Of a stretch of 64,000 bases of DNA, positions 1-64,000 are shown piece by piece. The stretch covers positions 1 through 64,000 of the forward strand of contig CALUIV010000014.1 in the NCBI GenBank assembly GCA_944320775.1. Reading direction: 5' to 3'. The notes below the pieces were generated by a model. The model did no database searches, was not told the origin of the DNA, and saw only the letters and a list, made by a program, of their open reading frames with translations. Position numbers and translations under genes: made by a program. The number at the start of each line of letters is the position of its first letter. Positions within the stretch are counted from its first letter, which is position 1. This DNA comes from an uncultured Paraprevotella sp. Its GTDB lineage: Bacteria > Bacteroidota > Bacteroidia > Bacteroidales > Bacteroidaceae.

Positions 1-104
1 GATAATTTTAAGTTATCGGTTATTCATAATTACGTTTTTTATCAATATTTACTCTCATCATATATAGTATTTCGTTCTTTTGCGAAACTTAAATAAGATC
101 AGAA

Positions 105-1094
105 ATGAAAGAAACAATTGAAAAGCAGAGAAGAAATACTACTATTGAAGAGGTTATTAATGACTTTTTGTCTCACTGTAAATATGAAAAAGGATTAAGT
201 GAAAAGACAATAAAAGCTTATAATGTAGATTGTAATCAACTGAAAGCTTTTATATATGAAGATTTCCAAATTAGTCACTTCATACTTATAACCAAAAGCA
301 TGTTGAAAAGCTATATACAAGTTATATCATCCTTTAAACCTAAAACAGTTAAAAGAAAAATTGCATCCTTAAAAGCTTTGTTCTCATATTATGAGTATGA
401 AAATGATACATACGTAAATCCTATAAGAAAAATCAAACTTCAGGTTAAGGAGCCTAAAGTACTTCCTACTGTTATGCAAAGCAATGAAGTTGAAATGATT
501 CTGAGATATTTTTATAAGACAAGAGAACAAAATACAATATGTAATAACTATACATATTTGGCGAGGACACGTGACGTATGTGTCATAGAGCTTTTGTTTG
601 CTACGGGGATCCGTGTAGCAGAGTTGTGTTGTCTATTATGCAATGATGTTGATATAGAAAACGGAAGTATAAAAGTTAATGGTAAAGGAAGTAAAGAAAG
701 AGTGATACAAATCTGTTCACCAGATGTGCTTGCTATTTTGAAGGAGTATAAATCTTATGCTAATCCCCAGACTTATTTCTTTATTAATCGTTTGGGCAAT
801 AGACTTTCAGAACAATCTGTGAGGCTGCTTATAAAAAAATGTATAAAGGATTTACAAATGACAAAAAAAATAACTCCGCATACATTTAGGCATACATTTG
901 CTACATTATTATTGGAAAAAGATGTTGATATAAAATATATTCAAACATTATTAGGACATAGCAGCATTGTAACTACACAAATATACACGCATGTAAATCT
1001 GAATAAACAAAAAGAAATCTTACTTAACAAACACCCGAGAAATGAACTAAGACTTAAACCTAGTGTAAACGCAAAAGCCGAAAATGATAAATGA
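105..1094 (+). CDS. Tyrosine recombinase (XerC/D-like phage-type integrase)
   Basis: A 329-residue site-specific recombinase. An N-terminal SAM-like core-binding domain (about residues 12-100) is followed by a catalytic domain (about 125-310). The active-site set is visible: Arg170 in TGIRVAEL, a Lys in GKGSKER (about 194-197), His259-x-x-Arg262 in HTFRH, His285 in LLGHSS and nucleophile Tyr294 in TQIYTHV, so it should be active. It is longer than XerC/D (about 300 aa) and clearly more AT-rich than the genes to its right, which suggests horizontal acquisition. It stands alone: no partner integrase or cargo is visible, but the window begins only 104 nt upstream, so it may be the edge of an island or belong to an invertible surface locus. 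Target site unknown. Confidence 0.9.
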   Translation: MKETIEKQRRNTTIEEVINDFLSHCKYEKGLSEKTIKAYNVDCNQLKAFIYEDFQISHFILITKSMLKSYIQVISSFKPKTVKRKIASLKALFSYYEYENDTYVNPIRKIKLQVKEPKVLPTVMQSNEVEMILRYFYKTREQNTICNNYTYLARTRDVCVIELLFATGIRVAELCCLLCNDVDIENGSIKVNGKGSKERVIQICSPDVLAILKEYKSYANPQTYFFINRLGNRLSEQSVRLLIKKCIKDLQMTKKITPHTFRHTFATLLLEKDVDIKYIQTLLGHSSIVTTQIYTHVNLNKQKEILLNKHPRNELRLKPSVNAKAENDK

Positions 1095-1164
1095 CTTGAA
1101 TACGGACTTCCTATAAAAGATTATATATTTTCACCAATATAACGTATAATTCAATTAAAATCGC

Positions 1165-1252
1165 TATATTTGTAAAATAACAAGCGTTAGCTCTGGTATG
1201 CTCATTGCAGAAATGCGTGGGGAAAGGCGGTCGGTTTCGGTCGCCATTTTTT
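1165..1252 (+). ncRNA. Candidate small RNA between a -7 box and a terminator
   Basis: A good -7 box (TATATTTG, 1165-1172) is followed about 55 nt later by a GC-rich hairpin (GGCG 1226-1229 with CGCC 1242-1245, extended inward by GU and GC pairs) and six T residues (1247-1252). The predicted transcript is about 75 nt with no meaningful reading frame. The -33 region is weak. It could instead be the end of a longer mobile-element transcript. Confidence 0.35.
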
Positions 1253-1702
1253 ACAAAAAAGGAATCATTAAATGAAGTATGTGGCAAACAATACTATTCT
1301 TTATGAGAATGAAGAATATTGCCATTATAAATGAATAAATATTGTTTCTTTCTATAATTATAAAAATAAGGAATATTCTCAGAATATATATAGGTAGACT
1401 GAAAGACAATCGATTCTACATAAAGTTTTTAAGTGTTATTCTTTCGGAAGTGGATGTGGAATACGAACAGGAATCAGAGGGTTTCTTTTATATTAACACA
1501 TTCTTCATTTGATATTTCAATAGAAAATCCCTATCTTTACCTCGTTGGAACAAGGCAAATTCCTATCGGAAAAACATAGAAATGAAGCAGGTGCAGAACT
1601 GGGTGCTTTTCTTTGATGATTTTTATAACAGGCTGAATTTCAGTAGTGATTAAAAACTCCGTTAGTCCCGTACGCACCGCCAGTTTACAAAGCAAAATTA
1701 GG

Positions 1703-1738
1703 AAAAGCTCTGATTCACAATAGAATCAGGGCTTTTTT
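1703..1738 (+). terminator. Intrinsic terminator upstream of enolase
   Basis: GCTCTGATTC (1707-1716) pairs with GAATCAGGGC (1723-1732) across a 6-nt loop and is followed by TTTTTT. It closes whatever is transcribed from the gene-poor region and insulates enolase. Confidence 0.8.
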
Positions 1739-1800
1739 CGTTTCCGGGCGGAAGCAGAGTCTGGTATTTTGGGCTTAATACATTTACTTGTTTTTAGGTA

Positions 1801-1831
1801 TTGATTTGTCTATACAGAACATTTATCTTCG
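1801..1831 (+). promoter_or_regulatory. Enolase promoter
   Basis: The -7 box TATCTTCG (1824-1831) is a one-base variant of TAnnTTTG. A TTG lies 20 nt upstream (1801-1803) as the -33 element. The leader to the enolase ATG is about 50 nt. Confidence 0.6.
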
Positions 1832-1876
1832 CATTTGGAATAAGTTCTTATTTTGAAGAAAAATGTTTTATCATAA

Positions 1877-3169
<1,293 letters not shown>

Positions 3170-3225
3170 CCGTATTATGGAAATGTTGAATTCGCATTTC
3201 AAATGAAATGATTTTGAGCATAGAG

Positions 3226-3262
3226 CGAATCTGTCTTCTGGTAAGGGGATAGATTCGTTTTT
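3226..3262 (+). terminator. Enolase terminator
   Basis: CGAATCT (3226-3232) pairs with AGATTCG (3251-3257), with partial pairing inside the loop, followed by a T-rich run. It lies 57 nt after the enolase stop. Confidence 0.7.
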
Positions 3263-3315
3263 GTTTTGGCTTGATTCTGTTTTGTTTTTTCGGCATGTAA
3301 AAATCAAGATATTGT

Positions 3316-3346
3316 TTTGCTTTCGTGCTGAAAAAGCTTATCTTCG
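3316..3346 (+). promoter_or_regulatory. Promoter of the Kef-type antiporter gene
   Basis: The -7 box TATCTTCG (3339-3346), identical to the enolase box, has TTTG (3316-3319) 19 nt upstream as the -33 element. Confidence 0.6.
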
Positions 3347-3407
3347 CAATAGGAGAAAGTCCGTTTTGGCGGATATAATTATGCTTTAACCATAAAATTT
3401 AGAGCCT

Positions 3408-5480
3408 ATGATGTTGTTTGCTCTTTCATTTTCACTTCCGATAGAGGATCCGATTCTGAAGTTTTTGATTATTTTAATCATTATATTGTGTGCTCCATTG
3501 TTGTTGAATAAGTTGAAGATTCCACCTTTATTGGGGTTGATCATTGCAGGTGCTGTGATTGGACCTTATGGTATAAATTTGGTATCTCGAGACAGTAGTA
3601 TTATTATGTCGGGAACAGCCGGATTGCTGTATATTATGTTCTTAGCCGGCATGGAAATTGATATGAACGACTTTAAAAAGAACAGTTTGAAGAGTCTCAC
3701 TTTTGGAATGTACACTTTTTGGGTTCCGTTGCTTGTCGGTACTGTTGTCGGAAAATGGATTCTTGGTTTTTCGTGGATGACTTCTGTTCTGCTGGCCAGT
3801 ATGTTTGCTTCACATACTTTGATTGCTTATCCGATTATCAGTAAATATGGTATTGTACGGAATCCTGCAGTTGGAATAACTGTTGGAGGTACGATGGTGA
3901 CGGATATGCTGGCACTTTTAGTCCTGACAATTGTTGTAGGTATGACTACAGGTGAAGTAAATACTTTGTTTTGGATACGCCTGGCTGTTTCTATTATTAT
4001 TTTTACAGCTTTAGTCATTTTTGTATTCCCGCTAATCGGACGCTGGTTTTTTAAGCAGGTAGATGACTCTATTTCGCAATATATATTTGTCTTATCCTTA
4101 TTGTTCTTTGGCTCTTTTCTGGCACAGCTTGCTGGTATCGAGGGAATTATCGGAGCTTTTTTATGTGGGCTGGCTTTAAATCGTTTGATTCCACGCAGTT
4201 CTCCTCTAATGAACCGTATTGAATTTGTTGGTAATGCTATATTTATACCGTTTTTTCTTTTGGGGGTAGGAATGCTTGTTGATTATCGAGCCTTTTTTAA
4301 CGGATGGGAAACTATTGAAGTTGGTTTGGTTATGATAATTGTTGCTACAGGAACAAAATTTATAGCAGCTTGGTTGACACAAAAAACATTTCATTTTTCG
4401 TTGGATCAACGTCGTGTTATCTTTGGGCTTAGTAATGCCCAAGCTGCAGCAACATTAGCTGCAGTAATGGTTGGTTATAATATTATTCTTGGGACTGATG
4501 TAAACGGTCAACCTGTTCGGCTATTGAATGAAAGTGTTTTAAATGGCACGATTTTAATGATTTTGGTTACTTGTACAATCGCAACTTTCGTTGCTCAAAA
4601 AGGAGCACAGAATATCGCTCTTCATGAAATAAAGAATACAGAAGCGCATTCTTCTGAAAAGACAAGGTTGAGGGAACATATATTGATTCCGGTCAGCAAT
4701 AAAAATACTGTAGAAGAATTGATTAATTTGAGCTTGGCAATAAAGTCTCCAGCAAATAAGGATGGGTTGTATGCTTTACGTGTCATTAATAGTAACGAAT
4801 CTGACGAAGCAGAATTGAAGCGATCTCGGACTTTACTGGACAAGGCTGTCCATACAGCTGCAGCTGCAGATGTGCATGTGCATGATTTGATTCGTTATGA
4901 TTTAAGTACAACGAATGCTATTACTAGTGTTGTTTGTGAAAATGGGATTACTGATATGGTGTTAGGGTTGCATCAGCATAAATCAATTCCTGCAGACTTT
5001 TTAGGTAAAATTGCAGATGGTATTTTATGTTCTAATGGGGTTAATACATTTATTTACAAATCAATGCAACCTCTAGCAACAATCAAAAGAAATATATTTC
5101 TAATGCCTCCAAAGGCAGAGAAGGAATTGGGCTTTGTTCATGTAATGCGTAAAATAAAGACAATTATAGCTAATACAGGTGCTCTCAGTGTGCTTTATGG
5201 TTCGCATGAAAGTATCGATGCTGCAAAAACATTTTTTGGTAATGATGCCGAAGTGGAGTATCGTGAATTTGATGATTGGAATGATTTCTTGATTGTTTTT
5301 CGCGATGTGAAATCAAATGATTGCATGTGGGTATTCCTTAGCAGAAAAGATGGTGTGTCATATCATCCTGTTATGCCTAAGATTCCGGGATATTTGAATA
5401 AATATTTTCGTCAGAACAATTTTATTCTTGTATATCCCGAACAAGGCAATCCGATGGAGAACGGTCCGTTCCTGATTTAA
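3408..5480 (+). CDS. Kef-type cation:proton antiporter with C-terminal UspA-like domain
   Basis: A 690-residue inner-membrane protein. The first ~410 residues form about 12 transmembrane helices of the CPA2 (KefB/NapA-type) Na+/H+ or K+/H+ exchanger family, including an acidic GIEGIIGAFLCGLALNR segment typical of its core. The hydrophilic rest (about 420-690) resembles a tandem universal-stress-protein fold rather than the RCK/TrkA-N domain of KefB/C; that domain would sense nucleotide or ligand in the cytoplasm. It likely works in pH and monovalent-cation homeostasis; the ion cannot be told from sequence. Own promoter; convergent with the MATE gene that follows. Confidence 0.85.
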   Translation: MMLFALSFSLPIEDPILKFLIILIIILCAPLLLNKLKIPPLLGLIIAGAVIGPYGINLVSRDSSIIMSGTAGLLYIMFLAGMEIDMNDFKKNSLKSLTFGMYTFWVPLLVGTVVGKWILGFSWMTSVLLASMFASHTLIAYPIISKYGIVRNPAVGITVGGTMVTDMLALLVLTIVVGMTTGEVNTLFWIRLAVSIIIFTALVIFVFPLIGRWFFKQVDDSISQYIFVLSLLFFGSFLAQLAGIEGIIGAFLCGLALNRLIPRSSPLMNRIEFVGNAIFIPFFLLGVGMLVDYRAFFNGWETIEVGLVMIIVATGTKFIAAWLTQKTFHFSLDQRRVIFGLSNAQAAATLAAVMVGYNIILGTDVNGQPVRLLNESVLNGTILMILVTCTIATFVAQKGAQNIALHEIKNTEAHSSEKTRLREHILIPVSNKNTVEELINLSLAIKSPANKDGLYALRVINSNESDEAELKRSRTLLDKAVHTAAAADVHVHDLIRYDLSTTNAITSVVCENGITDMVLGLHQHKSIPADFLGKIADGILCSNGVNTFIYKSMQPLATIKRNIFLMPPKAEKELGFVHVMRKIKTIIANTGALSVLYGSHESIDAAKTFFGNDAEVEYREFDDWNDFLIVFRDVKSNDCMWVFLSRKDGVSYHPVMPKIPGYLNKYFRQNNFILVYPEQGNPMENGPFLI

Positions 5481-5492
5481 AGATTATCTTTT

Positions 5493-6872
5493 TCAAATTT
5501 GTTTGTTTTGCCAGTTAGAACGGTGGAGATAAATCAAGCAGCTTAAAAGCAGGATGGAACCATAAACATGTTCAGAGGTCCAGCACCAGGCTACGTCTAG
5601 TTTCAAACAGAGTATAATTATGGTAATGTATATTGTATAAATAACCAATGTAAGAAGTTCTAATAAAAAAGCTATTCGGGTATTTCCCGTACCAGAAACA
5701 GACTGAAAATAGATATTTGCAGGAGCAATAATGATCGGAGTAGTACAAAATACCCACAATGAGGGCTTTGAGGCTTCTTTTAAGTCTGTAATATCAGTAT
5801 ATATACTGAGAATGATATCAGGGAATAATGCAAACAGTATACATAAAGGTAATACGATTGCATATGCGAGCATGATATGTTGCCGTATGGTAGTAAGAAC
5901 TGTGTTGCTTTTTCCGGCACCGATCAAATTACTTACCAACGAACCGCAAGTAGAGGCGAATGCCATGATGATCATGAAGGTTATTCCTGATACGTTTCTA
6001 ATAATATTCGTGATGGCCAACGAACGTTCACCTAAATGTTCGATGTAGAGAAAGAATACAAACCAGGTAGAGAGCGATATGAAGTTCTGGATCATGGTCC
6101 ATAAGGATATGCTAAGAATGCGTTTCAGTTTTTTATAATTGAAACGGCTTGCTTTATTTAGGCCATATTTTTCAAGATCGACATGACGTATTGTATAGAC
6201 AATAAAAAATATAACGGAGACAAGTTCTGCAAGAGAAGAGCCAATTGCAGCACCGGCTATGCCTAGTGCAGGAAAACCAAACTTTCCGAAAATTAGAATA
6301 TAGTTGAAGACAATGTTAGAACAAACCATGACTAATGAATTTAAAGTCAATGTCTTGGTTTGAGTTGTTCCAACAAAGAAGGCTCTGAACATCACCCCGA
6401 CAAAAGAAAAGAAAAAACCGAAAATACGCCAATCAATATAACTTTGAGCGGCGTCATATATATTGGGTGAAGAAATGATTTTCGGCAGCAACCAAGGAGA
6501 AAGCAAACGTGTCAGCAGAAAGGCTGATGCTGCCATCAGTATCATAAAATAGACACCTTGATAGAATATGTCGCCAATTTCTGCATAGTGCTTTTCGCCA
6601 TTACGTCGTGCGATCAGTATTTGAGAACCGATGCTGAATCCAAAACCAATCATAAAAATGGCCATGTAATAAATGCCTGCTATGGCTGAGGCTCCTAACT
6701 CGATCTCGCCAACGCGTCCAAGAAAGGCCGTATCGGTCATACCGATCATTTGTTCCATGATCAGGCTAATGAGGATGGGATAAGCAATCGTTAGAATTTC
6801 TTTGCTGCTGTATGCTTGAGTGGATGTGTTCTTTTGTAGGAACATGACAAAATGAAATAAAAATATCCCCAC
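5493..6872 (-). CDS. MATE family multidrug/Na+ antiporter
   Basis: A 459-residue MATE exporter with about 12 transmembrane helices in two MatE repeats (about residues 25-190 and 250-410). The substrate is unknown; the family extrudes cationic drugs or metabolites using Na+ or H+ gradients. The annotated start gives an unusual hydrophobic nine-residue extension before FLQKNTSTQ; Met10 (ATG ending at 6845) is a reasonable alternative. A weak -7 box (TGCCTTTG on the minus strand, 6898-6905) lies just upstream. It is convergent with the antiporter gene, with only 12 nt between stops and no clear terminator there. Confidence 0.9.
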   Translation of the reverse strand: MGIFLFHFVMFLQKNTSTQAYSSKEILTIAYPILISLIMEQMIGMTDTAFLGRVGEIELGASAIAGIYYMAIFMIGFGFSIGSQILIARRNGEKHYAEIGDIFYQGVYFMILMAASAFLLTRLLSPWLLPKIISSPNIYDAAQSYIDWRIFGFFFSFVGVMFRAFFVGTTQTKTLTLNSLVMVCSNIVFNYILIFGKFGFPALGIAGAAIGSSLAELVSVIFFIVYTIRHVDLEKYGLNKASRFNYKKLKRILSISLWTMIQNFISLSTWFVFFLYIEHLGERSLAITNIIRNVSGITFMIIMAFASTCGSLVSNLIGAGKSNTVLTTIRQHIMLAYAIVLPLCILFALFPDIILSIYTDITDLKEASKPSLWVFCTTPIIIAPANIYFQSVSGTGNTRIAFLLELLTLVIYTIYITIIILCLKLDVAWCWTSEHVYGSILLLSCLIYLHRSNWQNKQI

Positions 6873-6969
6873 ACTGCATAGAATGGTTTAATAAATTCAA
6901 AGGCAGAGTAGGGATAAAGGTTTAGCAGTTTTTCTGCCGTGTCTGGCTTATTGTTAAGAACAATTTTTA

Positions 6970-7437
6970 TCAGTTATTGAAGTAGTAAATGAAAATAGCA
7001 ACTCCCTCTAGGGCTTTTTTGCCGCTTTCTTTGATTTCTATGGAGAATTTGATTTCAGCTTTGGCTGCACCTCTTAGATTAACTAAAGACTGAAGACTGG
7101 TTTTCAGACGAATGCTGTTTCCGCTTAGAACGGCTTGTCCGAATTTCATTTTGTCGATTCCATAATTAATCATCATCTTCAGATTGTTCACTTCAATAAT
7201 CTCATTCCACATATGTGGCAGTAAAGATAAGGTGAGATAACCGTGAGCAATAGTACTTTTGAATGGGCTTTCTGTTTTGGCACGTTCTGTGTCAACATGG
7301 ATCCATTGATGGTCTAGAGTTGCATCAGCAAAAAGATTGATGCGTTCCTGACTTACTTCAATATATTCTGAAACGCCTAATTCCTGACCAATGTACTTTT
7401 CAAATTCTTCATAAGAATTGATAACGAGTTTACTCAT
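6970..7437 (-). CDS. MaoC-like dehydratase (hotdog fold)
   Basis: About 155 residues when started at ATG 7437 (MSKLVINSYEEF). This start is preferred because a longer in-frame ATG at 7485 coincides with the -7 box on the minus strand (TACTTTTG, 7475-7482) and so would not be in the mRNA. MaoC-type proteins hydrate (R)-specific enoyl-CoA or enoyl-ACP. The catalytic hydratase-2-like motif is visible as FADATLDHQWIH (Asp and His), followed by AHGYLTLSLLP. The single-domain length fits stand-alone R-hydratases. The gene is separated by 97 nt from the downstream MATE gene. Physiological substrate not determinable. Confidence 0.85.
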   Translation of the reverse strand: MSKLVINSYEEFEKYIGQELGVSEYIEVSQERINLFADATLDHQWIHVDTERAKTESPFKSTIAHGYLTLSLLPHMWNEIIEVNNLKMMINYGIDKMKFGQAVLSGNSIRLKTSLQSLVNLRGAAKAEIKFSIEIKESGKKALEGVAIFIYYFNN

Positions 7438-7474
7438 GTTGATAATGTTTAGAGATAGATTGATTTTTATAGTG

Positions 7475-7482
7475 CAAAAGTA
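7475..7482 (-). promoter_or_regulatory. -7 box of the MaoC-like gene
   Basis: TACTTTTG on the minus strand. It fixes the start of the gene at 7437 rather than 7485. Confidence 0.6.
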
Positions 7483-7591
7483 CACTTTTTTTGTGAAAAA
7501 AAATAGTTTTTATTTCAAGGGTTTCATTTTAAAGTCTATAAATTTTCTAAATAGTAGTATATGGATAAGTCGGTTTCTGTGTGAAAAACAT

Positions 7592-7599
7592 TATCTTTG
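7592..7599 (+). promoter_or_regulatory. -7 box of the phospholipase-D-like gene
   Basis: TATCTTTG, a perfect match to TAnnTTTG, 72 nt before the ATG at 7671. Confidence 0.65.
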
Positions 7600-7670
7600 T
7601 GAAATGCTAAACCAAGGAAATGAGAAATCGGTTTGATAATATTTGATAATAAAGGTACCGATTTGTTTGT

Positions 7671-8948
7671 ATGAGGAGTTTTTTCATCTTGTTACTGTGG
7701 CTGACGACTTGTATTTTCAAGGTATCAGCCCAATTGCATCGGAGCGATTCGCTCACGGTGCATGGTCTTGATTGTATGGAAGTTCCTTTTTCAAATGATA
7801 ATCGTGTTGTTCTTTTAAAGAGTGGAAAAGAGAAATTTGATGATATGCTGGCAGCTATCAGTCAGGCGAAACATTATGTTCATCTGGAGTATTTTAACTT
7901 TCGTAACGATTCTATTGGTAATGCTTTATTTACACTTTTAGCGCATAAGGCTAAAGAAGGGGTACGGGTACGAGCTCTTTTTGATTATTTTGGAAATAAA
8001 AGTAATAATCGTCCCTTGAAGAAACATGATTTGAATAAAATCCGTTCAGCCGGTATTGAAATTTATGGATTCGATCCAATTGTTTTTCCCTGGATTAATC
8101 ATGCCTTGCATCGCGATCATCGGAAGATTGTCATTATTGATGGAAAATTAGTTTATACGGGAGGGATGAATGTAGCCGATTATTATATCAAGGGGAAGCC
8201 TGAATTTGGTGAGTGGCGTGACATGCATATGCGTATTGAAGGAGAAGCCGTTTCTGTTTATGAGGAAATTTTTAATGATATGTGGGAGAAAACGACAGGT
8301 AGATTTGTGCAGCCGGATTCTCTCTTATTGGCAGATATGGCCCATGACCGTTCGGATTTTCAAGGTTTAAAGCAAGATACGACGCCAACTGCAGGTAAAA
8401 AGTTAATTGGGGTTGTTGATAGGGTTCCTAAAATACGCCCTCAGATTATGCGGGAAGCATATTGTGAGGCAATAGATAATGCTCAGGTCCAAATACAGAT
8501 TGTCAATCCTTATTTTACATTGATCAGAAGTGTACGTAAAGCTTTGAATAGAGCATTGGATCGGGGAATAAAAGTAGAAATTATGGTTTCCACGAAATCA
8601 GATGTTAAACTTATACCTGATATCGTCGCATATAATGTTCATAAATTGATGAAACGTGGAGCCGATATTTATTTCTATGAAACAGGTTTTCATCATACTA
8701 AAGTAATGATGGTTGATAGTTTATTTTGTACAGTAGGTTCAGCTAATCTGAATAGTCGGAGTTTGACTTTTGATTATGAGGTTAACGCATTTGTTTTTGA
8801 TTCTTGCACAACGAGAGAACTACAAAATGTTTTTGAGGAAGACAAAAAAAACAGCACACGTCTGACGCCTGAAAACTGGAAGAAAAGAACTTCGTTTGGA
8901 CAGCGTTTCCGTGGCTGGTTTTTTCGTTTCCTGATTCCACTGATTTGA
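7671..8948 (+). CDS. Secreted/periplasmic phospholipase D-family protein (cardiolipin-synthase-like)
   Basis: 425 residues. An N-terminal signal peptide ending ...KVSAQ (about residue 21) predicts export, unlike canonical cardiolipin synthases, which start with two transmembrane helices. Both HKD half-sites are intact: HRDHRKIVIIDG followed by GGMN, and HHTKVMMVDS followed by GSANLNSRS. The two halves would form one active site that transfers or hydrolyses phosphatidyl groups. The similarity is to Cls enzymes, but with a cleavable leader and no membrane anchors a periplasmic phospholipase or phosphatidyltransferase is also possible. Own promoter; convergent with the TPR gene (7 nt between stops). 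Confidence 0.85.
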   Translation: MRSFFILLLWLTTCIFKVSAQLHRSDSLTVHGLDCMEVPFSNDNRVVLLKSGKEKFDDMLAAISQAKHYVHLEYFNFRNDSIGNALFTLLAHKAKEGVRVRALFDYFGNKSNNRPLKKHDLNKIRSAGIEIYGFDPIVFPWINHALHRDHRKIVIIDGKLVYTGGMNVADYYIKGKPEFGEWRDMHMRIEGEAVSVYEEIFNDMWEKTTGRFVQPDSLLLADMAHDRSDFQGLKQDTTPTAGKKLIGVVDRVPKIRPQIMREAYCEAIDNAQVQIQIVNPYFTLIRSVRKALNRALDRGIKVEIMVSTKSDVKLIPDIVAYNVHKLMKRGADIYFYETGFHHTKVMMVDSLFCTVGSANLNSRSLTFDYEVNAFVFDSCTTRELQNVFEEDKKNSTRLTPENWKKRTSFGQRFRGWFFRFLIPLI

Positions 8949-8955
8949 TTCCTTA

Positions 8956-11115
8956 TTAAGGACGGATAATGTCCATCATCAGATATATATCTTTTTCAGA
9001 TATATGATAGGAATAAAGAAGGGAAAGGTCTTCACAGAATTTGTTTTCCCAATCTGAAGCTGATTTCAAGTATAATTTAATGAAAGTTTTATAATAATCA
9101 ATGGCCTGTGGTATCTGTCCGAGTATCCAAGCTGTATGGCCTGCATTGATATAGTCTTCCCATTTTACTTTGGGATCGTTGATAATTTTTTGATAATATT
9201 TCAATGCATTTTCGGGTTGATTGGTTTGTAGATATGCCCAACTGATGATGCGTCTCGCAAAAAGCTCTTTTTGTCCCATGTATTCTAGTTTGAAACTTCT
9301 TTTTAGAGCCTCGTCAAATTTTCTTAGTTGAATCAGGCATAAAATGATTTCCATGGTGATTTCCACCTTGTCGGGTTCCATTTCTTCCAATTTCTCCAGG
9401 CATTGCAAACGTAAATCGGTGCGTCCGATTTGTTCGTAGCAATGCTGTTGTTGATTCAGAATCCATTCTTCGTTAGGAGAAAGCAAATCTGCTTGTTGAT
9501 AATATTGTAAAGCCTTGTTGAAATGTCCTGTTTTTTGATAGGAAAGTCCTAAGTTCTTAAGATACTTGGCCGTAACTTCATTGTTTTTGATGATATCTTC
9601 CGTATATTCAATTACCGTTTCATAATGTTCCTTTTTTATCAGAAAATCGGCCATTTCCTCTGCGAAGGAAATAGAATAGATGATATCACGCAAAATCTGA
9701 TTATCTGTGAATAAACAATTGTGTTTGAATGGATTATAAAATTGAGATTTAAATGTATAGAAATAAAAAAATCGATAAAGACATTGGGTCTCATTTTTCA
9801 GTATTCCTTTGATTGATTCTTTTGCTGTTTTTTGTGGATATGACTGGTCTTCCAACATTGAAGATAATTCGTTCATTAATCCGTTAGAATTTAGTGTAGG
9901 AAGTATGTTGATCAAACAAGCCATACCATATTTGTCAAGATCTGAAAGTTGAGCTATTTTGTCAAACAGGGTAGATAAATTTTTTGTTTTATCGTCTTGA
10001 TCGTTGAATGAATGGTAAATGTCGGGATGTTTTGTATAAAAAGGCCAAAACCAGTTTGTGAATTTATGAAAGAAAGGAAGATTGCACATGCTTTTAAATA
10101 CTCCGGTGTTAATATCAAGGCCTTCTTCGTTCATTTTCATAATTTTTTGCATGTTGTCCTGTAGCTTCTTCTCTTGCTTACTGTCTAGATTAGTCAACAG
10201 ATCATGAATATCCATATTTTTGTCAATGCCCATTTTCTGGATTTGGGTCCAGTTACCATTCATAAAAGTAGGCATGATTTTTTCTTGTAGTTGTTGTTCT
10301 GTCTTTTCTGTTTTCTGACAAATAATTAATTGTTTCTGTAACTGTATAAGTTCAGATTTTAATTGTTTATTCTCTTTGGTTACGAGAGATATTTTATTGA
10401 TAATATCCCTGTTACAACAAATTTCTTTTTCATGTCTTTGGCATATAAAATAAAATATAGTCAAGGCATGGCATCGAATTTCATCTGTAGGACTACTCAG
10501 AAAATATAGTATGATTGCGAATTTTTGTGGATCAAATCCCTCTAAGAGGTTGAGTAGTAGGGCTGAGAGTAAAAATCTTTTTTGAATATCTTCTAGTTCT
10601 GCTATAAGTTCTGCTATTTTCCGTGCTTCTGTCTTATCATAGATTGGTGCGGTCCATAGATAGTTAAACAGTGTTTCCAGATTTTCGGTCAAATTGGGAC
10701 TTGCGGCAGGTTCATTTTCAGATTGTGATGAAGCTTCTGACTGTATGCGAATATGTTTGATCAACGTTTCAAGATCAAATCTGTTTTGCATGTCTATAGC
10801 TTTTTTGAGTGTTTCTGCATAAATACCTGTACCGTTTTTTTGTTTGTAGCATCGTGTTGCTTTAGTTAATAAGATATAGCTTCTCTGCAGTAATCCGTCA
10901 TGAATCAAGGATCTTTGGGGGTCAACTCCCCCTTCTGAAATAAAATGCAACATCATTTCATAAGTGCTCTCAATACTTTCCTGTTCTATGGATAGTGTTG
11001 GATCATTTAATTCCATACATATTGCTTTGAGACAGGATAGTGCATCTTTAAGATGATAATGTTTCAGAGCTTCCAGACAGTTCTGTTTAAGTATGTTGAA
11101 ATTATCTTGATTCAT
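8956..11115 (-). CDS. Tetratricopeptide-repeat protein
   Basis: A 719-residue hydrophilic protein without a signal peptide. The C-terminal third (about residues 480-700) carries four to five TPR units, for example AKYLKNLGLSYQKTGHFNKA and the following repeats with the W/L-G-Y-A-P spacing. The N-terminal two thirds are helical with a predicted coiled coil (about 255-285) and no family I recognise. It follows the binding lipoprotein gene with a 12-nt gap and is probably cotranscribed with it. TPR proteins scaffold complexes; no catalytic residue is apparent. Proteins of this type are annotated only as TPR proteins in Bacteroidales. Confidence 0.8.
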   Translation of the reverse strand: MNQDNFNILKQNCLEALKHYHLKDALSCLKAICMELNDPTLSIEQESIESTYEMMLHFISEGGVDPQRSLIHDGLLQRSYILLTKATRCYKQKNGTGIYAETLKKAIDMQNRFDLETLIKHIRIQSEASSQSENEPAASPNLTENLETLFNYLWTAPIYDKTEARKIAELIAELEDIQKRFLLSALLLNLLEGFDPQKFAIILYFLSSPTDEIRCHALTIFYFICQRHEKEICCNRDIINKISLVTKENKQLKSELIQLQKQLIICQKTEKTEQQLQEKIMPTFMNGNWTQIQKMGIDKNMDIHDLLTNLDSKQEKKLQDNMQKIMKMNEEGLDINTGVFKSMCNLPFFHKFTNWFWPFYTKHPDIYHSFNDQDDKTKNLSTLFDKIAQLSDLDKYGMACLINILPTLNSNGLMNELSSMLEDQSYPQKTAKESIKGILKNETQCLYRFFYFYTFKSQFYNPFKHNCLFTDNQILRDIIYSISFAEEMADFLIKKEHYETVIEYTEDIIKNNEVTAKYLKNLGLSYQKTGHFNKALQYYQQADLLSPNEEWILNQQQHCYEQIGRTDLRLQCLEKLEEMEPDKVEITMEIILCLIQLRKFDEALKRSFKLEYMGQKELFARRIISWAYLQTNQPENALKYYQKIINDPKVKWEDYINAGHTAWILGQIPQAIDYYKTFIKLYLKSASDWENKFCEDLSLLYSYHISEKDIYLMMDIIRP

Positions 11116-11127
11116 ATTTTATGACAA

Positions 11128-12105
11128 TTATCTGTTTTGGAGGTTATACATATACATGGTTGAGGATAGAGTGTCTTTATAATCTGATGGAATCAGGTTT
11201 CTGCTTTTTAACCAGTCTATAGCTATCCGAATTTGTTTCTCTTTAGGGAGTTCTGCCTTTTTAAGTGGGACTACTTTTATGGAATCGGCAACTTGTTTAG
11301 GAGTGTCGATTAAATATAGGAACTTGCTTATAGTATGGCTGCTGATTTGTTCGTTGAGCTGATCTACAGCCATATTATACCCTGTTATTAATTTATTTAA
11401 TTGTATGTTTCTATTACTATCATTTAATGCTTCGTTTCGAATGATAAAAGCGTTTAGAAATATACTGTCTTTTGATGTGTCGAATAAACTTCTGTTTCCT
11501 TTTTGTAAAGTACGCGTTGCATATGGTTCAGGCAAGAAAGCTGCGTCTAAGGTTGCGTTTTCCAGCATTTGTGTTCTTATGTTCAAATCGTTTATTTGTG
11601 GACGGAAAATATCTGCAGTATCGATACGTGCTTTAGTTGTCATATAGTCACTTAAGAAGTCAGTAACCGAATGACGTGCCAAGCCGATCATTTTCCCTTT
11701 AATGTTTTTAATTGTCGAAATTTTACTTTTGGAGGAACTTATCAGCTGATGACTTCCGTTGGTTGCCATGATTACATTTAGTCCGGTTCCTTTTTGTTGT
11801 AATACGAGAGCACGGATGAGATCAGTATAACATACTTGAACAGTGTTACCAATAAAGGCTGTATCGCAGTCCATTTGAGCAAGATAAGTTTTTATACGTA
11901 CGTCCAGATGTAATGAATCGTATATACCTTGTTCTTTTGCGTAATAGAAAGGCAGGCAATCAATGGTAGGCATCAGTCCTATCTTTAAAGCTAAGGAATC
12001 TTTTTGCGCTATTTCTTCCGGGGATAAGATTTCTTGTTTTTGTTTATTCTGGCAAGCACAAAAGAAGAATACTGCCAACAGACACTGTGCAAATACTTTT
12101 CTCAT
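11128..12105 (-). CDS. NMT1/SsuA-like ABC-type substrate-binding lipoprotein
   Basis: 325 residues with a lipoprotein leader ending FFCAC (Cys about residue 18), so anchored in a membrane. The mature part starts IGLMPTIDCLPFYYAKEQGIYD, typical of periplasmic binding proteins of the NMT1/THI5 and nitrate/sulfonate/taurine families, and shows the family-like FLPEPYATRTLQKG segment. It should capture a small organic ligand. There is no ABC permease or ATPase nearby; instead the next gene, 12 nt downstream, is a TPR protein. The ligand cannot be inferred. The upstream pgk terminator separates it from pgk. Confidence 0.8.
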   Translation of the reverse strand: MRKVFAQCLLAVFFFCACQNKQKQEILSPEEIAQKDSLALKIGLMPTIDCLPFYYAKEQGIYDSLHLDVRIKTYLAQMDCDTAFIGNTVQVCYTDLIRALVLQQKGTGLNVIMATNGSHQLISSSKSKISTIKNIKGKMIGLARHSVTDFLSDYMTTKARIDTADIFRPQINDLNIRTQMLENATLDAAFLPEPYATRTLQKGNRSLFDTSKDSIFLNAFIIRNEALNDSNRNIQLNKLITGYNMAVDQLNEQISSHTISKFLYLIDTPKQVADSIKVVPLKKAELPKEKQIRIAIDWLKSRNLIPSDYKDTLSSTMYMYNLQNR

Positions 12106-12119
12106 ACGTTGATTGGAGT

Positions 12120-12154
12120 TAAAAATAAGGGTAACCCGAGAAATCAGGTTACCC
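12120..12154 (-). terminator. pgk terminator
   Basis: GGGTAACCCGA (12129-12139) pairs with TCAGGTTACCC (12144-12154), 11 bp with one GU pair. On the minus strand it is followed by a T-rich tract (12121-12127). Confidence 0.75.
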
Positions 12155-12184
12155 CCATATTAAGATTGATTGTCGGATGAATTT

Positions 12185-13432
12185 TTAACCTTTGATTGCA
12201 GCAATACCCGGAAGGATTTTACCTTCAATTGCTTCGAGCAGGGCACCACCACCAGTTGAAATATATGAAACTTGGTCTGCCATGCCGAATTTGTTGATAC
12301 ATGCAACAGAATCGCCACCACCAATTAAAGAGAAAGCACCGTTCTTTGTTGCTTCTGCGATTGCATCGGCGATTGCTTTAGAACCGGCTGTGAAGTTGTC
12401 AAATTCAAATACACCGGCAGGACCATTCCAAAGGATCGTCTTGGCATCTTTGATTGCAGCTGCAAAAGATTCACGTGTTGCAGGACCTGCATCAAGACCT
12501 TCCCAACCTTCTGGAATTGCATTAGCCGGGCAAATTTGTGTGTTAGCATCGTTTGAAAAATCATCAGCTGCAACACAGTCTGTTCCCAAAACCAAGTTTA
12601 CACCTTTAGCCTTAGCTTTAGCGATAATGTCTAATGCAAGATCCAATTTGTCATCTTCGCAGATAGATTTACCTACATGACCACCCTGAGCTTTAGCAAA
12701 AGTATAAGTCATACCACCGCAAAGAATCAAGTTGTCCACTTTGTCCATCAGGTTTTCAATGATTCCGATTTTTGTAGAAACCTTAGAACCACCCATGATC
12801 GCTGTAAACGGACGTTTGATATTACTCAATACGTTGTCGACTGCTTGTACCTCTTTTTCCATCAAATAACCCAACATCTTGTTATCTGCATCGAAATAAT
12901 CAGCAATAACAGCAGTAGAAGCATGTTTACGATGAGCAGTACCGAAAGCATCATTTACGTAGCAGTCAGCATAAGAAGCCAAAGTTTTGGCGAACTCTTT
13001 TTGAGAGTTTTTCATAGCTTTCTTTGCTTCTTCATATGCAGGATCCTCTTTGTCGATACCAACAGGTTTGCCTTCCTCTTCAGGATAGAAACGAAGGTTT
13101 TCGAGCAATAATACTTCGCCTGGTTTTAATGCGGCAGCTGCTTCACCAGCTTTGGCACAATCCGGAGCAAACTGAACAGCAACACCCAATTGAGCTGATA
13201 CAGCGTCAACAATCTGGCTTAATGAAAATTTAGCGTTCACTTTGCCTTTGGGTTTTCCCATATGTGACATGATAATCAACGCACCGCCGTCAGCCAAAAT
13301 CTTTTTCAGTGTAGGAAGTGCACCGCGAATACGAGTATCATCTGTGATTTTACCATTCTCATCCAATGGAACATTAAAGTCCACACGGACAATTGCCTTC
13401 TTTCCGGCAAATTTGTAACTGTCGATAGTCAT
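12185..13432 (-). CDS. pgk: Phosphoglycerate kinase
   Basis: Full-length 415 residues; interconverts 1,3-bisphosphoglycerate + ADP and 3-phosphoglycerate + ATP in cytoplasmic glycolysis. The N-terminal RVDFNVPLD substrate motif, the central [10 protein letters not shown] and the C-terminal nucleotide-binding GGGDS ... STGGGA segments are all present. It is GC-richer than its neighbours with regular codon use, as expected for a highly expressed gene. A -7 box (TACATTTG on the minus strand, 13494-13501) lies 60 nt upstream, and a terminator follows immediately. Confidence 0.98.
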
Positions 13433-13493
13433 AATGTTTTGTATTTAGTTTTATTTAAAATGGTTTTCTTGATGAACAACTGTCATTTCCATG

Positions 13494-13501
13494 CAAATGT
13501 A
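13494..13501 (-). promoter_or_regulatory. -7 box of pgk
   Basis: TACATTTG on the minus strand, a perfect TAnnTTTG, about 60 nt before the pgk ATG. Confidence 0.6.
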
Positions 13502-13594
13502 GCAAAAAAAATGATAGAGTGATTTATTTATTAAAGAAAAATCAGCCTTGAACGGTTGTTGCAACTTTAATTAGTCAGGCTTATCTCTTTTTAG

Positions 13595-14263
13595 CTATTC
13601 TTGTTTATTCTGTTGAACAGTTTTGAGCTTGTTCTGATATTCTTTACAGATATCTGTCAGCCCGCAGGATGTACATTTCGGGTTTCGTGCCGTGCAAGTA
13701 TAACGACCGTGTAAAATCAGCCAATGGTGGGCCTTGGGAATAATTTTATCAGGAAAATAACGTATGAGTTGTTTTTCAACGCTAAATGGTGTTGTACAAT
13801 TTTTGGAAACTAGTCCGATTCGATGGCTTACCCGAAACACATGCGTATCAACAGCCATTGCTGCTTTGTCAAAAACAACAGCTTGGATGACATTGGCCGT
13901 TTTCCTGCCCACGCCGGGTAGCCGGAGTAGATCGTCAAGATTGGAGGGGACATTTCCTTGATAGTCTTTGACAAGTAGCTGGGCCATTCCGACAAGATGC
14001 TTGGCCTTATTGTTTGGATAGCTGACACTTCGGATATATTCGAATATGGTTTCAGGAGTAGCCAGAGCCAATGCTTCTGCTGTTGGATAATCGTGAAACA
14101 GTTTGGGTGTTACCAGATTTACCCTTTTGTCTGTACATTGGGCCGATAAGATGACAGCTACTAACAGTTCAAACGGAGACGTGTAGTGAAGCTCTGTTTC
14201 GGCTATGGGCATAGTCCTTTCAAAATAATCGATAATCTTCTGATACAATTCTTGTTTTTTCAT
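13595..14263 (-). CDS. nth: Endonuclease III (DNA glycosylase/AP lyase)
   Basis: 222 residues; removes oxidised pyrimidines and cleaves abasic sites in base-excision repair. It has the helix-hairpin-helix LPGVGRKTANV with the catalytic Lys, the catalytic Asp in AVDTHVFRV, and the C-terminal [4Fe-4S] cluster with the classic C-x6-C-x2-C-x5-C spacing (CTARNPKCTSCGLTDIC). Length is normal. The start follows the family N-terminus MKKQELYQKII. Confidence 0.96.
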   Translation of the reverse strand: MKKQELYQKIIDYFERTMPIAETELHYTSPFELLVAVILSAQCTDKRVNLVTPKLFHDYPTAEALALATPETIFEYIRSVSYPNNKAKHLVGMAQLLVKDYQGNVPSNLDDLLRLPGVGRKTANVIQAVVFDKAAMAVDTHVFRVSHRIGLVSKNCTTPFSVEKQLIRYFPDKIIPKAHHWLILHGRYTCTARNPKCTSCGLTDICKEYQNKLKTVQQNKQE

Positions 14264-14424
14264 GAAATGTTCTCTATGAGCTTGTTGGGCTTGTTCTTAA
14301 ATCTCTGGATTTTCAGAATAATATATAGTGTATTTATCTTTTGAGTCGGATTATTTCTTATATTTAGACCAAAACCTGTTCGAAAGCATTGTATACGGGA
14401 TTTCAGGCCGGCCTTGACTATAAT

Positions 14425-14453
14425 TGAAAATGCCCCAATTTTGGAAAGGGGCA
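14425..14453 (-). terminator. Terminator of the GldB-like/RsmI-like transcript
   Basis: TGCCCC (14431-14436) pairs with GGGGCA (14448-14453), and minus-strand transcription continues into TTTTC. It lies just after the stop of the methylase gene. Confidence 0.65.
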
Positions 14454-14462
14454 AGTTCTGTC

Positions 14463-15188
14463 TTATTTTCCAGCGTAAATTAAAAATATTGCCGGTATTT
14501 TATTAAGGTCAGGAATCTTGGTCTGTTTCCATTCCTGTACTTTTTTTGTTTGAATAAACTCTTCAGAACAAGTGATTCCTGCTGCAATACAAAGTTTTGT
14601 TTGAGGTTTTAACGTGTGTAGCAGTTCTTCTATCATTTTACCGTTGCGGTATGGTGTTTCAATGAAGAGTTGAGTTTGTGATTCTGTGAAAGAACGTTGT
14701 TCCAATTGCTTTATTTTTTTTGCACGTTCGGCAGGAGCAACCGGTAAATATCCATTGAAAGCAAAACTTTGACCGTTGAATCCAGAACCCATAACGGCCA
14801 GAATCATCGAAGATGGCCCTACTAGTGGGATTACTTTTAATCCTTTTCGTTGTGCTATAGCTACAATATCAGCACCCGGGTCTGCAACTGCAGGACAGCC
14901 GGCTTCTGATATGACTCCCATTGGTTCTCCGTTGGCGAGTGTGTTAAGATAAGATTCAAACAGATCGGTAGGTGCATGTTTCCCCATTGGATAAAAATGA
15001 AGGGCATCTATGTCAATATGCTGATCCACTTTTTTCAGAAATCTGCGTGCCGAGCGTAGGTCTTCAACGATAAAATGTTTTATTTGTAGAATAATTTCTT
15101 TGTTGTAATTGGGCAAAACTTTGTCTATCGGGGTATCACCCAAGGTAACCGGCAACAAATAAAGTGCATTTTCTATTATGGGAGTCAT
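14463..15188 (-). CDS. RsmI-like tetrapyrrole-methylase family SAM methyltransferase
   Basis: 241 residues of the tetrapyrrole (corrin/porphyrin) methylase superfamily, closest in look to the RsmI/YraL rRNA 2'-O-methyltransferases: LYLLPVTLGD at the start, VISEAGCPAVADPG and LVGPSSMILAVMGSG as SAM-binding motifs, FIETPYRN downstream. True RsmI (about 280 aa, modifies 16S C1402) usually starts LYVVATPIGN; here the altered N-terminus and shorter length suggest a Bacteroidales paralog whose target may differ. It follows the GldB-like gene by 19 nt and is probably cotranscribed with it. Confidence 0.8.
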   Translation of the reverse strand: MTPIIENALYLLPVTLGDTPIDKVLPNYNKEIILQIKHFIVEDLRSARRFLKKVDQHIDIDALHFYPMGKHAPTDLFESYLNTLANGEPMGVISEAGCPAVADPGADIVAIAQRKGLKVIPLVGPSSMILAVMGSGFNGQSFAFNGYLPVAPAERAKKIKQLEQRSFTESQTQLFIETPYRNGKMIEELLHTLKPQTKLCIAAGITCSEEFIQTKKVQEWKQTKIPDLNKIPAIFLIYAGK

Positions 15189-15207
15189 TCTTATTCTGAA
15201 CTGATTA

Positions 15208-16218
15208 TCAAGGTTTATATTCTGATTTTTTATATATTTCCTGTGAACTCATGTTTAAAAGTTCCCGGATTGTCGTATCCGGGTATTTTTTCATAAATGC
15301 GTCTGCAATATGAATGCCAAACCAGTAGCCCAATTGGTCAGTCGATTCTTCTGATAATCCTTTTGTGTATGGGAAAGGACCCATAAATGTGCGTGTTTGC
15401 ATGAAGTCCTTAGTTTGAAGGAAACCATGGTCGACAATATATTTCCATGCTTTTTCCTGATTTTCTTCGCACCATTTCTTACGTTTGCCATGAAAGTCAA
15501 TTTCATCTGTTAAAGATACATCACCTAAAATGTGGGCAATAATCCAATGGATTTTTCCGACAAAAACCATGCGATCCAATAACGAAGCGGTATCTCCGGG
15601 TTTCCAGTACTCTGAATAAAGATAAAATGAAGCCGCGTCGGATACGATACGTTCGCGTCTCATAGATCTTCTTTGGCAGGGATAATAATAGGTCGTATAA
15701 AGAGGGTAATCGGCACCCAGGTATTTGTCCAGGCTGATACCGAGAATGGAATCGCCTACGACTATACTTTGATTTAATGCCGAAATTTGGGTGTACACTA
15801 AAGGGATGGTAAAATCAGGATCTTCTTCTTTAAGAGTCCAAAAAATCTTACCCAAACGTGCTTCTTCTGATTTTAGATTGGAATATTCCTGATGTACATC
15901 CTGTAAAATGACCTGAAGCGTAGAATCCAGAAAATATTCCCTTAGCTTTCTGTCGATATTGGGGTCTTCTACACGTCCTAAGGACAAAACATTCTCAATC
16001 AACAAGATGGTTTCCTGAGAATATTCTGTGTTCATGCGCTGAAGTGCCGAATAGCTGTTTAAAGAAACAAATTCATCCAGCAGCCTGTCATAACGTTGGA
16101 TCGTCATACTCTTTTCTTCTTGAGCATGCATCCACTTTTGCCAGTCTGCACGGCACGCACCTAGAAGGAATGATAGTGCTGAAATTGTAATGATAAACAG
16201 TAAACTTTTGAACTTCAA
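15208..16218 (-). CDS. GldB-like lipoprotein
   Basis: 336 residues with a lipoprotein leader ending LSFLLGAC (Cys about 22). The body resembles the gliding-motility protein GldB family of Bacteroidota: a middle VYTQISALNQSI segment, then an L-GADYPLY region, and the C-terminal LGYWFGIHIADAFMKKYP close to the family's conserved end. In Flavobacterium GldB is essential for gliding and chitin use; in non-gliding Bacteroidales its role is unknown. Located at a membrane and probably cotranscribed with the downstream methylase. Confidence 0.75.
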   Translation of the reverse strand: MKFKSLLFIITISALSFLLGACRADWQKWMHAQEEKSMTIQRYDRLLDEFVSLNSYSALQRMNTEYSQETILLIENVLSLGRVEDPNIDRKLREYFLDSTLQVILQDVHQEYSNLKSEEARLGKIFWTLKEEDPDFTIPLVYTQISALNQSIVVGDSILGISLDKYLGADYPLYTTYYYPCQRRSMRRERIVSDAASFYLYSEYWKPGDTASLLDRMVFVGKIHWIIAHILGDVSLTDEIDFHGKRKKWCEENQEKAWKYIVDHGFLQTKDFMQTRTFMGPFPYTKGLSEESTDQLGYWFGIHIADAFMKKYPDTTIRELLNMSSQEIYKKSEYKP

Positions 16219-16314
16219 GTTAATTATATTATATTAAATCGCGTTACAAAAATAGTATAAAATAGATTCAAATACAAATATTTATTTAAAAATAAAAGAG
16301 AGTACTGAAAAAGG

Positions 16315-17328
16315 TTATAGCTGCGTGAATTTGCGAATGCCTTTCAGGTAATAGGCCTTGAGAATACTGTTGGCAGTGCGTTCCGGGATGGTGCTGTTTT
16401 TGATTTTTAGCTGTATCTCCTTACGCTTCTTCTCATATAGAGGCTTTTGTGCATTGAATTCCCGATACGCTTTAAAAACAGCTTGAAAACTGCGTACTTC
16501 TCCTTTGGTCAGAAAATGTATGGCTGCAAGAATATCCAGGAAAAAACGGAGCCATAAAACTTTGTGAAGCTCTTTTTCTGGCAGATTTTTGTATAGCATG
16601 AACAGATTGTTTCTGAAATTCAGAAATGTTTTTCTCGGGTTTTCTTTAGGTAGCGTTCCTCCTCCAACATGGTAGGCCTTGCTCTGTGGTATGCAGACAA
16701 TTCCGTAACCCAGACTACGCAGACGCCAGCATAAATCGATTTCTTCCATGTGGGCAAAGAAGTCACCGTCCAAACCGCCAGCTTCCCAATAGGCTGCGCT
16801 TCGGATCATTAAAGCGGCACCTGTAGCCCAAAATACAGAACAGATTTCGTCATATTGTCCTTCGTCTTTTTCTACTGAGGCCATGATGCGACCACGACAG
16901 AACGGATATCCTAAATAGTCAATAAAGCCTCCAGCAGCTCCGGCATATTCAAAATATTGAGGAGTCATCTGGCTTAATAGTTTGGGTTGGCAGGCGGCGA
17001 CATGAGGATGTTTTTCCATGTATGCCAGGAGCGGATCCAACCAGTTGTCCGTGATTTCCACATCGGAATTTAACAACAGATAATATTCGGCGTCGATTTC
17101 TTTTAAAGCCATGTTGTATCCTTCGGCAAATCCATAATTCTTGTCAAAAAGAATTTGTCGAACGGTTGGAAATTCTTTGTTTAATAAATCGATGGAATTG
17201 TCTGTTGAGCCATTGTCAGCAACATAAACAGTTCCTACAGGTTCGGAGTGTGCTATGACACCCGGAAGAAATTTCCGGAGCATAGCTTCACCGTTCCAGT
17301 TAAGTATGACGATTGCAATTTTATCCAT
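16315..17328 (-). CDS. Family 2 glycosyltransferase
   Basis: About 337 residues from ATG 17328 (MDKIAIVILNWNG). An upstream in-frame ATG at 17370 would overlap mtaB and precede the family start, so it is not preferred. GT-A fold: IVILNWNG nucleotide-binding strand, VADNGSTDNS, then LLLNSDVEI as the DxD-type motif, followed by MEEIDLCWR, the ED-like acceptor-site motif of GT2 rhamnosyl- and mannosyl-transferase-like enzymes. It adds a sugar to a cell-surface polysaccharide or glycan; donor and acceptor unknown. It lies 10 nt after mtaB, apparently in one operon. Confidence 0.88.
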   Translation of the reverse strand: MDKIAIVILNWNGEAMLRKFLPGVIAHSEPVGTVYVADNGSTDNSIDLLNKEFPTVRQILFDKNYGFAEGYNMALKEIDAEYYLLLNSDVEITDNWLDPLLAYMEKHPHVAACQPKLLSQMTPQYFEYAGAAGGFIDYLGYPFCRGRIMASVEKDEGQYDEICSVFWATGAALMIRSAAYWEAGGLDGDFFAHMEEIDLCWRLRSLGYGIVCIPQSKAYHVGGGTLPKENPRKTFLNFRNNLFMLYKNLPEKELHKVLWLRFFLDILAAIHFLTKGEVRSFQAVFKAYREFNAQKPLYEKKRKEIQLKIKNSTIPERTANSILKAYYLKGIRKFTQL

Positions 17329-17338
17329 TTGTTCGTGT

Positions 17339-18685
17339 TTAAATGAGTGTTGCGTGTAGGGCGGTACCATCTTCTGTAAAATCGCCTAAACGAACCTTTG
17401 CTATTTGATTGTCTTTAATGTCTTCGGAAGTTTGTATTTCTACTTTGATATAATTGCTGGTGAAACCATGCATGATACCTCGTTTTTTCGATTTTTCCAA
17501 AAGAACCTCTTGTTCTGTCCCGATATAATTTTGATAGAATTTTTTCCACTTGTATTCGGATAATGCAAGAAGCCGTTGGCTGCGCAGATGTTTTTCTTCT
17601 GCCGGTACTGTGTGTTCTATTTTTAGAGCCATCGTACCGGGGCGTTCTGAGTAGCTGAATACATGGAGTTGGCTGATATCCAAGTTTTCTATGAAACGGT
17701 AAGTATCTTCGAAAAGATCATTTGTCTCTCCGCGCGTACCAACGATAACATCAACCCCGATAAATGCATCGGGCATACGTTCTTTTATATGTGCCACTTT
17801 TTCAGCAAAAAGCTGTGTCGTATACCGGCGGTGCATCAATTTCAATACTTCGTCGCTTCCGCTTTGCAGAGGAATATGGAAGTGGGGCATAAAAGCGCGC
17901 GATTGGGCACAATAATCAATGATCTCATCTGTAAGTAAGTTAGGTTCAATGGAAGAAATACGATAACGGAGTATTCCTTCTACTTGGTCCAATGCTTTGA
18001 CAAGATCTAAAAACGATTCACCGGTAGTTTTGCCGAAATCACCGATATTGACTCCGGTCAGAACGATTTCTTTTCCACCTTCTTCTGCTACTTGTCTGGC
18101 TTGGGCAACGAGTGATTCGATGGAACCGTTGCGGCTTCTTCCACGTGCAAAAGGAATGGTACAGTAGGTACAATAGTAGTCACAACCGTCTTGAACTTTC
18201 AGAAAATATCGTGTACGGTCGCCACAGGAACAAGATGGTGCAAATGCCCGAATGTCTTTTGAGGGGATGGTGAACGACTCGTGTGCGGCATCTTGTATTT
18301 TACGTTCTTTTGGCAAAAGAGGAAGCCGTTCCTCCAGATATTTCAGGATATCTCCTTTCTGTTCTGCGCCCAATACCAGGTCAACTCCTTCGATTTGAGA
18401 AACAGTCTCTGGCTTCAGTTGGGCGTAACATCCTGTTACGACAACAAATGCGCCTGGATGCTGTTTCACCATTTTATGAATAGCTTGCCGGCATTTATGG
18501 TCGGCAACTTCTGTGACTGAACATGTGTTGATTACACAAATGTCTGCTTTTTCATTTTGCCTGGCCTTTGTTACTCCCATCGATTGCAATAGCTTGCCAA
18601 TGGTAGAGGTTTCAGCAAAATTCAACTTACATCCTAATGTGAAATAGATCGCTTTTTTATTTTTAAAAACAGATTCTTCTGTCAT
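17339..18685 (-). CDS. mtaB: tRNA t6A37 methylthiotransferase MtaB
   Basis: 448 residues. A radical-SAM methylthiotransferase that converts t6A37 to ms2t6A in ANN-decoding tRNAs. The N-terminal MTTase domain has three cluster cysteines (LGCKLNFAE, TCSVTE, TGCYAQL); the radical SAM domain has C-x3-C-x2-C as CDYYCTYC; a C-terminal TRAM-like region follows (about 385-445). MtaB is favoured over MiaB or RimO by GCKLN at the first cysteine. First gene of a two-gene unit with the glycosyltransferase. Confidence 0.92.
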   Translation of the reverse strand: MTEESVFKNKKAIYFTLGCKLNFAETSTIGKLLQSMGVTKARQNEKADICVINTCSVTEVADHKCRQAIHKMVKQHPGAFVVVTGCYAQLKPETVSQIEGVDLVLGAEQKGDILKYLEERLPLLPKERKIQDAAHESFTIPSKDIRAFAPSCSCGDRTRYFLKVQDGCDYYCTYCTIPFARGRSRNGSIESLVAQARQVAEEGGKEIVLTGVNIGDFGKTTGESFLDLVKALDQVEGILRYRISSIEPNLLTDEIIDYCAQSRAFMPHFHIPLQSGSDEVLKLMHRRYTTQLFAEKVAHIKERMPDAFIGVDVIVGTRGETNDLFEDTYRFIENLDISQLHVFSYSERPGTMALKIEHTVPAEEKHLRSQRLLALSEYKWKKFYQNYIGTEQEVLLEKSKKRGIMHGFTSNYIKVEIQTSEDIKDNQIAKVRLGDFTEDGTALHATLI

Positions 18686-18778
18686 AATAATCAGTTTAGC
18701 TTTTAAAAAAATATGGAATTGCTTTTATGAATACAGCAGCAATTGCTTGATTTTGGTTGGATATTTCGTTTGTCTGTG

Positions 18779-19471
18779 TTAGAAGTCCAGTCCGGCTGTA
18801 ATTGCAAAGGTGCCAGTGCGTATTCTGCCGTCGAAATCCGTATATCCATATTCGTCAAAATTTTTGGCAGCAATGTTACAGAGTCCTATATCATAACCGA
18901 AGTCAATATAAAGGTTTTGGAATGCCATACCGACTCCGATACGGAAACCGGCATCAAATCTTTTGAAATAGTCGTCAGTAAATGCATTGTGATTTTTCCG
19001 GTCGTCATAAAGTTTTGCCGTACCGTTGACTCCAATGGCAAAAAAGGCTCCAAAAAAAGGTTGAATGGTCAAATCATCTACACCTACATTTCCTTTATAT
19101 TTAAAAAGGAGTGGGATTTCAATATATTGTAACTTGAATGTTTGCTTTTGAATGGCTGGAGTTTTTATAGCTTGTGCCTGCAGACCTTTTTCTGTATAAT
19201 AAAGTCCGGTTTCAATATAGAAAGGAACGGTACGTCCTATTTTATTTCCAAAAACAACACCAGCATTGAGCGCAGCCAGTGGATTGGTTGTGGGATAGTA
19301 TTCCAATCCCCGGCAATGTAACGTTGCGATGTTGAGTCCAACTCGAATGCCAAAATAGTTTGAACGGGTATAATCATACCATCTGCTTGCATCCAGAATC
19401 TGTGCTTTTGCAGAGCCGGATAGCAACAGTAAAATTGTAAAACTAAAAATATAAAGTTGCTTCAATCTCAT
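18779..19471 (-). CDS. PorT-family outer-membrane beta-barrel protein
   Basis: About 230 residues from ATG 19471 (MRLKQLYIF...), with a signal peptide ending GSAKAQ. A 13-residue longer start at 19510 lies at or before the -7 box (TATTTTTG on the minus strand, 19500-19507), so it is rejected. The mature part has alternating strands, GIRVGLNIA at the beginning and a terminal aromatic FAITAGLDF, as in the PorT/OmpW-like eight-stranded barrels of Bacteroidota. It sits in the outer membrane; function unknown. Confidence 0.75.
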   Translation of the reverse strand: MRLKQLYIFSFTILLLLSGSAKAQILDASRWYDYTRSNYFGIRVGLNIATLHCRGLEYYPTTNPLAALNAGVVFGNKIGRTVPFYIETGLYYTEKGLQAQAIKTPAIQKQTFKLQYIEIPLLFKYKGNVGVDDLTIQPFFGAFFAIGVNGTAKLYDDRKNHNAFTDDYFKRFDAGFRIGVGMAFQNLYIDFGYDIGLCNIAAKNFDEYGYTDFDGRIRTGTFAITAGLDF

Positions 19472-19499
19472 TTTCTTCAATTTGAAATAAAATACACTA

Positions 19500-19507
19500 C
19501 AAAAATA
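19500..19507 (-). promoter_or_regulatory. -7 box of the PorT-like gene
   Basis: TATTTTTG on the minus strand. It fixes the start of the gene at 19471. Confidence 0.55.
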
Positions 19508-19658
19508 CAAATATTTTTTCGATGTTTGGGGATTTTATGTATTTATTATTATTTTTGTGATTATTAAGATTGTCATTTTTAATTTTATTTTTTGCTGAAA
19601 TGGTAGTTTCTGTGCTGCCTTTTTGCAATAAGTATAACATATATAATGTAAAACAGGT

Positions 19659-22088
19659 ATGAAGGTATTGAAATTTGGCGGTACAAGCGTCGGTACAATA
19701 GAAAGTATGCTATCCGTAAAGAAGATAGTAGAACATGAGGAGGAAAATGTTATCGTGGTGGTTTCTGCCTTGGGTGGAATAACCGACAGGTTGATACAAG
19801 TTTCGCATAAGGCGGAAACGGGTGATATGGACTATCAAAAGGATATTGTAGAGATTTCAGACCGTCATTATGCCATGATCGAAGGATGTGTCGAACCGGG
19901 ACAACGGAAGGACACATTAATCATTATTATAAATGCCCTTTTGGAAGAGTTGCGTAGCATTCTTCAGGGAGTTTATTTGATTCGTGATTTGTCTCCGAAA
20001 ACTTTGGCTACAATTGTCAGTTATGGTGAACGTCTTTCATCACGTATTGTTGCTGCTGTGATCAGTGGGGCGGAACATTATGATGCCCGTGAATTTATCA
20101 AAACGACCCGCAAGGGAGGACGTCAGCAGCTGGATACGGAGTTGACTTCGGAACTGGTTCGGCGGACTTTCGGCAAAATTGAACGCCGTGCGGTAATTCC
20201 CGGATTTATTTCTACGGATTCGGAAACGGGTGAAATCACCAATTTAGGACGAGGTGGTTCCGATTATACCGCAGCGATTCTGGCAGCTGATCTTGATGCT
20301 TCCGTTTTGGAAATATGGACTGATGTTGATGGATTTATGACAGCCGATCCGAAGGTTATTTCTACAGCTTACACGATTGGAGAATTAAGTTATGTGGAGG
20401 CAATGGAGCTTTGTAACTTTGGTGCTAAGGTCATTTATCCTCCTACGATTTACCCCGTTTGCATAAAACATATCCCGATTCGGGTAAAAAATACGTTCCA
20501 TCCGGAAGCGGCAGGTACGGTTATTCGTGATGGTGTTGTACATGGTCCCAAACCAATTAAAGGAATTTCCAGTATTAGTGGTACGACTTTAATTAATGTG
20601 AGCGGACTTTCTATGGTGGGTGTTATTGGTGTAAACCGGCGAATCTTTTCTGTTTTGGCTAACCATGGAATCAGTGTGTTTATGGTTTCGCAGGCTTCTT
20701 CTGAGAACAGTACTTCTATTGGTGTTCGCGATGAGGATGCTGAAGCTGCATGTCGGGTTTTGGATCAGGAATTTGAGAAAGAGATAAAAATGGGGGCCAT
20801 GTATCCGATGAGTGCTGAGAGTGGTTTGGCTACGGTAGCTGTTGTCGGTGAAAATATGAAGCATACTCCGGGTATTGCCGGAAAACTTTTCGGCACTTTG
20901 GGACGGAGTGGTATCAATGTCATTGCCTGTGCTCAGGGTTCATCACAGACGAATATTTCTTTTGTTGTCGACGGACGTTATTTGCGGAAAACATTGAATG
21001 TGATTCATGACAGTTTTTTCCTGTCAGAATATCGGGTGTTGAATATCTTTGTGTGTGGTGTCGGAACCGTTGGAGGCAGCTTGTTGGATCAGATTGCGCA
21101 TCAGCAGGAGAAACTTATGCGCGAGAAAGGACTAAAGTTGCGTGTCGTCGGTATTGCCAGTGGACATAAGGCAATGTATGACCGTCATGGGATTACATTG
21201 GAGAACTGGCGCCAGACATTAGAGCAGGCTACAGCCAGCAATACCAGTTTGATGCGTGATGAAGTGGTTGGTATGAATATTTTTAATGCCGTATTTGTTG
21301 ATTGTACGGCAAGTAAAGAAGTCGCTGCACTTTATCAGGATTTGTTGGACCATAATGTTTCGGTTGTTGCTGCCAATAAGATAGCAGCCTCTGGTGACTA
21401 TGATACGTATTGTCGGTTGAAGCAGACGGCAGTGCAACGAGGAGTGAAATATCTTTTTGAAACAAACGTTGGTGCCGGTCTTCCGATTATACGTACGATG
21501 AATGATTTGCGTAATAGTGGCGATCGTATATTACGTATTGAAGCCGTTTTGAGTGGTACGTTGAATTTTATTTTTAATTGCCTTTCAGAAAAGGTTCCTT
21601 TCAGCGAAACCGTCCGCATGGCTCGTGATGAGGGATATAGCGAACCGGATCCAAGAATAGATTTAAGCGGTCGTGATGTGATTCGTAAATTGGTGATTTT
21701 GGTCCGGGAGGCTGGTTATGAGATAAATCAGGAAGATGTTAAGGCGGAATTATTTATTCCGGATGAGTTCTTTACCGGCTCGATTGAGGCATTCTGGCAA
21801 CGCCTGCCAGAATTGGATCAGGAGTTTGAACAGCGTCGCCGAAAGTTGGACGAAGAAGGAAAACGTTGGCGTTTTGTGGCTTGTTATGAAGATGGGCGGG
21901 CTACGGTTGCCTTACGAGCTGTTTCTCCAGATCATCCGTTTTATGCTTTGGAGGGGTCGAATAATGTAGTTCTGCTGACTACCGAACGTTATAACGAATA
22001 TCCGATGATCATTCAGGGATATGGGGCCGGAGCCAGTGTTACGGCTGCCGGAGTTTTTGCCGATATTATGAGTATTGCAAATATTTGA
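19659..22088 (+). CDS. thrA: Bifunctional aspartokinase / homoserine dehydrogenase
   Basis: 809 residues. The N-terminal aspartokinase (MKVLKFGGTSVG, residues 1 to about 285) is followed by two ACT regulatory repeats (about 310-460, with VGVIGVNRRIFSVLA and MKHTPGIAGKLFG). The C-terminal homoserine dehydrogenase (about 465-809) has a Rossmann motif VCGVGTVGGSLL and the catalytic region VLSGTLNFI. It commits aspartate to threonine/methionine and regenerates homoserine; the ACT domains predict threonine feedback. First gene of the thrA-apgM-thrC cluster. A -7-like TATTTTTG lies about 100 nt upstream; I saw no convincing attenuator in the leader. Confidence 0.97.
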   Translation: MKVLKFGGTSVGTIESMLSVKKIVEHEEENVIVVVSALGGITDRLIQVSHKAETGDMDYQKDIVEISDRHYAMIEGCVEPGQRKDTLIIIINALLEELRSILQGVYLIRDLSPKTLATIVSYGERLSSRIVAAVISGAEHYDAREFIKTTRKGGRQQLDTELTSELVRRTFGKIERRAVIPGFISTDSETGEITNLGRGGSDYTAAILAADLDASVLEIWTDVDGFMTADPKVISTAYTIGELSYVEAMELCNFGAKVIYPPTIYPVCIKHIPIRVKNTFHPEAAGTVIRDGVVHGPKPIKGISSISGTTLINVSGLSMVGVIGVNRRIFSVLANHGISVFMVSQASSENSTSIGVRDEDAEAACRVLDQEFEKEIKMGAMYPMSAESGLATVAVVGENMKHTPGIAGKLFGTLGRSGINVIACAQGSSQTNISFVVDGRYLRKTLNVIHDSFFLSEYRVLNIFVCGVGTVGGSLLDQIAHQQEKLMREKGLKLRVVGIASGHKAMYDRHGITLENWRQTLEQATASNTSLMRDEVVGMNIFNAVFVDCTASKEVAALYQDLLDHNVSVVAANKIAASGDYDTYCRLKQTAVQRGVKYLFETNVGAGLPIIRTMNDLRNSGDRILRIEAVLSGTLNFIFNCLSEKVPFSETVRMARDEGYSEPDPRIDLSGRDVIRKLVILVREAGYEINQEDVKAELFIPDEFFTGSIEAFWQRLPELDQEFEQRRRKLDEEGKRWRFVACYEDGRATVALRAVSPDHPFYALEGSNNVVLLTTERYNEYPMIIQGYGAGASVTAAGVFADIMSIANI

Positions 22089-22144
22089 TTCTCCCATGGG
22101 AGCGGGCATCCCTTGGGCATACATAAATTTAAAACCGACATAAC

Positions 22145-23395
22145 ATGAAACACGTAATTATTTTAGGTGATGGCATGGCTGATTGGCCCGATGCTACACC
22201 AGAAGGCAAGACTTTGTTGCAAAAAGCGCATACGCCGAATATGGATTTCATTGCCCGCGAAGGGAATTGTGGTCTGTTGCAAACCGTGCCCGAGGGGTTT
22301 CATCCCGGAAGTGAAGTGGCTAATTCATCAATTTTGGGTTATGACCAACATTTGGTTTATGAGGGGCGTGGTCCGTTAGAAGCTGCTGCCATAGGAGTGG
22401 ATTTGGAAGACGGCGATTTGGCTTTGCGTTGTAATTTGGTTTGTCTTGAAGGTAACTTGTTGAAAAATCATTCATGTGGCCGTTTGGAGACAGAGGAAGC
22501 AGATATCTTGATTCGTTTTTTGGACGAATGTCTTGGAAGTGGCAGAAAGGACGGTTTTGGATCCGGTCGGATAAAATTTTATGCGGGGGTACAATACCGG
22601 CATTTGTTGGTAATACGTGGGGGAGATAAACGGTTGCATTGTACTCCTCCGCATGATATTCCCGGAAAGCCTTATGCGGATTATATGCTTCGTGCCGAAT
22701 GTCCGGAAGCGGAAGAAACGGCCCGTTTACTTAATTGGTTGACAGAGGAATCTCAACGTTTGTTGCCGACGCATCCGATAAATCAGAAGCGTATGGCAGA
22801 AGGATGCGATCCAGCCAACAGTATCTGGCCTTGGGGGGGAGGGTATCGGCCGAAGATGGTTCCCTTGAATCAGACATTTCAGGAAATCAAGACCGGTGCT
22901 GTAATTACAGCTGTTGATTTGATACGGGGAATTGGCCGTTATGCTGGATTACGTGCTATAGAGGTGCCCGGGGCCACAGGTTTGTATGATACAAATTATG
23001 AAGGGAAAGCACAAGCCGCTTTGGATGCACTTCGGACAGATGATTTTGTATATGTACATGTAGAAGCCAGTGATGAAGCTGGCCACGATGGTAATGCAGC
23101 TTTGAAATTACAGACTATAGAAAATTTGGATAATCGATTGATAGGACCTTTATTGGAAGGCATTTCCAAAATGGAAGAACCTGTTGCGGTTGCTGTTTTG
23201 CCGGATCATCCGACACCATGCAGTTTACGGACGCATACTTCCGAACCGGTGCCCTTTGCGATTTGGATTCCTGGAATGCAGCCAGATCAGGTACAGGTTT
23301 TTGATGAACTTGCGGCAGCCGATGGTAAATTCGGATTATTGCATGGAGATGAGTTTATCCGCATTTTTATGGGGCGCAATATTTTTGAAAAATAA
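22145..23395 (+). CDS. ApgM-type phosphoglycerate mutase homolog, likely homoserine kinase
   Basis: 416 residues of the cofactor-independent phosphoglycerate mutase family (archaeal ApgM type, alkaline-phosphatase superfamily). Metal and phospho-enzyme motifs are seen: ILGDGMADWP at the N-terminus, EVANSSILGYD with the putative nucleophile Ser, and EASDEAGHDGN plus LPDHPTPC at the C-terminus. It lies between thrA and thrC, and no thrB is visible in the window. ApgM-like proteins in this position have been proposed, and I recall genetic support in Bacteroides, to phosphorylate homoserine. I therefore infer homoserine kinase activity, though glycolytic mutase activity is not excluded. Confidence 0.85.
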   Translation: MKHVIILGDGMADWPDATPEGKTLLQKAHTPNMDFIAREGNCGLLQTVPEGFHPGSEVANSSILGYDQHLVYEGRGPLEAAAIGVDLEDGDLALRCNLVCLEGNLLKNHSCGRLETEEADILIRFLDECLGSGRKDGFGSGRIKFYAGVQYRHLLVIRGGDKRLHCTPPHDIPGKPYADYMLRAECPEAEETARLLNWLTEESQRLLPTHPINQKRMAEGCDPANSIWPWGGGYRPKMVPLNQTFQEIKTGAVITAVDLIRGIGRYAGLRAIEVPGATGLYDTNYEGKAQAALDALRTDDFVYVHVEASDEAGHDGNAALKLQTIENLDNRLIGPLLEGISKMEEPVAVAVLPDHPTPCSLRTHTSEPVPFAIWIPGMQPDQVQVFDELAAADGKFGLLHGDEFIRIFMGRNIFEK

Positions 23396-23452
23396 AGCAT
23401 AAAAGATAAAGTTGCTGGAATATAGAATTTATAACATTAAAACAAGAATACT

Positions 23453-24769
23453 ATGGAATATTACAGTACTAATGGACGCAGTCCTTCTGTGTCTTTAAAA
23501 GAGGCAGTCGTAAGAGGTCTGGCTCCAGATCGGGGACTTTATATGCCTCAGGTTATCAAACGTTTGCCCGACGATTTTCTTGAACATATCGAAACCTGTA
23601 GTTTTCATAAAATAGCATGTCGGGTGGCTGAGGCGTTTTTTGGTGAAGATGTACCTGAAGAAGAGCTGAATCGTATTGTCACCGAAACGTTAAGTTTCGA
23701 TTGTCCCGTTGTTCCGGTTCGTCCTAATATCTGGTCTTTAGAATTGTTTCATGGGCCGACATTGGCTTTTAAGGATGTCGGTGCCCGGTTTATGGCCAGA
23801 ATGCTGCGTTATTTTGCTGCATCCGATTTGGATCAGGCAGAGAAACAGGGACCGTTAAATGTGCTTGTTGCAACTTCGGGTGATACGGGTAGTGCTGTGG
23901 CCAATGGCTTTTTGGGAGTCGAAGGAGTTCGGGTATATGTGCTTTATCCAAAAGGAAAAGTCAGTCCCATTCAGGAATGTCAGTTCACGACGCTCGGACA
24001 GAACATCACGGCGGTTGAAGTCGACGGAACATTCGACGATTGTCAGGCTTTGGTGAAAAGCGCCTTTGTCGACGAGGAGTTGCGCGGCAAGCGTCGTCTG
24101 ACTTCGGCCAATTCGATTAATGTAGCCCGCTTTCTGCCACAATCCTTTTACTACTTCTGGGCCTATGCGCAATTGAAGCGCCAGGGACAGGCTGATCGGC
24201 TGGTTGTATGTGTTCCAAGCGGAAACTTTGGAAATTTGGCGGCAGGACTTTTTGCACATGAAATGGGATTGCCTATAGCCCGGTTTATTGCAGCAAACAA
24301 TGCGAACGATGTGTTTTATAATTATTTGCAGTCGGGCAGTTACCAGCCAAGACCTTCCGTTCAGACAATTGCCAATGCGATGGATGTGGGTGACCCGAGT
24401 AATTTTGCACGGATTATGGCATTGTATCATGCCAGTCATGATGCTGTAGTTTCAGAGATAAGCGGAGCTACTTATTCAGACGAGGCGATCAGACGAATCA
24501 TACGTGATTGTCAGCAGGAATGGAATTATTTGCTCGATCCGCATGGTGCATGTGCTTATCAGGCTTTGGTCGACGGATTGCAGGAAGGAGAAACCGGAGT
24601 CTTTCTGGAGACGGCTCATCCGGCGAAGTTTTGTCAGACGGTAGAACAGATTATCGGAAAAACGGTTGAATTGCCGGCAAGATTGGAGGCCTTTACAAAA
24701 GGGAAACGTCAAGTGGTGAGTTTAAATCCCGATTTTGAGGATTTTAAATCTTTGTTGTTGAAAGATTAA
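23453..24769 (+). CDS. thrC: Threonine synthase
   Basis: 438 residues; PLP enzyme that makes threonine from O-phosphohomoserine. The family N-terminus YYSTNGRSP, the PLP lysine in GPTLAFKDVGARF, the TSGDTGSAVANGF phosphate loop and the VPSGNFGNLAAG motif are intact. Length and layout match the bacterial ThrC class with a long N-terminal domain. Last gene of the thr cluster, followed by a strong terminator. Confidence 0.97.
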   Translation: MEYYSTNGRSPSVSLKEAVVRGLAPDRGLYMPQVIKRLPDDFLEHIETCSFHKIACRVAEAFFGEDVPEEELNRIVTETLSFDCPVVPVRPNIWSLELFHGPTLAFKDVGARFMARMLRYFAASDLDQAEKQGPLNVLVATSGDTGSAVANGFLGVEGVRVYVLYPKGKVSPIQECQFTTLGQNITAVEVDGTFDDCQALVKSAFVDEELRGKRRLTSANSINVARFLPQSFYYFWAYAQLKRQGQADRLVVCVPSGNFGNLAAGLFAHEMGLPIARFIAANNANDVFYNYLQSGSYQPRPSVQTIANAMDVGDPSNFARIMALYHASHDAVVSEISGATYSDEAIRRIIRDCQQEWNYLLDPHGACAYQALVDGLQEGETGVFLETAHPAKFCQTVEQIIGKTVELPARLEAFTKGKRQVVSLNPDFEDFKSLLLKD

Positions 24770-24786
24770 TTTGAAATTTATAATTT

Positions 24787-24826
24787 CCTGCCTGTATCTT
24801 CCATAAAGATACAGGCAGGATTTTTT
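24787..24826 (+). terminator. thr operon terminator
   Basis: A perfect 14-bp stem: CCTGCCTGTATCTT (24787-24800) with its complement (24806-24819), a 5-nt loop, one A and then TTTTTT. It starts 18 nt after the thrC stop. Confidence 0.93.
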
Positions 24827-24848
24827 ATGTCTTGTTGCGTGTTTTTCG

Positions 24849-24906
24849 AGATGGGCAACTCGCTTTCATCAGATGGGCATCTCGTTATTACCAGATGGGC
24901 ATCTCG
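24849..24906. repeat. Three 14-bp palindromic repeats at 22-bp spacing
   Basis: AGATGGGCAACTCG (24849-24862), AGATGGGCATCTCG (24871-24884) and the same again (24893-24906). Each start is exactly 22 bp after the previous one. AGATG-GG-CATCT is a perfect short palindrome in copies 2 and 3. The 8-bp spacers differ. It lies between the thr terminator and the terminator of the converging lipoprotein gene. The period is near two helical turns, as in arrays of protein-binding sites. Confidence 0.7.
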
Positions 24907-24948
24907 GAATTTCGTTTTTGAGACATGATGATGCCACGTAATGGATAT

Positions 24949-24976
24949 AAAAAAGGATGTATCGAAAGATACATCC
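24949..24976 (-). terminator. Terminator of the small lipoprotein gene
   Basis: GGATGTATC (24955-24963) pairs with GATACATCC (24968-24976) around GAAA. On the minus strand it runs into TTTTTT. Confidence 0.88.
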
Positions 24977-25004
24977 CTCCTAATACCTTTTGTTTCGTGC
25001 TAAA

Positions 25005-25217
25005 TTATTCAGCTACAGGAGCAGCAACAGTGTCAGCTGCCAAAGAATCGCATGCGATAGAATCACAAACTGAATCAGTAGCTACTGAATCGATAGTAGT
25101 AGCTTCGATAGTGTCAGCTGCAATGCTGTCAGTTGCAGCGCCCTGCTCTGTTTTGTTGCCACATGATGCGAAAGAAATAGCCAAACCAGCTACGAAAACA
25201 AATGCTAACTTTTTCAT
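25005..25217 (-). CDS. Small Asp/Ser/Thr-rich lipoprotein
   Basis: 70 residues. A leader MKKLAFVFVAGLAISFASC has a clear lipobox with Cys about 19. The rest is low-complexity, acidic and built on a short irregular repeat of the type A-D-S/T-I/V (ATDS, AADT, ATDS, ACDS, AADT). There are two further cysteines in the repeats. It has its own -7 box (TACCTTTG on the minus strand, 25269-25276) and a terminator, so it is a real gene. It is membrane-anchored and probably disordered; the function is unknown. The opposite strand is open for 102 codons only because of the repeat. Confidence 0.8.
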   Translation of the reverse strand: MKKLAFVFVAGLAISFASCGNKTEQGAATDSIAADTIEATTIDSVATDSVCDSIACDSLAADTVAAPVAE

Positions 25218-25268
25218 TTTTTTTGCTTTTTAAATCTGTAAAACAATCAATTGCTTTTTAAAACGATG

Positions 25269-25276
25269 CAAAGGTA
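25269..25276 (-). promoter_or_regulatory. -7 box of the small lipoprotein gene
   Basis: TACCTTTG on the minus strand, 52 nt before the ATG; identical to the -7 boxes of both tRNA genes in the window. Confidence 0.6.
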
Positions 25277-25514
25277 AGGAGTTTTTTGATACGTTGTATC
25301 GTTTTAGCGTATTTTTTTTGATGTTTTTTTTGAGCAAAATTATAATATACTGATATATAGATAGTTGTGTAATGTTAAAAATGATCGGTTAATGCATGAT
25401 TTGTTTCCAGAATGTGTTTTTTTATGATCTTAAGTCATTAATTGTCATTTCTTGGGGGAGATTGTATATTAGCATAAATGTTCTGTTGCAAGCCTTTTGT
25501 CCGTCAATTAAACT

Positions 25515-26231
25515 TTAATAAAGTATTTGTCTGAGGATATAGATTAATAATAGATGTAGCGGATAATATAAATAAAAGATATATTTTCCGATTGTTGTTT
25601 TGATGAAACCTCTTTTACCATTATACATGGATATAGGAATAAATGCGAGGCCGGCAATCCATTTACTACTTAAAATACAGCATCCTATGATTGATTTTAG
25701 AAGTTTATCATTGTATAAAGCATATAACAAAAGAATAAGTCCAAAGCCACTGCAACCATAGTCCGGGCGGAGTAGAATGGAAACAACAAACAAAAGAATG
25801 AGGAAAATTAATTTTTTTATTTTTGCTGTCTGATATGTATCAATCGTGCATAGACCTAGATAACCGATAAATAAAGTAAAAAATACGTTTTGTCCTGAAC
25901 AAAAATAAGTATTTGACCGTGCTAAATCCCATGGTATTTCTGACAGGCAGGCAAATAGAAATAGATTACGTCCATATTTAAAGCGGTTGCGCGTGTGTTT
26001 GAATCCTTCTACTATGAGAAAAGCAAATATTGGGAATGCGAGTCGGCCAATACAGCGTAATAGAAAATAGGTACTGATTTTATGGTCAGCAAGTGTAAAT
26101 AATGTGTTGTGAATCCATGCACCCCCTCCAAGTAAGAAAGCAGAGACATGATCGATTGTCATGAACAGTATAGCCAGAAGTTTAAGATGGCTACCTGTTA
26201 TGAGTTGGATGTTTGATCTATGAAAGTTCAT
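25515..26231 (-). CDS. TraX-family membrane protein
   Basis: 238 residues with about seven transmembrane helices. The N-terminal LKLLAILFMTIDHVSAFL and the FRCIGRLAFPIFAFLIVEGF-like core mark the TraX family (TraX N-acetylates F pilin). No conjugation genes are nearby, so this is the widespread chromosomal form, presumably acylating a surface substrate. AT-rich. A terminator on its upstream side (26251-26286) separates it from the rhodanese gene, so it must have its own promoter. Confidence 0.85.
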   Translation of the reverse strand: MNFHRSNIQLITGSHLKLLAILFMTIDHVSAFLLGGGAWIHNTLFTLADHKISTYFLLRCIGRLAFPIFAFLIVEGFKHTRNRFKYGRNLFLFACLSEIPWDLARSNTYFCSGQNVFFTLFIGYLGLCTIDTYQTAKIKKLIFLILLFVVSILLRPDYGCSGFGLILLLYALYNDKLLKSIIGCCILSSKWIAGLAFIPISMYNGKRGFIKTTIGKYIFYLYYPLHLLLIYILRQILY

Positions 26232-26244
26232 GATGATTTTGATT

Positions 26245-26286
26245 TAACAAAAATGTAGGTTTAAATGACTTCAAACCTACATTTTT
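26245..26286 (-). terminator. Terminator after the nitroreductase-rhodanese unit
   Basis: AAATGTAGGTTT (26251-26262) pairs with AAACCTACATTT (26273-26284). It ends the leftward transcript 12 nt after the rhodanese stop and could work on either strand. Confidence 0.8.
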
Positions 26287-26297
26287 ATTATTAGTCG

Positions 26298-26696
26298 TTA
26301 TTTGGCAACTGCTTTTCCTGCTTTGCACCAGCCTAGATAGCCATTTTCAAGTTCAATGATTTTGTATTTGTGCTTGCTTAAAATTTCTGCAGCACGTTTG
26401 CTACGTTTACCACTACGGCAATAAAGGGCTATGGTTTTTCCTTCCGAAATTTGGGATAAGCAGAGATTTTCGAAATCGGCATTATTGACATCAATATTGA
26501 TTGTTCCCGCAATATGTCCTTCCGCATATTCTTCGGGAGTTCTGACGTCAAGACGGATTACGTTCGGATCGTCTATCACTTGCTCAAATGCAGTAACCGA
26601 TACGGATTGAAACGGTTGTTCGGACGATTTACATCCGCAGAGCAGACTGAACAGAGTATATATTCCCATAATTTTTAAGATACTGCTGATTTTCAT
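26298..26696 (-). CDS. Rhodanese-domain lipoprotein
   Basis: 132 residues. A lipoprotein leader ends FSLLCGC (Cys about 22), followed by a single rhodanese domain (about 35-130) with RLDVRTPEEYAEGHIAGTINI and the active-site loop CRSGKRS, so the catalytic cysteine is present. Envelope-located sulfurtransferase or thiol-handling protein; partner unknown. It lies 33 nt after the nitroreductase gene, likely in one transcript. Confidence 0.9.
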   Translation of the reverse strand: MKISSILKIMGIYTLFSLLCGCKSSEQPFQSVSVTAFEQVIDDPNVIRLDVRTPEEYAEGHIAGTINIDVNNADFENLCLSQISEGKTIALYCRSGKRSKRAAEILSKHKYKIIELENGYLGWCKAGKAVAK

Positions 26697-26729
26697 TTTA
26701 TTCTTTCCAATATAATTTTAGTAGACTGC

Positions 26730-27383
26730 TTATTCAATGTATTTCACTTTCTCCATCATTCTTGGTTTTGCTTTTGGGCTTTCGTCCGGATAGCCGAATG
26801 CTATGGCATAAAGCAATTTGTGTGTTGGAGGAAAATCTAGTTTTGAAAGCAGTTCACAGCCTTCCGGAGCATTGAAAAACCGGCATATTCCTCCAAGGCA
26901 GCAGGAGCCGATTCCCATGGATTGTGCTGCAATCATCATATTGCCACCCAGCAGTCCGCAATCGACTTGGGAAAGATCGTAAGTAGTGTCGTAGCCGATG
27001 AAGATAAGTACCGGAGCACCGTATGCTGCTTTTTTAGGTGGATTCGGATTTTCTTTCCCTAAAAATTTACTGTATGCGGCATCGATTTGGGCTAACAGTT
27101 CGGGATTATCGACAATACGGACTTCCCAGGATTGCCGGCCCATACCATTGGGCGCATAGAGTCCACATTCTATAATTTGGGCCAGTTTTTCATTTTCAAT
27201 AGGCTGGTTCGTATACTTACGGATACTTCTGCGTTCGAGAATTGTTTTGACAACACCGTCTTTGATAATAGCGGCTGTGTCTGTAGCATTGCCGGCGCTG
27301 GTTGTCGGAGAAGTTGGGTTCTGACAGCCACACATAAGCAGAACGCTTAACGCCAGCGAAGAAAGTAAGCTTGTTCGTTTCAT
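26730..27383 (-). CDS. Nitroreductase-family lipoprotein
   Basis: About 217 residues from ATG 27383 (MKRTSLLSS...). This start gives a clean lipoprotein leader ending LLMCGC; the longer frame from 27428 would bury it. The nitroreductase (FMN) fold has RRSIRKYTNQPIENEKL at the start, YAPNGMGRQSW, and LGGNMMIAAQSMGIGSC as the flavin-binding core. FMN/NAD(P)H oxidoreductases of this family are usually cytoplasmic, so a lipidated envelope form is notable though common in Bacteroidales. Followed by the rhodanese gene. Confidence 0.88.
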   Translation of the reverse strand: MKRTSLLSSLALSVLLMCGCQNPTSPTTSAGNATDTAAIIKDGVVKTILERRSIRKYTNQPIENEKLAQIIECGLYAPNGMGRQSWEVRIVDNPELLAQIDAAYSKFLGKENPNPPKKAAYGAPVLIFIGYDTTYDLSQVDCGLLGGNMMIAAQSMGIGSCCLGGICRFFNAPEGCELLSKLDFPPTHKLLYAIAFGYPDESPKAKPRMMEKVKYIE

Positions 27384-27537
27384 AATGCTTGGTATAAATC
27401 GTTTGATAAAATCTGCTCGTTGTGACAAAGTTAGAAAATATTTCGGGAATTTGCGAATTATAAAATGAGAGCATGCAGAAAAAGGTGTGGAAAGAACGAA
27501 ATTATCAAATGTTAATCGTTTTTTTCGATCAGCCGTT

Positions 27538-27545
27538 TACTTTTG
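27538..27545 (+). promoter_or_regulatory. -7 box of the second MATE gene
   Basis: TACTTTTG, perfect TAnnTTTG, 22 nt before the ATG. Confidence 0.6.
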
Positions 27546-27567
27546 CGTCAAAATTGAAAACAGATAA

Positions 27568-28914
27568 ATGATGATGAAAGACAGTATTGATTTTGGCAAG
27601 ACAAAAGTGACTCATCTTTTCCGAAAGTTGCTTTTACCGACCGTACTGGGTATGGTCTTTTCGGCTTTATTTGTGATTACGGATGGTATATTCGTCGGGC
27701 GGGGATTGGGTAGTGATGCCTTGGCGGCCGTGAATATTGTTGCACCGCTTTTTCTGATTAATACCGGTATTGGGTTGATGTTTGGTTTGGGTGCGTCAGT
27801 TGTAGCTTCCGTACATTTGTCGCGGGGTAAGGTGAAAACGGCACGGATTAACGTGACACAGTCTGTTCTGGTCTCCAGCTTGTTCATCCTGTTGCTTAGC
27901 GGTTTAATCGTTTGGAAGGCTGATGATACGGCACGTTTGCTTGGCAGCTCGGAACGGCTCATGCCTTTGGCGGTTGATTATATTTATGGGGCAGTGCCGT
28001 TTTTTGTGTTCAGTGCCTTGCTCAGTTCGGGGATGTTCTTCGTCCGGTTGGATGCTTCGCCCAAGTATGCTATGATGTGTAATGTTGTTCCGGCATTGCT
28101 CAATGTCGCATTGGATTATTTGTTTATTTTTGAATTCCGTTGGGGTATGTTGGGAGCGGCCGTAGCTACGAGTTTGGGATTTGTAGCCGGAGCAGCCATG
28201 ATTCTTTGGTATTTGTTTTTAAAGGGACGGAAAATAAAACTTTATCCGGTGAAGACGCATTTGAAAAGTTTACGTATGACTGTGCGTAATGTGGGGTATA
28301 TGTGTCGTTTGGGTTTCCCGTCCTTGCTTTGCGAGGCGGCAATCGCCACAATGATGTTTGTTGGCAATGCAGCTTTTATTCATTATATCGGCGAAGACGG
28401 GGTGGCGGCCTATAGTATTGCCTGTTATTTCTTTCCGATTATATTTATGGTATATAATGCTATTGCCCAGTCGGCCCAACCGATACTCAGCTATAATCAC
28501 GGAGCCCGGTTTGTGGAGCGTGTACGCGAAGCATGTCGGGTTGCGTTGGGAACGGCCGTAGGGTGCGGAGTCGTATTCTTTTTGTTGACCTGCTTCTTGA
28601 GTCCGCTGATCGTATCCTTGTTTCTCAAACCGGAATATAAAGCTTATGAACTGGCTGTTGACGGATTGCCGCTTTTTGCATCTGGTTTTGTGTTCTTTGC
28701 CGTAAATATCATTGCCATAGGATATTATCAGAGTGTAGAACAGGACAAGGCTGCCATGTTGGTCACCGTGATGCGTGGTTTTGTCTGGATGTTGCTTTGT
28801 TTTTGGCTGATGCCGGTTCTGTTTGGTGTGCCCGGCATTTGGTTGGCTGTTCCTATGGCGGAATTGCTTACTTTTATATTTGTTTGTTGGCTGTATTTGA
28901 CCAGAAAAAAATGA
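27568..28914 (+). CDS. MATE-family efflux transporter (MepA-like)
   Basis: 448 residues with 12 predicted transmembrane helices in two MatE repeats (about 20-180 and 245-405). Look: LPTVLGMVFSALFVITDGIFVGRGLGSDALAAVN, typical of the MepA/DinF-like branch, different from the MATE protein at 5.5-6.9 kb. It exports drugs or metabolites; substrate unknown. Two further in-frame ATGs follow the first. The Crp-like regulator gene starts 38 nt downstream with its own -7 box and may control it. Confidence 0.92.
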   Translation: MMMKDSIDFGKTKVTHLFRKLLLPTVLGMVFSALFVITDGIFVGRGLGSDALAAVNIVAPLFLINTGIGLMFGLGASVVASVHLSRGKVKTARINVTQSVLVSSLFILLLSGLIVWKADDTARLLGSSERLMPLAVDYIYGAVPFFVFSALLSSGMFFVRLDASPKYAMMCNVVPALLNVALDYLFIFEFRWGMLGAAVATSLGFVAGAAMILWYLFLKGRKIKLYPVKTHLKSLRMTVRNVGYMCRLGFPSLLCEAAIATMMFVGNAAFIHYIGEDGVAAYSIACYFFPIIFMVYNAIAQSAQPILSYNHGARFVERVREACRVALGTAVGCGVVFFLLTCFLSPLIVSLFLKPEYKAYELAVDGLPLFASGFVFFAVNIIAIGYYQSVEQDKAAMLVTVMRGFVWMLLCFWLMPVLFGVPGIWLAVPMAELLTFIFVCWLYLTRKK

Positions 28915-28919
28915 TTTGC

Positions 28920-28927
28920 TATTTTTG
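28920..28927 (+). promoter_or_regulatory. -7 box of the Crp/Fnr-family gene
   Basis: TATTTTTG, 25 nt before the ATG at 28953. Confidence 0.5.
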
Positions 28928-28952
28928 CTGTAAATCGAAATAAATTTGGGAT

Positions 28953-29552
28953 ATGGAGTCTTTTGAGGAGCGGTTGTGCCGACGGTGTGGATTGACAAAG
29001 GCCGATGTGGGCATGCTCATTTCTGCGATGCGTTGTGAAGAATGGAAAAGAGGAGAAGTCTTGGTTCGAGAGGGGAGACGGAATACAGGCTTTTATATTA
29101 TTGCAGAAGGAATATGGCGAGCTTCATACATTAATTCCGAAGGAAACGACATGACGCTTTGGTTTGCTTCGCAGGGAGAGATTTTGTTTTCTTCCTGGAG
29201 TTATGTGGCTAATGAAGCTTCTATGCTTACGATTGAGGCTATGAGCGACAGTGTGTTGTATACCATGACCCGGGATGAGGCCGAAACCTTTTTCATGTCG
29301 TCTGTAGAAGCGGCCCGGATCGCTCGCCGGATGTACGAAAAACAGATTTTTGAATTGGACAAATGGCTTTTAGGTAGTGGTGCTCCTAAGGCGCGTGAGC
29401 GTTATCTGGCTTTGTTGGAGGATAATGCGGAACTGTTGCAATATGTACCTTTGAAACATATTGCATCATATTTGTTCATTACCCCTCAGTCGTTAAGCCG
29501 TATTCGGTCTGAATTAGTACGGGGTAAAAAAAGCGGATCTGAAAGAAGGTGA
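28953..29552 (+). CDS. Crp/Fnr-family transcriptional regulator
   Basis: 199 residues. A cyclic-nucleotide-binding-like beta-barrel (about 25-120, with GEVLVREGRRNTGFYIIAEG) is followed by a long helix and a C-terminal HTH (about 150-190, HIASYLFITPQSLSRIRSEL). There are no Fnr cluster cysteines, and the phosphate-binding cassette is degenerate, so the effector is unknown. It sits directly after a MATE exporter on the same strand, which suggests a regulator-transporter pair. Confidence 0.88.
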   Translation: MESFEERLCRRCGLTKADVGMLISAMRCEEWKRGEVLVREGRRNTGFYIIAEGIWRASYINSEGNDMTLWFASQGEILFSSWSYVANEASMLTIEAMSDSVLYTMTRDEAETFFMSSVEAARIARRMYEKQIFELDKWLLGSGAPKARERYLALLEDNAELLQYVPLKHIASYLFITPQSLSRIRSELVRGKKSGSERR

Positions 29553-29616
29553 TCTGTAGCTATATTTTAGTTGATATAATATTATAATAAGGTATAGGAC
29601 TATTATAGAAATAAAA

Positions 29617-29642
29617 AAACTTTCCGGTTTTCCGGAAAGTTT
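29617..29642. terminator. Bidirectional terminator between crp-like gene and tRNA-Gly
   Basis: An AACTTTCCGG stem (around 29618-29627) with CCGGAAAGTT and a TTTT loop, A/T-flanked on both sides. It serves the tRNA-Gly transcript on the minus strand and could also close the regulator gene. Confidence 0.8.
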
Positions 29643-29646
29643 GGAG

Positions 29647-29719
29647 AGCGGAAAACGGGGCTCAAACCCGCGACCCCCAGCTTGGAAGGCTAGTGCTCTA
29701 TCAACTGAGCTATTTCCGC
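29647..29719 (-). tRNA. tRNA-Gly (anticodon TCC)
   Basis: 73 nt on the minus strand with a seven-pair acceptor (GCGGAAA/TTTCCGC), a D-arm, the anticodon loop CTTCCAA and a T-arm GGGTTTGAGCCCC. CCA is not encoded. Promoter -7 box TACCTTTG lies at 29738-29745 on the minus strand, and a hairpin terminator follows at 29617-29642. Confidence 0.95.
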
Positions 29720-29737
29720 GTTTTCTTAAATGCGTTG

Positions 29738-29745
29738 CAAAGGTA
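29738..29745 (-). promoter_or_regulatory. -7 box of tRNA-Gly
   Basis: TACCTTTG on the minus strand, 18 nt upstream of the mature 5' end. Confidence 0.65.
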
Positions 29746-29892
29746 GGCATATTTTGTTTAACCTGCAAATTTTGTGGCGCGTTTTTTATGAATTATGGCT
29801 CTTTGTTTTATTTTTTTTTTATTTGCTTGATGTTGATTTGCATATTAGTTTTTGTTTCTATATACTTGCAATAGTAATCATTGTTGTATGGC

Positions 29893-30516
29893 GTGAACAG
29901 AAGTGTTTTTTTAAGTTTACAGCTTTTTGGAATATTGGTGATGGTCTTGTCTTGTCGTCGCGTTTCTTCGGAGTATCGATCCTGCGTTTTTCCTTTAGAT
30001 AGTTTAGAGTTGCGCGATGGAGATTTGGTTTTCCGGATGGGACGTCAGGAGGTAAGTCGTATTGTAACGACTTTGGATGGCGGAGATTTTTCTCATGTCG
30101 GTATTCTAATACATACGGACTTGGGCTGGTGTGTTATCCACGCTGTTCCGGGGGAAACAACGAGCGGACCTGATCGGGTGCAGTGTGATCCTGTTTCGGT
30201 GTTTTTTTCATCGGATCGTGCAAGTCGGGGAGCACTTTTGCGTGTTGCTTGTTCAGCTCAAAAGTCACAACAGGCTGCTCAGTTAGCATTTCAGAAATAT
30301 ACTGAGAAAACAGAGTTTGATCATGATTATGATTTGAATGATACAGTACGATTTTATTGTACGGAATTAGTGTGGTTTGTATACAGTCGGGTTGGTATGG
30401 AACTGGCTGAGGGTAGAAGACATCAACTTGTTCTCCCGGGACGTCCAGAGTGGTATATTTTCCCCGATGATCTTTGGAAGAGTCCGGCTCTTCAAGTGAT
30501 CTGGTGTAGTGAATGA
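29893..30516 (+). CDS. YiiX/YebB-like permuted papain-fold lipoprotein
   Basis: About 207 residues from a GTG start. GTG 29893 gives a compact lipoprotein leader (MNRSVFLSLQ...VMVLSC); TTG codons at 29881 and 29884 are in-frame alternatives, and there is no ATG before the lipobox except one inside it. The body has the permuted NlpC/P60-type (DUF830/YiiX) order: LRDGDLVFR, the His of FSHVGI early, and the catalytic Cys of FYCTELVW late. It probably cleaves an amide or ester in the envelope (lipids or peptidoglycan-linked); substrate unknown. A TATACTTG box lies just upstream. Confidence 0.8.
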   Translation: MNRSVFLSLQLFGILVMVLSCRRVSSEYRSCVFPLDSLELRDGDLVFRMGRQEVSRIVTTLDGGDFSHVGILIHTDLGWCVIHAVPGETTSGPDRVQCDPVSVFFSSDRASRGALLRVACSAQKSQQAAQLAFQKYTEKTEFDHDYDLNDTVRFYCTELVWFVYSRVGMELAEGRRHQLVLPGRPEWYIFPDDLWKSPALQVIWCSE

Positions 30517-30556
30517 TAGAATGTTATAGCATATGTAATATTTTAAATGAATGATT

Positions 30557-30934
30557 ATGAGAAAAATATTTTTATCAGTTTTTGGATTGGTGCTCTTGAC
30601 AGCATGCAGTAGCCGTAGCGATGCAGAGAAGGCTTTGCAAGATTATTTTGATGCCATGCAGAACAAGGATTTCAAAACTGTTGTTGATGGAATGAATTTT
30701 GACAGAAAGCCTACAGAGGAAGAAAAAGAACAGTTTGCCGCATTACTGGAGGATAAGGCAGCAAGGGATCTTGAAAAAGTGAAAGAATACAAGGTCGTAC
30801 GAGATAGTGTTGTGGTTGAAGATTCATTGTCGGTTGTTTTTTATCAGGAAATAATGCAGGATGGAACGATTGAAGAACAGAAGCAGAAAATGGTAAAACG
30901 TGATGGTAAGTGGCTTATGGATTTAGGTAAATGA
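30557..30934 (+). CDS. DUF4878-like lipoprotein
   Basis: 125 residues from ATG 30557 (MRKIFLSVFG), with a lipobox LLTAC at about 18. The mature part has the NTF2-like small fold seen in DUF4878/lumazine-binding-like lipoproteins: ALQDYFDAMQNKDFKTVVDGM at the start and QKMVKRDGKWLMDL at the end. Function unknown. It follows the YiiX-like gene by 40 nt on the same strand, so may be cotranscribed. Confidence 0.8.
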   Translation: MRKIFLSVFGLVLLTACSSRSDAEKALQDYFDAMQNKDFKTVVDGMNFDRKPTEEEKEQFAALLEDKAARDLEKVKEYKVVRDSVVVEDSLSVVFYQEIMQDGTIEEQKQKMVKRDGKWLMDLGK

Positions 30935-30970
30935 TTATGTCTTGATGAGTGTATTTAAAAGTATTTTTCT

Positions 30971-30978
30971 TAACTTTG
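30971..30978 (+). promoter_or_regulatory. -7 box of the gene at 31004
   Basis: TAACTTTG, 25 nt before the ATG. Confidence 0.55.
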
Positions 30979-31003
30979 TTCAGATTTTAAGAAATGTAGA
31001 TAC

Positions 31004-31582
31004 ATGGAACAGACAAAGTGGAACGAAAATGTAATATTGGTGCAGGCTGATTATGCCGATCGGGTGGCGTCAAATTTGAAAGACAGTTTTGAGCAGATGT
31101 TGAAACGCCCGATTCCTAAAGTTGATCTGGCACAATGGATTGTGTGTATGGCACTTGACGGAGGGTTGACTCCCGGAAAAAATGAAGTTAATGTACTTTT
31201 TATCCATAGTAAGGAGAAAAAAGCTTTCAGCCATTTTTTACCTGCTGACTTTCAACGGGATTTGGATGGAAAGAGTTTTGATGACCCCCATTTAGGAACA
31301 TTTTCGTTAAGTTCGTTGCGAATAGAAAATTTGATTTCCGGTGGAGAATTTTTTGTCCAAGCATTTGAGACTCTCGCGGATGCGAAAGAAATCAAACGAT
31401 TGATTGTTGTATCCGACTTGGCTGAATGTCGGGATAAATTGCTTTCAATCTGGAAGAAAATAGAGGAAAAAGAGCTGACTCTACTGACAATGGAGCCTGT
31501 CCGTGATGATCAGATTCATCAGGATTTGTTGGGTTATTCGTTAATGCACGCAATGGGAATCCGTAGTGAAGAATTCAAATAA
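31004..31582 (+). CDS. Conserved hypothetical protein
   Basis: 192 residues, soluble, no signal peptide or transmembrane helix. It has a compact alpha/beta look, with strands NVILVQADYADRV, EVNVLFIHS and KRLIVVSDLAE separated by amphipathic helices and a tryptophan-rich segment AQWIVCMALDGG. I recognise no catalytic motif. It has its own -7 box and lies ahead of the saccharopine-dehydrogenase-like gene, which has a separate promoter. Probably a Bacteroidales-restricted cytoplasmic protein; function unknown. Confidence 0.75.
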   Translation: MEQTKWNENVILVQADYADRVASNLKDSFEQMLKRPIPKVDLAQWIVCMALDGGLTPGKNEVNVLFIHSKEKKAFSHFLPADFQRDLDGKSFDDPHLGTFSLSSLRIENLISGGEFFVQAFETLADAKEIKRLIVVSDLAECRDKLLSIWKKIEEKELTLLTMEPVRDDQIHQDLLGYSLMHAMGIRSEEFK

Positions 31583-31650
31583 CTTCGACATGTATCCTTC
31601 CGGTTTTCAAAAAGCTCCGGTCGGTTTTGTGCTTGTTCCTAAAAATATAT

Positions 31651-31658
31651 TATCTTTG
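31651..31658 (+). promoter_or_regulatory. -7 box of the saccharopine-dehydrogenase-like gene
   Basis: TATCTTTG, with TTTG about 21 nt upstream as the -33 element. Probably drives both this gene and recA. Confidence 0.6.
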
Positions 31659-31736
31659 CATGTGTGTCGCCCATTTAGTAAAAATGGGACTGTATTATAT
31701 TTATTTTCATTTTAATCCGTAATAATCTTTAAAAAA

Positions 31737-32930
31737 ATGGCAAGAGTATTGATTATCGGAGCTGGTGGCGTAGCGACTGTTGCTGCCCACAAGGTGGCTC
31801 AAAATCCTGATGTGTTTACTGATATTATGATCGCAAGCCGCACGCAGGCGAAATGTGATGCCATCGTTAAGGCTATCGGTAACCCGAATATAAAAACAGC
31901 TCAGGTAGATGCTGACAATGTGGATGAACTGGTGGCATTGTTCAATGATTTCCGTCCGGATATTGTGATGAATCTGGCTTTGCCTTATCAGGATCTGACC
32001 ATTATGGAGGCCTGTTTGCAAACCGGATGCAACTACTTGGATACGGCAAATTATGAGCCAAAGGATGTCGCTCATTTTGAATACAGTTGGCAATGGGCTT
32101 ACAAGAAACGTTTTGAGGATGCCGGCTTGACAGCAATTCTTGGTTGTGGTTTTGATCCGGGCGTGAGCGGAGTATATACTGCGTATGCTGCCAAGCATCA
32201 TTTTGATGAGATTCAATATTTGGACATCGTAGATTGTAATGCCGGAAATCATCATAAGGCTTTTGCTACAAACTTTAATCCGGAAATCAATATCCGCGAG
32301 ATTACTCAAAACGGACGTTATTATGAGAACGGACAGTGGGTCGAGACAAAACCGATGGAGATTCATAAGGATCTGACTTATCCCAATATCGGTCCGCGTG
32401 ATTCTTATCTGTTGTTCCACGAAGAGTTGGAATCTTTGGTGAAAAACTTCCCGACAATCAAGCGTGCCCGATTCTGGATGACTTTCGGTCAGGAATATTT
32501 GACTCATTTGCGTGTAATCCAGAATATCGGTATGGCCCGGATCGATGAGGTTGAATATAACGGAATGAAGATTGTGCCTTTACAGTTCTTGAAAGCTGTA
32601 TTGCCAAACCCGCAGGATTTGGGTGAGAATTATGAGGGCGAAACTTCTATTGGTTGTCGTATACGTGGTCTTAAAGATGGTAAGGAACGTACTTATTATG
32701 TTTATAACAATTGTAGTCACCATGCTGCCTATTTGGAAACCGGTATGCAGGGGGTTAGTTATACCACAGGCGTTCCGGCAATGATTGGTGCCATGATGTT
32801 TTTGAAGGGCATCTGGAAGAAGGCCGGAGTATGGAATGTCGAGGAATTCGATCCGGATCCGTTTATGGAAGCACTCAATAAGTACGGTTTGCCTTGGCAT
32901 GAGGTTTTTGATGGAGATTTGGAACTCTAA
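31737..32930 (+). CDS. Saccharopine-dehydrogenase family, likely carboxynorspermidine dehydrogenase
   Basis: 397 residues. An N-terminal Rossmann domain ([20 protein letters not shown]) is followed by the C-terminal domain of the Lys9/CASDH family ([26 protein letters not shown]). In gut Bacteroidota close relatives condense aspartate semialdehyde with a diamine to carboxy(nor)spermidine, the alternative route to spermidine. That function is inferred from family and phylum; true saccharopine (lysine) metabolism is less likely. It lies 32 nt before recA and is probably cotranscribed. Confidence 0.85.
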
Positions 32931-32962
32931 AAACATTTGTTTTTTGTTTAATCAGTAAATTT

Positions 32963-34003
32963 ATGGCAAAGAAAGATACAGAAGAAGAGGCTGGTATGTT
33001 CAGTCCGAATTCGGAAAAACTGAAAGCTTTACAGGCAGCAATGGACAAAATCGAAAAAAATTTCGGTAAGGGATCCATTATGAAGCTGGGCGATGAGCAT
33101 GTGGAGCAAGTAGAAGTGATTCCGACCGGATCTATAGCTCTTAATGCTGCATTAGGAGTTGGAGGTTATCCAAAGGGACGTATTATAGAAATATATGGTC
33201 CGGAAAGTTCCGGTAAGACGACCTTGGCTATTCATGCTATTGCAGAAGCGCAGAAAGTGGGAGGTATTGCTGCATTTATTGATGCAGAACATGCTTTCGA
33301 TCGCTTTTATGCTGCAAAATTGGGAGTGGATGTGGATAATCTTTGGATTTCACAACCCGATAATGGAGAGCAGGCTTTAGAAATTGCGGACCAGTTGATT
33401 CGGTCGTCCGCGATAGATATTATTGTTATCGATTCTGTAGCAGCACTTACGCCAAAGGCTGAAATAGAAGGCGATATGGGCGATAATAAAGTGGGCTTGC
33501 AGGCACGTTTGATGAGCCAGGCATTACGAAAACTGACTTCGACAATTAATAAAACGAATACAACTTGTATTTTTATCAATCAGTTGCGCGAGAAGATCGG
33601 AGTTATGTTTGGAAATCCTGAAACGACAACCGGTGGAAATGCATTGAAGTTTTATGCAAGTGTCCGGTTGGATATTCGTCGTGTGACGAGTATTAAAGAC
33701 GGAGAGGATGTTATTGGTAATCAGGTTCGTGTGAAGGTGGTCAAGAATAAAGTTGCTCCACCGTTCCGGAAGGCTGAGTTTGAAATAACTTTTGGAGAAG
33801 GAATTTCAAAAGTTGGCGAAATTGTCGATTTGGGTGTGGAATATGGTATCTTGAAAAAAAGCGGTTCGTGGTATAGTTATAATGAAACTAAGATCGGACA
33901 GGGACGTGATGCCGTGAAGACAATGCTGCGTGACAATCCCGAGTTGTGTGAAGAAATTGAGGCACAGATTACTGCCGCACTTCAAGATGCTACGCTTCAG
34001 TAA
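32963..34003 (+). CDS. recA: RecA recombinase
   Basis: 346 residues; DNA strand exchange and SOS coprotease. Walker [10 protein letters not shown], the MAW segment region, L1/L2 loops ([26 protein letters not shown]) and the C-terminal acidic tail are intact. An N-terminal extension of about 15 residues relative to E. coli RecA is usual in Bacteroidota. Followed by a strong terminator. No SOS-like operator was recognised upstream. Confidence 0.98.
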
Positions 34004-34047
34004 ATTAAGATTTGAAGCAAACTAGATAATAAGTTGAAGTAAGCTTT

Positions 34048-34090
34048 ATCCGCCAAAATGTTTTGTTAAAAACGTTTTGGCGGATTTTTC
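34048..34090 (+). terminator. recA terminator
   Basis: ATCCGCCAAAA (34048-34058) pairs perfectly with TTTTGGCGGAT (34075-34085), 11 bp, followed by TTTTTC. Confidence 0.93.
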
Positions 34091-34260
34091 TTTGGGTATT
34101 GATGCTTTTTATATATTTAAAAATACTACTTTTCATGATGTAAAGATACATCTTCATAACGATTTGTGAAATCCCCAAGAATAATGAGCGACCTTTAAAA
34201 GGTCAATATAAGTAATGTAGTGTGTATCCTGAAATTTAAAGATAGGCTTCGTATATAAAG

Positions 34261-34291
34261 AAAAAAGTATGTCATTATTGACATACTTTTT
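34261..34291 (-). terminator. Original tRNA-fMet terminator, displaced by the prophage
   Basis: A perfect palindrome: GTATGTCA (34267-34274), loop TTAT, TGACATAC (34279-34286), flanked by A6 and T5. It abuts the left copy of the att core. Read on the minus strand directly after the tRNA 3' end sequence it forms a textbook terminator, so it ended the tRNA transcript before the element was inserted. Confidence 0.8.
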
Positions 34292-34871
34292 AGTTGCGGA
34301 GGCTTTGGCTCAGGCCATGACTAAAAAGATGACCGACATACAGACACAACGTCTGGATCTTGAAGAGAGTCGGTTGCGTCGTCAGTCAGGTCTGTATAAA
34401 CGACAAAACCGAATGTCCGGCTTGATGGCGGATAATCCTTATTTGTCAGCCTATAAGACTCAACTTGATGCAGCAGCTAAAAATTCATCTTCTTCAGACT
34501 GGCTGAATTCAAAAGCTATTGCAGATTTTATTTCCAACATGGACCGGTCGTTAGACAAAGATAAGGTCAAAAAAGCGGTTGAGGATTACATCGCCATTCA
34601 GCGCAGTATCTTCGAGGCACGTGAGTGGGTTGCTGAGCGGGATCAGCAATTACAGAATGTTGATGCTCGAGAGGCGAATCTGGCGCTTACTGCCAAGAGT
34701 CTCAAAATTAATCTTGATTCCGTGATTCCTTCCGGATCGAATACCAACACGAATACAAATATAAACTTGAATCAGACGACCGTCTCCGGTACTGATTCAG
34801 ATAAGAGCGACCCCGTCAAAGAAGAGCTGCTGCAACTTGAAGAAGATTATCTGGTCAAAAAAATCAGCTGA
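34269..34871 (+). pseudogene. Tape-measure protein, fragment 1 (truncated, chimeric start)
   Basis: An open frame of 200 codons. Its first ATG lies inside the displaced tRNA terminator, and its first ~11 codons cross the att core, so the start is artificial; authentic phage sequence begins around residue 12. The rest is helical and charged (TQRLDLEESRLRRQSGLYKRQNR, then a linker rich in Asn and Thr), as in the coiled-coil part of Bacteroidota phage tape-measure proteins. The frame ends at TGA 34869-34871, just after an A7 run (34857-34863), and the protein continues in the -1 frame. The N-terminal part of the gene is missing. Confidence 0.75.
34290..34303. repeat. Left att core (attL)
   Basis: TTAGTTGCGGAGGC, identical to 41390-41403. 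In frame with the tape-measure fragment it encodes V-A-E-A, so the phage gene itself may contain a look-alike core. Confidence 0.85.
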
Positions 34872-36220
34872 AGGAACAATACCGACGGGGCGAAATCACC
34901 AGTCAGTCGGCTTATGAGCAGCAGCTGCTCAAACTCGAGATGGATCTGCTCGACCGCAAGTTGGCGGTTGCCGGTCTTGAGCCAAAACAGCGTGAAGAGA
35001 TCAAGCAGCAGATATTAGACAAACAGATCGAACTCAAAGATCAGTTGGCCGAAATATCAGCAGATACTGCCAAAACAGATGCAGACGCTCAGCTGGCTGC
35101 AGCTGCAGCCACTTACCAGGCATTGCAAGAGCAGATTTTATATGCTTATGATAATGGGATTATTCCTACTGTCGAAGAGAAGGAGCGGCTTTTACTGAAT
35201 GTCAGACAGCAATATGAAGAACAGGTACGCCAGATTTATCAAAATTCAGCCCAACAGAGATTGGCCGAGTTGGATTCGGCTGAACAGACAGAATTGTTGA
35301 ACTTAAAGGCACAATATGCCCGTAAATTATTGTCGGCTGAAGAATATGAGCGTCAAAGAGCGGAGATTGCTAAAAAGTATGCCGGCGAACGGCTTAACGT
35401 ACAGGGCGTTTCATCAGAACAGAGCCGACAAATTCAGTCTGATTATTATGATCTGTTGATTGAACAGGCCGGTCAGCGTAATGATGAGATGATGGATCAA
35501 TATAATACGCTAAAAGATTCATTGACTCAATTCTCTACGTCTTTAGGTGAGGCGATGGGGCAATGGATGACTGATTCCGAATTCTCGTTCAAAGAGTTTT
35601 CCAAGCAGATATTGACAATTGCATTAGAGTCCGCCGAAAAGATGTTGTTGATACAATATGCAGAGATCGGAGCAAAAGATTTGGCTACTTTGGGATGGGC
35701 CGGATTGGCCACGGCTGCTGCGAAATATGCAGCCATAAAAGGTTTGTTTGCGATAGCAAAAGGAGCTGTTTCCAGTTTTGATGTCGGTGGTTATACGGGT
35801 TCCGGTGCCTGGAACCAACCTAAGGGTATCGTTCATTCAAATGAATTTGTGGCAAACCGTTTTGCAGTGGCAAACCCGGCTGTTCGTCCGGTTCTCGATC
35901 TTATTGACCGTGCACAGCGGTCAAACTCTATTGCTCAGCTGACCCGTGCAGAAATTGCAGCAGTCGCTTCCGGCCGTTCAGTCCCGGCTTCCTCTACTCC
36001 AGCTGCGACAAATGCTTTTGTGCCGGATACTGCAGAACTTCTATCGATGCTCCGGCGAATAGATAAAACCATGCAACAGGCTACAGAGGCTTACAAGCAA
36101 CCATCGCTCGCATATTGCTGGGCTGAAGGCAAGGGTGGGGTGAATGAGGCTCAAAGCTTAGTGAATAAAATCAAGTCTAACGCAAACCGTAAGTATTATG
36201 ATACAACTGTTCATCGATAA
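34864..36220 (+). pseudogene. Tape-measure protein, fragment 2 (C-terminal part)
   Basis: The continuation in the -1 frame (open as NQLKEQYRRG after the A7 run); the first ATG is at 34940. About 450 residues: a long coiled coil (to about residue 240 of this piece), a short hydrophobic stretch (LATLGWAGLATAAAKYAAIKGLFAIAKGA) and the C-terminal FDVGGYTGSGAW ... IVHSNEFVANR motif that is typical of tape-measure C-termini. The last codons overlap the next tail gene by 23 nt. It would set tail length in a full phage; here it has lost its N-terminus and is out of frame, so it is not functional unless frameshifting occurs. Confidence 0.8.
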
Positions 36221-37529
36221 TGAAGAGGTCTTTGTCAATGACAATCAGAATATAGAGATTCATGACCAGAATCCACTGATTACTAAAAGTGGAGAATATT
36301 CTTATGATATTGATATTAACTTGATGTGTGCTGAAAACCGGAAGGCATATTTGTTCATTGATCGTATCAACCAAGATTCATTGATTACCGGTCGCAAAGC
36401 GAGGTTGCTGGTTGATGGCCGAACGGTTTGTAGTGGTACAGAGACGATTTTGGAACTGAATCAAAATACCGTCAAAATACAGATTGTTGGCGGTAATAGT
36501 GAACTGAATTTTTTAGGTAGCAATTTAACGGTTAAAGAACTTGACTTGGGTGTTGTTCAACCGATAACAGCAGACTGGGCCATGCAGACATTGTCCGGTC
36601 GTTATCCGGATTATCCGGGCGTTTGTTGTCCGGTCATGTTGCAGCTGACAGAGAATCCTAAGGCTCCGGATATCGAGATCGTTAATAAAATCAAGCCGGA
36701 TACTTCCAGTTCCATTCAGTTTGAAGATAAAACCAGGTTTATTTTGCAGCCATATTTTTTGACGGTATTAGACCGGATTCTTTCGGCGCTGGGGTGGTCA
36801 GTAGCATATAATGTGTTAGCCAATGATGATTTTGCTTCCCGGCTGATTTGTATTCATGCTTTTGATACGCTGAATCTCAATGAGATGGTTCCCAACTGGG
36901 CTGTAGATAAATTCATTTCTGAGGTTGAGAAGTTTTTTAATGTGATTTTTGTTTGTGATACATCAAGCCAGAGTATTTCCATATATCGGGTACATGAGTT
37001 TTATAAGTCGCATGCTGATACAGTTATTGTTGATGCAAAAGATATATTGAGCCAAGACATGGCTCCTTCGGTTAAATTTGGTCAAGAAGATGAATTGTAT
37101 ACCAATTATAATAATATCCGATACAATTTCCCGAAAGAGTGGTACTATAATTATTCTGATATAGCTGAAGAGGTTCTTGAGGTCTGCAAGGTTTTAGAAT
37201 TTTCTGACTATTTAGCATTGCTGGCCTATCCTGAATTTACCTACAATAAGCCGATTCTTTGTTATGTCAAAGATATGGATACATATTTTACGTCGGTGAC
37301 TGATTTGATTTTTAGCTATTATCGTATCGTGAATCAGTTCGCACACGTGATACAAGATGAAACTCAAAATGATTTTGTAGAATTTGATATATGTCCGGCT
37401 GAAGTAATCGGTTGCGAGTTGAAACCGACGTATGGTGAGACCCGGGGTTTTGTCGGAGCTGCTTTGCCTTTTGCCCGCAACCAGGTTAATCAGGATCAAC
37501 AGGTGACCGAAGAGTCCGGTTTGAATTAG
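36198..37529 (+). pseudogene. Phage tail protein, N-terminal part (ends at in-frame amber)
   Basis: 443 codons to TAG 37527-37529. It follows the tape measure by overlap, the usual place of a distal-tail or tail-tip component. Beta-rich, starting MIQLFIDNEEVFVND with an insertion-type domain SGEYSYDIDINLM. The frame continues without any other stop for 161 codons after the TAG, so fragment 36198-38015 is one gene of about 605 codons broken by one base change. I do not recognise the exact family; Bacteroidota prophages often carry an unnamed protein here. Confidence 0.75.
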
Positions 37530-38015
37530 TGGATTCAAGAGGGTTACCCCAGCGATTATGATTCTTCCGGTAACAATCTTTTTTTAGCTTATTATGGTGG
37601 ATTCCTTAAAGTGGCCAATGGAGCTTCTGCAGATGATCCGCTTTGGCAGACTCAAGATAAATGTACTTATCCACAGTGCATCACTTATCCATATTATAAA
37701 GTACATTTTGATGCTTATGGTTCTTTTGAGGGTAAGGTCACACATTGTTACTCTCCAATAAGTTTTAATGAACCTGAATTACGTGAGCGCATTACCTTCA
37801 ACTTAAAATATATATATCAGACGAATTATTCAAAAAACCTGTTTATAGATACCACAACTCTATATGAGATCCGTTTCCGATATAAGTCACGACCGAGTGC
37901 AACCGCTTTATTTAATATCTCTAATCGGTTATTTTATTGCAAAGAGTTGGTCTATTCAGTTGAAAATAATAAGATGCCTGTATATGTTACCGGTTATTTC
38001 TATCCGATAAAATAA
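37530..38015 (+). pseudogene. Phage tail protein, C-terminal part after the amber codon
   Basis: The same frame as 36198-37529, open from TGG 37530 to TAA 38013-38015. Content (WIQEGYPSDYDSSGNN, FDAYGSFEG, LFYCKELVYSVENN) reads as natural tail-protein sequence. The first internal start-like codon (GTG at 37611) is far inside, so it would not be translated on its own in the normal way. A terminator follows at 38060-38092. Confidence 0.7.
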
Positions 38016-38059
38016 AATCTTTACTATCTTTATAAAGTTATTTTGTATTGTGTCTGAAG

Positions 38060-38092
38060 GGTTCTGAGTCGTGAGATTCGGAGCCTTTTTTT
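38060..38092 (+). terminator. Terminator of the tail-gene remnant
   Basis: GGTTCTGAGTC (38060-38070) pairs with GATTCGGAGCC (38075-38085) through 11 positions including three GU pairs, GTGA loop, then T7. Confidence 0.85.
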
Positions 38093-38097
38093 ATTGG

Positions 38098-38147
38098 TAG
38101 TACGAAAATTCGTATTAAATATTTGGATAGTACGAAAAAACGTACTA
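38098..38147 (+). promoter_or_regulatory. Tandem palindromic operators TAGTACG-N6-CGTACTA
   Basis: Operator 1 (38098-38117) TAGTACG-N6-CGTATTA has one mismatch; operator 2 (38128-38147) TAGTACG-N6-CGTACTA is perfect. They are exactly 30 bp apart, about three turns, so on one face of the helix. Operator 2 fills the space between -33 and -7 and overlaps the first two bases of the -7 box, so a bound protein would repress. Confidence 0.75.
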
Positions 38148-38153
38148 TCTTTG
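38122..38153 (+). promoter_or_regulatory. Promoter of the small-gene pair at 38.2-38.6 kb
   Basis: -7 box TATCTTTG (38146-38153) with TTTG (38122-38125) 20 nt upstream, a near-ideal Bacteroidota promoter. The start codon of the first gene is 25 nt downstream. Confidence 0.75.
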
Positions 38154-38177
38154 TGGTGTTCAAAAATTATTCGAGTA

Positions 38178-38321
38178 ATGATAAAATTAAAATTAACTGA
38201 AAAAGAAGCTGATCTAATCGAAACGATCAGAAATTACAAAAAGTCCTATCCGAATGGGGAGCCCGAGATGAGATGGTATATCGAAAGGTTGTTCAACGAG
38301 TTGATGGACGAAGAAATTTAA
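38178..38321 (+). CDS. 47-residue phage-type small protein
   Basis: Starts at ATG 38178 (MIKLKLTEKEADL), 25 nt after a strong -7 box; a longer in-frame reading back to TTG 38094 would run through promoter and operators and is rejected. Two amphipathic helices (LTEKEADLIETIRNYKKS and EMRWYIERLFNELMDEE) separated by a YPNGEP turn suggest a small protein-protein or DNA-binding module. Acidic C-terminus. No family recognised with certainty. It is the first gene controlled by the palindromic operators. Confidence 0.7.
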   Translation: MIKLKLTEKEADLIETIRNYKKSYPNGEPEMRWYIERLFNELMDEEI

Positions 38322-38327
38322 CGAACA

Positions 38328-38343
38328 GCCCCCTTCGGGGGGC
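38328..38343 (+). other. GC hairpin with TTCG tetraloop between the two small genes
   Basis: GCCCCC (38328-38333), loop TTCG, GGGGGC (38338-38343): a very stable hairpin without a T run. It may stabilise the upstream mRNA or tune translation of the next gene 20 nt downstream; it is not a terminator. Confidence 0.65.
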
Positions 38344-38363
38344 AATTTAAAAAACACGCGATT

Positions 38364-38618
38364 ATGGAAGTTGTTGTAAGAGCGCCGAAAGAAACGGTAA
38401 ACATGAAAACAAAAATGACGGATATTTTAGTATCAATATCCTGGGCAGACTTATCACGAAGATATTTTGGTAAATCGAATTCATGGTTATATCACAAAAT
38501 GGATGGGCGTGATGGTAATGGTAAACCAACCTCTTTTACTCCAGAAGAAGCAGAAATATTAAAAGGTGCTTTGTGTGATTTGGCCGACCGGATTCGCAAA
38601 GCTGCAGATCTAATTTAA
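38364..38618 (+). CDS. DUF5053-like small HTH protein
   Basis: 84 residues. The central ISWADLSRRYFGKSNSWLYHKM has the spacing of a helix-turn-helix, followed by a basic/Gly turn (DGRDGNGKP) and a C-terminal helix FTPEEAEILKGALCDLADRI. It resembles small DUF5053 proteins seen in Bacteroidales prophages and islands; that assignment is from memory. As the only HTH-like protein of the remnant it is a candidate to bind the palindromic operators upstream. Followed by a strong terminator. Confidence 0.75.
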   Translation: MEVVVRAPKETVNMKTKMTDILVSISWADLSRRYFGKSNSWLYHKMDGRDGNGKPTSFTPEEAEILKGALCDLADRIRKAADLI

Positions 38619-38671
38619 TTGCCTTGATTTACTCGAACATATTTGAACTTTATTACCTGATTAAGGCAGTT

Positions 38672-38702
38672 GAGGTGTGTCCTAATGACACACCTCTTTT
38701 TT
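38672..38702 (+). terminator. Terminator of the small-gene pair
   Basis: GAGGTGTGTC (38672-38681) pairs perfectly with GACACACCTC (38687-38696), followed by T6. Confidence 0.92.
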
Positions 38703-38743
38703 ATATATGTCCCATAGATCTGGACTACAGCACACAATCAATT

Positions 38744-38802
38744 TAACTTTGCAAAAAAATCTCCCTTTTTCTTTGCCAATCCAAAAACTATCCCCATATT
38801 TG
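38744..38802 (+). promoter_or_regulatory. Candidate promoters of the structured leader RNA
   Basis: Two -7-like boxes: TAACTTTG (38744-38751, perfect) and CATATTTG (38795-38802, one mismatch). The second would start transcription about 13 nt before the structured region. Which one is used is unclear. Confidence 0.45.
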
Positions 38803-38820
38803 CAGTGTACTACATTTTTT

Positions 38821-39019
38821 CGAAACGAGGCGGGTGATGTCCGCCAATGATTTGCGGGCTTTTTTTATGCCCGTAACATAAGCATATAATACCCTCCTAT
38901 GGGGGTAGACTTTTTGGTTCCGTCCCGTGCAGGTGCTTAATGGCCCTGCTGCCTCGTTTCAAGGTGTAGTACGACGGGGAGCGGAACCTCTTTTTGTTTC
39001 CGCAAAGCGAAACTTTTTT
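38821..39019 (+). ncRNA. Structured leader RNA ending in an intrinsic terminator
   Basis: About 200 nt without a reading frame. Helix A: GAAACGAGGC (38822-38831) with GCCTCGTTTC (38951-38960). Helix B: GGTTCCG (38916-38922) with CGGAACC (38982-38988), extended by CCCGT/ACGGG. A and B cross, so together they form a pseudoknot or are alternatives. Local hairpins: GGCGG/CCGCC (38829-38845), GCGGGC/GCCCGT (38854-38874), TACCC/GGGTA (38890-38907), GCAGG/CCTGC (38929-38949). Last comes a terminator hairpin (38996-39013) with T6, 13 nt before a gene. It looks like a riboswitch or attenuator, or a small RNA. Confidence 0.6.
38996..39019 (+). terminator. Terminator hairpin in the leader before the 39.0 kb gene
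   Basis: GTTT-C-CGC (38996-39003) pairs with GCGAAAC (39007-39013), seven pairs with one bulged C, AAA loop, then T6 (39014-39019). The 5' arm could instead pair TTCCG with CGGAA (38982-38986), which would break helix B and this stem. Confidence 0.65.
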
Positions 39020-39032
39020 AAACGTACACATT

Positions 39033-39290
39033 ATGAAACAATCAAAAACCCTGTCCGCCCCAAAGGCAGACACCATCAGCACAGTTCAGAACTGGCTGAG
39101 TTTAGAAAACAGTTTTATTTCTTCTCTTTTAGAGTCTAAAATCACTAATCGCCAGGCCCTGTTGCTTTTTAATTGCCTGACGGCATTTTCCGCACTTATT
39201 TTATTCTGTGGCTCGCTGATCGGCGCCATGGTTACGTTTTTCTGGTTCGTTTTATCGCTTTACCTGGCTAAGAAAGGAGGTTTGAGATGA
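39033..39290 (+). CDS. Small two-helix membrane protein
   Basis: 85 residues from ATG 39033 (MKQSKTLSAPKAD). A hydrophilic N-terminal ~38 residues precede two closely spaced hydrophobic helices (about 42-60 and 61-79) and a short basic tail AKKGGLR: a hairpin membrane protein. An earlier in-frame ATG (38994) lies in the leader terminator and is rejected. First gene of a three-gene overlapping unit behind the structured leader. No family recognised. Small membrane hairpins in phages may be holins or superinfection-exclusion proteins, but no lysin is present to support the former. Confidence 0.7.
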   Translation: MKQSKTLSAPKADTISTVQNWLSLENSFISSLLESKITNRQALLLFNCLTAFSALILFCGSLIGAMVTFFWFVLSLYLAKKGGLR

Positions 39291-39499
39291 AACGCAGTGT
39301 TCAATTTTCATTGGCTGTTGATCATGAGATACATGAGCACGGTGCCGTAGAGCATACATACATTGTAATAGCATCTCCGTCCGGTGACTCTATTTCGGTG
39401 AAGTCGGTCGAAGATCTCGAGGCTTTACGCGATATGTTGGCGATCCGGATACCTTTGATTAAGAAATCCTTAAAAGAGTTGACCCATGAAACAGAATAA
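39287..39499 (+). CDS. Small hypothetical protein
   Basis: 70 residues. Its ATG overlaps the previous stop (ATGA), indicating translational coupling. Beta-rich first half (SVQFSLAVDHEI, HTYIVIASPSGDSI) and an amphipathic helix in the second (VEDLEALRDMLAIRI). Soluble, cytoplasmic. Function unknown. Middle gene of the three-gene unit. Confidence 0.65.
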   Translation: MKRSVQFSLAVDHEIHEHGAVEHTYIVIASPSGDSISVKSVEDLEALRDMLAIRIPLIKKSLKELTHETE

Positions 39500-39752
39500 G
39501 ACAGAATCCAGCGCACAGCGCCTTTTCCACAATTTCCTGATGGATAATTACGACACTCAGGGGCCACAGAGCCGTATGTTGCTCATGACAACCATGGAGT
39601 TGCTGTATAAATTTCGGGGCACGGCCAGCTTGTCGCTGACCGAAGCCATCGAGGTGCTGCAGTATATCGGTTATACATCCCGGCTTGATGTCAATGGGCA
39701 GATAACCTGGATGCTGTATGAGCAGCATGATCCGATAGAATATTGGCATTAA
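39486..39752 (+). CDS. Small hypothetical protein
   Basis: 88 residues, overlapping the preceding gene by 14 nt. Helical (RLFHNFLMDNY, SRMLLMTTMELLYKF), then LSLTEAIEVLQYIGYTSRLDVNG and WMLYEQHD, compatible with a small winged-helix-like fold. Function unknown. Last gene of the unit. Its stop lies close to the oppositely directed coiled-coil gene. Confidence 0.65.
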   Translation: MKQNKTESSAQRLFHNFLMDNYDTQGPQSRMLLMTTMELLYKFRGTASLSLTEAIEVLQYIGYTSRLDVNGQITWMLYEQHDPIEYWH

Positions 39753-39812
39753 GACACATTTTTTTAACTACTTGATAGATCTGGAGGCGGTTCGTGAGAA
39801 TAGCCTCCTGGA

Positions 39813-40037
39813 TTATTGATTAAGATTCTGTTCCTCTTTATGAATCATTTTTTCTATCTTGATTAATTCTTTGTTTAATCCTTTGTAACAATTGATAAGG
39901 TAATCAGCAATAATATTCTTTTCTTCTATGGTATTATACAGTTGCTGAATCCGTATAAATTCCTTTTTAAATCTGTTTTCATCACCGGTTTCATAGATTT
40001 TTCTTAGTGCTTTGAGTTCTGTTTCAATCTTTTTCAT
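39813..40037 (-). CDS. Small coiled-coil protein downstream of the integrase
   Basis: 74 residues, almost all helical and charged (ETELKALRKIYETGDENRFKKEF), 35 nt after the integrase stop on the same strand, so probably cotranscribed. An excisionase is often found near an integrase, but this protein lacks a winged-helix or HTH pattern, so I do not call it Xis. Function unknown. Confidence 0.65.
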   Translation of the reverse strand: MKKIETELKALRKIYETGDENRFKKEFIRIQQLYNTIEEKNIIADYLINCYKGLNKELIKIEKMIHKEEQNLNQ

Positions 40038-40072
40038 ACGTACATAATATTTTTGTTATGTTGCTTGTCTTT

Positions 40073-41386
40073 TTATAAATCTCCTTCATAATCTTTCAGT
40101 TCCGGATGCGCACGTAACTGGTCTTTGCGGACGTATCGATTTGTCGTTGAGATATCACTATGTCGTGCCTGGTCTTTAGCAATGGTCAAACCAACTCGAT
40201 CAATGGTGTCCGTGATACCGGTGTCTTTTAAACTATAAAACTGGTAACAGTCCGGCCACTTTAATGCTTTTCGCACACGGTTCCATTCTTCCCGGAAGAT
40301 CCGAGCGTCAGCATGCTCTTCTGACGGCCGGAAATCAGATCCGAACAAATAATAATGCCCTGGATAAGCAAAATACCCCATATCAATCATGCGCTGCAAA
40401 ACTTTTGTCGGTAAAGTGACCTTGGCATCCTTTCGGTTCTTGCTGATTTCCCGACTGACAAACATGGTCTGTTCCTTCAAGCTGATATCCTCCAGCTTGA
40501 TCCAGGACAGTTCTCCTGGGCGAACCAAAGTGTAATAATGTACCTGGCAGGCCAACAGAAATGCCGGGTTCTTGTCGACCAGATATTCCTGCAGGAGCTT
40601 CATATCCTCTTTCTCCAGTGGTTTCCGTTTCTTATCATACTCCGGAAGCTTCTTTATTTTTTCTATGCCGGTGGCTGACACATAACCACGGTCTGTCAAC
40701 CAGCTGCAGAAGCTTCCAAGCCAGTTCAGATAGTTATTCCGGGTTCTGGGGCTGTTGTTCCGGTCATAGTAGATATAATCCAGAAACCCCTCTATAAAGT
40801 TTTGGTTAAACTGATAGGTATAAGTGATTGACACATCATCTTTTGACAAATATTGCTTCAGCGCATTCAGGCGATATACATAGTCAATCTTTGTTTTGTC
40901 TTTCAGAATCTGATCCCGGTGTTGCTTTTCCAGGTGTCGTTCATAAAGTTCGATGGCAGACAGCATTAAGGTGAAAGCCTTTTGGGAGGTTTGCTCATAC
41001 AAAGGATTCCAACCGGTCTTCAACTTGGCCGAAACCTCACAAATAAAACGGGTAGCAGCGGCATCTCTCTCTTTCGCATTATGAATATGATTGAATTTCT
41101 TACGCAATCTCTTGAGCTTGGGGTGCCCATCGAGGACTGATTGCGGATCTAAGACATAGAAATAGACGTATTTTTCCTTTGATTTACGGTTATAAACCGG
41201 TAGCCGAAATTTCTCCAGCTCTGCATAACTAATGTTTTTTCTTTTTGTGGAGCACATTTTTTTAACATTGTTTGGCAGACCAACCAATGCGATAAAATCA
41301 TACTCTAAATTATTTTTGTCCCGAGTTTGTCCCGGCACCCTTAAACGAAATATGCGCAACTTGCTGATTTTCAGCTTGTTGCGCAC
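40073..41386 (-). CDS. Tyrosine-recombinase integrase of the prophage remnant
   Basis: 437 residues, full length: an N-terminal arm-binding region (to about 130), a SAM-like core-binding domain (about 140-240) and a catalytic domain (about 255-425). Arg289 in RPGEL, a Lys around 318-322, His409 in ARHSD and Tyr418 in TNRYVRK are present. The box II site usually HxxR reads Y384-S-L-K387 (YSLKDTG), so both conserved residues are replaced. The start is GTG 41386, 7 nt after the tRNA, inside a hairpin. There is no promoter between tRNA and gene, so it may be read from the tRNA promoter. Confidence 0.9.
   Translation of the reverse strand: MRNKLKISKLRIFRLRVPGQTRDKNNLEYDFIALVGLPNNVKKMCSTKRKNISYAELEKFRLPVYNRKSKEKYVYFYVLDPQSVLDGHPKLKRLRKKFNHIHNAKERDAAATRFICEVSAKLKTGWNPLYEQTSQKAFTLMLSAIELYERHLEKQHRDQILKDKTKIDYVYRLNALKQYLSKDDVSITYTYQFNQNFIEGFLDYIYYDRNNSPRTRNNYLNWLGSFCSWLTDRGYVSATGIEKIKKLPEYDKKRKPLEKEDMKLLQEYLVDKNPAFLLACQVHYYTLVRPGELSWIKLEDISLKEQTMFVSREISKNRKDAKVTLPTKVLQRMIDMGYFAYPGHYYLFGSDFRPSEEHADARIFREEWNRVRKALKWPDCYQFYSLKDTGITDTIDRVGLTIAKDQARHSDISTTNRYVRKDQLRAHPELKDYEGDL
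41352..41386 (-). promoter_or_regulatory. Hairpin covering the integrase start codon
   Basis: In minus-strand RNA, GUGCGCAAC (41386-41378) pairs with GUUGCGCAU (41360-41352), a symmetric AA/AA internal loop follows, then GCUGA pairs with UCAGC and an AAA loop closes the hairpin. The first three bases are the GTG start. Confidence 0.75.
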
Positions 41387-41389
41387 TTC

Positions 41390-41403
41390 TTAGTTGCGGA
41401 GGC
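41390..41403. repeat. Right att core (in the intact tRNA)
   Basis: TTAGTTGCGGAGGC, identical to 34290-34303; includes the tRNA 3' end (41394 onward). Confidence 0.85.
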
Positions 41404-41466
41404 CCGACTCGAACGAACGACCTCCAGGTTATGAGCCTGGCGAGCTACCAACTGCTCCACTCCGCG
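41394..41466 (-). tRNA. Initiator tRNA-Met (CAT), prophage attachment site
   Basis: 73 nt. Acceptor CGCGGAG / CTCCGCA leaves a C1-A72 mismatch, the hallmark of bacterial initiator tRNA; anticodon loop CTCATAA. The anticodon stem is CCAGG/CCTGG, so its lower pairs are A-U, G-C, G-C rather than three G-C pairs. CCA is not encoded. The -7 box TACCTTTG is on the minus strand at 41502-41509. The 3' terminal 10 bases form part of the att core. Confidence 0.9.
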
Positions 41467-41501
41467 ATGTTGTAACCATCATTGGTTCTTGATTTCGATT
41501 G

Positions 41502-41509
41502 CAAAGGTA
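41502..41509 (-). promoter_or_regulatory. -7 box of tRNA-fMet (and possibly the integrase)
   Basis: TACCTTTG on the minus strand, 35 nt upstream of the mature tRNA; the same octamer as for tRNA-Gly. Confidence 0.65.
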
Positions 41510-41666
41510 CGTCTTTTCTGTATAACTTCCAAATTTTAGAAGCATTTTTTTATCAGATAATTAAAAAAAAGATGTTTTATGCACAAAATTATGCCAAATG
41601 TGCATAAAAACGGAGCTTTTGGGTAAGTTTCAAGTGTTTTTTCTTGGCGTTATAAAAAAAACAATT

Positions 41667-41674
41667 TACTTTTG
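41667..41674 (+). promoter_or_regulatory. -7 box of the TetR-family gene
   Basis: TACTTTTG, only 7 nt before ATG 41682; this implies a leaderless or nearly leaderless mRNA. Confidence 0.6.
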
Positions 41675-41681
41675 CAGTATT

Positions 41682-42272
41682 ATGGTAGTATCTAAGACAA
41701 GAACAAAATTGGTTGAAGTGGCAAGAATGCTTTTTGCCAAAAAAGGGCTTGATGCAACGACAATGAATGACATTGCTGTTGCATCGAAAAAAGGCAGGCG
41801 TACGCTTTATACCTATTTTAAAAATAAGGAAGACGTTTATTATGCTGTAATAGAGGCTGAGATGGAGCGTCTTTCCGATAAAATGTCAGAGGTAGCTCAT
41901 CAGGATATTGCTCCAATGGAGAAATTGTTGGAATTGATTTTTACGCATCTCAAGTTAATTAAAGAAGCTGTATTCCGAAATGGAAATTTACGGGCTGAAT
42001 TCTTTCGAAATATTTGGATGGTTGAAAAAGTTCGGAAGAAACTGGATCAGGCTGAGATTAATTTCCTGAAAGAGACTTTGGAAGATGGAAGCAGAAAAGG
42101 AGTTTTTGATATTGAAAACTTAGACTTGGTTGCAGATGTTGTCCATTATAGTATTAAAGGATTAGAAGTGCCCTATATTTATGGACGTTTAGGGAATGGA
42201 ATAAATCCTGAACGAAACCGGGAAATAGTAGAAAAACTTATTATAAAGGCCGTAAGTCGGCATATTGAATAA
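41682..42272 (+). CDS. TetR-family transcriptional regulator
   Basis: 196 residues from ATG 41682 (MVVSKTRTKLVEVARM). The longer frame from 41598 runs through the -7 box and is rejected. The N-terminal HTH (about 10-55: ATTMNDIAVASKKGRRTLYTYFKNKEDVY) is canonical; the helical ligand domain ends VEKLIIKAVSRH. It lies 25 nt before fabG on the same strand; the pair may be cotranscribed, with fatty-acid-linked control possible but unproven. Confidence 0.92.
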   Translation: MVVSKTRTKLVEVARMLFAKKGLDATTMNDIAVASKKGRRTLYTYFKNKEDVYYAVIEAEMERLSDKMSEVAHQDIAPMEKLLELIFTHLKLIKEAVFRNGNLRAEFFRNIWMVEKVRKKLDQAEINFLKETLEDGSRKGVFDIENLDLVADVVHYSIKGLEVPYIYGRLGNGINPERNREIVEKLIIKAVSRHIE

Positions 42273-42297
42273 TCATATTTATTTAAAATTATAGATT

Positions 42298-43044
42298 ATG
42301 GGATTATTAACAGGAAAGACAGCCCTGATTACAGGTGCTGCACGTGGTATCGGAAAAGCTATTGCTTTGAAATTTGCAGCTGAAGGTGCCAATATTGCAT
42401 TTACTGACTTGGTAATTGATGAGAATGGTCAGGCTACAGAGGCTGAAATTGCTGCTTTTGGCGTAAAGGTAAAAGGCTATGCTTCAAATGCTGCTGATTT
42501 TGCTCAGACAGAGGAAGTCGTAAAACAAGTAAAAGAAGATTTCGGTTCTATTGATATTTTGGTGAACAATGCAGGTATCACTAAAGATGGTTTGATGTTG
42601 CGTATGACTGAAGCTCAGTGGGATGCTGTTATTGCTGTAAATCTGAAGTCTGCGTTTAATTTCATTCATGCATGTACGCCAATTATGATGCGTCAGAAAG
42701 GTGGCTCAATAATCAATATGGCATCTGTTGTAGGCGTTCATGGTAATGCTGGTCAGTGCAATTACTCCGCTTCAAAGGCTGGTATGATAGCTTTGGCTAA
42801 GTCTATTGCTCAGGAAATGGGATCTAAGGGTATTCGTGCGAATGCTATTGCTCCGGGTTTCATTGAAACAGCGATGACGGCTGCTTTGTCTGATGAAGTA
42901 CGTGCTGAATGGGCAAAACAGATTCCTTTGCGTCGAGGTGGAAGTCCTGAGGATGTTGCTAATACTGCGTTGTTCTTGGCTTCTGATTTGTCTAGTTATA
43001 TTTCTGGACAGGTTATTCAGGTTGACGGTGGAATGAACATGTAA
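42298..43044 (+). CDS. fabG: 3-oxoacyl-[ACP] reductase
   Basis: 248-residue short-chain dehydrogenase. TGAARGIGKA nucleotide motif, NNAG, catalytic Ser (ASVVG), Tyr-x3-Lys (YSASK) and the C-terminal LASDLSSYISGQVIQVDGGMNM, the typical FabG end. It reduces 3-ketoacyl-ACP with NADPH in fatty-acid elongation. Placed between a TetR regulator and an RluA-type pseudouridine synthase. Confidence 0.95.
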   Translation: MGLLTGKTALITGAARGIGKAIALKFAAEGANIAFTDLVIDENGQATEAEIAAFGVKVKGYASNAADFAQTEEVVKQVKEDFGSIDILVNNAGITKDGLMLRMTEAQWDAVIAVNLKSAFNFIHACTPIMMRQKGGSIINMASVVGVHGNAGQCNYSASKAGMIALAKSIAQEMGSKGIRANAIAPGFIETAMTAALSDEVRAEWAKQIPLRRGGSPEDVANTALFLASDLSSYISGQVIQVDGGMNM

Positions 43045-43048
43045 TTTG

Positions 43049-43726
43049 ATGGAAGTTGTTTACGAAGACAATCACATCATAGTGGTCAACAAGGCCAGTT
43101 CGGAAATAGTTCAGGGGGATAAGACCGGTGATAAACCGTTGAGTGAAACAGTTAAAGAATACATCAAGGAAAAGTATGCAAAACCGGGAAATGTTTTTTT
43201 AGGTGTTGTTCATCGTCTTGACCGACCTGTCAGTGGGCTTGTTGTTTTTGCTCGGACGAGTAAGGCTTTGAGTCGATTGAATGATATGTTCCGAACAAAG
43301 GATGTACACAAAACTTATTGGGCAATCGTAAAGGATTGCCCTCCACAAGCACAAGGAGAATTGGTGCATTGGCTTGTGCGTAATGAGAAGCAGAATAAAT
43401 CATATGCTTATGATCGTGAGATTCCAGGTTCAAAAAAAGCAATACTTGATTATCGGGTCATAGGTCGTTCTGACCGTTATTTCTTATTGGAAATCGATCT
43501 GAAAACAGGACGTCATCATCAGATTCGTTGTCAATTGGCAAAAATGGGATGTCCGATAAAAGGGGATTTGAAGTACGGTTCGTCACGTAGTAACCCTGAT
43601 GGAAGTATCTGCTTACATGCCCGGAGAATCCAGTTTGTTCATCCGGTGTCAAAAAATGAGATTATTCTTGAAGCTTCTGTACCAGATTCAGTTTTGTGGA
43701 AAAGTTTTAAACAGACAGAACCTTGA
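43049..43726 (+). CDS. RluA-family pseudouridine synthase
   Basis: 225 residues from ATG 43049, 4 nt after the fabG stop, so part of the same transcript. The catalytic motif HRLDRPVSG contains the essential Asp; KTYWAIV, LKTGRHHQIRCQL and LHARRI follow in family order. No S4 domain is present, as in the short RluA/C-like enzymes, so the target (23S rRNA or tRNA) is not determined. A bidirectional terminator follows. Confidence 0.92.
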   Translation: MEVVYEDNHIIVVNKASSEIVQGDKTGDKPLSETVKEYIKEKYAKPGNVFLGVVHRLDRPVSGLVVFARTSKALSRLNDMFRTKDVHKTYWAIVKDCPPQAQGELVHWLVRNEKQNKSYAYDREIPGSKKAILDYRVIGRSDRYFLLEIDLKTGRHHQIRCQLAKMGCPIKGDLKYGSSRSNPDGSICLHARRIQFVHPVSKNEIILEASVPDSVLWKSFKQTEP

Positions 43727-43786
43727 TGTTTTTGTGTGTAAAATGAAGTTTTCGTAAATGGATATTTTTTCATTTGCTTCATAATA

Positions 43787-43822
43787 AAAAAGATTCTCGA
43801 ACTAAAATCGAGAATCTTTTTT
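43787..43822. terminator. Bidirectional terminator between rluA-like and cyclophilin genes
   Basis: AGATTCTCGA (43791-43800) pairs with TCGAGAATCT (43808-43817), A-run before and T-run after. Confidence 0.9.
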
Positions 43823-43841
43823 ATTGAATTTGTCTGAATGA

Positions 43842-44678
43842 TTAGTCTTCTATCGTAATCTTTTTTATATATACCTCTTCGATTGGGCGGTCTTTGCGTG
43901 TTTTTACACGCTCAATAGCTTCTGCAACTTCAATACCTTCTATGACTTCGCCAAAAACAGTATATTCTCCGTCAAGATGAGGAGCTCCACCAATGGATGC
44001 GTATGCTTGTTTTTGTGTTTCTGTAAAATAAGCCGGTGGATTCTGTGCAACAAATTCTTCGGCTTCTTTCTGTAGAGAGTCTTTTAATGCTTGTAATTGT
44101 TCTGTTTCACCTTTCTTGCGCATCAGATACATTTCTTTCATGTGTTTGTGCGATAGTTCTTCATACAAAACACCTACTTTATTCTGATAGATTGCAGTAT
44201 GCAATTCCATAAGTTGGCCGGAAGAAAAAGTACGTCCTGTTACAATATAAAATTGTGTACCGCTTGATTCTTTTTGTGGATTGACATCATCGCCCATTCG
44301 GGCTGCAGCCAAAGCTCCTTTTTTATGAAAATAGCGAGGATAGATGATTTCGGCAGGAATCGTATATTGATAACTGTTTGTGTCTACTGTGAGAGGTTTA
44401 TTTTGTGCTTTTAGTGCAGGATCGCCGGTTTGTACCATGAAGTTCCGGATCACCCGATGAAAGAGGATGTCATCATAAACACCTGCTTGGGTCAGTTTAA
44501 TAAAATTGTCTCGATGCAGGGGAGTTTCGTTGTACAATTTTGCACGAATAACTCCCATAGAAGTTTCGATACGTACAATGGTTTCTTTTTCCATATTTTT
44601 AGACTTGTTTTTACATCCGCTTGCTGTAGAGATGAAGCACAACAATGCGAATAATTTAATCATTTTATTAATATTCAT
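43842..44678 (-). CDS. Cyclophilin-type peptidyl-prolyl isomerase lipoprotein
   Basis: 278 residues. A leader MNINKMIKLFALL...STASGC with a lipobox (Cys about 22); Met6 is an alternative start. The cyclophilin domain (about 35-275) has FHRVIRNFMVQTGDP, SGTQFYIVTG and YTVFGEVIEGIEV. A helical insertion of roughly 70 residues (MELHTAIYQNKVGVLYEEL ... AQNPPAYF) splits the domain, as in some Bacteroidota PPIases. It assists proline isomerisation of envelope proteins; client unknown. Confidence 0.9.
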   Translation of the reverse strand: MNINKMIKLFALLCFISTASGCKNKSKNMEKETIVRIETSMGVIRAKLYNETPLHRDNFIKLTQAGVYDDILFHRVIRNFMVQTGDPALKAQNKPLTVDTNSYQYTIPAEIIYPRYFHKKGALAAARMGDDVNPQKESSGTQFYIVTGRTFSSGQLMELHTAIYQNKVGVLYEELSHKHMKEMYLMRKKGETEQLQALKDSLQKEAEEFVAQNPPAYFTETQKQAYASIGGAPHLDGEYTVFGEVIEGIEVAEAIERVKTRKDRPIEEVYIKKITIED

Positions 44679-44945
44679 ATTTTTTGTTTTAAATCTTTTA
44701 TCGTTGGAAAACGAAAAAAATAGTGATGTATTTGCAAATTTAATAAAAGTCTCTAAATATCATCTTGTAGATTTCGTTTTCTTTTGAACGTTATCTTCTG
44801 AAATCTTCTTTCTGACGTTTTGTCTAATGCTGAAAGATTTTTCTGTTTGGGGAATTTAGATGTATATAGTAGAAAACGATAAAGACAACATTGTGAAAAT
44901 CGAAAAATCAGAGTATAGAACGGACTTGCTTTCATTTTTTATACT

Positions 44946-44953
44946 TACCTTTG
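44946..44953 (+). promoter_or_regulatory. -7 box of the tamB-like gene
   Basis: TACCTTTG, 22 nt before ATG 44976. The rest of 44679-44945 is AT-rich and shows no gene. Confidence 0.6.
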
Positions 44954-44975
44954 TCTTTAGTATAAAATATATGTC

Positions 44976-47900
44976 ATGAGTAAGAAAAAAGTCTTGAAAT
45001 GGATGGTAGGAATTTTATTAATGCCGTTTGGGCTGTTATTTCTTCTGTCCGTTTTATTTTATATACCGCAAATTCAGGATTGGGCTGTAAGGTTGGCATC
45101 TGAATATGCATCTTCTGCTACGGGTATGAAGGTGCAGATCGGTTATTTTCGTATCGTTTTTCCTCTGAATATACGGCTGGAACAGGCTTTGATTACAGAA
45201 CAGCAGACTGGCGACACGCTGATTTGGGCAAAGCATATAACAACTGATATAAAATATCGCAAATTGTTTCGGGGCGAATTGATGGTTGACGGTGTTGAAT
45301 TTTCGGATATTCGTTTTAATAGTAAAGATCTAATTGCCGGGACATCCGTTTTGGCTCATGTAGGAGAAGCATATATATCAGCCCGTAATGTTAATCTGAA
45401 GAGCCAGCGAGTTGAGGCTGAACAGGTTCGCTTGCGAGATACACAAGTGGATATTTGTCTTACAGATACTTTGCCCCCGGATACGACGGTTTCAGAACCT
45501 ATAAACTGGGTTTTGGCTTTGGATAAAGCTGAAATCTTAGATTCCAATTTTCGTCTGGTTTTGGCAGCTGCATCTGATACGGTTGATTCTGTTTTTATTT
45601 GTAGTGATTTAAAGCGCGTATTTGCCAACAGAGTCAATGTTGATTTGGGAAAAGGATTGTATTCTGTGGTGCAAGCTGGTCTGTTAAGTGATCAGGTTTC
45701 TTATCGTTCTGGAGCATTTGTGGAAAATTATGTTGGATTTAATCCTGATGATATTCAGATTCGTGATGTTCATTTAAAATTAGATTCCATTTATTTTGAT
45801 CAACAAAATCTGGGGCTTAATTTAAATATAGTTGAGGCTGGATTATGCGAACAGTCCGGATTGGTTGTACGATCGCTTTCCGGTAAGATTGCTTTGGATT
45901 CAGCGGGTGTTTCAACTCCTGCTTTGCAAATGACTACTGCTGATTCTCGTTTGGCACTTTCGGGAAAATTCAGTTGGGGGGAATCTTTATTATATACTCC
46001 TGGAAGTTTAGGCATTCATTTAGACATGATGCTTGGTAAGCAGGATGTCATGTTGTTTCTGTCGGGAATGCCAAACTCGTTTGTTCGCAAATATCCGAAT
46101 CAACCTCTCCGTTTACAAGCAATTGCTGATGGAAGTCTGGATTCTGTATGTTTGAATTTGTTGAACGTAGAATTGCCTACGGCTTTACGTCTTGAAGTAA
46201 AGGGTGAGGCGAAGCATATCTTGGATCCTAAGAAGATTTTTGCATATCTGGAAGTTACAGGAAAGACGGATAATCTGGATTTTGTGAAGACTTTTTTGCC
46301 AAAAGAAACTTCAGAGCGAATCAATTTGCCACAAATAGCTTTAAAGGGGCGTTTGTCTGTTGATCAGGATGCCTATCAAGCCCAGTTGGCTGTAAATGAA
46401 TCGGCAGGCGAACTGAAACTAAAGGCATCTTATAATGCAAAAACAACAGCGTATAATATCCGCGCTTTTTTAGATAGTTTGGATGTCCATCATTTTTTAC
46501 CGTATGATTCACTTGGATTACTTTCTGTCCGTGTTCAAGCTAGCGGTGCGGGAACAGATATTTTTTCGCCGTACACACAAGGTCAGTTAAAGGCTCAGGT
46601 GGTTAAATTGGCTTATGCCGATATGAATTTGGATTGTATAGAAGCTACGGCATCGTTGAAAAATGGTAAAGCTTTGTTCTCTTTAAGTTCTGATAATGAA
46701 CTGTTGCAGATGAATTTGGATGCAGAAGGCTTGTTGAATCGAAAGCAAATGTCAGCAGCTTTAGATTTACAAGTTGAACAAGTGGACTTGCATGCATTAA
46801 ACATATCTTCGACACCCTTGACAGCCGGGGTCGATTTACATTTGGAGGGCAGATCCGATTGGGATGTTTCACACGCTTTGCAAACCAGTATGACTGGTTT
46901 GACGTTTACAGCTCGTGATTCAACGTTTCATACAAAGGATCTTTGGTTGGCAGTCAATACAGAACCAGATAGTGTGTTTGCCTATTTAGGTACGGGGGAT
47001 TTGTTTCTGGCTGTGCGTACGGGAATGGGGTATGAAGGTTTGATTCAAGTAGCTGATAGCCTTTCAAGTGAATTGACGCGCCAGATTAATGCGCGTCATA
47101 TTATAACGAGACAGTTGTGTGATTTTTTACCTCCTGTTCAGCTTGATTTGAACACAGGGCGTGATAATCCGGTAGCAAATTATTTGAGAACAAGTGGTAT
47201 TGATTATAACCACTTGGAAATGAGTCTTAGTTCACATCCTGAAACAGGATTGAATACACAGGCACGAGTTTATAGAATAAATAATGGAGCACTTGATGTC
47301 GATACTGTGGATGTGCTTTTAGAAATGGATACAACTCAATTGAATTTGGCGGCCAAAGCTATGAATAGTTATCAAAAGGACCCGAGAAAAAACAGAACGC
47401 TTAGTGGAAAAACTCCTTTTGAAATGACTTTGACAGCGCAGGCCGGACATAATGCGGCTCAATTCTTGTTGTTATTTAAAGATGATCGGCTTCGTGAAGC
47501 TTTGCAATTAGGGATGAATGCACGTCTGGATTCGATGGGAATTTGTGTACAGTTGCAACCTGAAAATCCTATTTTAGCTTATAGAAAATTTACATTGAAT
47601 AAAGACAATCATATTCTTCTGCACCGTGATAGTACAATAGAAGCAAATCTTTCGTTGATGGCTGATGATGGGACTGCTTTGTCGCTCTATTCGGCTCCTG
47701 CCGACAGTATTCGTAAACAAGATTTGACATTTTCAATTTCGCGTTTGAATCTGGATGAACTGACAGCGCTTATTCCCGACGGACCGCGTATTGGCGGGCG
47801 AATGGGGGCAGATATTCATGTTCTGTATGAAGCTGACAAGTTGACTGCAATTGCAGATGTAATGACTGACAGTTTAAGTTTTGATGGGGCGCCACTCGGA

Positions 47901-49631
47901 CAAATGGGAGTAAATTTAGCTTACTTGCCAGAGGCTGACAGTACACATTATATTGAAGGAAGTATTAGTCGTAATGCACAGGAAGTGGCATTGTTGTCTG
48001 GGAAATATTTGACTGCTTCTGATAATGAAGAAGGAGTGATCGAAGCTCAATTGGATTTGACGCGTTTTCCATTGGCTGTGGCGAATGGCTTTTTGCCACA
48101 AGGTCTGGCTACTTTGTTTGGATATGCCAGTGGCATGATTGCATTAGAGGGAACTACATCGAAACCAGATATAAACGGATCGGTTCAGTTGGATTCTGTA
48201 CGTATAAATGTACCTGAATATAGTTTGGCGTTACGTGTGGATGGCCAAAAAATAGAGTTGAAGGAAAATAAAGTCCGTTTGGATAATTTTGAAATTTATT
48301 CAACAGGTAAGACTCCACTGGTAGCATCAGGATCTGTTGATTTGAGTAATTTTGAGCAACCTAATTTAACAATGAATCTGATAGCCAGAAATTACGAACT
48401 GATTAATGCACCGCGAACACAGAAAGCTTCGGCTTATGGAAAGGTTTATGTTGATTTGGATGCTAATTTAAAAGGTGATTTACAGAATATTGTGCTTGGA
48501 GGTAATCTGAATGTCTTGGGAAGTACTAATGTTACTTACGTGTTGCGCGATTCTCCTTTGTCTGTTGATGATCAGTTGGCAGAACTGGTCACTTTTGAAG
48601 ATTTTTCAGATACGGTTGCTATTGCATCATTAAAAGAAAAACCACGTCCGACGAATATTCTGATGAATGTACAGTTAAACATAGCGCAGGCAGCTCAGGT
48701 ACATTGTATGCTTAGTGAGGATTTATCCAATTATATCGACTTGGAAGGTGGCGGAACGCTGATTATGGGATATACACCTCAAAATGGTTTGCAGTTAAAC
48801 GGACGGTATGAAGTAATTAGTGGTGAGATGCGTTATTCATTACCTGTCATTCCGTTGAAAACGTTTACTATTCGTAATGGCAGTTATGTAGAATTTACAG
48901 GCAATCCAATGAATCCCCGTCTTAATCTTGCAGCGACAGAGCGTGTTCGTGCTTCTGTGACGGAAAATGATCAACCTCGGACGGTAACTTTTGAGGCTGG
49001 TGTATCTATATCCCGTACATTAGAAGATATGGGATTGGAATTTACGCTTGAGGCTCCTGAAGATTTAACCTTACAAAATCAATTGGCAACAATGTCGGCT
49101 GAACAGCGTGGACGATTGGCTGTGACTATGTTGGCGACAGGTATGTATCTGTCTAATGATAATATGAATAGTTTTTCGACACAGAATGCCCTTAATGCTT
49201 ATCTACAGAGTGAAATAAATCAAATTGCCGGAAAAGCTTTGCGTTCTATAGATTTGAGTATTGGTATGGAAAACAATACCGATCAGACCGGTTCGAGCCG
49301 AACTGATTATTCATTCCAGTTTGCCAAACGTTTTTGGGGTAATCGTATCAGTTTGATCGTCGGTGGAAAAGTTTCTACGGGAAATGATGTGGAGAATACA
49401 GGAGAAAGTTTAATTGATAACATTTCCATAGAATATCGTTTGGATAATGGAGCCACACGATATATCCGGTTGTATTATGACAAGAGTTATGAATCTTTGC
49501 TCGAAGGCGAGATTACCGAGGTTGGAGCAGGTTTGGTTCTTCGTCGGAAAACGGCGCGGTTAGGAGAACTTTTCTTGTTTAGAAATGAATCGAAAAAGAA
49601 GAAAGGCTCAGAAAAGAATTCTGAGAAATAA
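44976..49631 (+). CDS. tamB: TamB/DUF490-family translocation and assembly protein
   Basis: 1551 residues. An N-terminal signal anchor (MVGILLMPFGLLFLLSVLFYI, about 10-31) is followed by a very long beta-rich body of AsmA/TamB-type repeats and a C-terminal DUF490/TamB domain (about 1130-1530, including GGTLIMGYTPQNGLQLNGRYEV and VTMLATGMYL). It would span the periplasm as a hydrophobic groove, moving phospholipids or helping outer-membrane proteins. The next gene, 3 nt downstream, is an Omp85 protein, matching the TamA-TamB pairing. Length is in the usual Bacteroidota range. Confidence 0.9.
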   Translation: MSKKKVLKWMVGILLMPFGLLFLLSVLFYIPQIQDWAVRLASEYASSATGMKVQIGYFRIVFPLNIRLEQALITEQQTGDTLIWAKHITTDIKYRKLFRGELMVDGVEFSDIRFNSKDLIAGTSVLAHVGEAYISARNVNLKSQRVEAEQVRLRDTQVDICLTDTLPPDTTVSEPINWVLALDKAEILDSNFRLVLAAASDTVDSVFICSDLKRVFANRVNVDLGKGLYSVVQAGLLSDQVSYRSGAFVENYVGFNPDDIQIRDVHLKLDSIYFDQQNLGLNLNIVEAGLCEQSGLVVRSLSGKIALDSAGVSTPALQMTTADSRLALSGKFSWGESLLYTPGSLGIHLDMMLGKQDVMLFLSGMPNSFVRKYPNQPLRLQAIADGSLDSVCLNLLNVELPTALRLEVKGEAKHILDPKKIFAYLEVTGKTDNLDFVKTFLPKETSERINLPQIALKGRLSVDQDAYQAQLAVNESAGELKLKASYNAKTTAYNIRAFLDSLDVHHFLPYDSLGLLSVRVQASGAGTDIFSPYTQGQLKAQVVKLAYADMNLDCIEATASLKNGKALFSLSSDNELLQMNLDAEGLLNRKQMSAALDLQVEQVDLHALNISSTPLTAGVDLHLEGRSDWDVSHALQTSMTGLTFTARDSTFHTKDLWLAVNTEPDSVFAYLGTGDLFLAVRTGMGYEGLIQVADSLSSELTRQINARHIITRQLCDFLPPVQLDLNTGRDNPVANYLRTSGIDYNHLEMSLSSHPETGLNTQARVYRINNGALDVDTVDVLLEMDTTQLNLAAKAMNSYQKDPRKNRTLSGKTPFEMTLTAQAGHNAAQFLLLFKDDRLREALQLGMNARLDSMGICVQLQPENPILAYRKFTLNKDNHILLHRDSTIEANLSLMADDGTALSLYSAPADSIRKQDLTFSISRLNLDELTALIPDGPRIGGRMGADIHVLYEADKLTAIADVMTDSLSFDGAPLGQMGVNLAYLPEADSTHYIEGSISRNAQEVALLSGKYLTASDNEEGVIEAQLDLTRFPLAVANGFLPQGLATLFGYASGMIALEGTTSKPDINGSVQLDSVRINVPEYSLALRVDGQKIELKENKVRLDNFEIYSTGKTPLVASGSVDLSNFEQPNLTMNLIARNYELINAPRTQKASAYGKVYVDLDANLKGDLQNIVLGGNLNVLGSTNVTYVLRDSPLSVDDQLAELVTFEDFSDTVAIASLKEKPRPTNILMNVQLNIAQAAQVHCMLSEDLSNYIDLEGGGTLIMGYTPQNGLQLNGRYEVISGEMRYSLPVIPLKTFTIRNGSYVEFTGNPMNPRLNLAATERVRASVTENDQPRTVTFEAGVSISRTLEDMGLEFTLEAPEDLTLQNQLATMSAEQRGRLAVTMLATGMYLSNDNMNSFSTQNALNAYLQSEINQIAGKALRSIDLSIGMENNTDQTGSSRTDYSFQFAKRFWGNRISLIVGGKVSTGNDVENTGESLIDNISIEYRLDNGATRYIRLYYDKSYESLLEGEITEVGAGLVLRRKTARLGELFLFRNESKKKKGSEKNSEK

Positions 49632-49667
49632 ACAATGGGTGCAACAGACATAAAAGACGGTTGTGAT

Positions 49668-52160
49668 ATGAAAAATATATGGCATAATCAATGGAGCATG
49701 ATTTTGATGTTCTTTTGCTTGTTCACATCTTGCTCTACCACCAAGAATTTACCGGAAGGTGAAACTCTTTATGCAGGAATAAAAGATATTACGTTCGGTA
49801 AACAGGATCAGAATCATGTTGACGAAAAAACCAAAGGAGTCATTACTGCTTTGGCTGATGCTTATGAGACGGTAGACAGTTTGCTTACTGGTAGCAAGGA
49901 GATACAGAAAAAAGAAATCAGTAAGGTAATGGAGCAACAATTAACTCAGAAGCAACTTGATTCATTGGATCAAGAACGTAAGTTGATAGAAGCTGCTTAT
50001 GACCGTGCCCGTACGGAGGCTGAGGCGGCATTGGCTTATGCACCCAATAATTCTTTGATGGGTAGTTCTAAATGGCGCCATCCTTTCGCTTTGCGTTTGT
50101 GGATATATAATGCGTTTGTAGGGGCACGTACAAAGTTGGGACATTGGATCTTTAATCAATTTGCTGCAACTCCTGTTTTGATCAGTACGGTGAATCCTGA
50201 GGTGCGTACAAAGGTGGCTCAGAATGTTTTGCGCAATAATGGTTTTTTTAATGCCCGGGTTGGATATGAGCTAGTTCCATTGAAGAAAAAAAGGCAGGCT
50301 AAAATAAATTATGCGATTGATCCAGGGCGTATTTATCGTTTGGATTCTATTGCCTATATCGGATTTGATGAAGGTTTGGATACGTTGATCCGGCGTTCTG
50401 CAAAGTCTAGTCTGCTGAAAAAAGGCGATCAGTTCAGTGCTGCTAATTTAGATGGTGAACGTCAGCGTTTGAGTACTCTGTTTAGAAATTCGGGACGTTA
50501 TTATTATAAACCGGAATATATTACTTTCCGGGCAGATACTTTTGCTTATCCTTATCGTGTACAACTTCGTGTTGAACCGGTATATGGCTTACCAGAAACG
50601 GTTGATAATCGGTATGCAATCGGAACTACAACCATAAATATTCATGGGTTAGACGGGCGTCCGCTGACAGATTCGATTGTTCGTCGGAATTTGACGATGC
50701 GCTTTGCGCCGGAGAAGGGTAAATCTCCAGTAAAACTGGCTGCGATACGTTCCAATTTATATTATTTCAGAGGAGATATTTATAGTGAGGACAGACAGAA
50801 TTTTGTTCAGGAACAATTGGGTTCCATGGGGATTTTCAGTCAGGCTTCCATACGTTATATTCCAAGGGATACAACGGCATTGTGTGATACACTGGATGTG
50901 GTGATTGAGGCAACAATGGATAAACCTTATGATGCAGAATTTGAAGCGAAGGTGACTTCAAAAAGTAATGATCAGGTCGGTCCTGGATTGTCTTTCGGAA
51001 TGACCAAGCGAAATGCTTTTCGTGGTGCTGAGAAATTGAAGTTCGAGATACATGGGTCGTACGAATGGCAGACCAACAGTAGTTCGCGCAGTAATAATCA
51101 CTTGTTGAACTCTTATGAATATGGAACGGAACTTTCTTTGGATTATCCGCGCTTGATATTTCCGGGAGGTCGTAAATTAGGCCGTATGGCCCGTACGTCA
51201 ACAGCATTTACTTTGGATGCGACCTGGATGAATCGTGCAGGATATTTCGGGATGGTTTCAATGGGAGCCCGTGCTGCATATACTTACCAGGGTAAATTGC
51301 GAATCCGGCATGAATTTATTCCTTTCCGATTGGATTATAACGAGTTGTTGCATACAACTGCTACATTCGATTCTATTATGGATGCTAATCAGGCCCTTTA
51401 TATAAGTATGAGAAATCAGTTTGTTCCCTCCATGCGTTATATCTTTACTTATTCGGCTAGTCCGAAAGCGCGTCATCCGCGTTCATTTACGTTGGATGTG
51501 AAGGAGAGCGGAAACTTATTGTCATGTTTTTATGCAGCAGCCGGGCGTCCGTTTACAGAATTGGATAAAAAACTCTTCAATGTTCCTTTTGCCCAATATA
51601 TACGTTTGTCAGCTGAATTTAAGGAAACGTTTCGATTGACACGTCGTTCTCAATTGGCTACCCGAATTACTGCTGGGGCGATATTCAGTTATGGAAATGC
51701 TCTGAATGCTCCTTATAATGATTTGTTTAATATTGGAGGTGCCAATAGTATCCGCGCTTTTAATGTACGTGGTGTCGGTCCTGGTAATACGATTCCGCGT
51801 AATGCGCAGTATGCCTATGTGGATCAGATGGGCGACATTAAGTTTGAAGCCAATGTGGAGTATCGTTTTCCAATAGTCGGAAATCTTTTTGGGGCAACAT
51901 TTCTTGAGACGGGTAATGTGTGGCTGATGCGTCCGGATGAAAATCGGCCGGGGGGAACTTTAGACTGGAAACGTTTGCCTAATGATTTGGCATTGGGTAC
52001 CGGTGCAGGTTTGCGCTATGATCTTGATTTTATTGTCTTGCGATTTGATGTCGGAATGTCTTTACATTTACCGTATGATACAGGGCGTAGGGGGTATTTT
52101 AATATTCCGGGCTTTAAACAAAGTCTGGCTTATCATTTGGCTGTGGGGTATCCGTTTTAA
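49668..52160 (+). CDS. TamA-like Omp85-family outer-membrane lipoprotein
   Basis: 830 residues from ATG 49668, which gives a lipoprotein leader ending FCLFTSC; an earlier in-frame ATG (49635) adds 11 polar residues before the leader and is not preferred. After a linker, POTRA-like domains (about 180-430) precede a 16-stranded barrel (about 440-830) with GGANSIRAFNVRGVGPG, the conserved lid-loop type motif, and a terminal Phe (AVGYPF). Partner of the upstream TamB-like protein. Lipidation of an Omp85 protein is a known Bacteroidota trait. Confidence 0.9.
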   Translation: MKNIWHNQWSMILMFFCLFTSCSTTKNLPEGETLYAGIKDITFGKQDQNHVDEKTKGVITALADAYETVDSLLTGSKEIQKKEISKVMEQQLTQKQLDSLDQERKLIEAAYDRARTEAEAALAYAPNNSLMGSSKWRHPFALRLWIYNAFVGARTKLGHWIFNQFAATPVLISTVNPEVRTKVAQNVLRNNGFFNARVGYELVPLKKKRQAKINYAIDPGRIYRLDSIAYIGFDEGLDTLIRRSAKSSLLKKGDQFSAANLDGERQRLSTLFRNSGRYYYKPEYITFRADTFAYPYRVQLRVEPVYGLPETVDNRYAIGTTTINIHGLDGRPLTDSIVRRNLTMRFAPEKGKSPVKLAAIRSNLYYFRGDIYSEDRQNFVQEQLGSMGIFSQASIRYIPRDTTALCDTLDVVIEATMDKPYDAEFEAKVTSKSNDQVGPGLSFGMTKRNAFRGAEKLKFEIHGSYEWQTNSSSRSNNHLLNSYEYGTELSLDYPRLIFPGGRKLGRMARTSTAFTLDATWMNRAGYFGMVSMGARAAYTYQGKLRIRHEFIPFRLDYNELLHTTATFDSIMDANQALYISMRNQFVPSMRYIFTYSASPKARHPRSFTLDVKESGNLLSCFYAAAGRPFTELDKKLFNVPFAQYIRLSAEFKETFRLTRRSQLATRITAGAIFSYGNALNAPYNDLFNIGGANSIRAFNVRGVGPGNTIPRNAQYAYVDQMGDIKFEANVEYRFPIVGNLFGATFLETGNVWLMRPDENRPGGTLDWKRLPNDLALGTGAGLRYDLDFIVLRFDVGMSLHLPYDTGRRGYFNIPGFKQSLAYHLAVGYPF

Positions 52161-52173
52161 ATCAAAATTAATG

Positions 52174-54369
52174 TCATTGAAACAATCCAAAAGAGAATTT
52201 ATATCCGATACCCCATTTATCATAACGGTTGTATGACACAAAGATGCCCGTATCGAATACAAAATTACTGATGCCATATCCCATTTCGAGATGTGCCGGC
52301 AGATCTGGCATAGTCAGATAACTCAGATAGAAACGTTCGTTTCGGATTAATCTTGTGGCATATCCTAAATATTGAAGGAGTAGGAATGGAGTTTCGAGCA
52401 TACCGTGTATTCTGAAATAGCTGGTGGAGGCATTATACCATCTGCTATCCAGATTTTGGAATACTCCTCCGATATCGTCTGTCCATCCGTTCGGCAGGTT
52501 GTTTCGTTGAAAGTTTGCGAAATCTACAAAATAGGTTTCGTCTTGATTCGTAAAGGCGCCTGCTCCTATTCTATAAAAGAAACGTGATCGTAAGCCTATT
52601 TTTATATTATGCTGAATGTCTAATTCCATACGCTCGTATACACCTGTGCTTTTCAGGATGTTTTTAATGCCTCGTTCATAATCCAGAATAAAGGTAGGAT
52701 ATGGTGAACTTAGATTAATTTTTTTCTTGTTCTGCATATAATAATAAAGTCCAGGTGTCCATTCCAAACGGATATGTGGGGCAAATGTGATGTAATAAGG
52801 TCTCACGGCCTTGTGTAATTCGTCAATGACATCGTCGTTAATAACAGGCGGTGCATGGTTGATAATCAGTCTGGGAGTCTTGGCCGGCTGACGTTTGTGC
52901 CAGTTAAAACCAATGGTAGCAGTGAGTCCGTTGGTTATTTCAATTTCATTGCTAAGACTCATATTAAAGTCTGTGAAATATTCCAGATTGACCAGATCAA
53001 AACTAAATACACTGTCGGTAAGTGCTTTGATATCTTTCAAGACATCACTACTGTAAATTCTATTGCCGTTTCCGATGCTGAATCTGAGAGTTCCATTATG
53101 TTGAGGCAAGTAAGTGAACTGAGTATTGATGTTCCAGTAAAATTCATTTCTGGTGAAATTATATCCCAGTTTGGTCTTAAAATCCAGAGTCTTGTCATTT
53201 TTTAGAAAGTTCGTATAACGGAAATCCTGCCGATAAGCCAATCCGTTGCTTTTACTGTAGCTCAGTTGTAGAGGATTTAAAAAAGGAGTACACTTTAACG
53301 TGCCATAGTTCTGCAAGTTCCATTGATAATCTTCAAAAAAAAGATTATCTAGGCTTTTCCATGATTTAGATTTTTTTTGAGAGGCGTCAGACGTTTTTTG
53401 TATGGAGTCCATACGCATCTGATAATCATGATAGATGACTTTTTCATATGATTCTAAGTCAATCGGACGTAGTGAATCTAATGCAGCCAGACTACGTTGG
53501 CTTATTCCTCGATCGCATTTCAGAGAATAAGAAGCTGTAAGGTTATAGTTTTTCTTTTTGGAAAGCCGCTTGTTTTTGGGGGTGATTTCCTGATATTGCA
53601 TTTGAGCTCGGTACTTTCCGTCAATTCTGTTCCAGGCAACAATAAATGAAACGGTCAGATCATATCTTTTGGGCAAAAACTCTTCAATTGATCCTTCTTT
53701 ACCCATTTCGATATGGCATTTGAAGTGTAGTAAATCAGATTGTCCTTCGAAATAAAAGTCACGTACAACCCAGTTTTCCGCATCGACAATGCAATGTCCG
53801 GATACAAGTTGTTGGTTTTTATATTTAGGTTCAAAGGAAATATGATACAACACTTTTCCGCTTACTGTAATACAGATGGAATCCAGTCTGTAATAATAAT
53901 GCCGGTTGCTGGTTGCTACAAGAGGAGACAAAAGTTTATTGTTTACCATATACGGAGCATAGATATTGGCATGCAGATATTCTGATATGCCTGGAATGTT
54001 GTTCTGATTGCGTAGCGTACTGGATATATTCCGTATTTTTTGATCGTAAATGTTAGGATAGGTGTAGTGTATGTCACTAAAAGTTTCAAGTAAATATTGA
54101 TTGACGTTCTTTTCTGTTTTTAGTAAATGGGGAATATGTCTGAAGATGATGTTTTTTTTCTTGATATCCAAAAATGCACGAACATAAAGTTGTGCGCGAT
54201 ATTCCTCTATTGTATCTTCATAAACAGGTGAACTATTATAGATATTTTGCAACAGAGAGTCGAGGTCTGTTGAAGTTGATGCCAGACAGGTAGATGATGC
54301 CATACAGATCAAAATCAATATGGTAAACCGGAAATTTTGTTTGAATGTACCTTTTATACGAAACATCAC
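52174..54369 (-). CDS. DUF5686-family outer-membrane protein
   Basis: 731 residues with a signal peptide ending CLAST. The family pattern is clear: YRAQLYVRAFLDIKKKN, ETFSDIHYTYPNIYDQKI, then a predicted beta-barrel to the end, with GYKFSFGLFQ as the terminal strand. Most relatives also have an N-terminal carboxypeptidase-regulatory-like domain of about 100 residues; this protein lacks it, hence the shorter length. Function unknown. Convergent with the TamA-like gene (13 nt apart), and AT-richer than it. Confidence 0.85.
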   Translation of the reverse strand: MMFRIKGTFKQNFRFTILILICMASSTCLASTSTDLDSLLQNIYNSSPVYEDTIEEYRAQLYVRAFLDIKKKNIIFRHIPHLLKTEKNVNQYLLETFSDIHYTYPNIYDQKIRNISSTLRNQNNIPGISEYLHANIYAPYMVNNKLLSPLVATSNRHYYYRLDSICITVSGKVLYHISFEPKYKNQQLVSGHCIVDAENWVVRDFYFEGQSDLLHFKCHIEMGKEGSIEEFLPKRYDLTVSFIVAWNRIDGKYRAQMQYQEITPKNKRLSKKKNYNLTASYSLKCDRGISQRSLAALDSLRPIDLESYEKVIYHDYQMRMDSIQKTSDASQKKSKSWKSLDNLFFEDYQWNLQNYGTLKCTPFLNPLQLSYSKSNGLAYRQDFRYTNFLKNDKTLDFKTKLGYNFTRNEFYWNINTQFTYLPQHNGTLRFSIGNGNRIYSSDVLKDIKALTDSVFSFDLVNLEYFTDFNMSLSNEIEITNGLTATIGFNWHKRQPAKTPRLIINHAPPVINDDVIDELHKAVRPYYITFAPHIRLEWTPGLYYYMQNKKKINLSSPYPTFILDYERGIKNILKSTGVYERMELDIQHNIKIGLRSRFFYRIGAGAFTNQDETYFVDFANFQRNNLPNGWTDDIGGVFQNLDSRWYNASTSYFRIHGMLETPFLLLQYLGYATRLIRNERFYLSYLTMPDLPAHLEMGYGISNFVFDTGIFVSYNRYDKWGIGYKFSFGLFQ

Positions 54370-54524
54370 ACCTAACGGACTTGGTTGAAAACATACGTTG
54401 CAAAAGTAAGAAAAAAATAGAAATAACTATTTTGTTCTTTGCAAAACTCCTCTGTAGGTTTTCGTTTATAAGTAAAAAAGTGTTTATTTTTAGGGGCGAT
54501 TTATGTGATTTTTAGGAAATGTTG

Positions 54525-54532
54525 TAACTTTG
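54525..54532 (+). promoter_or_regulatory. -7 box of the purF-like gene
   Basis: TAACTTTG, 28 nt before ATG 54561. Confidence 0.6.
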
Positions 54533-54560
54533 CTGGTGTTTTTAATTATAAACAGATTTT

Positions 54561-55994
54561 ATGGGAGGTTTTTTTGGTACTATTTCCAAGTCAAGTTGTA
54601 TTGCTGATTTATTTTATGGAACAGACTACAACTCACACATGGGAACCCGACGTGGCGGTATGGCCACATACAGCAAGGAGAACGGTTTTATTCGTTCCAT
54701 TCATAATTTGGAAAGTTCTTATTTTCGTACGAAGTTTGAGTCACAGTTGAGCAAATTTACCGGAAACTCTGGAATCGGTGTGATCAGTGATACGGATGCT
54801 CAGCCTTTGATTATTAATTCTCACTTAGGCCGTTTTGCTATTGTAACTGTGGCAAAAGTGAGCAATCTGGATGAACTTGCCAATGAATTGCTGGCTCAGA
54901 ATATGCATTTTGCAGAATTGAGCTCTGGAAAGACAAATCCAACGGAATTGATTGCTTTGTTGATTATACAAGGCCGTACCTTTGTTGAAGGTATCGAGAA
55001 TGTGTTTAAGCATATCAAGGGTTCTTGTTCCATGTTGTTATTGACCGAGGATGGTATCATTGCCGCCCGTGACAGTTGGGGACGTACGCCAATTGTTATT
55101 GGAAAGAAAGAAGGTGCGTATGCGGCTACTACCGAATCGACTTCATTTCCCAATTTAGGATATGAGATTGATTATTTCTTGGGCGCGGGTGAGATTGTCC
55201 GTTTGCATGAGGATGGTATGGAGCAATTGCGGAAACCCAACAAAAAAATGCAGATCTGTTCTTTTCTTTGGGTTTATTATGGTTTTCCAACCTCTTGCTA
55301 CGAAGGACGGAATGTAGAAGAAGTGCGTTTCAGATGTGGATGTAACATGGGTGAGAAAGACCATACACAAGTCGATTGTGTTTGTGGTATTCCTGACTCA
55401 GGAGTTGGGATGGCATTAGGTTATGCCGCAGGTATGAAAGTTCCTTATCAGCGTGCAATTTCCAAATATACTCCGACATGGCCCCGTAGTTTTACACCGA
55501 GCAATCAAGAAATGCGTTCTTTGGTGGCTAAGATGAAATTAATTCCTAATCGTGCTATCTTAAAAGATAAAAAAGTACTTTTCTGCGACGATTCCATCGT
55601 TCGTGGTACACAATTGCGCGATAATGTGCAGGTTTTGTATGAAGATGGTGCGAAGGAAGTGCATATGCGTATTGCTTGTCCTCCGTTGATTTATGGATGT
55701 CCGTTTATCAATTTCACATCTTCCAAAAGTGATATGGAGTTGATTACGCGTCGTATTATCGAGCAGTTTGAAGGTGATGCCAATAAGAATCTTGAGCATT
55801 ATGCTACAACCGATTCTCCGGAATATCAGCGCTTGGTTGAGGAGATTCGTAAACGTTTTAATCTGACATCATTGAAGTTTAATACTTTGGAAAATCTGAT
55901 TGAGTCGATAGGCTTACCAAAATGTCAGGTTTGTACACATTGTTTCGACGGTAGTTCGAAACATACACTTGAGGAATCTGCTTCAGAAGATTAA
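54561..55994 (+). CDS. PurF-like amidophosphoribosyltransferase homolog lacking the catalytic Cys
   Basis: 477 residues. The N-terminal Ntn glutaminase-like domain (about 2-230) starts MGGFFGTI where active PurF has M-C-G; the nucleophile Cys is Gly. Other glutaminase residues remain recognisable (GTRRGG, SWGRTPIVIG). The phosphoribosyltransferase domain has the PRPP loop VLFCDDSIVRGTQ and the pyrophosphate-region KYTPTWPRSF. The C-terminus ends in CQVCTHCF. Close homologs occur across Bacteroidales. It may use free ammonia, or have a purine-independent role; a canonical PurF would have to be encoded elsewhere. Confidence 0.85.
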   Translation: MGGFFGTISKSSCIADLFYGTDYNSHMGTRRGGMATYSKENGFIRSIHNLESSYFRTKFESQLSKFTGNSGIGVISDTDAQPLIINSHLGRFAIVTVAKVSNLDELANELLAQNMHFAELSSGKTNPTELIALLIIQGRTFVEGIENVFKHIKGSCSMLLLTEDGIIAARDSWGRTPIVIGKKEGAYAATTESTSFPNLGYEIDYFLGAGEIVRLHEDGMEQLRKPNKKMQICSFLWVYYGFPTSCYEGRNVEEVRFRCGCNMGEKDHTQVDCVCGIPDSGVGMALGYAAGMKVPYQRAISKYTPTWPRSFTPSNQEMRSLVAKMKLIPNRAILKDKKVLFCDDSIVRGTQLRDNVQVLYEDGAKEVHMRIACPPLIYGCPFINFTSSKSDMELITRRIIEQFEGDANKNLEHYATTDSPEYQRLVEEIRKRFNLTSLKFNTLENLIESIGLPKCQVCTHCFDGSSKHTLEESASED

Positions 55995-56010
55995 CATTGT
56001 GGCTTATAAT

Positions 56011-56050
56011 AAAAAAAGTCGTCATACCTTTAAGGTATGGCGACTTTTTA
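56011..56050. terminator. Bidirectional terminator between purF-like and clpB
   Basis: AGTCGTCATACCTT (56017-56030) pairs with AAGGTATGGCGACT (56032-56045), with an A7 run before and T5 after. Serves the converging genes. Confidence 0.92.
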
Positions 56051-56066
56051 TATAGAGATATTTTAG

Positions 56067-58667
56067 TTAATTTCTGAAAGAAAGTCCTTCTGTCGTTGCA
56101 TCTACGACGATAGGTTTGGTCCGGTCGATGCTTTGCGCCAGCATTGTTTTGGACAGATCGTTCAACAGATATCGTTGGATGGCACGTTTTACAGGACGTG
56201 CACCAAATTCCGGATCGAATCCAGCATTGGCCAGGAAGTCGACTGCAGCGTCGGTGAGTTGTAGTTTTACACCGTTGCCTTCCAGCATTTTCGTGATACT
56301 GTTGATTTGTAATTGAACAACCTGACGGATCTGTTCGTGTGTCAGCGGCAGGAACATGATGGTTTCGTCAATACGGTTCAGAAATTCCGGACGTATTGTT
56401 TTCTTTAGCATGTTCATTACTTCGTTCTTTGTTTCTTCAATCAAAGCTTCGCGTGCTGCAGGACTACTGTTGGCGTTCAGTTTTTCGAACTGCGTCTGAA
56501 TATATCCGCTGCCCAGATTGCTGGTCATGATGATGATGGTGTTCTTAAAGTTTACTACACGTCCCTTATTATCGGTCAGACGTCCATCGTCAAGAACCTG
56601 CAAGAGGATATTGAATACATCCGGATGTGCCTTTTCGATCTCATCAAAGAGCACAACGGAATAAGGTTTGCGTCGTACTGCTTCTGTAAGTTGTCCGCCC
56701 TCATCATATCCGACGTATCCCGGAGGTGCTCCGATGAGTCGGCTGACGCTGAATTTTTCCTGATATTCAGACATATCAATACGTGTCATCAGAGTTTCAT
56801 CATCGAACAAGTATTCTGCCAGGGCTTTAGCTAATTCTGTCTTTCCGACTCCGGTTGTACCGAGGAAGATGAATGAACCGATCGGTCGTTTCGGGTCTTG
56901 AAGTCCGGCACGGCTTCGGCGCACAGCATCACTTACGGCTTGAATCGCTTCGTCTTGCCCGATAACCCGTTTATGGAGTTCTTCTTCCAGATGGAGTAGC
57001 TTTTCGCGTTCGCTTTGCAGCATTTTGCTTACAGGAATTCCCGTCCATCTGCTGACTACATCTGCAATGTCTTCAGCGGTGACTTCTTCCTTAATCATGG
57101 CTTCGCCACCCTGAGTCTGCTTCAGTTGTTCCTGAATACGTCCGATTTCGTCTTCCAATGACTTCAGTTTTCCATATCTGATTTCTGCTACTTTGCCATA
57201 GTCACCTTCGCGTTCAGCACGTTCAGCTTCAAATTTCAGCTGTTCCATTTGCTGTTTGTTTTGCTGAATTTTATTGACCAGACCGCGTTCAGCTTCCCAT
57301 TTGGCTTTATAATTGCTTTCTTGTTCTTTCAACTCTGCAATTTCTTTGTTCAGCTGTTCCAGTTTTTGCTGGTCGTTTTCGCGCTTGATGGCCTCCCGTT
57401 CGATTTCCAACTGTTTGAGTCTTCGTTCGATTTCATCGAGATCTTCCGGTACGGAATCACGTTCCATACGCAGTTTGGCTGCAGCTTCGTCCATCAGGTC
57501 GATTGCCTTGTCGGGCAGGAACCGGTCGGTGATGTATCGGTTTGAAAGTTCTACAGCGGCAATGATGGCATCATCCTGGATTCTCACTTTATGATGATTT
57601 TCGTAACGTTCTTTCAGTCCACGCAGGATAGAGATGCTGCTCAGCGTGTCGGGTTCGTTGACCATTACCGTCTGGAAACGCCGTTCAAGTGCTTTGTCCT
57701 TTTCGAAATATTTCTGATACTCGTCCAGTGTCGTTGCACCGATGCTTCGTAATTCGCCACGAGCCAATGCCGGTTTCAAGATGTTTGCTGCATCCATAGC
57801 ACCTTCGCCTTTTCCGGCTCCGACCAACGTGTGGATCTCATCAATAAAGAGAATGATTTGACCTTCGCTTTTGGTTACCTCATTGATTACGGATTTCAAA
57901 CGCTCTTCGAATTCTCCTTTATATTTGGCTCCTGCGATCAAAGCACCCATATCCAGTGAATAGAGTTGCTTGTTTTTCAGATTTTCCGGAACATCCCCCC
58001 GAAGGATACGATGAGCCAAACCTTCGACAATCGCCGTTTTTCCGGTTCCCGGTTCACCAATCAGTATCGGGTTGTTCTTTGTTCTACGACTCAGAATCTG
58101 AAGTACTCTTCGGATTTCCTCATCACGTCCGATTACCGGGTCAAGCCGGCCGCTCCGCGCTTCTTCGATCAGATTTTTTGCATATTTGCTTAATGCCTGA
58201 TAAGTATCTTCACTAGAGGCAGAAGTCACTTTCTGACCTTTACGGAGTTCCTGGATGGCTGCCGAAAGTTCTTTTTCGGTCATGCCGGCATCTTTCAGTA
58301 TTTTACTTACATTACTGTTTACTTTGAGTAGTGCAAGCAATATCGGTTCTATGGAAACGAATTCGTCACCATTTTTCTTGGCTTCATCCTGTGCACGGGT
58401 TAAAACCTCGTTTGTTTCGCGGCTCAGGTAAGGTTCACCTCCCTGGACGCGGGGGCGTGATGCGATCTGACTTTCAAGGACCTGTTCTACCTGACGTTGG
58501 TTGATACCAAGTTTTTGGAAAAGGAAGTTGGTCACATTTTCACCCACTTTCAGGATTCCTGCCAATAGATGTTCAGGTTCGATGGCTTGCTGTCCGCGTG
58601 CTTGAACCAGATTCACCGCTTCTTGTACAGCCTCTTGAGCCTTAATTGTAAATTTGTCAAAATTCAT
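56067..58667 (-). CDS. clpB: Disaggregase chaperone ClpB
   Basis: 866 residues, full length: N-domain (1-150), first AAA+ (Walker [10 protein letters not shown]), the long coiled-coil M domain (about 400-530) that marks ClpB, second AAA+ (GTTGVGKTE) and the C-terminal small domain. With DnaK it rescues aggregated proteins under heat stress. The start has one of the few strong Shine-Dalgarno sequences in the window (AAGGAGAA, 7 nt before the ATG on the minus strand). An inverted repeat upstream may control heat induction. Confidence 0.98.
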
Positions 58668-58995
58668 GGCAATTCTCCTTTCTTTGTTTTCTGTTATCTT
58701 GTTTATTTGTAATCGGGTCGGTTTTGTTTTTTCGACCCGACAACTCTTTTACTTCAAACAATTTGCCTATTTGCCTGATTCTGACAAATTGTCATTAAAA
58801 AGGAATTTTTGACAGATTGTTCCTGCCTTTCTCTTCTATATTGTCTGCTTTTCTGATTTCTGGATCTCGTTTTGTATTGGAATCTCCTTCTCTTTTATAA
58901 ATAGAGTAGGGTTAACTTCAGGAATTTATTTTCTTCTATGTTTGATATATTATAGGGTTTTCACTAATTTTGTTGTGTCGCTTAAAACATGAACA
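58668..58995. promoter_or_regulatory. Divergent control region of clpB and the kinase-like gene
   Basis: 328 nt. It holds the palindrome TGACAAATTGTCA (58782-58794), a partial copy TGACAGATTGT (58810-58820) starting 28 nt later, and the rightward -7 box TAATTTTG (58965-58972). No gene is seen. Confidence 0.55.
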
Positions 58996-60504
58996 ATGAT
59001 GAAAAAAGGAATATTTATTGCGTTATTAGTATCTCTTTGCTGTTCAGGAACCATGGTTGGACAAAATTCCGGTAAAGTGCAGATGAAGGAAGCCCGTGAG
59101 AATTTGGATAAGGAGGAATATGTACGGGCCCGTTATCTGTTTATTCAGGCTTATCAGTCTTTGGTCCGGGAGCAGAATCTGCAGGAAGCAGTTGCGTGTG
59201 GAGTACAAGGGGCAGCTCTTTATACTCGGGAGAATCTTTATAACGAAGCTTTTGATTTGTTACGCCGCGTGGAGCAGTCCGTATTGTCGGGGGCGCAGTC
59301 AGAGGCGAGCCGGATCAACGCGTTGCGTTATCCTATAACGAAAGAAAGGATGCGCATGTATGTGCAAATGAAACGAGCTCCCAAAGCAAAAGAACAACTA
59401 GACCGTTTGGAAGAATTGGCTGATGCTGCTAAAAATGATTCTTTGGAGAGCGACTTGCTTTATACGAAAGCTATTTATTATTATACATTTGGCAACATTG
59501 CCCAAGGAGATGCTGCATTGCGTTCCTTGATAGCCCAATACAGTGGTCTGAAAAATTATAATCAGGTAAAAACATGTTATCTGGCTTTGATAGATGTCGG
59601 GCGGAAGGCAAACAGTGCCCGTATGGTTTCCCGTGCTTATGACAGTTTTATCAGTTGGAATGATTCTATTCAGGCTTTGTCTGCTCAGGCCAAATATAAT
59701 GAATTGGACAATCGTTATCAGCAGTGCCTGAAAACGATTGAAGAGAAAGATGGTTCTTTAACTACGAAACAGTATATTATAGTTGGCTTGGGCATTTTGT
59801 CGGCTGTGTTGGCTGTTGTCCTGGTGTTGGGAGCTTTGTTGCTGTTCCGTTTTATTTTATTGACGCGGAAGCAGAAGAAGGAGAATGTTGCCTTGGATGA
59901 GCGCAATCGCCTTAAAACACAGTTTGTCCGTAATATTACAGCACAGATGCAACCGGCTTTACAGCATCTTGATTCCGGTCAGCCTGCGGTTAAAGCGATG
60001 ACCCAGTATTTGCAGCATATTCAAGAGTTGGCCGATTTGGAAGACAGTTTGAAGGAACCCGATGAAATGCAGGAACGGAATATATCGGTATTCTGTGAGC
60101 GGCTGATGGATCAGATTCGTCCGTATGTTCAGTCTGAAGTTTCTTTGGTGGTACATGCTCCCAAGTTGAGTGTTTCCATTAACGAAGAACATTTGGAACG
60201 TTTGTTAGGACATTTGTTGCGCAATGCAGCTTTGCATACACCGGCTGGTGGTAAGATAACATTGGAATTCCGTAAACGTGGGGCGCATGTTCATCAATTT
60301 CTGGTGACTGATACCGGAGCTGGTATTCCAGAAGAAAAACGGGCCAAACTATTTCTTCCTTTTACCGAAGTAAAAGACCTAATGCGCGGAGACGGTCTCG
60401 GGTTGCCGATTTGTGCGCTTTTGGCTCAGAAAATGAATGGGGCGTTGGCTTTGGATTCAGAATATGTTAAAGGAGCACGTTTTGTGGTCGATTTACATGT
60501 CTGA
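58996..60504 (+). CDS. TPR-linked histidine-kinase-like protein without phospho-acceptor His
   Basis: 502 residues. Signal peptide (to about 22), a periplasmic TPR-like helical domain (about 25-250), one transmembrane helix (about 260-288), then a cytoplasmic kinase core. The dimerisation helix reads FVRNITAQMQPAL where active kinases have N-x-S-H-E; the His is Ala316. The HATPase domain is complete: N box LLRNAALH, G1 DTGAGIP, G2 GDGLGLPIC. It probably binds ATP but cannot autophosphorylate at the usual place. No response regulator lies nearby. Perhaps a pseudokinase regulating a partner kinase. Confidence 0.85.
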   Translation: MMKKGIFIALLVSLCCSGTMVGQNSGKVQMKEARENLDKEEYVRARYLFIQAYQSLVREQNLQEAVACGVQGAALYTRENLYNEAFDLLRRVEQSVLSGAQSEASRINALRYPITKERMRMYVQMKRAPKAKEQLDRLEELADAAKNDSLESDLLYTKAIYYYTFGNIAQGDAALRSLIAQYSGLKNYNQVKTCYLALIDVGRKANSARMVSRAYDSFISWNDSIQALSAQAKYNELDNRYQQCLKTIEEKDGSLTTKQYIIVGLGILSAVLAVVLVLGALLLFRFILLTRKQKKENVALDERNRLKTQFVRNITAQMQPALQHLDSGQPAVKAMTQYLQHIQELADLEDSLKEPDEMQERNISVFCERLMDQIRPYVQSEVSLVVHAPKLSVSINEEHLERLLGHLLRNAALHTPAGGKITLEFRKRGAHVHQFLVTDTGAGIPEEKRAKLFLPFTEVKDLMRGDGLGLPICALLAQKMNGALALDSEYVKGARFVVDLHV

Positions 60505-61088
60505 TCAGTGGGGAACATCTGTATAAATATCATTTTGTCAATTTGATATTTTAGCCTTGTGATACTGTTGAATTTGCGTCCGGAAATCGGAATGTTTGAA
60601 AATTCTGCAGTATTACAAGGCTTTTTTAATATTATTATATTGATACACAGTTTGTTTTGATGGTTTTATTTCATCTTGTTTTGCTACTTTCTAGCTAAAA
60701 AATACCGTTATATTATCAGAGAAAACTGAATTCCCCATCTCCAATGGACGACTTCACCGACTCGATTTTCTCAGTTGGTGATCATTTTTGTTACTGATTA
60801 TATAGAATTAGAGTGGAAAAAGTTGCATATTTATGTCATAAGCAAAAGAAAAACGCCTGTTTTTGTTGCATAATTATGCATTTTTGTTTCTAGAACACCT
60901 AAATGTCGTATAAGGCTGTTTTCTGCATTTTTCTGTTTTAACAACCTTTTGTTTGGTTTTGTCATATATTTATGTGATTTTGTCAATAGTTGAATCAAAA
61001 TTTGTTTTTGTATTTGGCCTTTGCAACTTGGTTGCAGAAAAATAGGTTTATTTTTGCCAAAGAATACAGATAAAAACAGAATGTGATT
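60505..61088. other. Intergenic region with a long hairpin
   Basis: No gene is seen. It contains the hairpin at 60553-60627. The remaining AT-rich sequence ends in a -7-like TATTTTTG about 40 nt before the P-type ATPase start. Confidence 0.5.
60553..60627 (+). terminator. Long-stem hairpin terminator with 40-nt loop
   Basis: AGCCTTGTGATACTG (60553-60567) pairs with CAGTATTACAAGGCT (60608-60622) with one GU pair. The loop contains further pairing (GAATTT with AAATTC, TCCG with CGGA). A T6 run follows. It acts as a terminator for the kinase-like gene but is unusually long. Confidence 0.7.
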
Positions 61089-63095
61089 ATGCGAACGGAT
61101 TCCATTTTGAGACCATCTGATGAACAAGAATTAAAAGATGGTCATTGTAAGAAAGGTACGCCACATGTTTGTGGCTGTTGTCATAGCTCAGTTGCAGATG
61201 AACATCATCATGGAAATCAAAATCTGATAGCCCCTTTGTGTTCATTGATTTTGTTTGTTTGTGGGATGATATTGACTTATCTTGAAACATCTTGGTTTCA
61301 AATACCAATTGTTCGGTTAGGATGGTATCTGGTCGCTTTTGTGCCGGTTGGTCTGCCTGTGTTCCATGAAGCATGGGAGGCGTTTCAGAAAAAAGATTTT
61401 TTTAATGAATTTTCCTTGATGTTACTGGCATCAATCGGAGCATTTTGTATCGGAGAGTATCCTGAAGCCGTGGCTGTTATGTTGTTTTATACGATTGGTG
61501 AGTTATTCCAGCATCGCGCTGTCGACCGTGCAAAACGTGATATTAGCAATTTGTTGGATGTTCGTCCCGAAACAGTTCGGGTTTTCCGCAATGGTGAGTA
61601 TATCGTCATGGCTCCGGAACAGGTTTCTGCAAATGAACTGATTGAAGTACTTCCCGGAGGGCGTGTTCCTCTTGATGGCGTGCTGACGGAAGATGAGGCC
61701 GTGTTCGATACATCGGCTCTGACCGGTGAGAGTCTGCCTCGAACTGTCAATAAGGATAGCGAGGTGCTGGCCGGTATGATAGTATTGGGACAAACAGTCC
61801 ATCTGCGTGTGAGCCGTTTGTATCATCAAAGTGCTTTGGCTCGTATCTTAGTTTTAGTTCAGGATGCATCGGAGCGTAAGGCGCCTGCTGAGTTGTTTAT
61901 CCGGCGTTTTGCACGGGTATATACACCTATTGTTACTTTGCTTGCTGTTTTGCTGGTTCTTGTTCCGGCTTTTGTCGGGATGTTATGGCCTTCATTTCAT
62001 TATGTGTTTTCCGAATGGTTATACCGGGGATTGGTTTTTCTGGTTATATCCTGTCCTTGTGCTTTGGTTGTCAGTGTACCGCTAAGTTATTTTGCCGGTA
62101 TTGGCAAAGCCTCACGTTTAGGAATTTTATTCAAGGGAGGTAATTTTCTTGATGCGATTACTCAAGTCGATTCCATTGCTTTTGATAAAACCGGTACTTT
62201 GACGACCGGACATTTTGAGGTAACTGAGATTTATGCTGGGGATATGGAAGAATCAGATTTGCTTCGGATCGTATCTTCAGTTGAACAGGGGAGCACACAT
62301 CCAATTGCGACGGCTATTGTAACTTCTGCTCGTCGACAGGGGATTATTCCAGATCAGGCAGCATGTACCATTCGGGAACATTCCGGTTATGGACTTGAAG
62401 CAGTTATGGATGGTCGTCAAGTGCTTGTCGGTCAGGTGCGTTTCCTGGAGCGGTGGCATATTCCTGTTCCTGAAAAATGGAAACATGTAGCACAAACCGT
62501 GGTTGTTTGTGCAGTCAATGGAAAATTTGTCGGTGCTTTGATATTGTCGGATACTTTGAAAGAAGATGCTTTTGTTGCCATAAAAAGATTAAAAGCCTTG
62601 GGTATTCGTGATTTAGCTATTTTGTCGGGCGACCGTCAGGAATTAGTGACACAATATGCAGACCGTTTGGGGATTCATGATGCTTATGGTAACCTTTTAC
62701 CCGAAGATAAAGCCCGATATATAGAACGTCAGTCGTCTGTTGCGGGAAAAAATATGGCTTTTGTCGGTGACGGTTTAAATGATGCTCCAGTTTTGGCTTT
62801 GAGTCATGTTGGAATCGTCATGGGTGGTTTGGGGTCTGATGCTGCTATTGAAAGTGCAGATGTCGTCATACAGACTGACCAGCCTTCCAAAGTGGCCACT
62901 GCTATTCGTGTAGGACGATATACCCGTAAGATTGTCCGTCAGAATATTGGAGGAGCAATCGGAGTCAAAGTATTGGTCTTGTTGGCCGGTGCACTAGGAT
63001 ATGCATCTCTTTGGGGTGCAGTTTTTGCAGATGTAGGGGTCGCTTTGTTGGCAGTATTAAATGCAATGCGTATCTTCGGAAAGAAATTAGATTGA
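61089..63095 (+). CDS. P1B-type heavy-metal ATPase (Zn/Cd/Pb exporter type)
   Basis: 668 residues from ATG 61089. An N-terminal Cys/His-rich segment (HCKKGTPHVCGCCHSS, then HHHGN) replaces the HMA domain as a metal-binding tail. Transmembrane helices, the TGES actuator motif, the CPC ion site (ISCPCALVVSVPLS), the phosphorylation site DKTGTLT, SSVEQGSTHP and GDGLNDAP are all present. CPC with this tail points to Zn2+/Cd2+/Pb2+ export rather than copper. The Fur-family gene begins 9 nt downstream, so metal control is likely. Confidence 0.93.
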   Translation: MRTDSILRPSDEQELKDGHCKKGTPHVCGCCHSSVADEHHHGNQNLIAPLCSLILFVCGMILTYLETSWFQIPIVRLGWYLVAFVPVGLPVFHEAWEAFQKKDFFNEFSLMLLASIGAFCIGEYPEAVAVMLFYTIGELFQHRAVDRAKRDISNLLDVRPETVRVFRNGEYIVMAPEQVSANELIEVLPGGRVPLDGVLTEDEAVFDTSALTGESLPRTVNKDSEVLAGMIVLGQTVHLRVSRLYHQSALARILVLVQDASERKAPAELFIRRFARVYTPIVTLLAVLLVLVPAFVGMLWPSFHYVFSEWLYRGLVFLVISCPCALVVSVPLSYFAGIGKASRLGILFKGGNFLDAITQVDSIAFDKTGTLTTGHFEVTEIYAGDMEESDLLRIVSSVEQGSTHPIATAIVTSARRQGIIPDQAACTIREHSGYGLEAVMDGRQVLVGQVRFLERWHIPVPEKWKHVAQTVVVCAVNGKFVGALILSDTLKEDAFVAIKRLKALGIRDLAILSGDRQELVTQYADRLGIHDAYGNLLPEDKARYIERQSSVAGKNMAFVGDGLNDAPVLALSHVGIVMGGLGSDAAIESADVVIQTDQPSKVATAIRVGRYTRKIVRQNIGGAIGVKVLVLLAGALGYASLWGAVFADVGVALLAVLNAMRIFGKKLD

Positions 63096-63104
63096 TCAAG
63101 CGCT

Positions 63105-63548
63105 ATGGAAACGGAAAAAGATAATTTGATTCTGATACGCAAAGGTGTGAAGCCGACTGCTAATCGGATATTGGTTCTTCGGGCACTTCTTTCTGCGGCC
63201 CGACCGGTTTCTTTGTCTGAACTGGAAGATATGTTGCTCACAATGGACCGGTCGAGCATATTTCGAGTGCTAAATTGTTTTTTGGCACACCACGTCACGC
63301 ATGCTCTTGAAGATGGAAGTGGCATTATGAAATTTGAAGTATGTACAGGAGAATGGGCATGTTCTGTTGACGACATGCATACTCATTTTTATTGTGAAAT
63401 ATGTCAGCAGACCTTTTGTTTCAAAGAGATACATGTGCCATTAATCACCTTACCCGAAGGTTTCGTCCTAAATTCAATTAATTACATGGTAAAAGGTATA
63501 TGTCCCGAATGTGCCCGTAAGCTTGCTGTCCGCCGGCATGAGATTTAA
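63105..63548 (+). CDS. Fur-family metalloregulator
   Basis: 147 residues: winged-helix N-terminal domain (about 12-85: GVKPTANRILVLRALLS, MDRSSIFRVLNCF) and a C-terminal metal domain with THFYCEICQQTFCF and ICPECARK, the paired C-x2-C structural zinc motifs. It resembles Zur/PerR-like proteins; the His cluster MHTHFY supports a regulatory metal site. Cotranscribed with the P-type ATPase, it probably represses it until Zn or another metal is bound or released. No operator was recognised. The stop overlaps the converging gene by 4 nt. Confidence 0.9.
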   Translation: METEKDNLILIRKGVKPTANRILVLRALLSAARPVSLSELEDMLLTMDRSSIFRVLNCFLAHHVTHALEDGSGIMKFEVCTGEWACSVDDMHTHFYCEICQQTFCFKEIHVPLITLPEGFVLNSINYMVKGICPECARKLAVRRHEI

Positions 63549-64000
63549 AAATCAAATCCAGCCCGGATGTAGCCTCCCAATGATTTGGTACGGTTACTGT
63601 AATGCAGCGTCAGACCTATCGGGCCGATGACGGTTTTCCAGTCATATTTTAATGCTCCACCGGCATAATAATAGCCATAATGCGGATTGTCTCCAAAACT
63701 GTTTTTAAAGAGATGCAGCCAGTCGTCTTGTGCTGTTATACCCACATTTCCGACGATACTGATATAATGGTTTTTCAGAATACGCTGCCGGAATTCTGTT
63801 CCAGCCAGAAATAAGATCTGATGAGCAACTTCAAACCGGTTGATTCCAAAAAATGGTACTTGCTGTTCGAAATACTTTCCTGCTTCCTGACCTCCTAAAG
63901 TATTAGCTTCCGAAACGGTATTGTCGGAAGTTGTATATCTGCCTGTAAACCAAGGCTGAATGGCAAATCTTTTGGTCGGAGAAAAAATGCCTCGCCAATA
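63545..64000 (-). CDS. Outer-membrane barrel C-terminus, patatin/Omp85-like (partial)
   Basis: The reading frame enters at the right edge of the window and ends at TAA 63545-63547, giving the last ~151 residues. Beta strands alternate with short turns; FGINRFEVAHQILFLAGTEFRQRI and GGALKYDWKTVIGPIGLTLHYS end in GYIRAGFDF, a barrel-closing strand with terminal Phe. This matches the C-terminal surface-antigen barrel of Bacteroidota patatin-like phospholipases and related Omp85 proteins; the N-terminal domain is outside the window, so patatin itself is an inference. Confidence 0.65.
   Translation of the reverse strand, partial: YWRGIFSPTKRFAIQPWFTGRYTTSDNTVSEANTLGGQEAGKYFEQQVPFFGINRFEVAHQILFLAGTEFRQRILKNHYISIVGNVGITAQDDWLHLFKNSFGDNPHYGYYYAGGALKYDWKTVIGPIGLTLHYSNRTKSLGGYIRAGFDF

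Follow-up and report, generated by a model that had tools for sequence, protein, structure and literature searches.

A pseudoknotted phage RNA family of Bacteroidota whose closing stem probably carries an antisense strand against the start site of the next gene

Antisense RNAs encoded next to a phage switch gene are best known from phages P1 and P7. The gene for their C4 RNA lies upstream of the target in the same orientation, and the a1/b1 elements of C4 are an upstream copy of the target site, a relation that recurs below in the strand called R1. The type III ToxI systems likewise place a structured, pseudoknotted RNA and a terminator ahead of a gene, the RNA there being made of short repeats. 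The trans-acting c4 RNA is described as repressing synthesis of the Ant protein (PMC8546580, PMC8201110) and as acting on the icd and ant mRNAs (PMC10695390). The c4 antisense RNA, RF01695, is listed for Proteobacteria and phages in a paper that also lists a c4-a1b1 motif (PMC2864571), and SymR is encoded in cis to symE according to a paper whose opening deals with RNAs encoded opposite another gene (PMC1891008).

The locus described here lies in a 64,000-nucleotide stretch of Bacteroidota DNA (the window), in which an earlier note had marked 38744-39290 as a structured leader RNA. That span contains the RNA but is wider than it, the RNA itself occupying about 38804-38996. We hold it likely, with a probability of roughly 0.8, that this is a phage antisense RNA of a Bacteroidota family, in which the 3' strand of a long closing stem (P1) would block translation of the downstream gene. 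The features of the locus are the following (R1 and R2 denote sites, except where covariance models R1 and R2 are named as such).

38672-38702 (+): terminator of the upstream DUF5053 gene; 10-bp stem of -16.1 kcal/mol, then T6; called by the terminator scan
38772-38803 (+): probable promoter of the Bacteroidota type; TTTG at 38772 and CATATTTGC at 38795-38803
38804-38996, approximately (+): whole RNA; matched by covariance model R1 at 38804-38989 with 113 bits, the window being among that model's own 8 sequences
38806-38831 (+): 5' strand of P1 (R1 at 38806-38814 plus the 5' arm of helix A); pairs with 38951-38973
38822-38831 with 38951-38960 (+): helix A, a duplex
38829-38845 (+): hairpin h1; a GGC is common to h1 and helix A
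38853-38875 (+): hairpin h2, with a U-rich loop and an inner and an outer helix
38890-38907 (+): extra hairpin of the window/L002 subtype only; a gap in the remaining six rows of the 8-row alignment
38916-38928 (5' arm) with 38974-38988 (3' arm) (+): helix B, the pseudoknot; -20.3 kcal/mol as a duplex
38929-38949 (+): hairpin C, with a UUAAUG loop; covarying
38951-38973 (+): 3' strand of P1, with the antisense segment at 38956-38973; can pair with R1 or with the ORF1 start site
38989-38996 (+): U-rich tract directly 3' of helix B, a probable terminator tail
38996-39003 (+): element D; can pair with the 3' arm of helix B and is the 5' half of a weak hairpin at 38996-39019
39023-39039 (+): R2, the putative target site, across the ORF1 start codon
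39033-39290 (+): ORF1, the putative target gene; 85 aa, with two probable membrane segments (by eye)
39287-39499 (+): ORF2, unknown; 70 aa
39486-39752 (+): ORF3, unknown; 88 aa, with a homologue in genome G003

The region folds as strongly as had been claimed: 38815-39040 reaches -79.4 kcal/mol with a z-score of -4.03, and none of 200 shuffled sequences was equally stable. The two crossing helices noticed earlier, A and B, are both found at their positions. A third helix had been overlooked, in which 38806-38814 (R1) pairs with 38965-38973; it prolongs helix A, resulting in one long closing stem, P1, of -30.5 kcal/mol (duplex), and it is this stem that helix B crosses. The U-rich loop of h2 (GGCATTTTTTATGCC in several members) is conserved without explanation and might be a protein-binding site.

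Relatives were reached by several routes. By blastn, 3 of 150 related genomes had a match, namely the window's own, G003 and G079; the 29-nt match in G079 is an isolated hairpin and was rejected as a relative, leaving G003 (87% identity) as the sole true relative besides the window. In G003 the pairings of helix A and of R1 are both rewritten with compensation. The third member (L008) was reached through an ORF1 homologue in another genus, the ORF1 search having given matches in 11 of 200 genomes. A first pattern scan with the conserved hairpin C yielded 2 viral and 11 genome loci; on inspection five pattern-scan loci (L018, L020, L021, L023 and L026) were chance matches and were dropped. Covariance model R1, made from 8 members, gave 27 matches in 16 of 393 genomes of the order, window included, and model R2 was then built from 34 aligned matches. 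Model R2 finds the RNA in 32 of 399 genomes of the family at E<=0.01, or in 26 without the six genomes whose match is weak (E >1e-6); among the more complete genomes the counts are 29 of 207 and, without weak matches, 26 of 207. The weak matches L136-L139, which have no TAATG core, were dropped before all statistics, and the remaining two weak-match genomes are G509 and G044. Across the phylum, 4 of 395 genomes match at E<=0.001, the new members outside the window's order being G1028, with two copies, and G801. Some loci duplicate other members (L001, L004-L007, L022, L025, L033, L113 and L120).

The family is also carried by phages. Two pattern scans of the IMG/VR viral contigs gave 40 and 14 loci, several of them near-identical, and all 54 match the model (59 matches); because the patterns drew on the family core, this result is a confirmation by the rest of the structure. 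One GenBank phage record matches as well (MT835542.1, 19284-19583, L155; 73.7% identity over 72% of a 401-nt query). The record is a 40.8-kb phage, unannotated, that came from human stool. Searches of plasmids and of more phages gave no relatives beyond it, and a 1,101-nt query from the window had no match in the phage collection. The earlier note recognised no known class in the RNA, which agrees with Rfam, no family of which matches it: at gathering thresholds the window has nothing but two tRNAs, with RF01695 unmatched, and 11 related loci have no match; up to E 10, the region 38600-39300 gives only two sub-threshold sRNA matches and no C4. Searches of an open-access collection, which mostly leaves out subscription papers, turned up no description of the family. 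The RNA family appears to be so far unnamed; it has no Rfam match and is present in many phages and prophages of Bacteroides-type bacteria.

Alignment of the homologues, which the earlier note had proposed as a check, reveals strong covariation in P1 and helix B. In 107 aligned matches (106 distinct), 90.9% of cells are paired, a count that leans toward the structure because the alignment was fitted to it, and double changes are seen at all 39 modelled pairs. The covariation score is 0.687 for the 106 distinct rows, against 0.196 for shuffled and at most 0.083 for slid pairings. Hairpin h1 has 96.6% of cells paired and double changes at 5 of its 5 pairs, and hairpin C 87.2% and 6 of 6, respectively; in h2 the inner helix is paired in 89.9% of cells, the outer in only 65.2%. 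Helix B was never modelled as paired, so that its permutation test is independent of the structure-fitted alignment: the mean longest complement between its arms (G-U allowed) is 8.9 nt for cognate pairs versus 5.2 otherwise (66 distinct members; 0 of 10,000 permutations). For P1 the corresponding means are 8.8 and 4.3 (54 distinct seeds; 0 of 10,000), nine unparsed matches having been left out of the test for both helices. The core elements CCC(C)GUG, the UUAAUG loop and CGGG are largely invariant in the 8-row alignment.

The upstream gene, assigned to DUF5053 by a Pfam match, ends in the terminator at 38672-38702, which separates the RNA from transcription upstream. A promoter-like TTTG...CATATTTGC lies immediately 5' of P1. 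The Bacteroides promoter consensus is TAnnTTTG, and the window has CA in place of its TA. Among the members, 108 of 120 have TTTG in the last bases 5' of P1, and 68 of 120 the fuller TAnnTTTG or a 1-nt variant of it. At the other end, the intrinsic terminator that the earlier note placed at 38996-39019 is weak, its stem being interrupted, of only -3.0 kcal/mol and absent from the terminator-scan calls. Helix B with its U-run appears to be the better candidate: a T-run of at least 4 follows the helix in 105 of 113 members, window among them. As a terminator this arrangement is plausible, but its stem is pseudoknotted, and element D could compete for it only once the U-run has already been transcribed.

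In the first members examined, the R1 sequence recurs where the next gene begins, close before its start codon or spanning it (R2), and both copies are complementary to the 3' strand of P1. R1, the antisense strand and R2 co-vary across members and tandem copies, as GCTCAACA, GCGTAACA, GCGATACA, GTCTAGCA, GTCAAGCA and others. An unconstrained duplex search over 600 nt often chose long looped sites inside coding sequence, and for that reason it was set aside for exact-run and start-region tests. Pooling gave 128 matches, of which 124 were parsed and 105 remained after removal of four doubtful loci and near-duplicates; the tests used the 54 of these whose 9-nt seeds differ and which have an ORF downstream and 150 nt or more of downstream sequence. 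Some tests left out L029, L043 and L056, copies that are truncated, and members with no ORF or less than 150 nt downstream.

The longest exact complements between the 21-nt 3' strand of P1 and the 250 nt downstream sum to 435 for the 54 cognate pairs; permuted sums have a mean of 311 and a maximum of 344, and 0 of 20,000 reach 435, the permutations here and below treating related members as independent. Runs of at least 8 nt occur in 37 of 54 cognate pairs versus 4.6% of non-cognate ones, and are absent within 250 nt downstream from the other 17, window among them. By hand count, 33 of the 37 sites begin between -13 and +1 of the nearest ATG that opens an ORF of at least 30 codons, a nearest-ATG rule that favours this figure. 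Pairing energies against the start region (-26 to +20) tell the same story, with a cognate mean of -16.2 kcal/mol versus -7.85 (53 members; 0 of 20,000 permutations). For 41 of 53 start regions the best strand is the cognate one, and for 46 it is among the top three; ranks are poor for L035, L036 and L037. The surroundings of L036, L037, L049, L054 and L056 yielded no convincing trans target. The window's own duplex, 38956-38973 with 39023-39039, spans the ORF1 ATG at -17.7 kcal/mol, the best value among all 53 antisense strands for this start region; this bipartite duplex consists of blocks, not one long run, and its longest exact run is 6 nt. Three members found after the hypothesis had been fixed (L152, L153 and L154, with start regions cut by hand) behave likewise, each beating all 58 other strands. 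In five tandem pairs, 9 of the 10 units have their own exact site of at least 8 nt and the tenth, the second unit of L031, has a site with mismatches (all by eye). Fold, covariation and cognate start-site complementarity can all be read off the sequences themselves.

That the variable strand of P1 tracks each member's own start site suggests that translation is under antisense control. For expression, the end of the RNA behind helix B, repression, the opening of P1 and action in cis or trans we infer the following. An RNA of roughly 190 nt would start at its own promoter, fold with the long closing stem P1 crossed by the pseudoknot helix B, and probably end at the U-run 3' of helix B. The 3' strand of P1 would then leave its own 5' strand and pair with the start region of the mRNA, blocking translation of the target. 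Of the 48 members with an antisense-target duplex of -11 kcal/mol or stronger, 47 have a P1 that is stabler still; the antisense strand should therefore be hidden, and the model requires that something open the stem. This could be processing that removes the 5' strand, a protein partner, or the way the RNA folds while it is being made, and a protein may help the antisense RNA. The RNA could act on its own transcript, on other copies, or on both. In the window the target would be the small membrane-protein operon that starts with ORF1, and members that precede antirepressor or Rha genes would likely hold lysogeny, as C4 RNA does in P1 and P7.

The same pairing could also work within a single transcript. 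CGGAA at 38982-38986 can pair either in helix B or with 38996-39003, as the earlier note had pointed out and as the sequence bears out, and this competition looks like one case of a general pairing between D and the 3' arm of helix B. In 48 distinct members, Watson-Crick runs between the two come to 235 versus a permutation maximum of 217 (0 of 20,000) in a test that was confined, after the first test, to the 27 nt 3' of the U-run; over that span 1 of 20,000 permutations does as well when G-U is allowed, and over 130 nt the signal is weaker (1 of 10,000 Watson-Crick, 147 of 10,000 with G-U). Pairing of D with helix B, and of R2 with the 3' strand of P1, would nest into one hairpin hiding the start site, and 38956-39052 of the window folds into exactly this hairpin at -24.3 kcal/mol. 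A cis switch might therefore exist beside or instead of a free RNA. In its pure form, the read-through mRNA would toggle between the pseudoknot (P1 and helix B formed, start free) and the start-hiding hairpin, and a free RNA would be unnecessary. This explanation overlaps with the antisense one, and that cis action is the whole story we regard as a genuine but minority possibility. D is not universal (none is seen in L050, L051 and L076, for example), the U-run suggests a free RNA, and the L049 and L054 RNAs have no target gene immediately downstream.

The earlier note had called the element riboswitch- or attenuator-like, or else a phage small RNA. A structured phage RNA with mutually exclusive pairing it is, but the ligand-riboswitch part of that description is not supported. 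A riboswitch or protein-sensing leader, with the CCC(C)GUG, UUAAUG-loop and CGGG core binding a metabolite or a protein, would fit the near-invariance of these nucleotides and the pseudoknot architecture with its mutually exclusive pairing; it is improbable, however, given that the variable part follows the target start site and that the first genes of known family are regulators or SymE-like and do not belong to one pathway (most have no Pfam match). No Rfam riboswitch matches in the window. About as improbable is a DNA-level element, in which R1, its inverted copy in P1 and R2 are one protein-binding site present three times, as in a repressor operator or an integrase arm site. Such an element would have three near-identical 8-9 bp sites that co-vary across members and tandem copies, as these do, and at 603 antisense positions in 48 members R1 and R2 present the same base for pairing. 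However, U.G is the most frequent pair at two P1 positions, which points to RNA and not DNA, and helix B covaries though it has no such sites. R2 also sometimes matches the antisense complement where R1 deviates (L040, L042 and L044, by eye): 36 positions pair with R2 only and 36 with both through different bases, while 293 pair with R1 only because P1 is longer than the target site. The R2-only and different-base positions fit antisense pairing better than they fit a DNA site in triplicate, without proving it.

The genes behind the RNA are diverse. In the window the three overlapping genes of the earlier note are confirmed at 39033-39290, 39287-39499 and 39486-39752; none of ORF1, ORF2 and ORF3 has a Pfam or PHROG match, and a search of the viral contigs returned nothing related to ORF1 or ORF3. 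Weak homologues of ORF1 (L009-L017; E about 5e-6 to 9e-4) occur in genomes of the same family; by eye, no such RNA lies upstream of them, and in L013 and L017 the homologue adjoins a likely phosphoglycerate mutase gene. Among 92 non-identical first ORFs, called mechanically and in some cases truncated or doubtful, Pfam finds Bro-N in 13, Rha in 3, KilAC/ANT in 3, KilA-N in 1, SymE in 1 and, weakly, LacI in 1, and the top PHROGs family is the anti-repressor Ant phrog_130 (15 of 92). At least 70 of the 92 have no Pfam match, so that a lysogeny role cannot be called general; many targets are small proteins without a family, including membrane proteins related to ORF1. Among the members found after the hypothesis had been fixed, a SymE gene follows the RNA in L152 and L154, and a Bro-N gene in L153. 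The RNA stands at the head of a tight series of genes leading into larger phage genes in L019 and L030, and of a looser one in L028; a 450-aa protein of L019 matches phrog_22277 and, weakly, a portal family. The SymE-like gene that follows the RNA at L041:1501-1856 seems, by eye, to carry a frameshift. The RNAs at L049:1501-1658 and L054:1501-1654, which lack a target gene immediately downstream, are followed by an opposite-strand gene resembling an XRE-type repressor (by eye).

The prophage that carries the window's RNA had been described as decaying, and it does look reduced, with about 7.1 kb between 14-bp direct repeats (TTAGTTGCGGAGGC, at 34290-34303 and 41390-41403) and a tape-measure protein, of 426 aa, whose matches cover just a portion of its families. 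One copy of TTAGTTGCGGAGGC lies in the 3' end of a tRNA-Met gene, adjoining the integrase gene, and the repeats are probably the attachment sites of a 7.1-kb prophage remnant. Elsewhere the RNA occurs as tandem units with different keys (L074, L068, L086, L032 and L031). In tandem loci the first ORF1 copy runs into the promoter of the next unit and is cut at several different places, and RNA and start site stay matched despite the cut. The RNA copies at L031:1244-1447 and L047:1299-1447 have no visible R1 strand, and their antisense strands would fit start sites that occur elsewhere in the family, TGCACTACA in L052 and TGCTCAACA in L008 and further members.

Tentatively, and at less than even odds, the family could be viewed as an exchangeable pseudoknotted chassis with a fast-changing key of 9-20 nt for each guarded gene, be it an antirepressor, a SymE-like protein, or a small-protein or late operon, the keys then being RNA immunity types. 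If so, a lysogen that carries tandem units with unlike keys would be immune to several phage types at once. The RNA family is present in roughly one eighth of the more complete genomes sampled from the bacterial family and in dozens of viral contigs, and would exemplify a structured RNA in which the specificity element and its target evolve together. It yields a testable hypothesis of how Bacteroides-type phages hold switch genes off, together with a ready covariance model.

Of the systems introduced at the outset, ToxI resembles the family in that a structured, pseudoknotted RNA and a terminator precede the gene, but here there is one RNA unit, without short repeats (by eye), and no type III toxin is among the six Pfam families matched by the 92 first ORFs. 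The likeness to SymE/SymR is that in L050, L152 and L154 a SymE-family gene follows the RNA directly and its mRNA start is complementary to the RNA; in these three, however, the RNA is structured, upstream and on the same strand, not opposite the toxin gene. C4 comes closest. As with C4, the RNA is phage-borne and upstream of its target on the same strand (L049 and L054 excepted), it is complementary to the translation start of the target (by the permutation tests, with 17 of 54 members lacking an exact 8-nt run), and its targets would in part be antirepressors (Bro-N, Rha and KilA-N, 13, 3 and 1 of 92), although ORF1 of the window matches no family. Unlike C4, the window and the 11 related loci do not match the RF01695 model, the fold is a long closing stem with a pseudoknot in which the antisense is one strand of P1 and its partner a copy of the target, the targets include SymE-family and unknown small proteins, and the hosts are Bacteroidota, whereas the paper cited above lists RF01695 for Proteobacteria and phages (PMC2864571). 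By analogy, then, this RNA family would work like the C4 of P1 and P7 while being separate from the C4 family.
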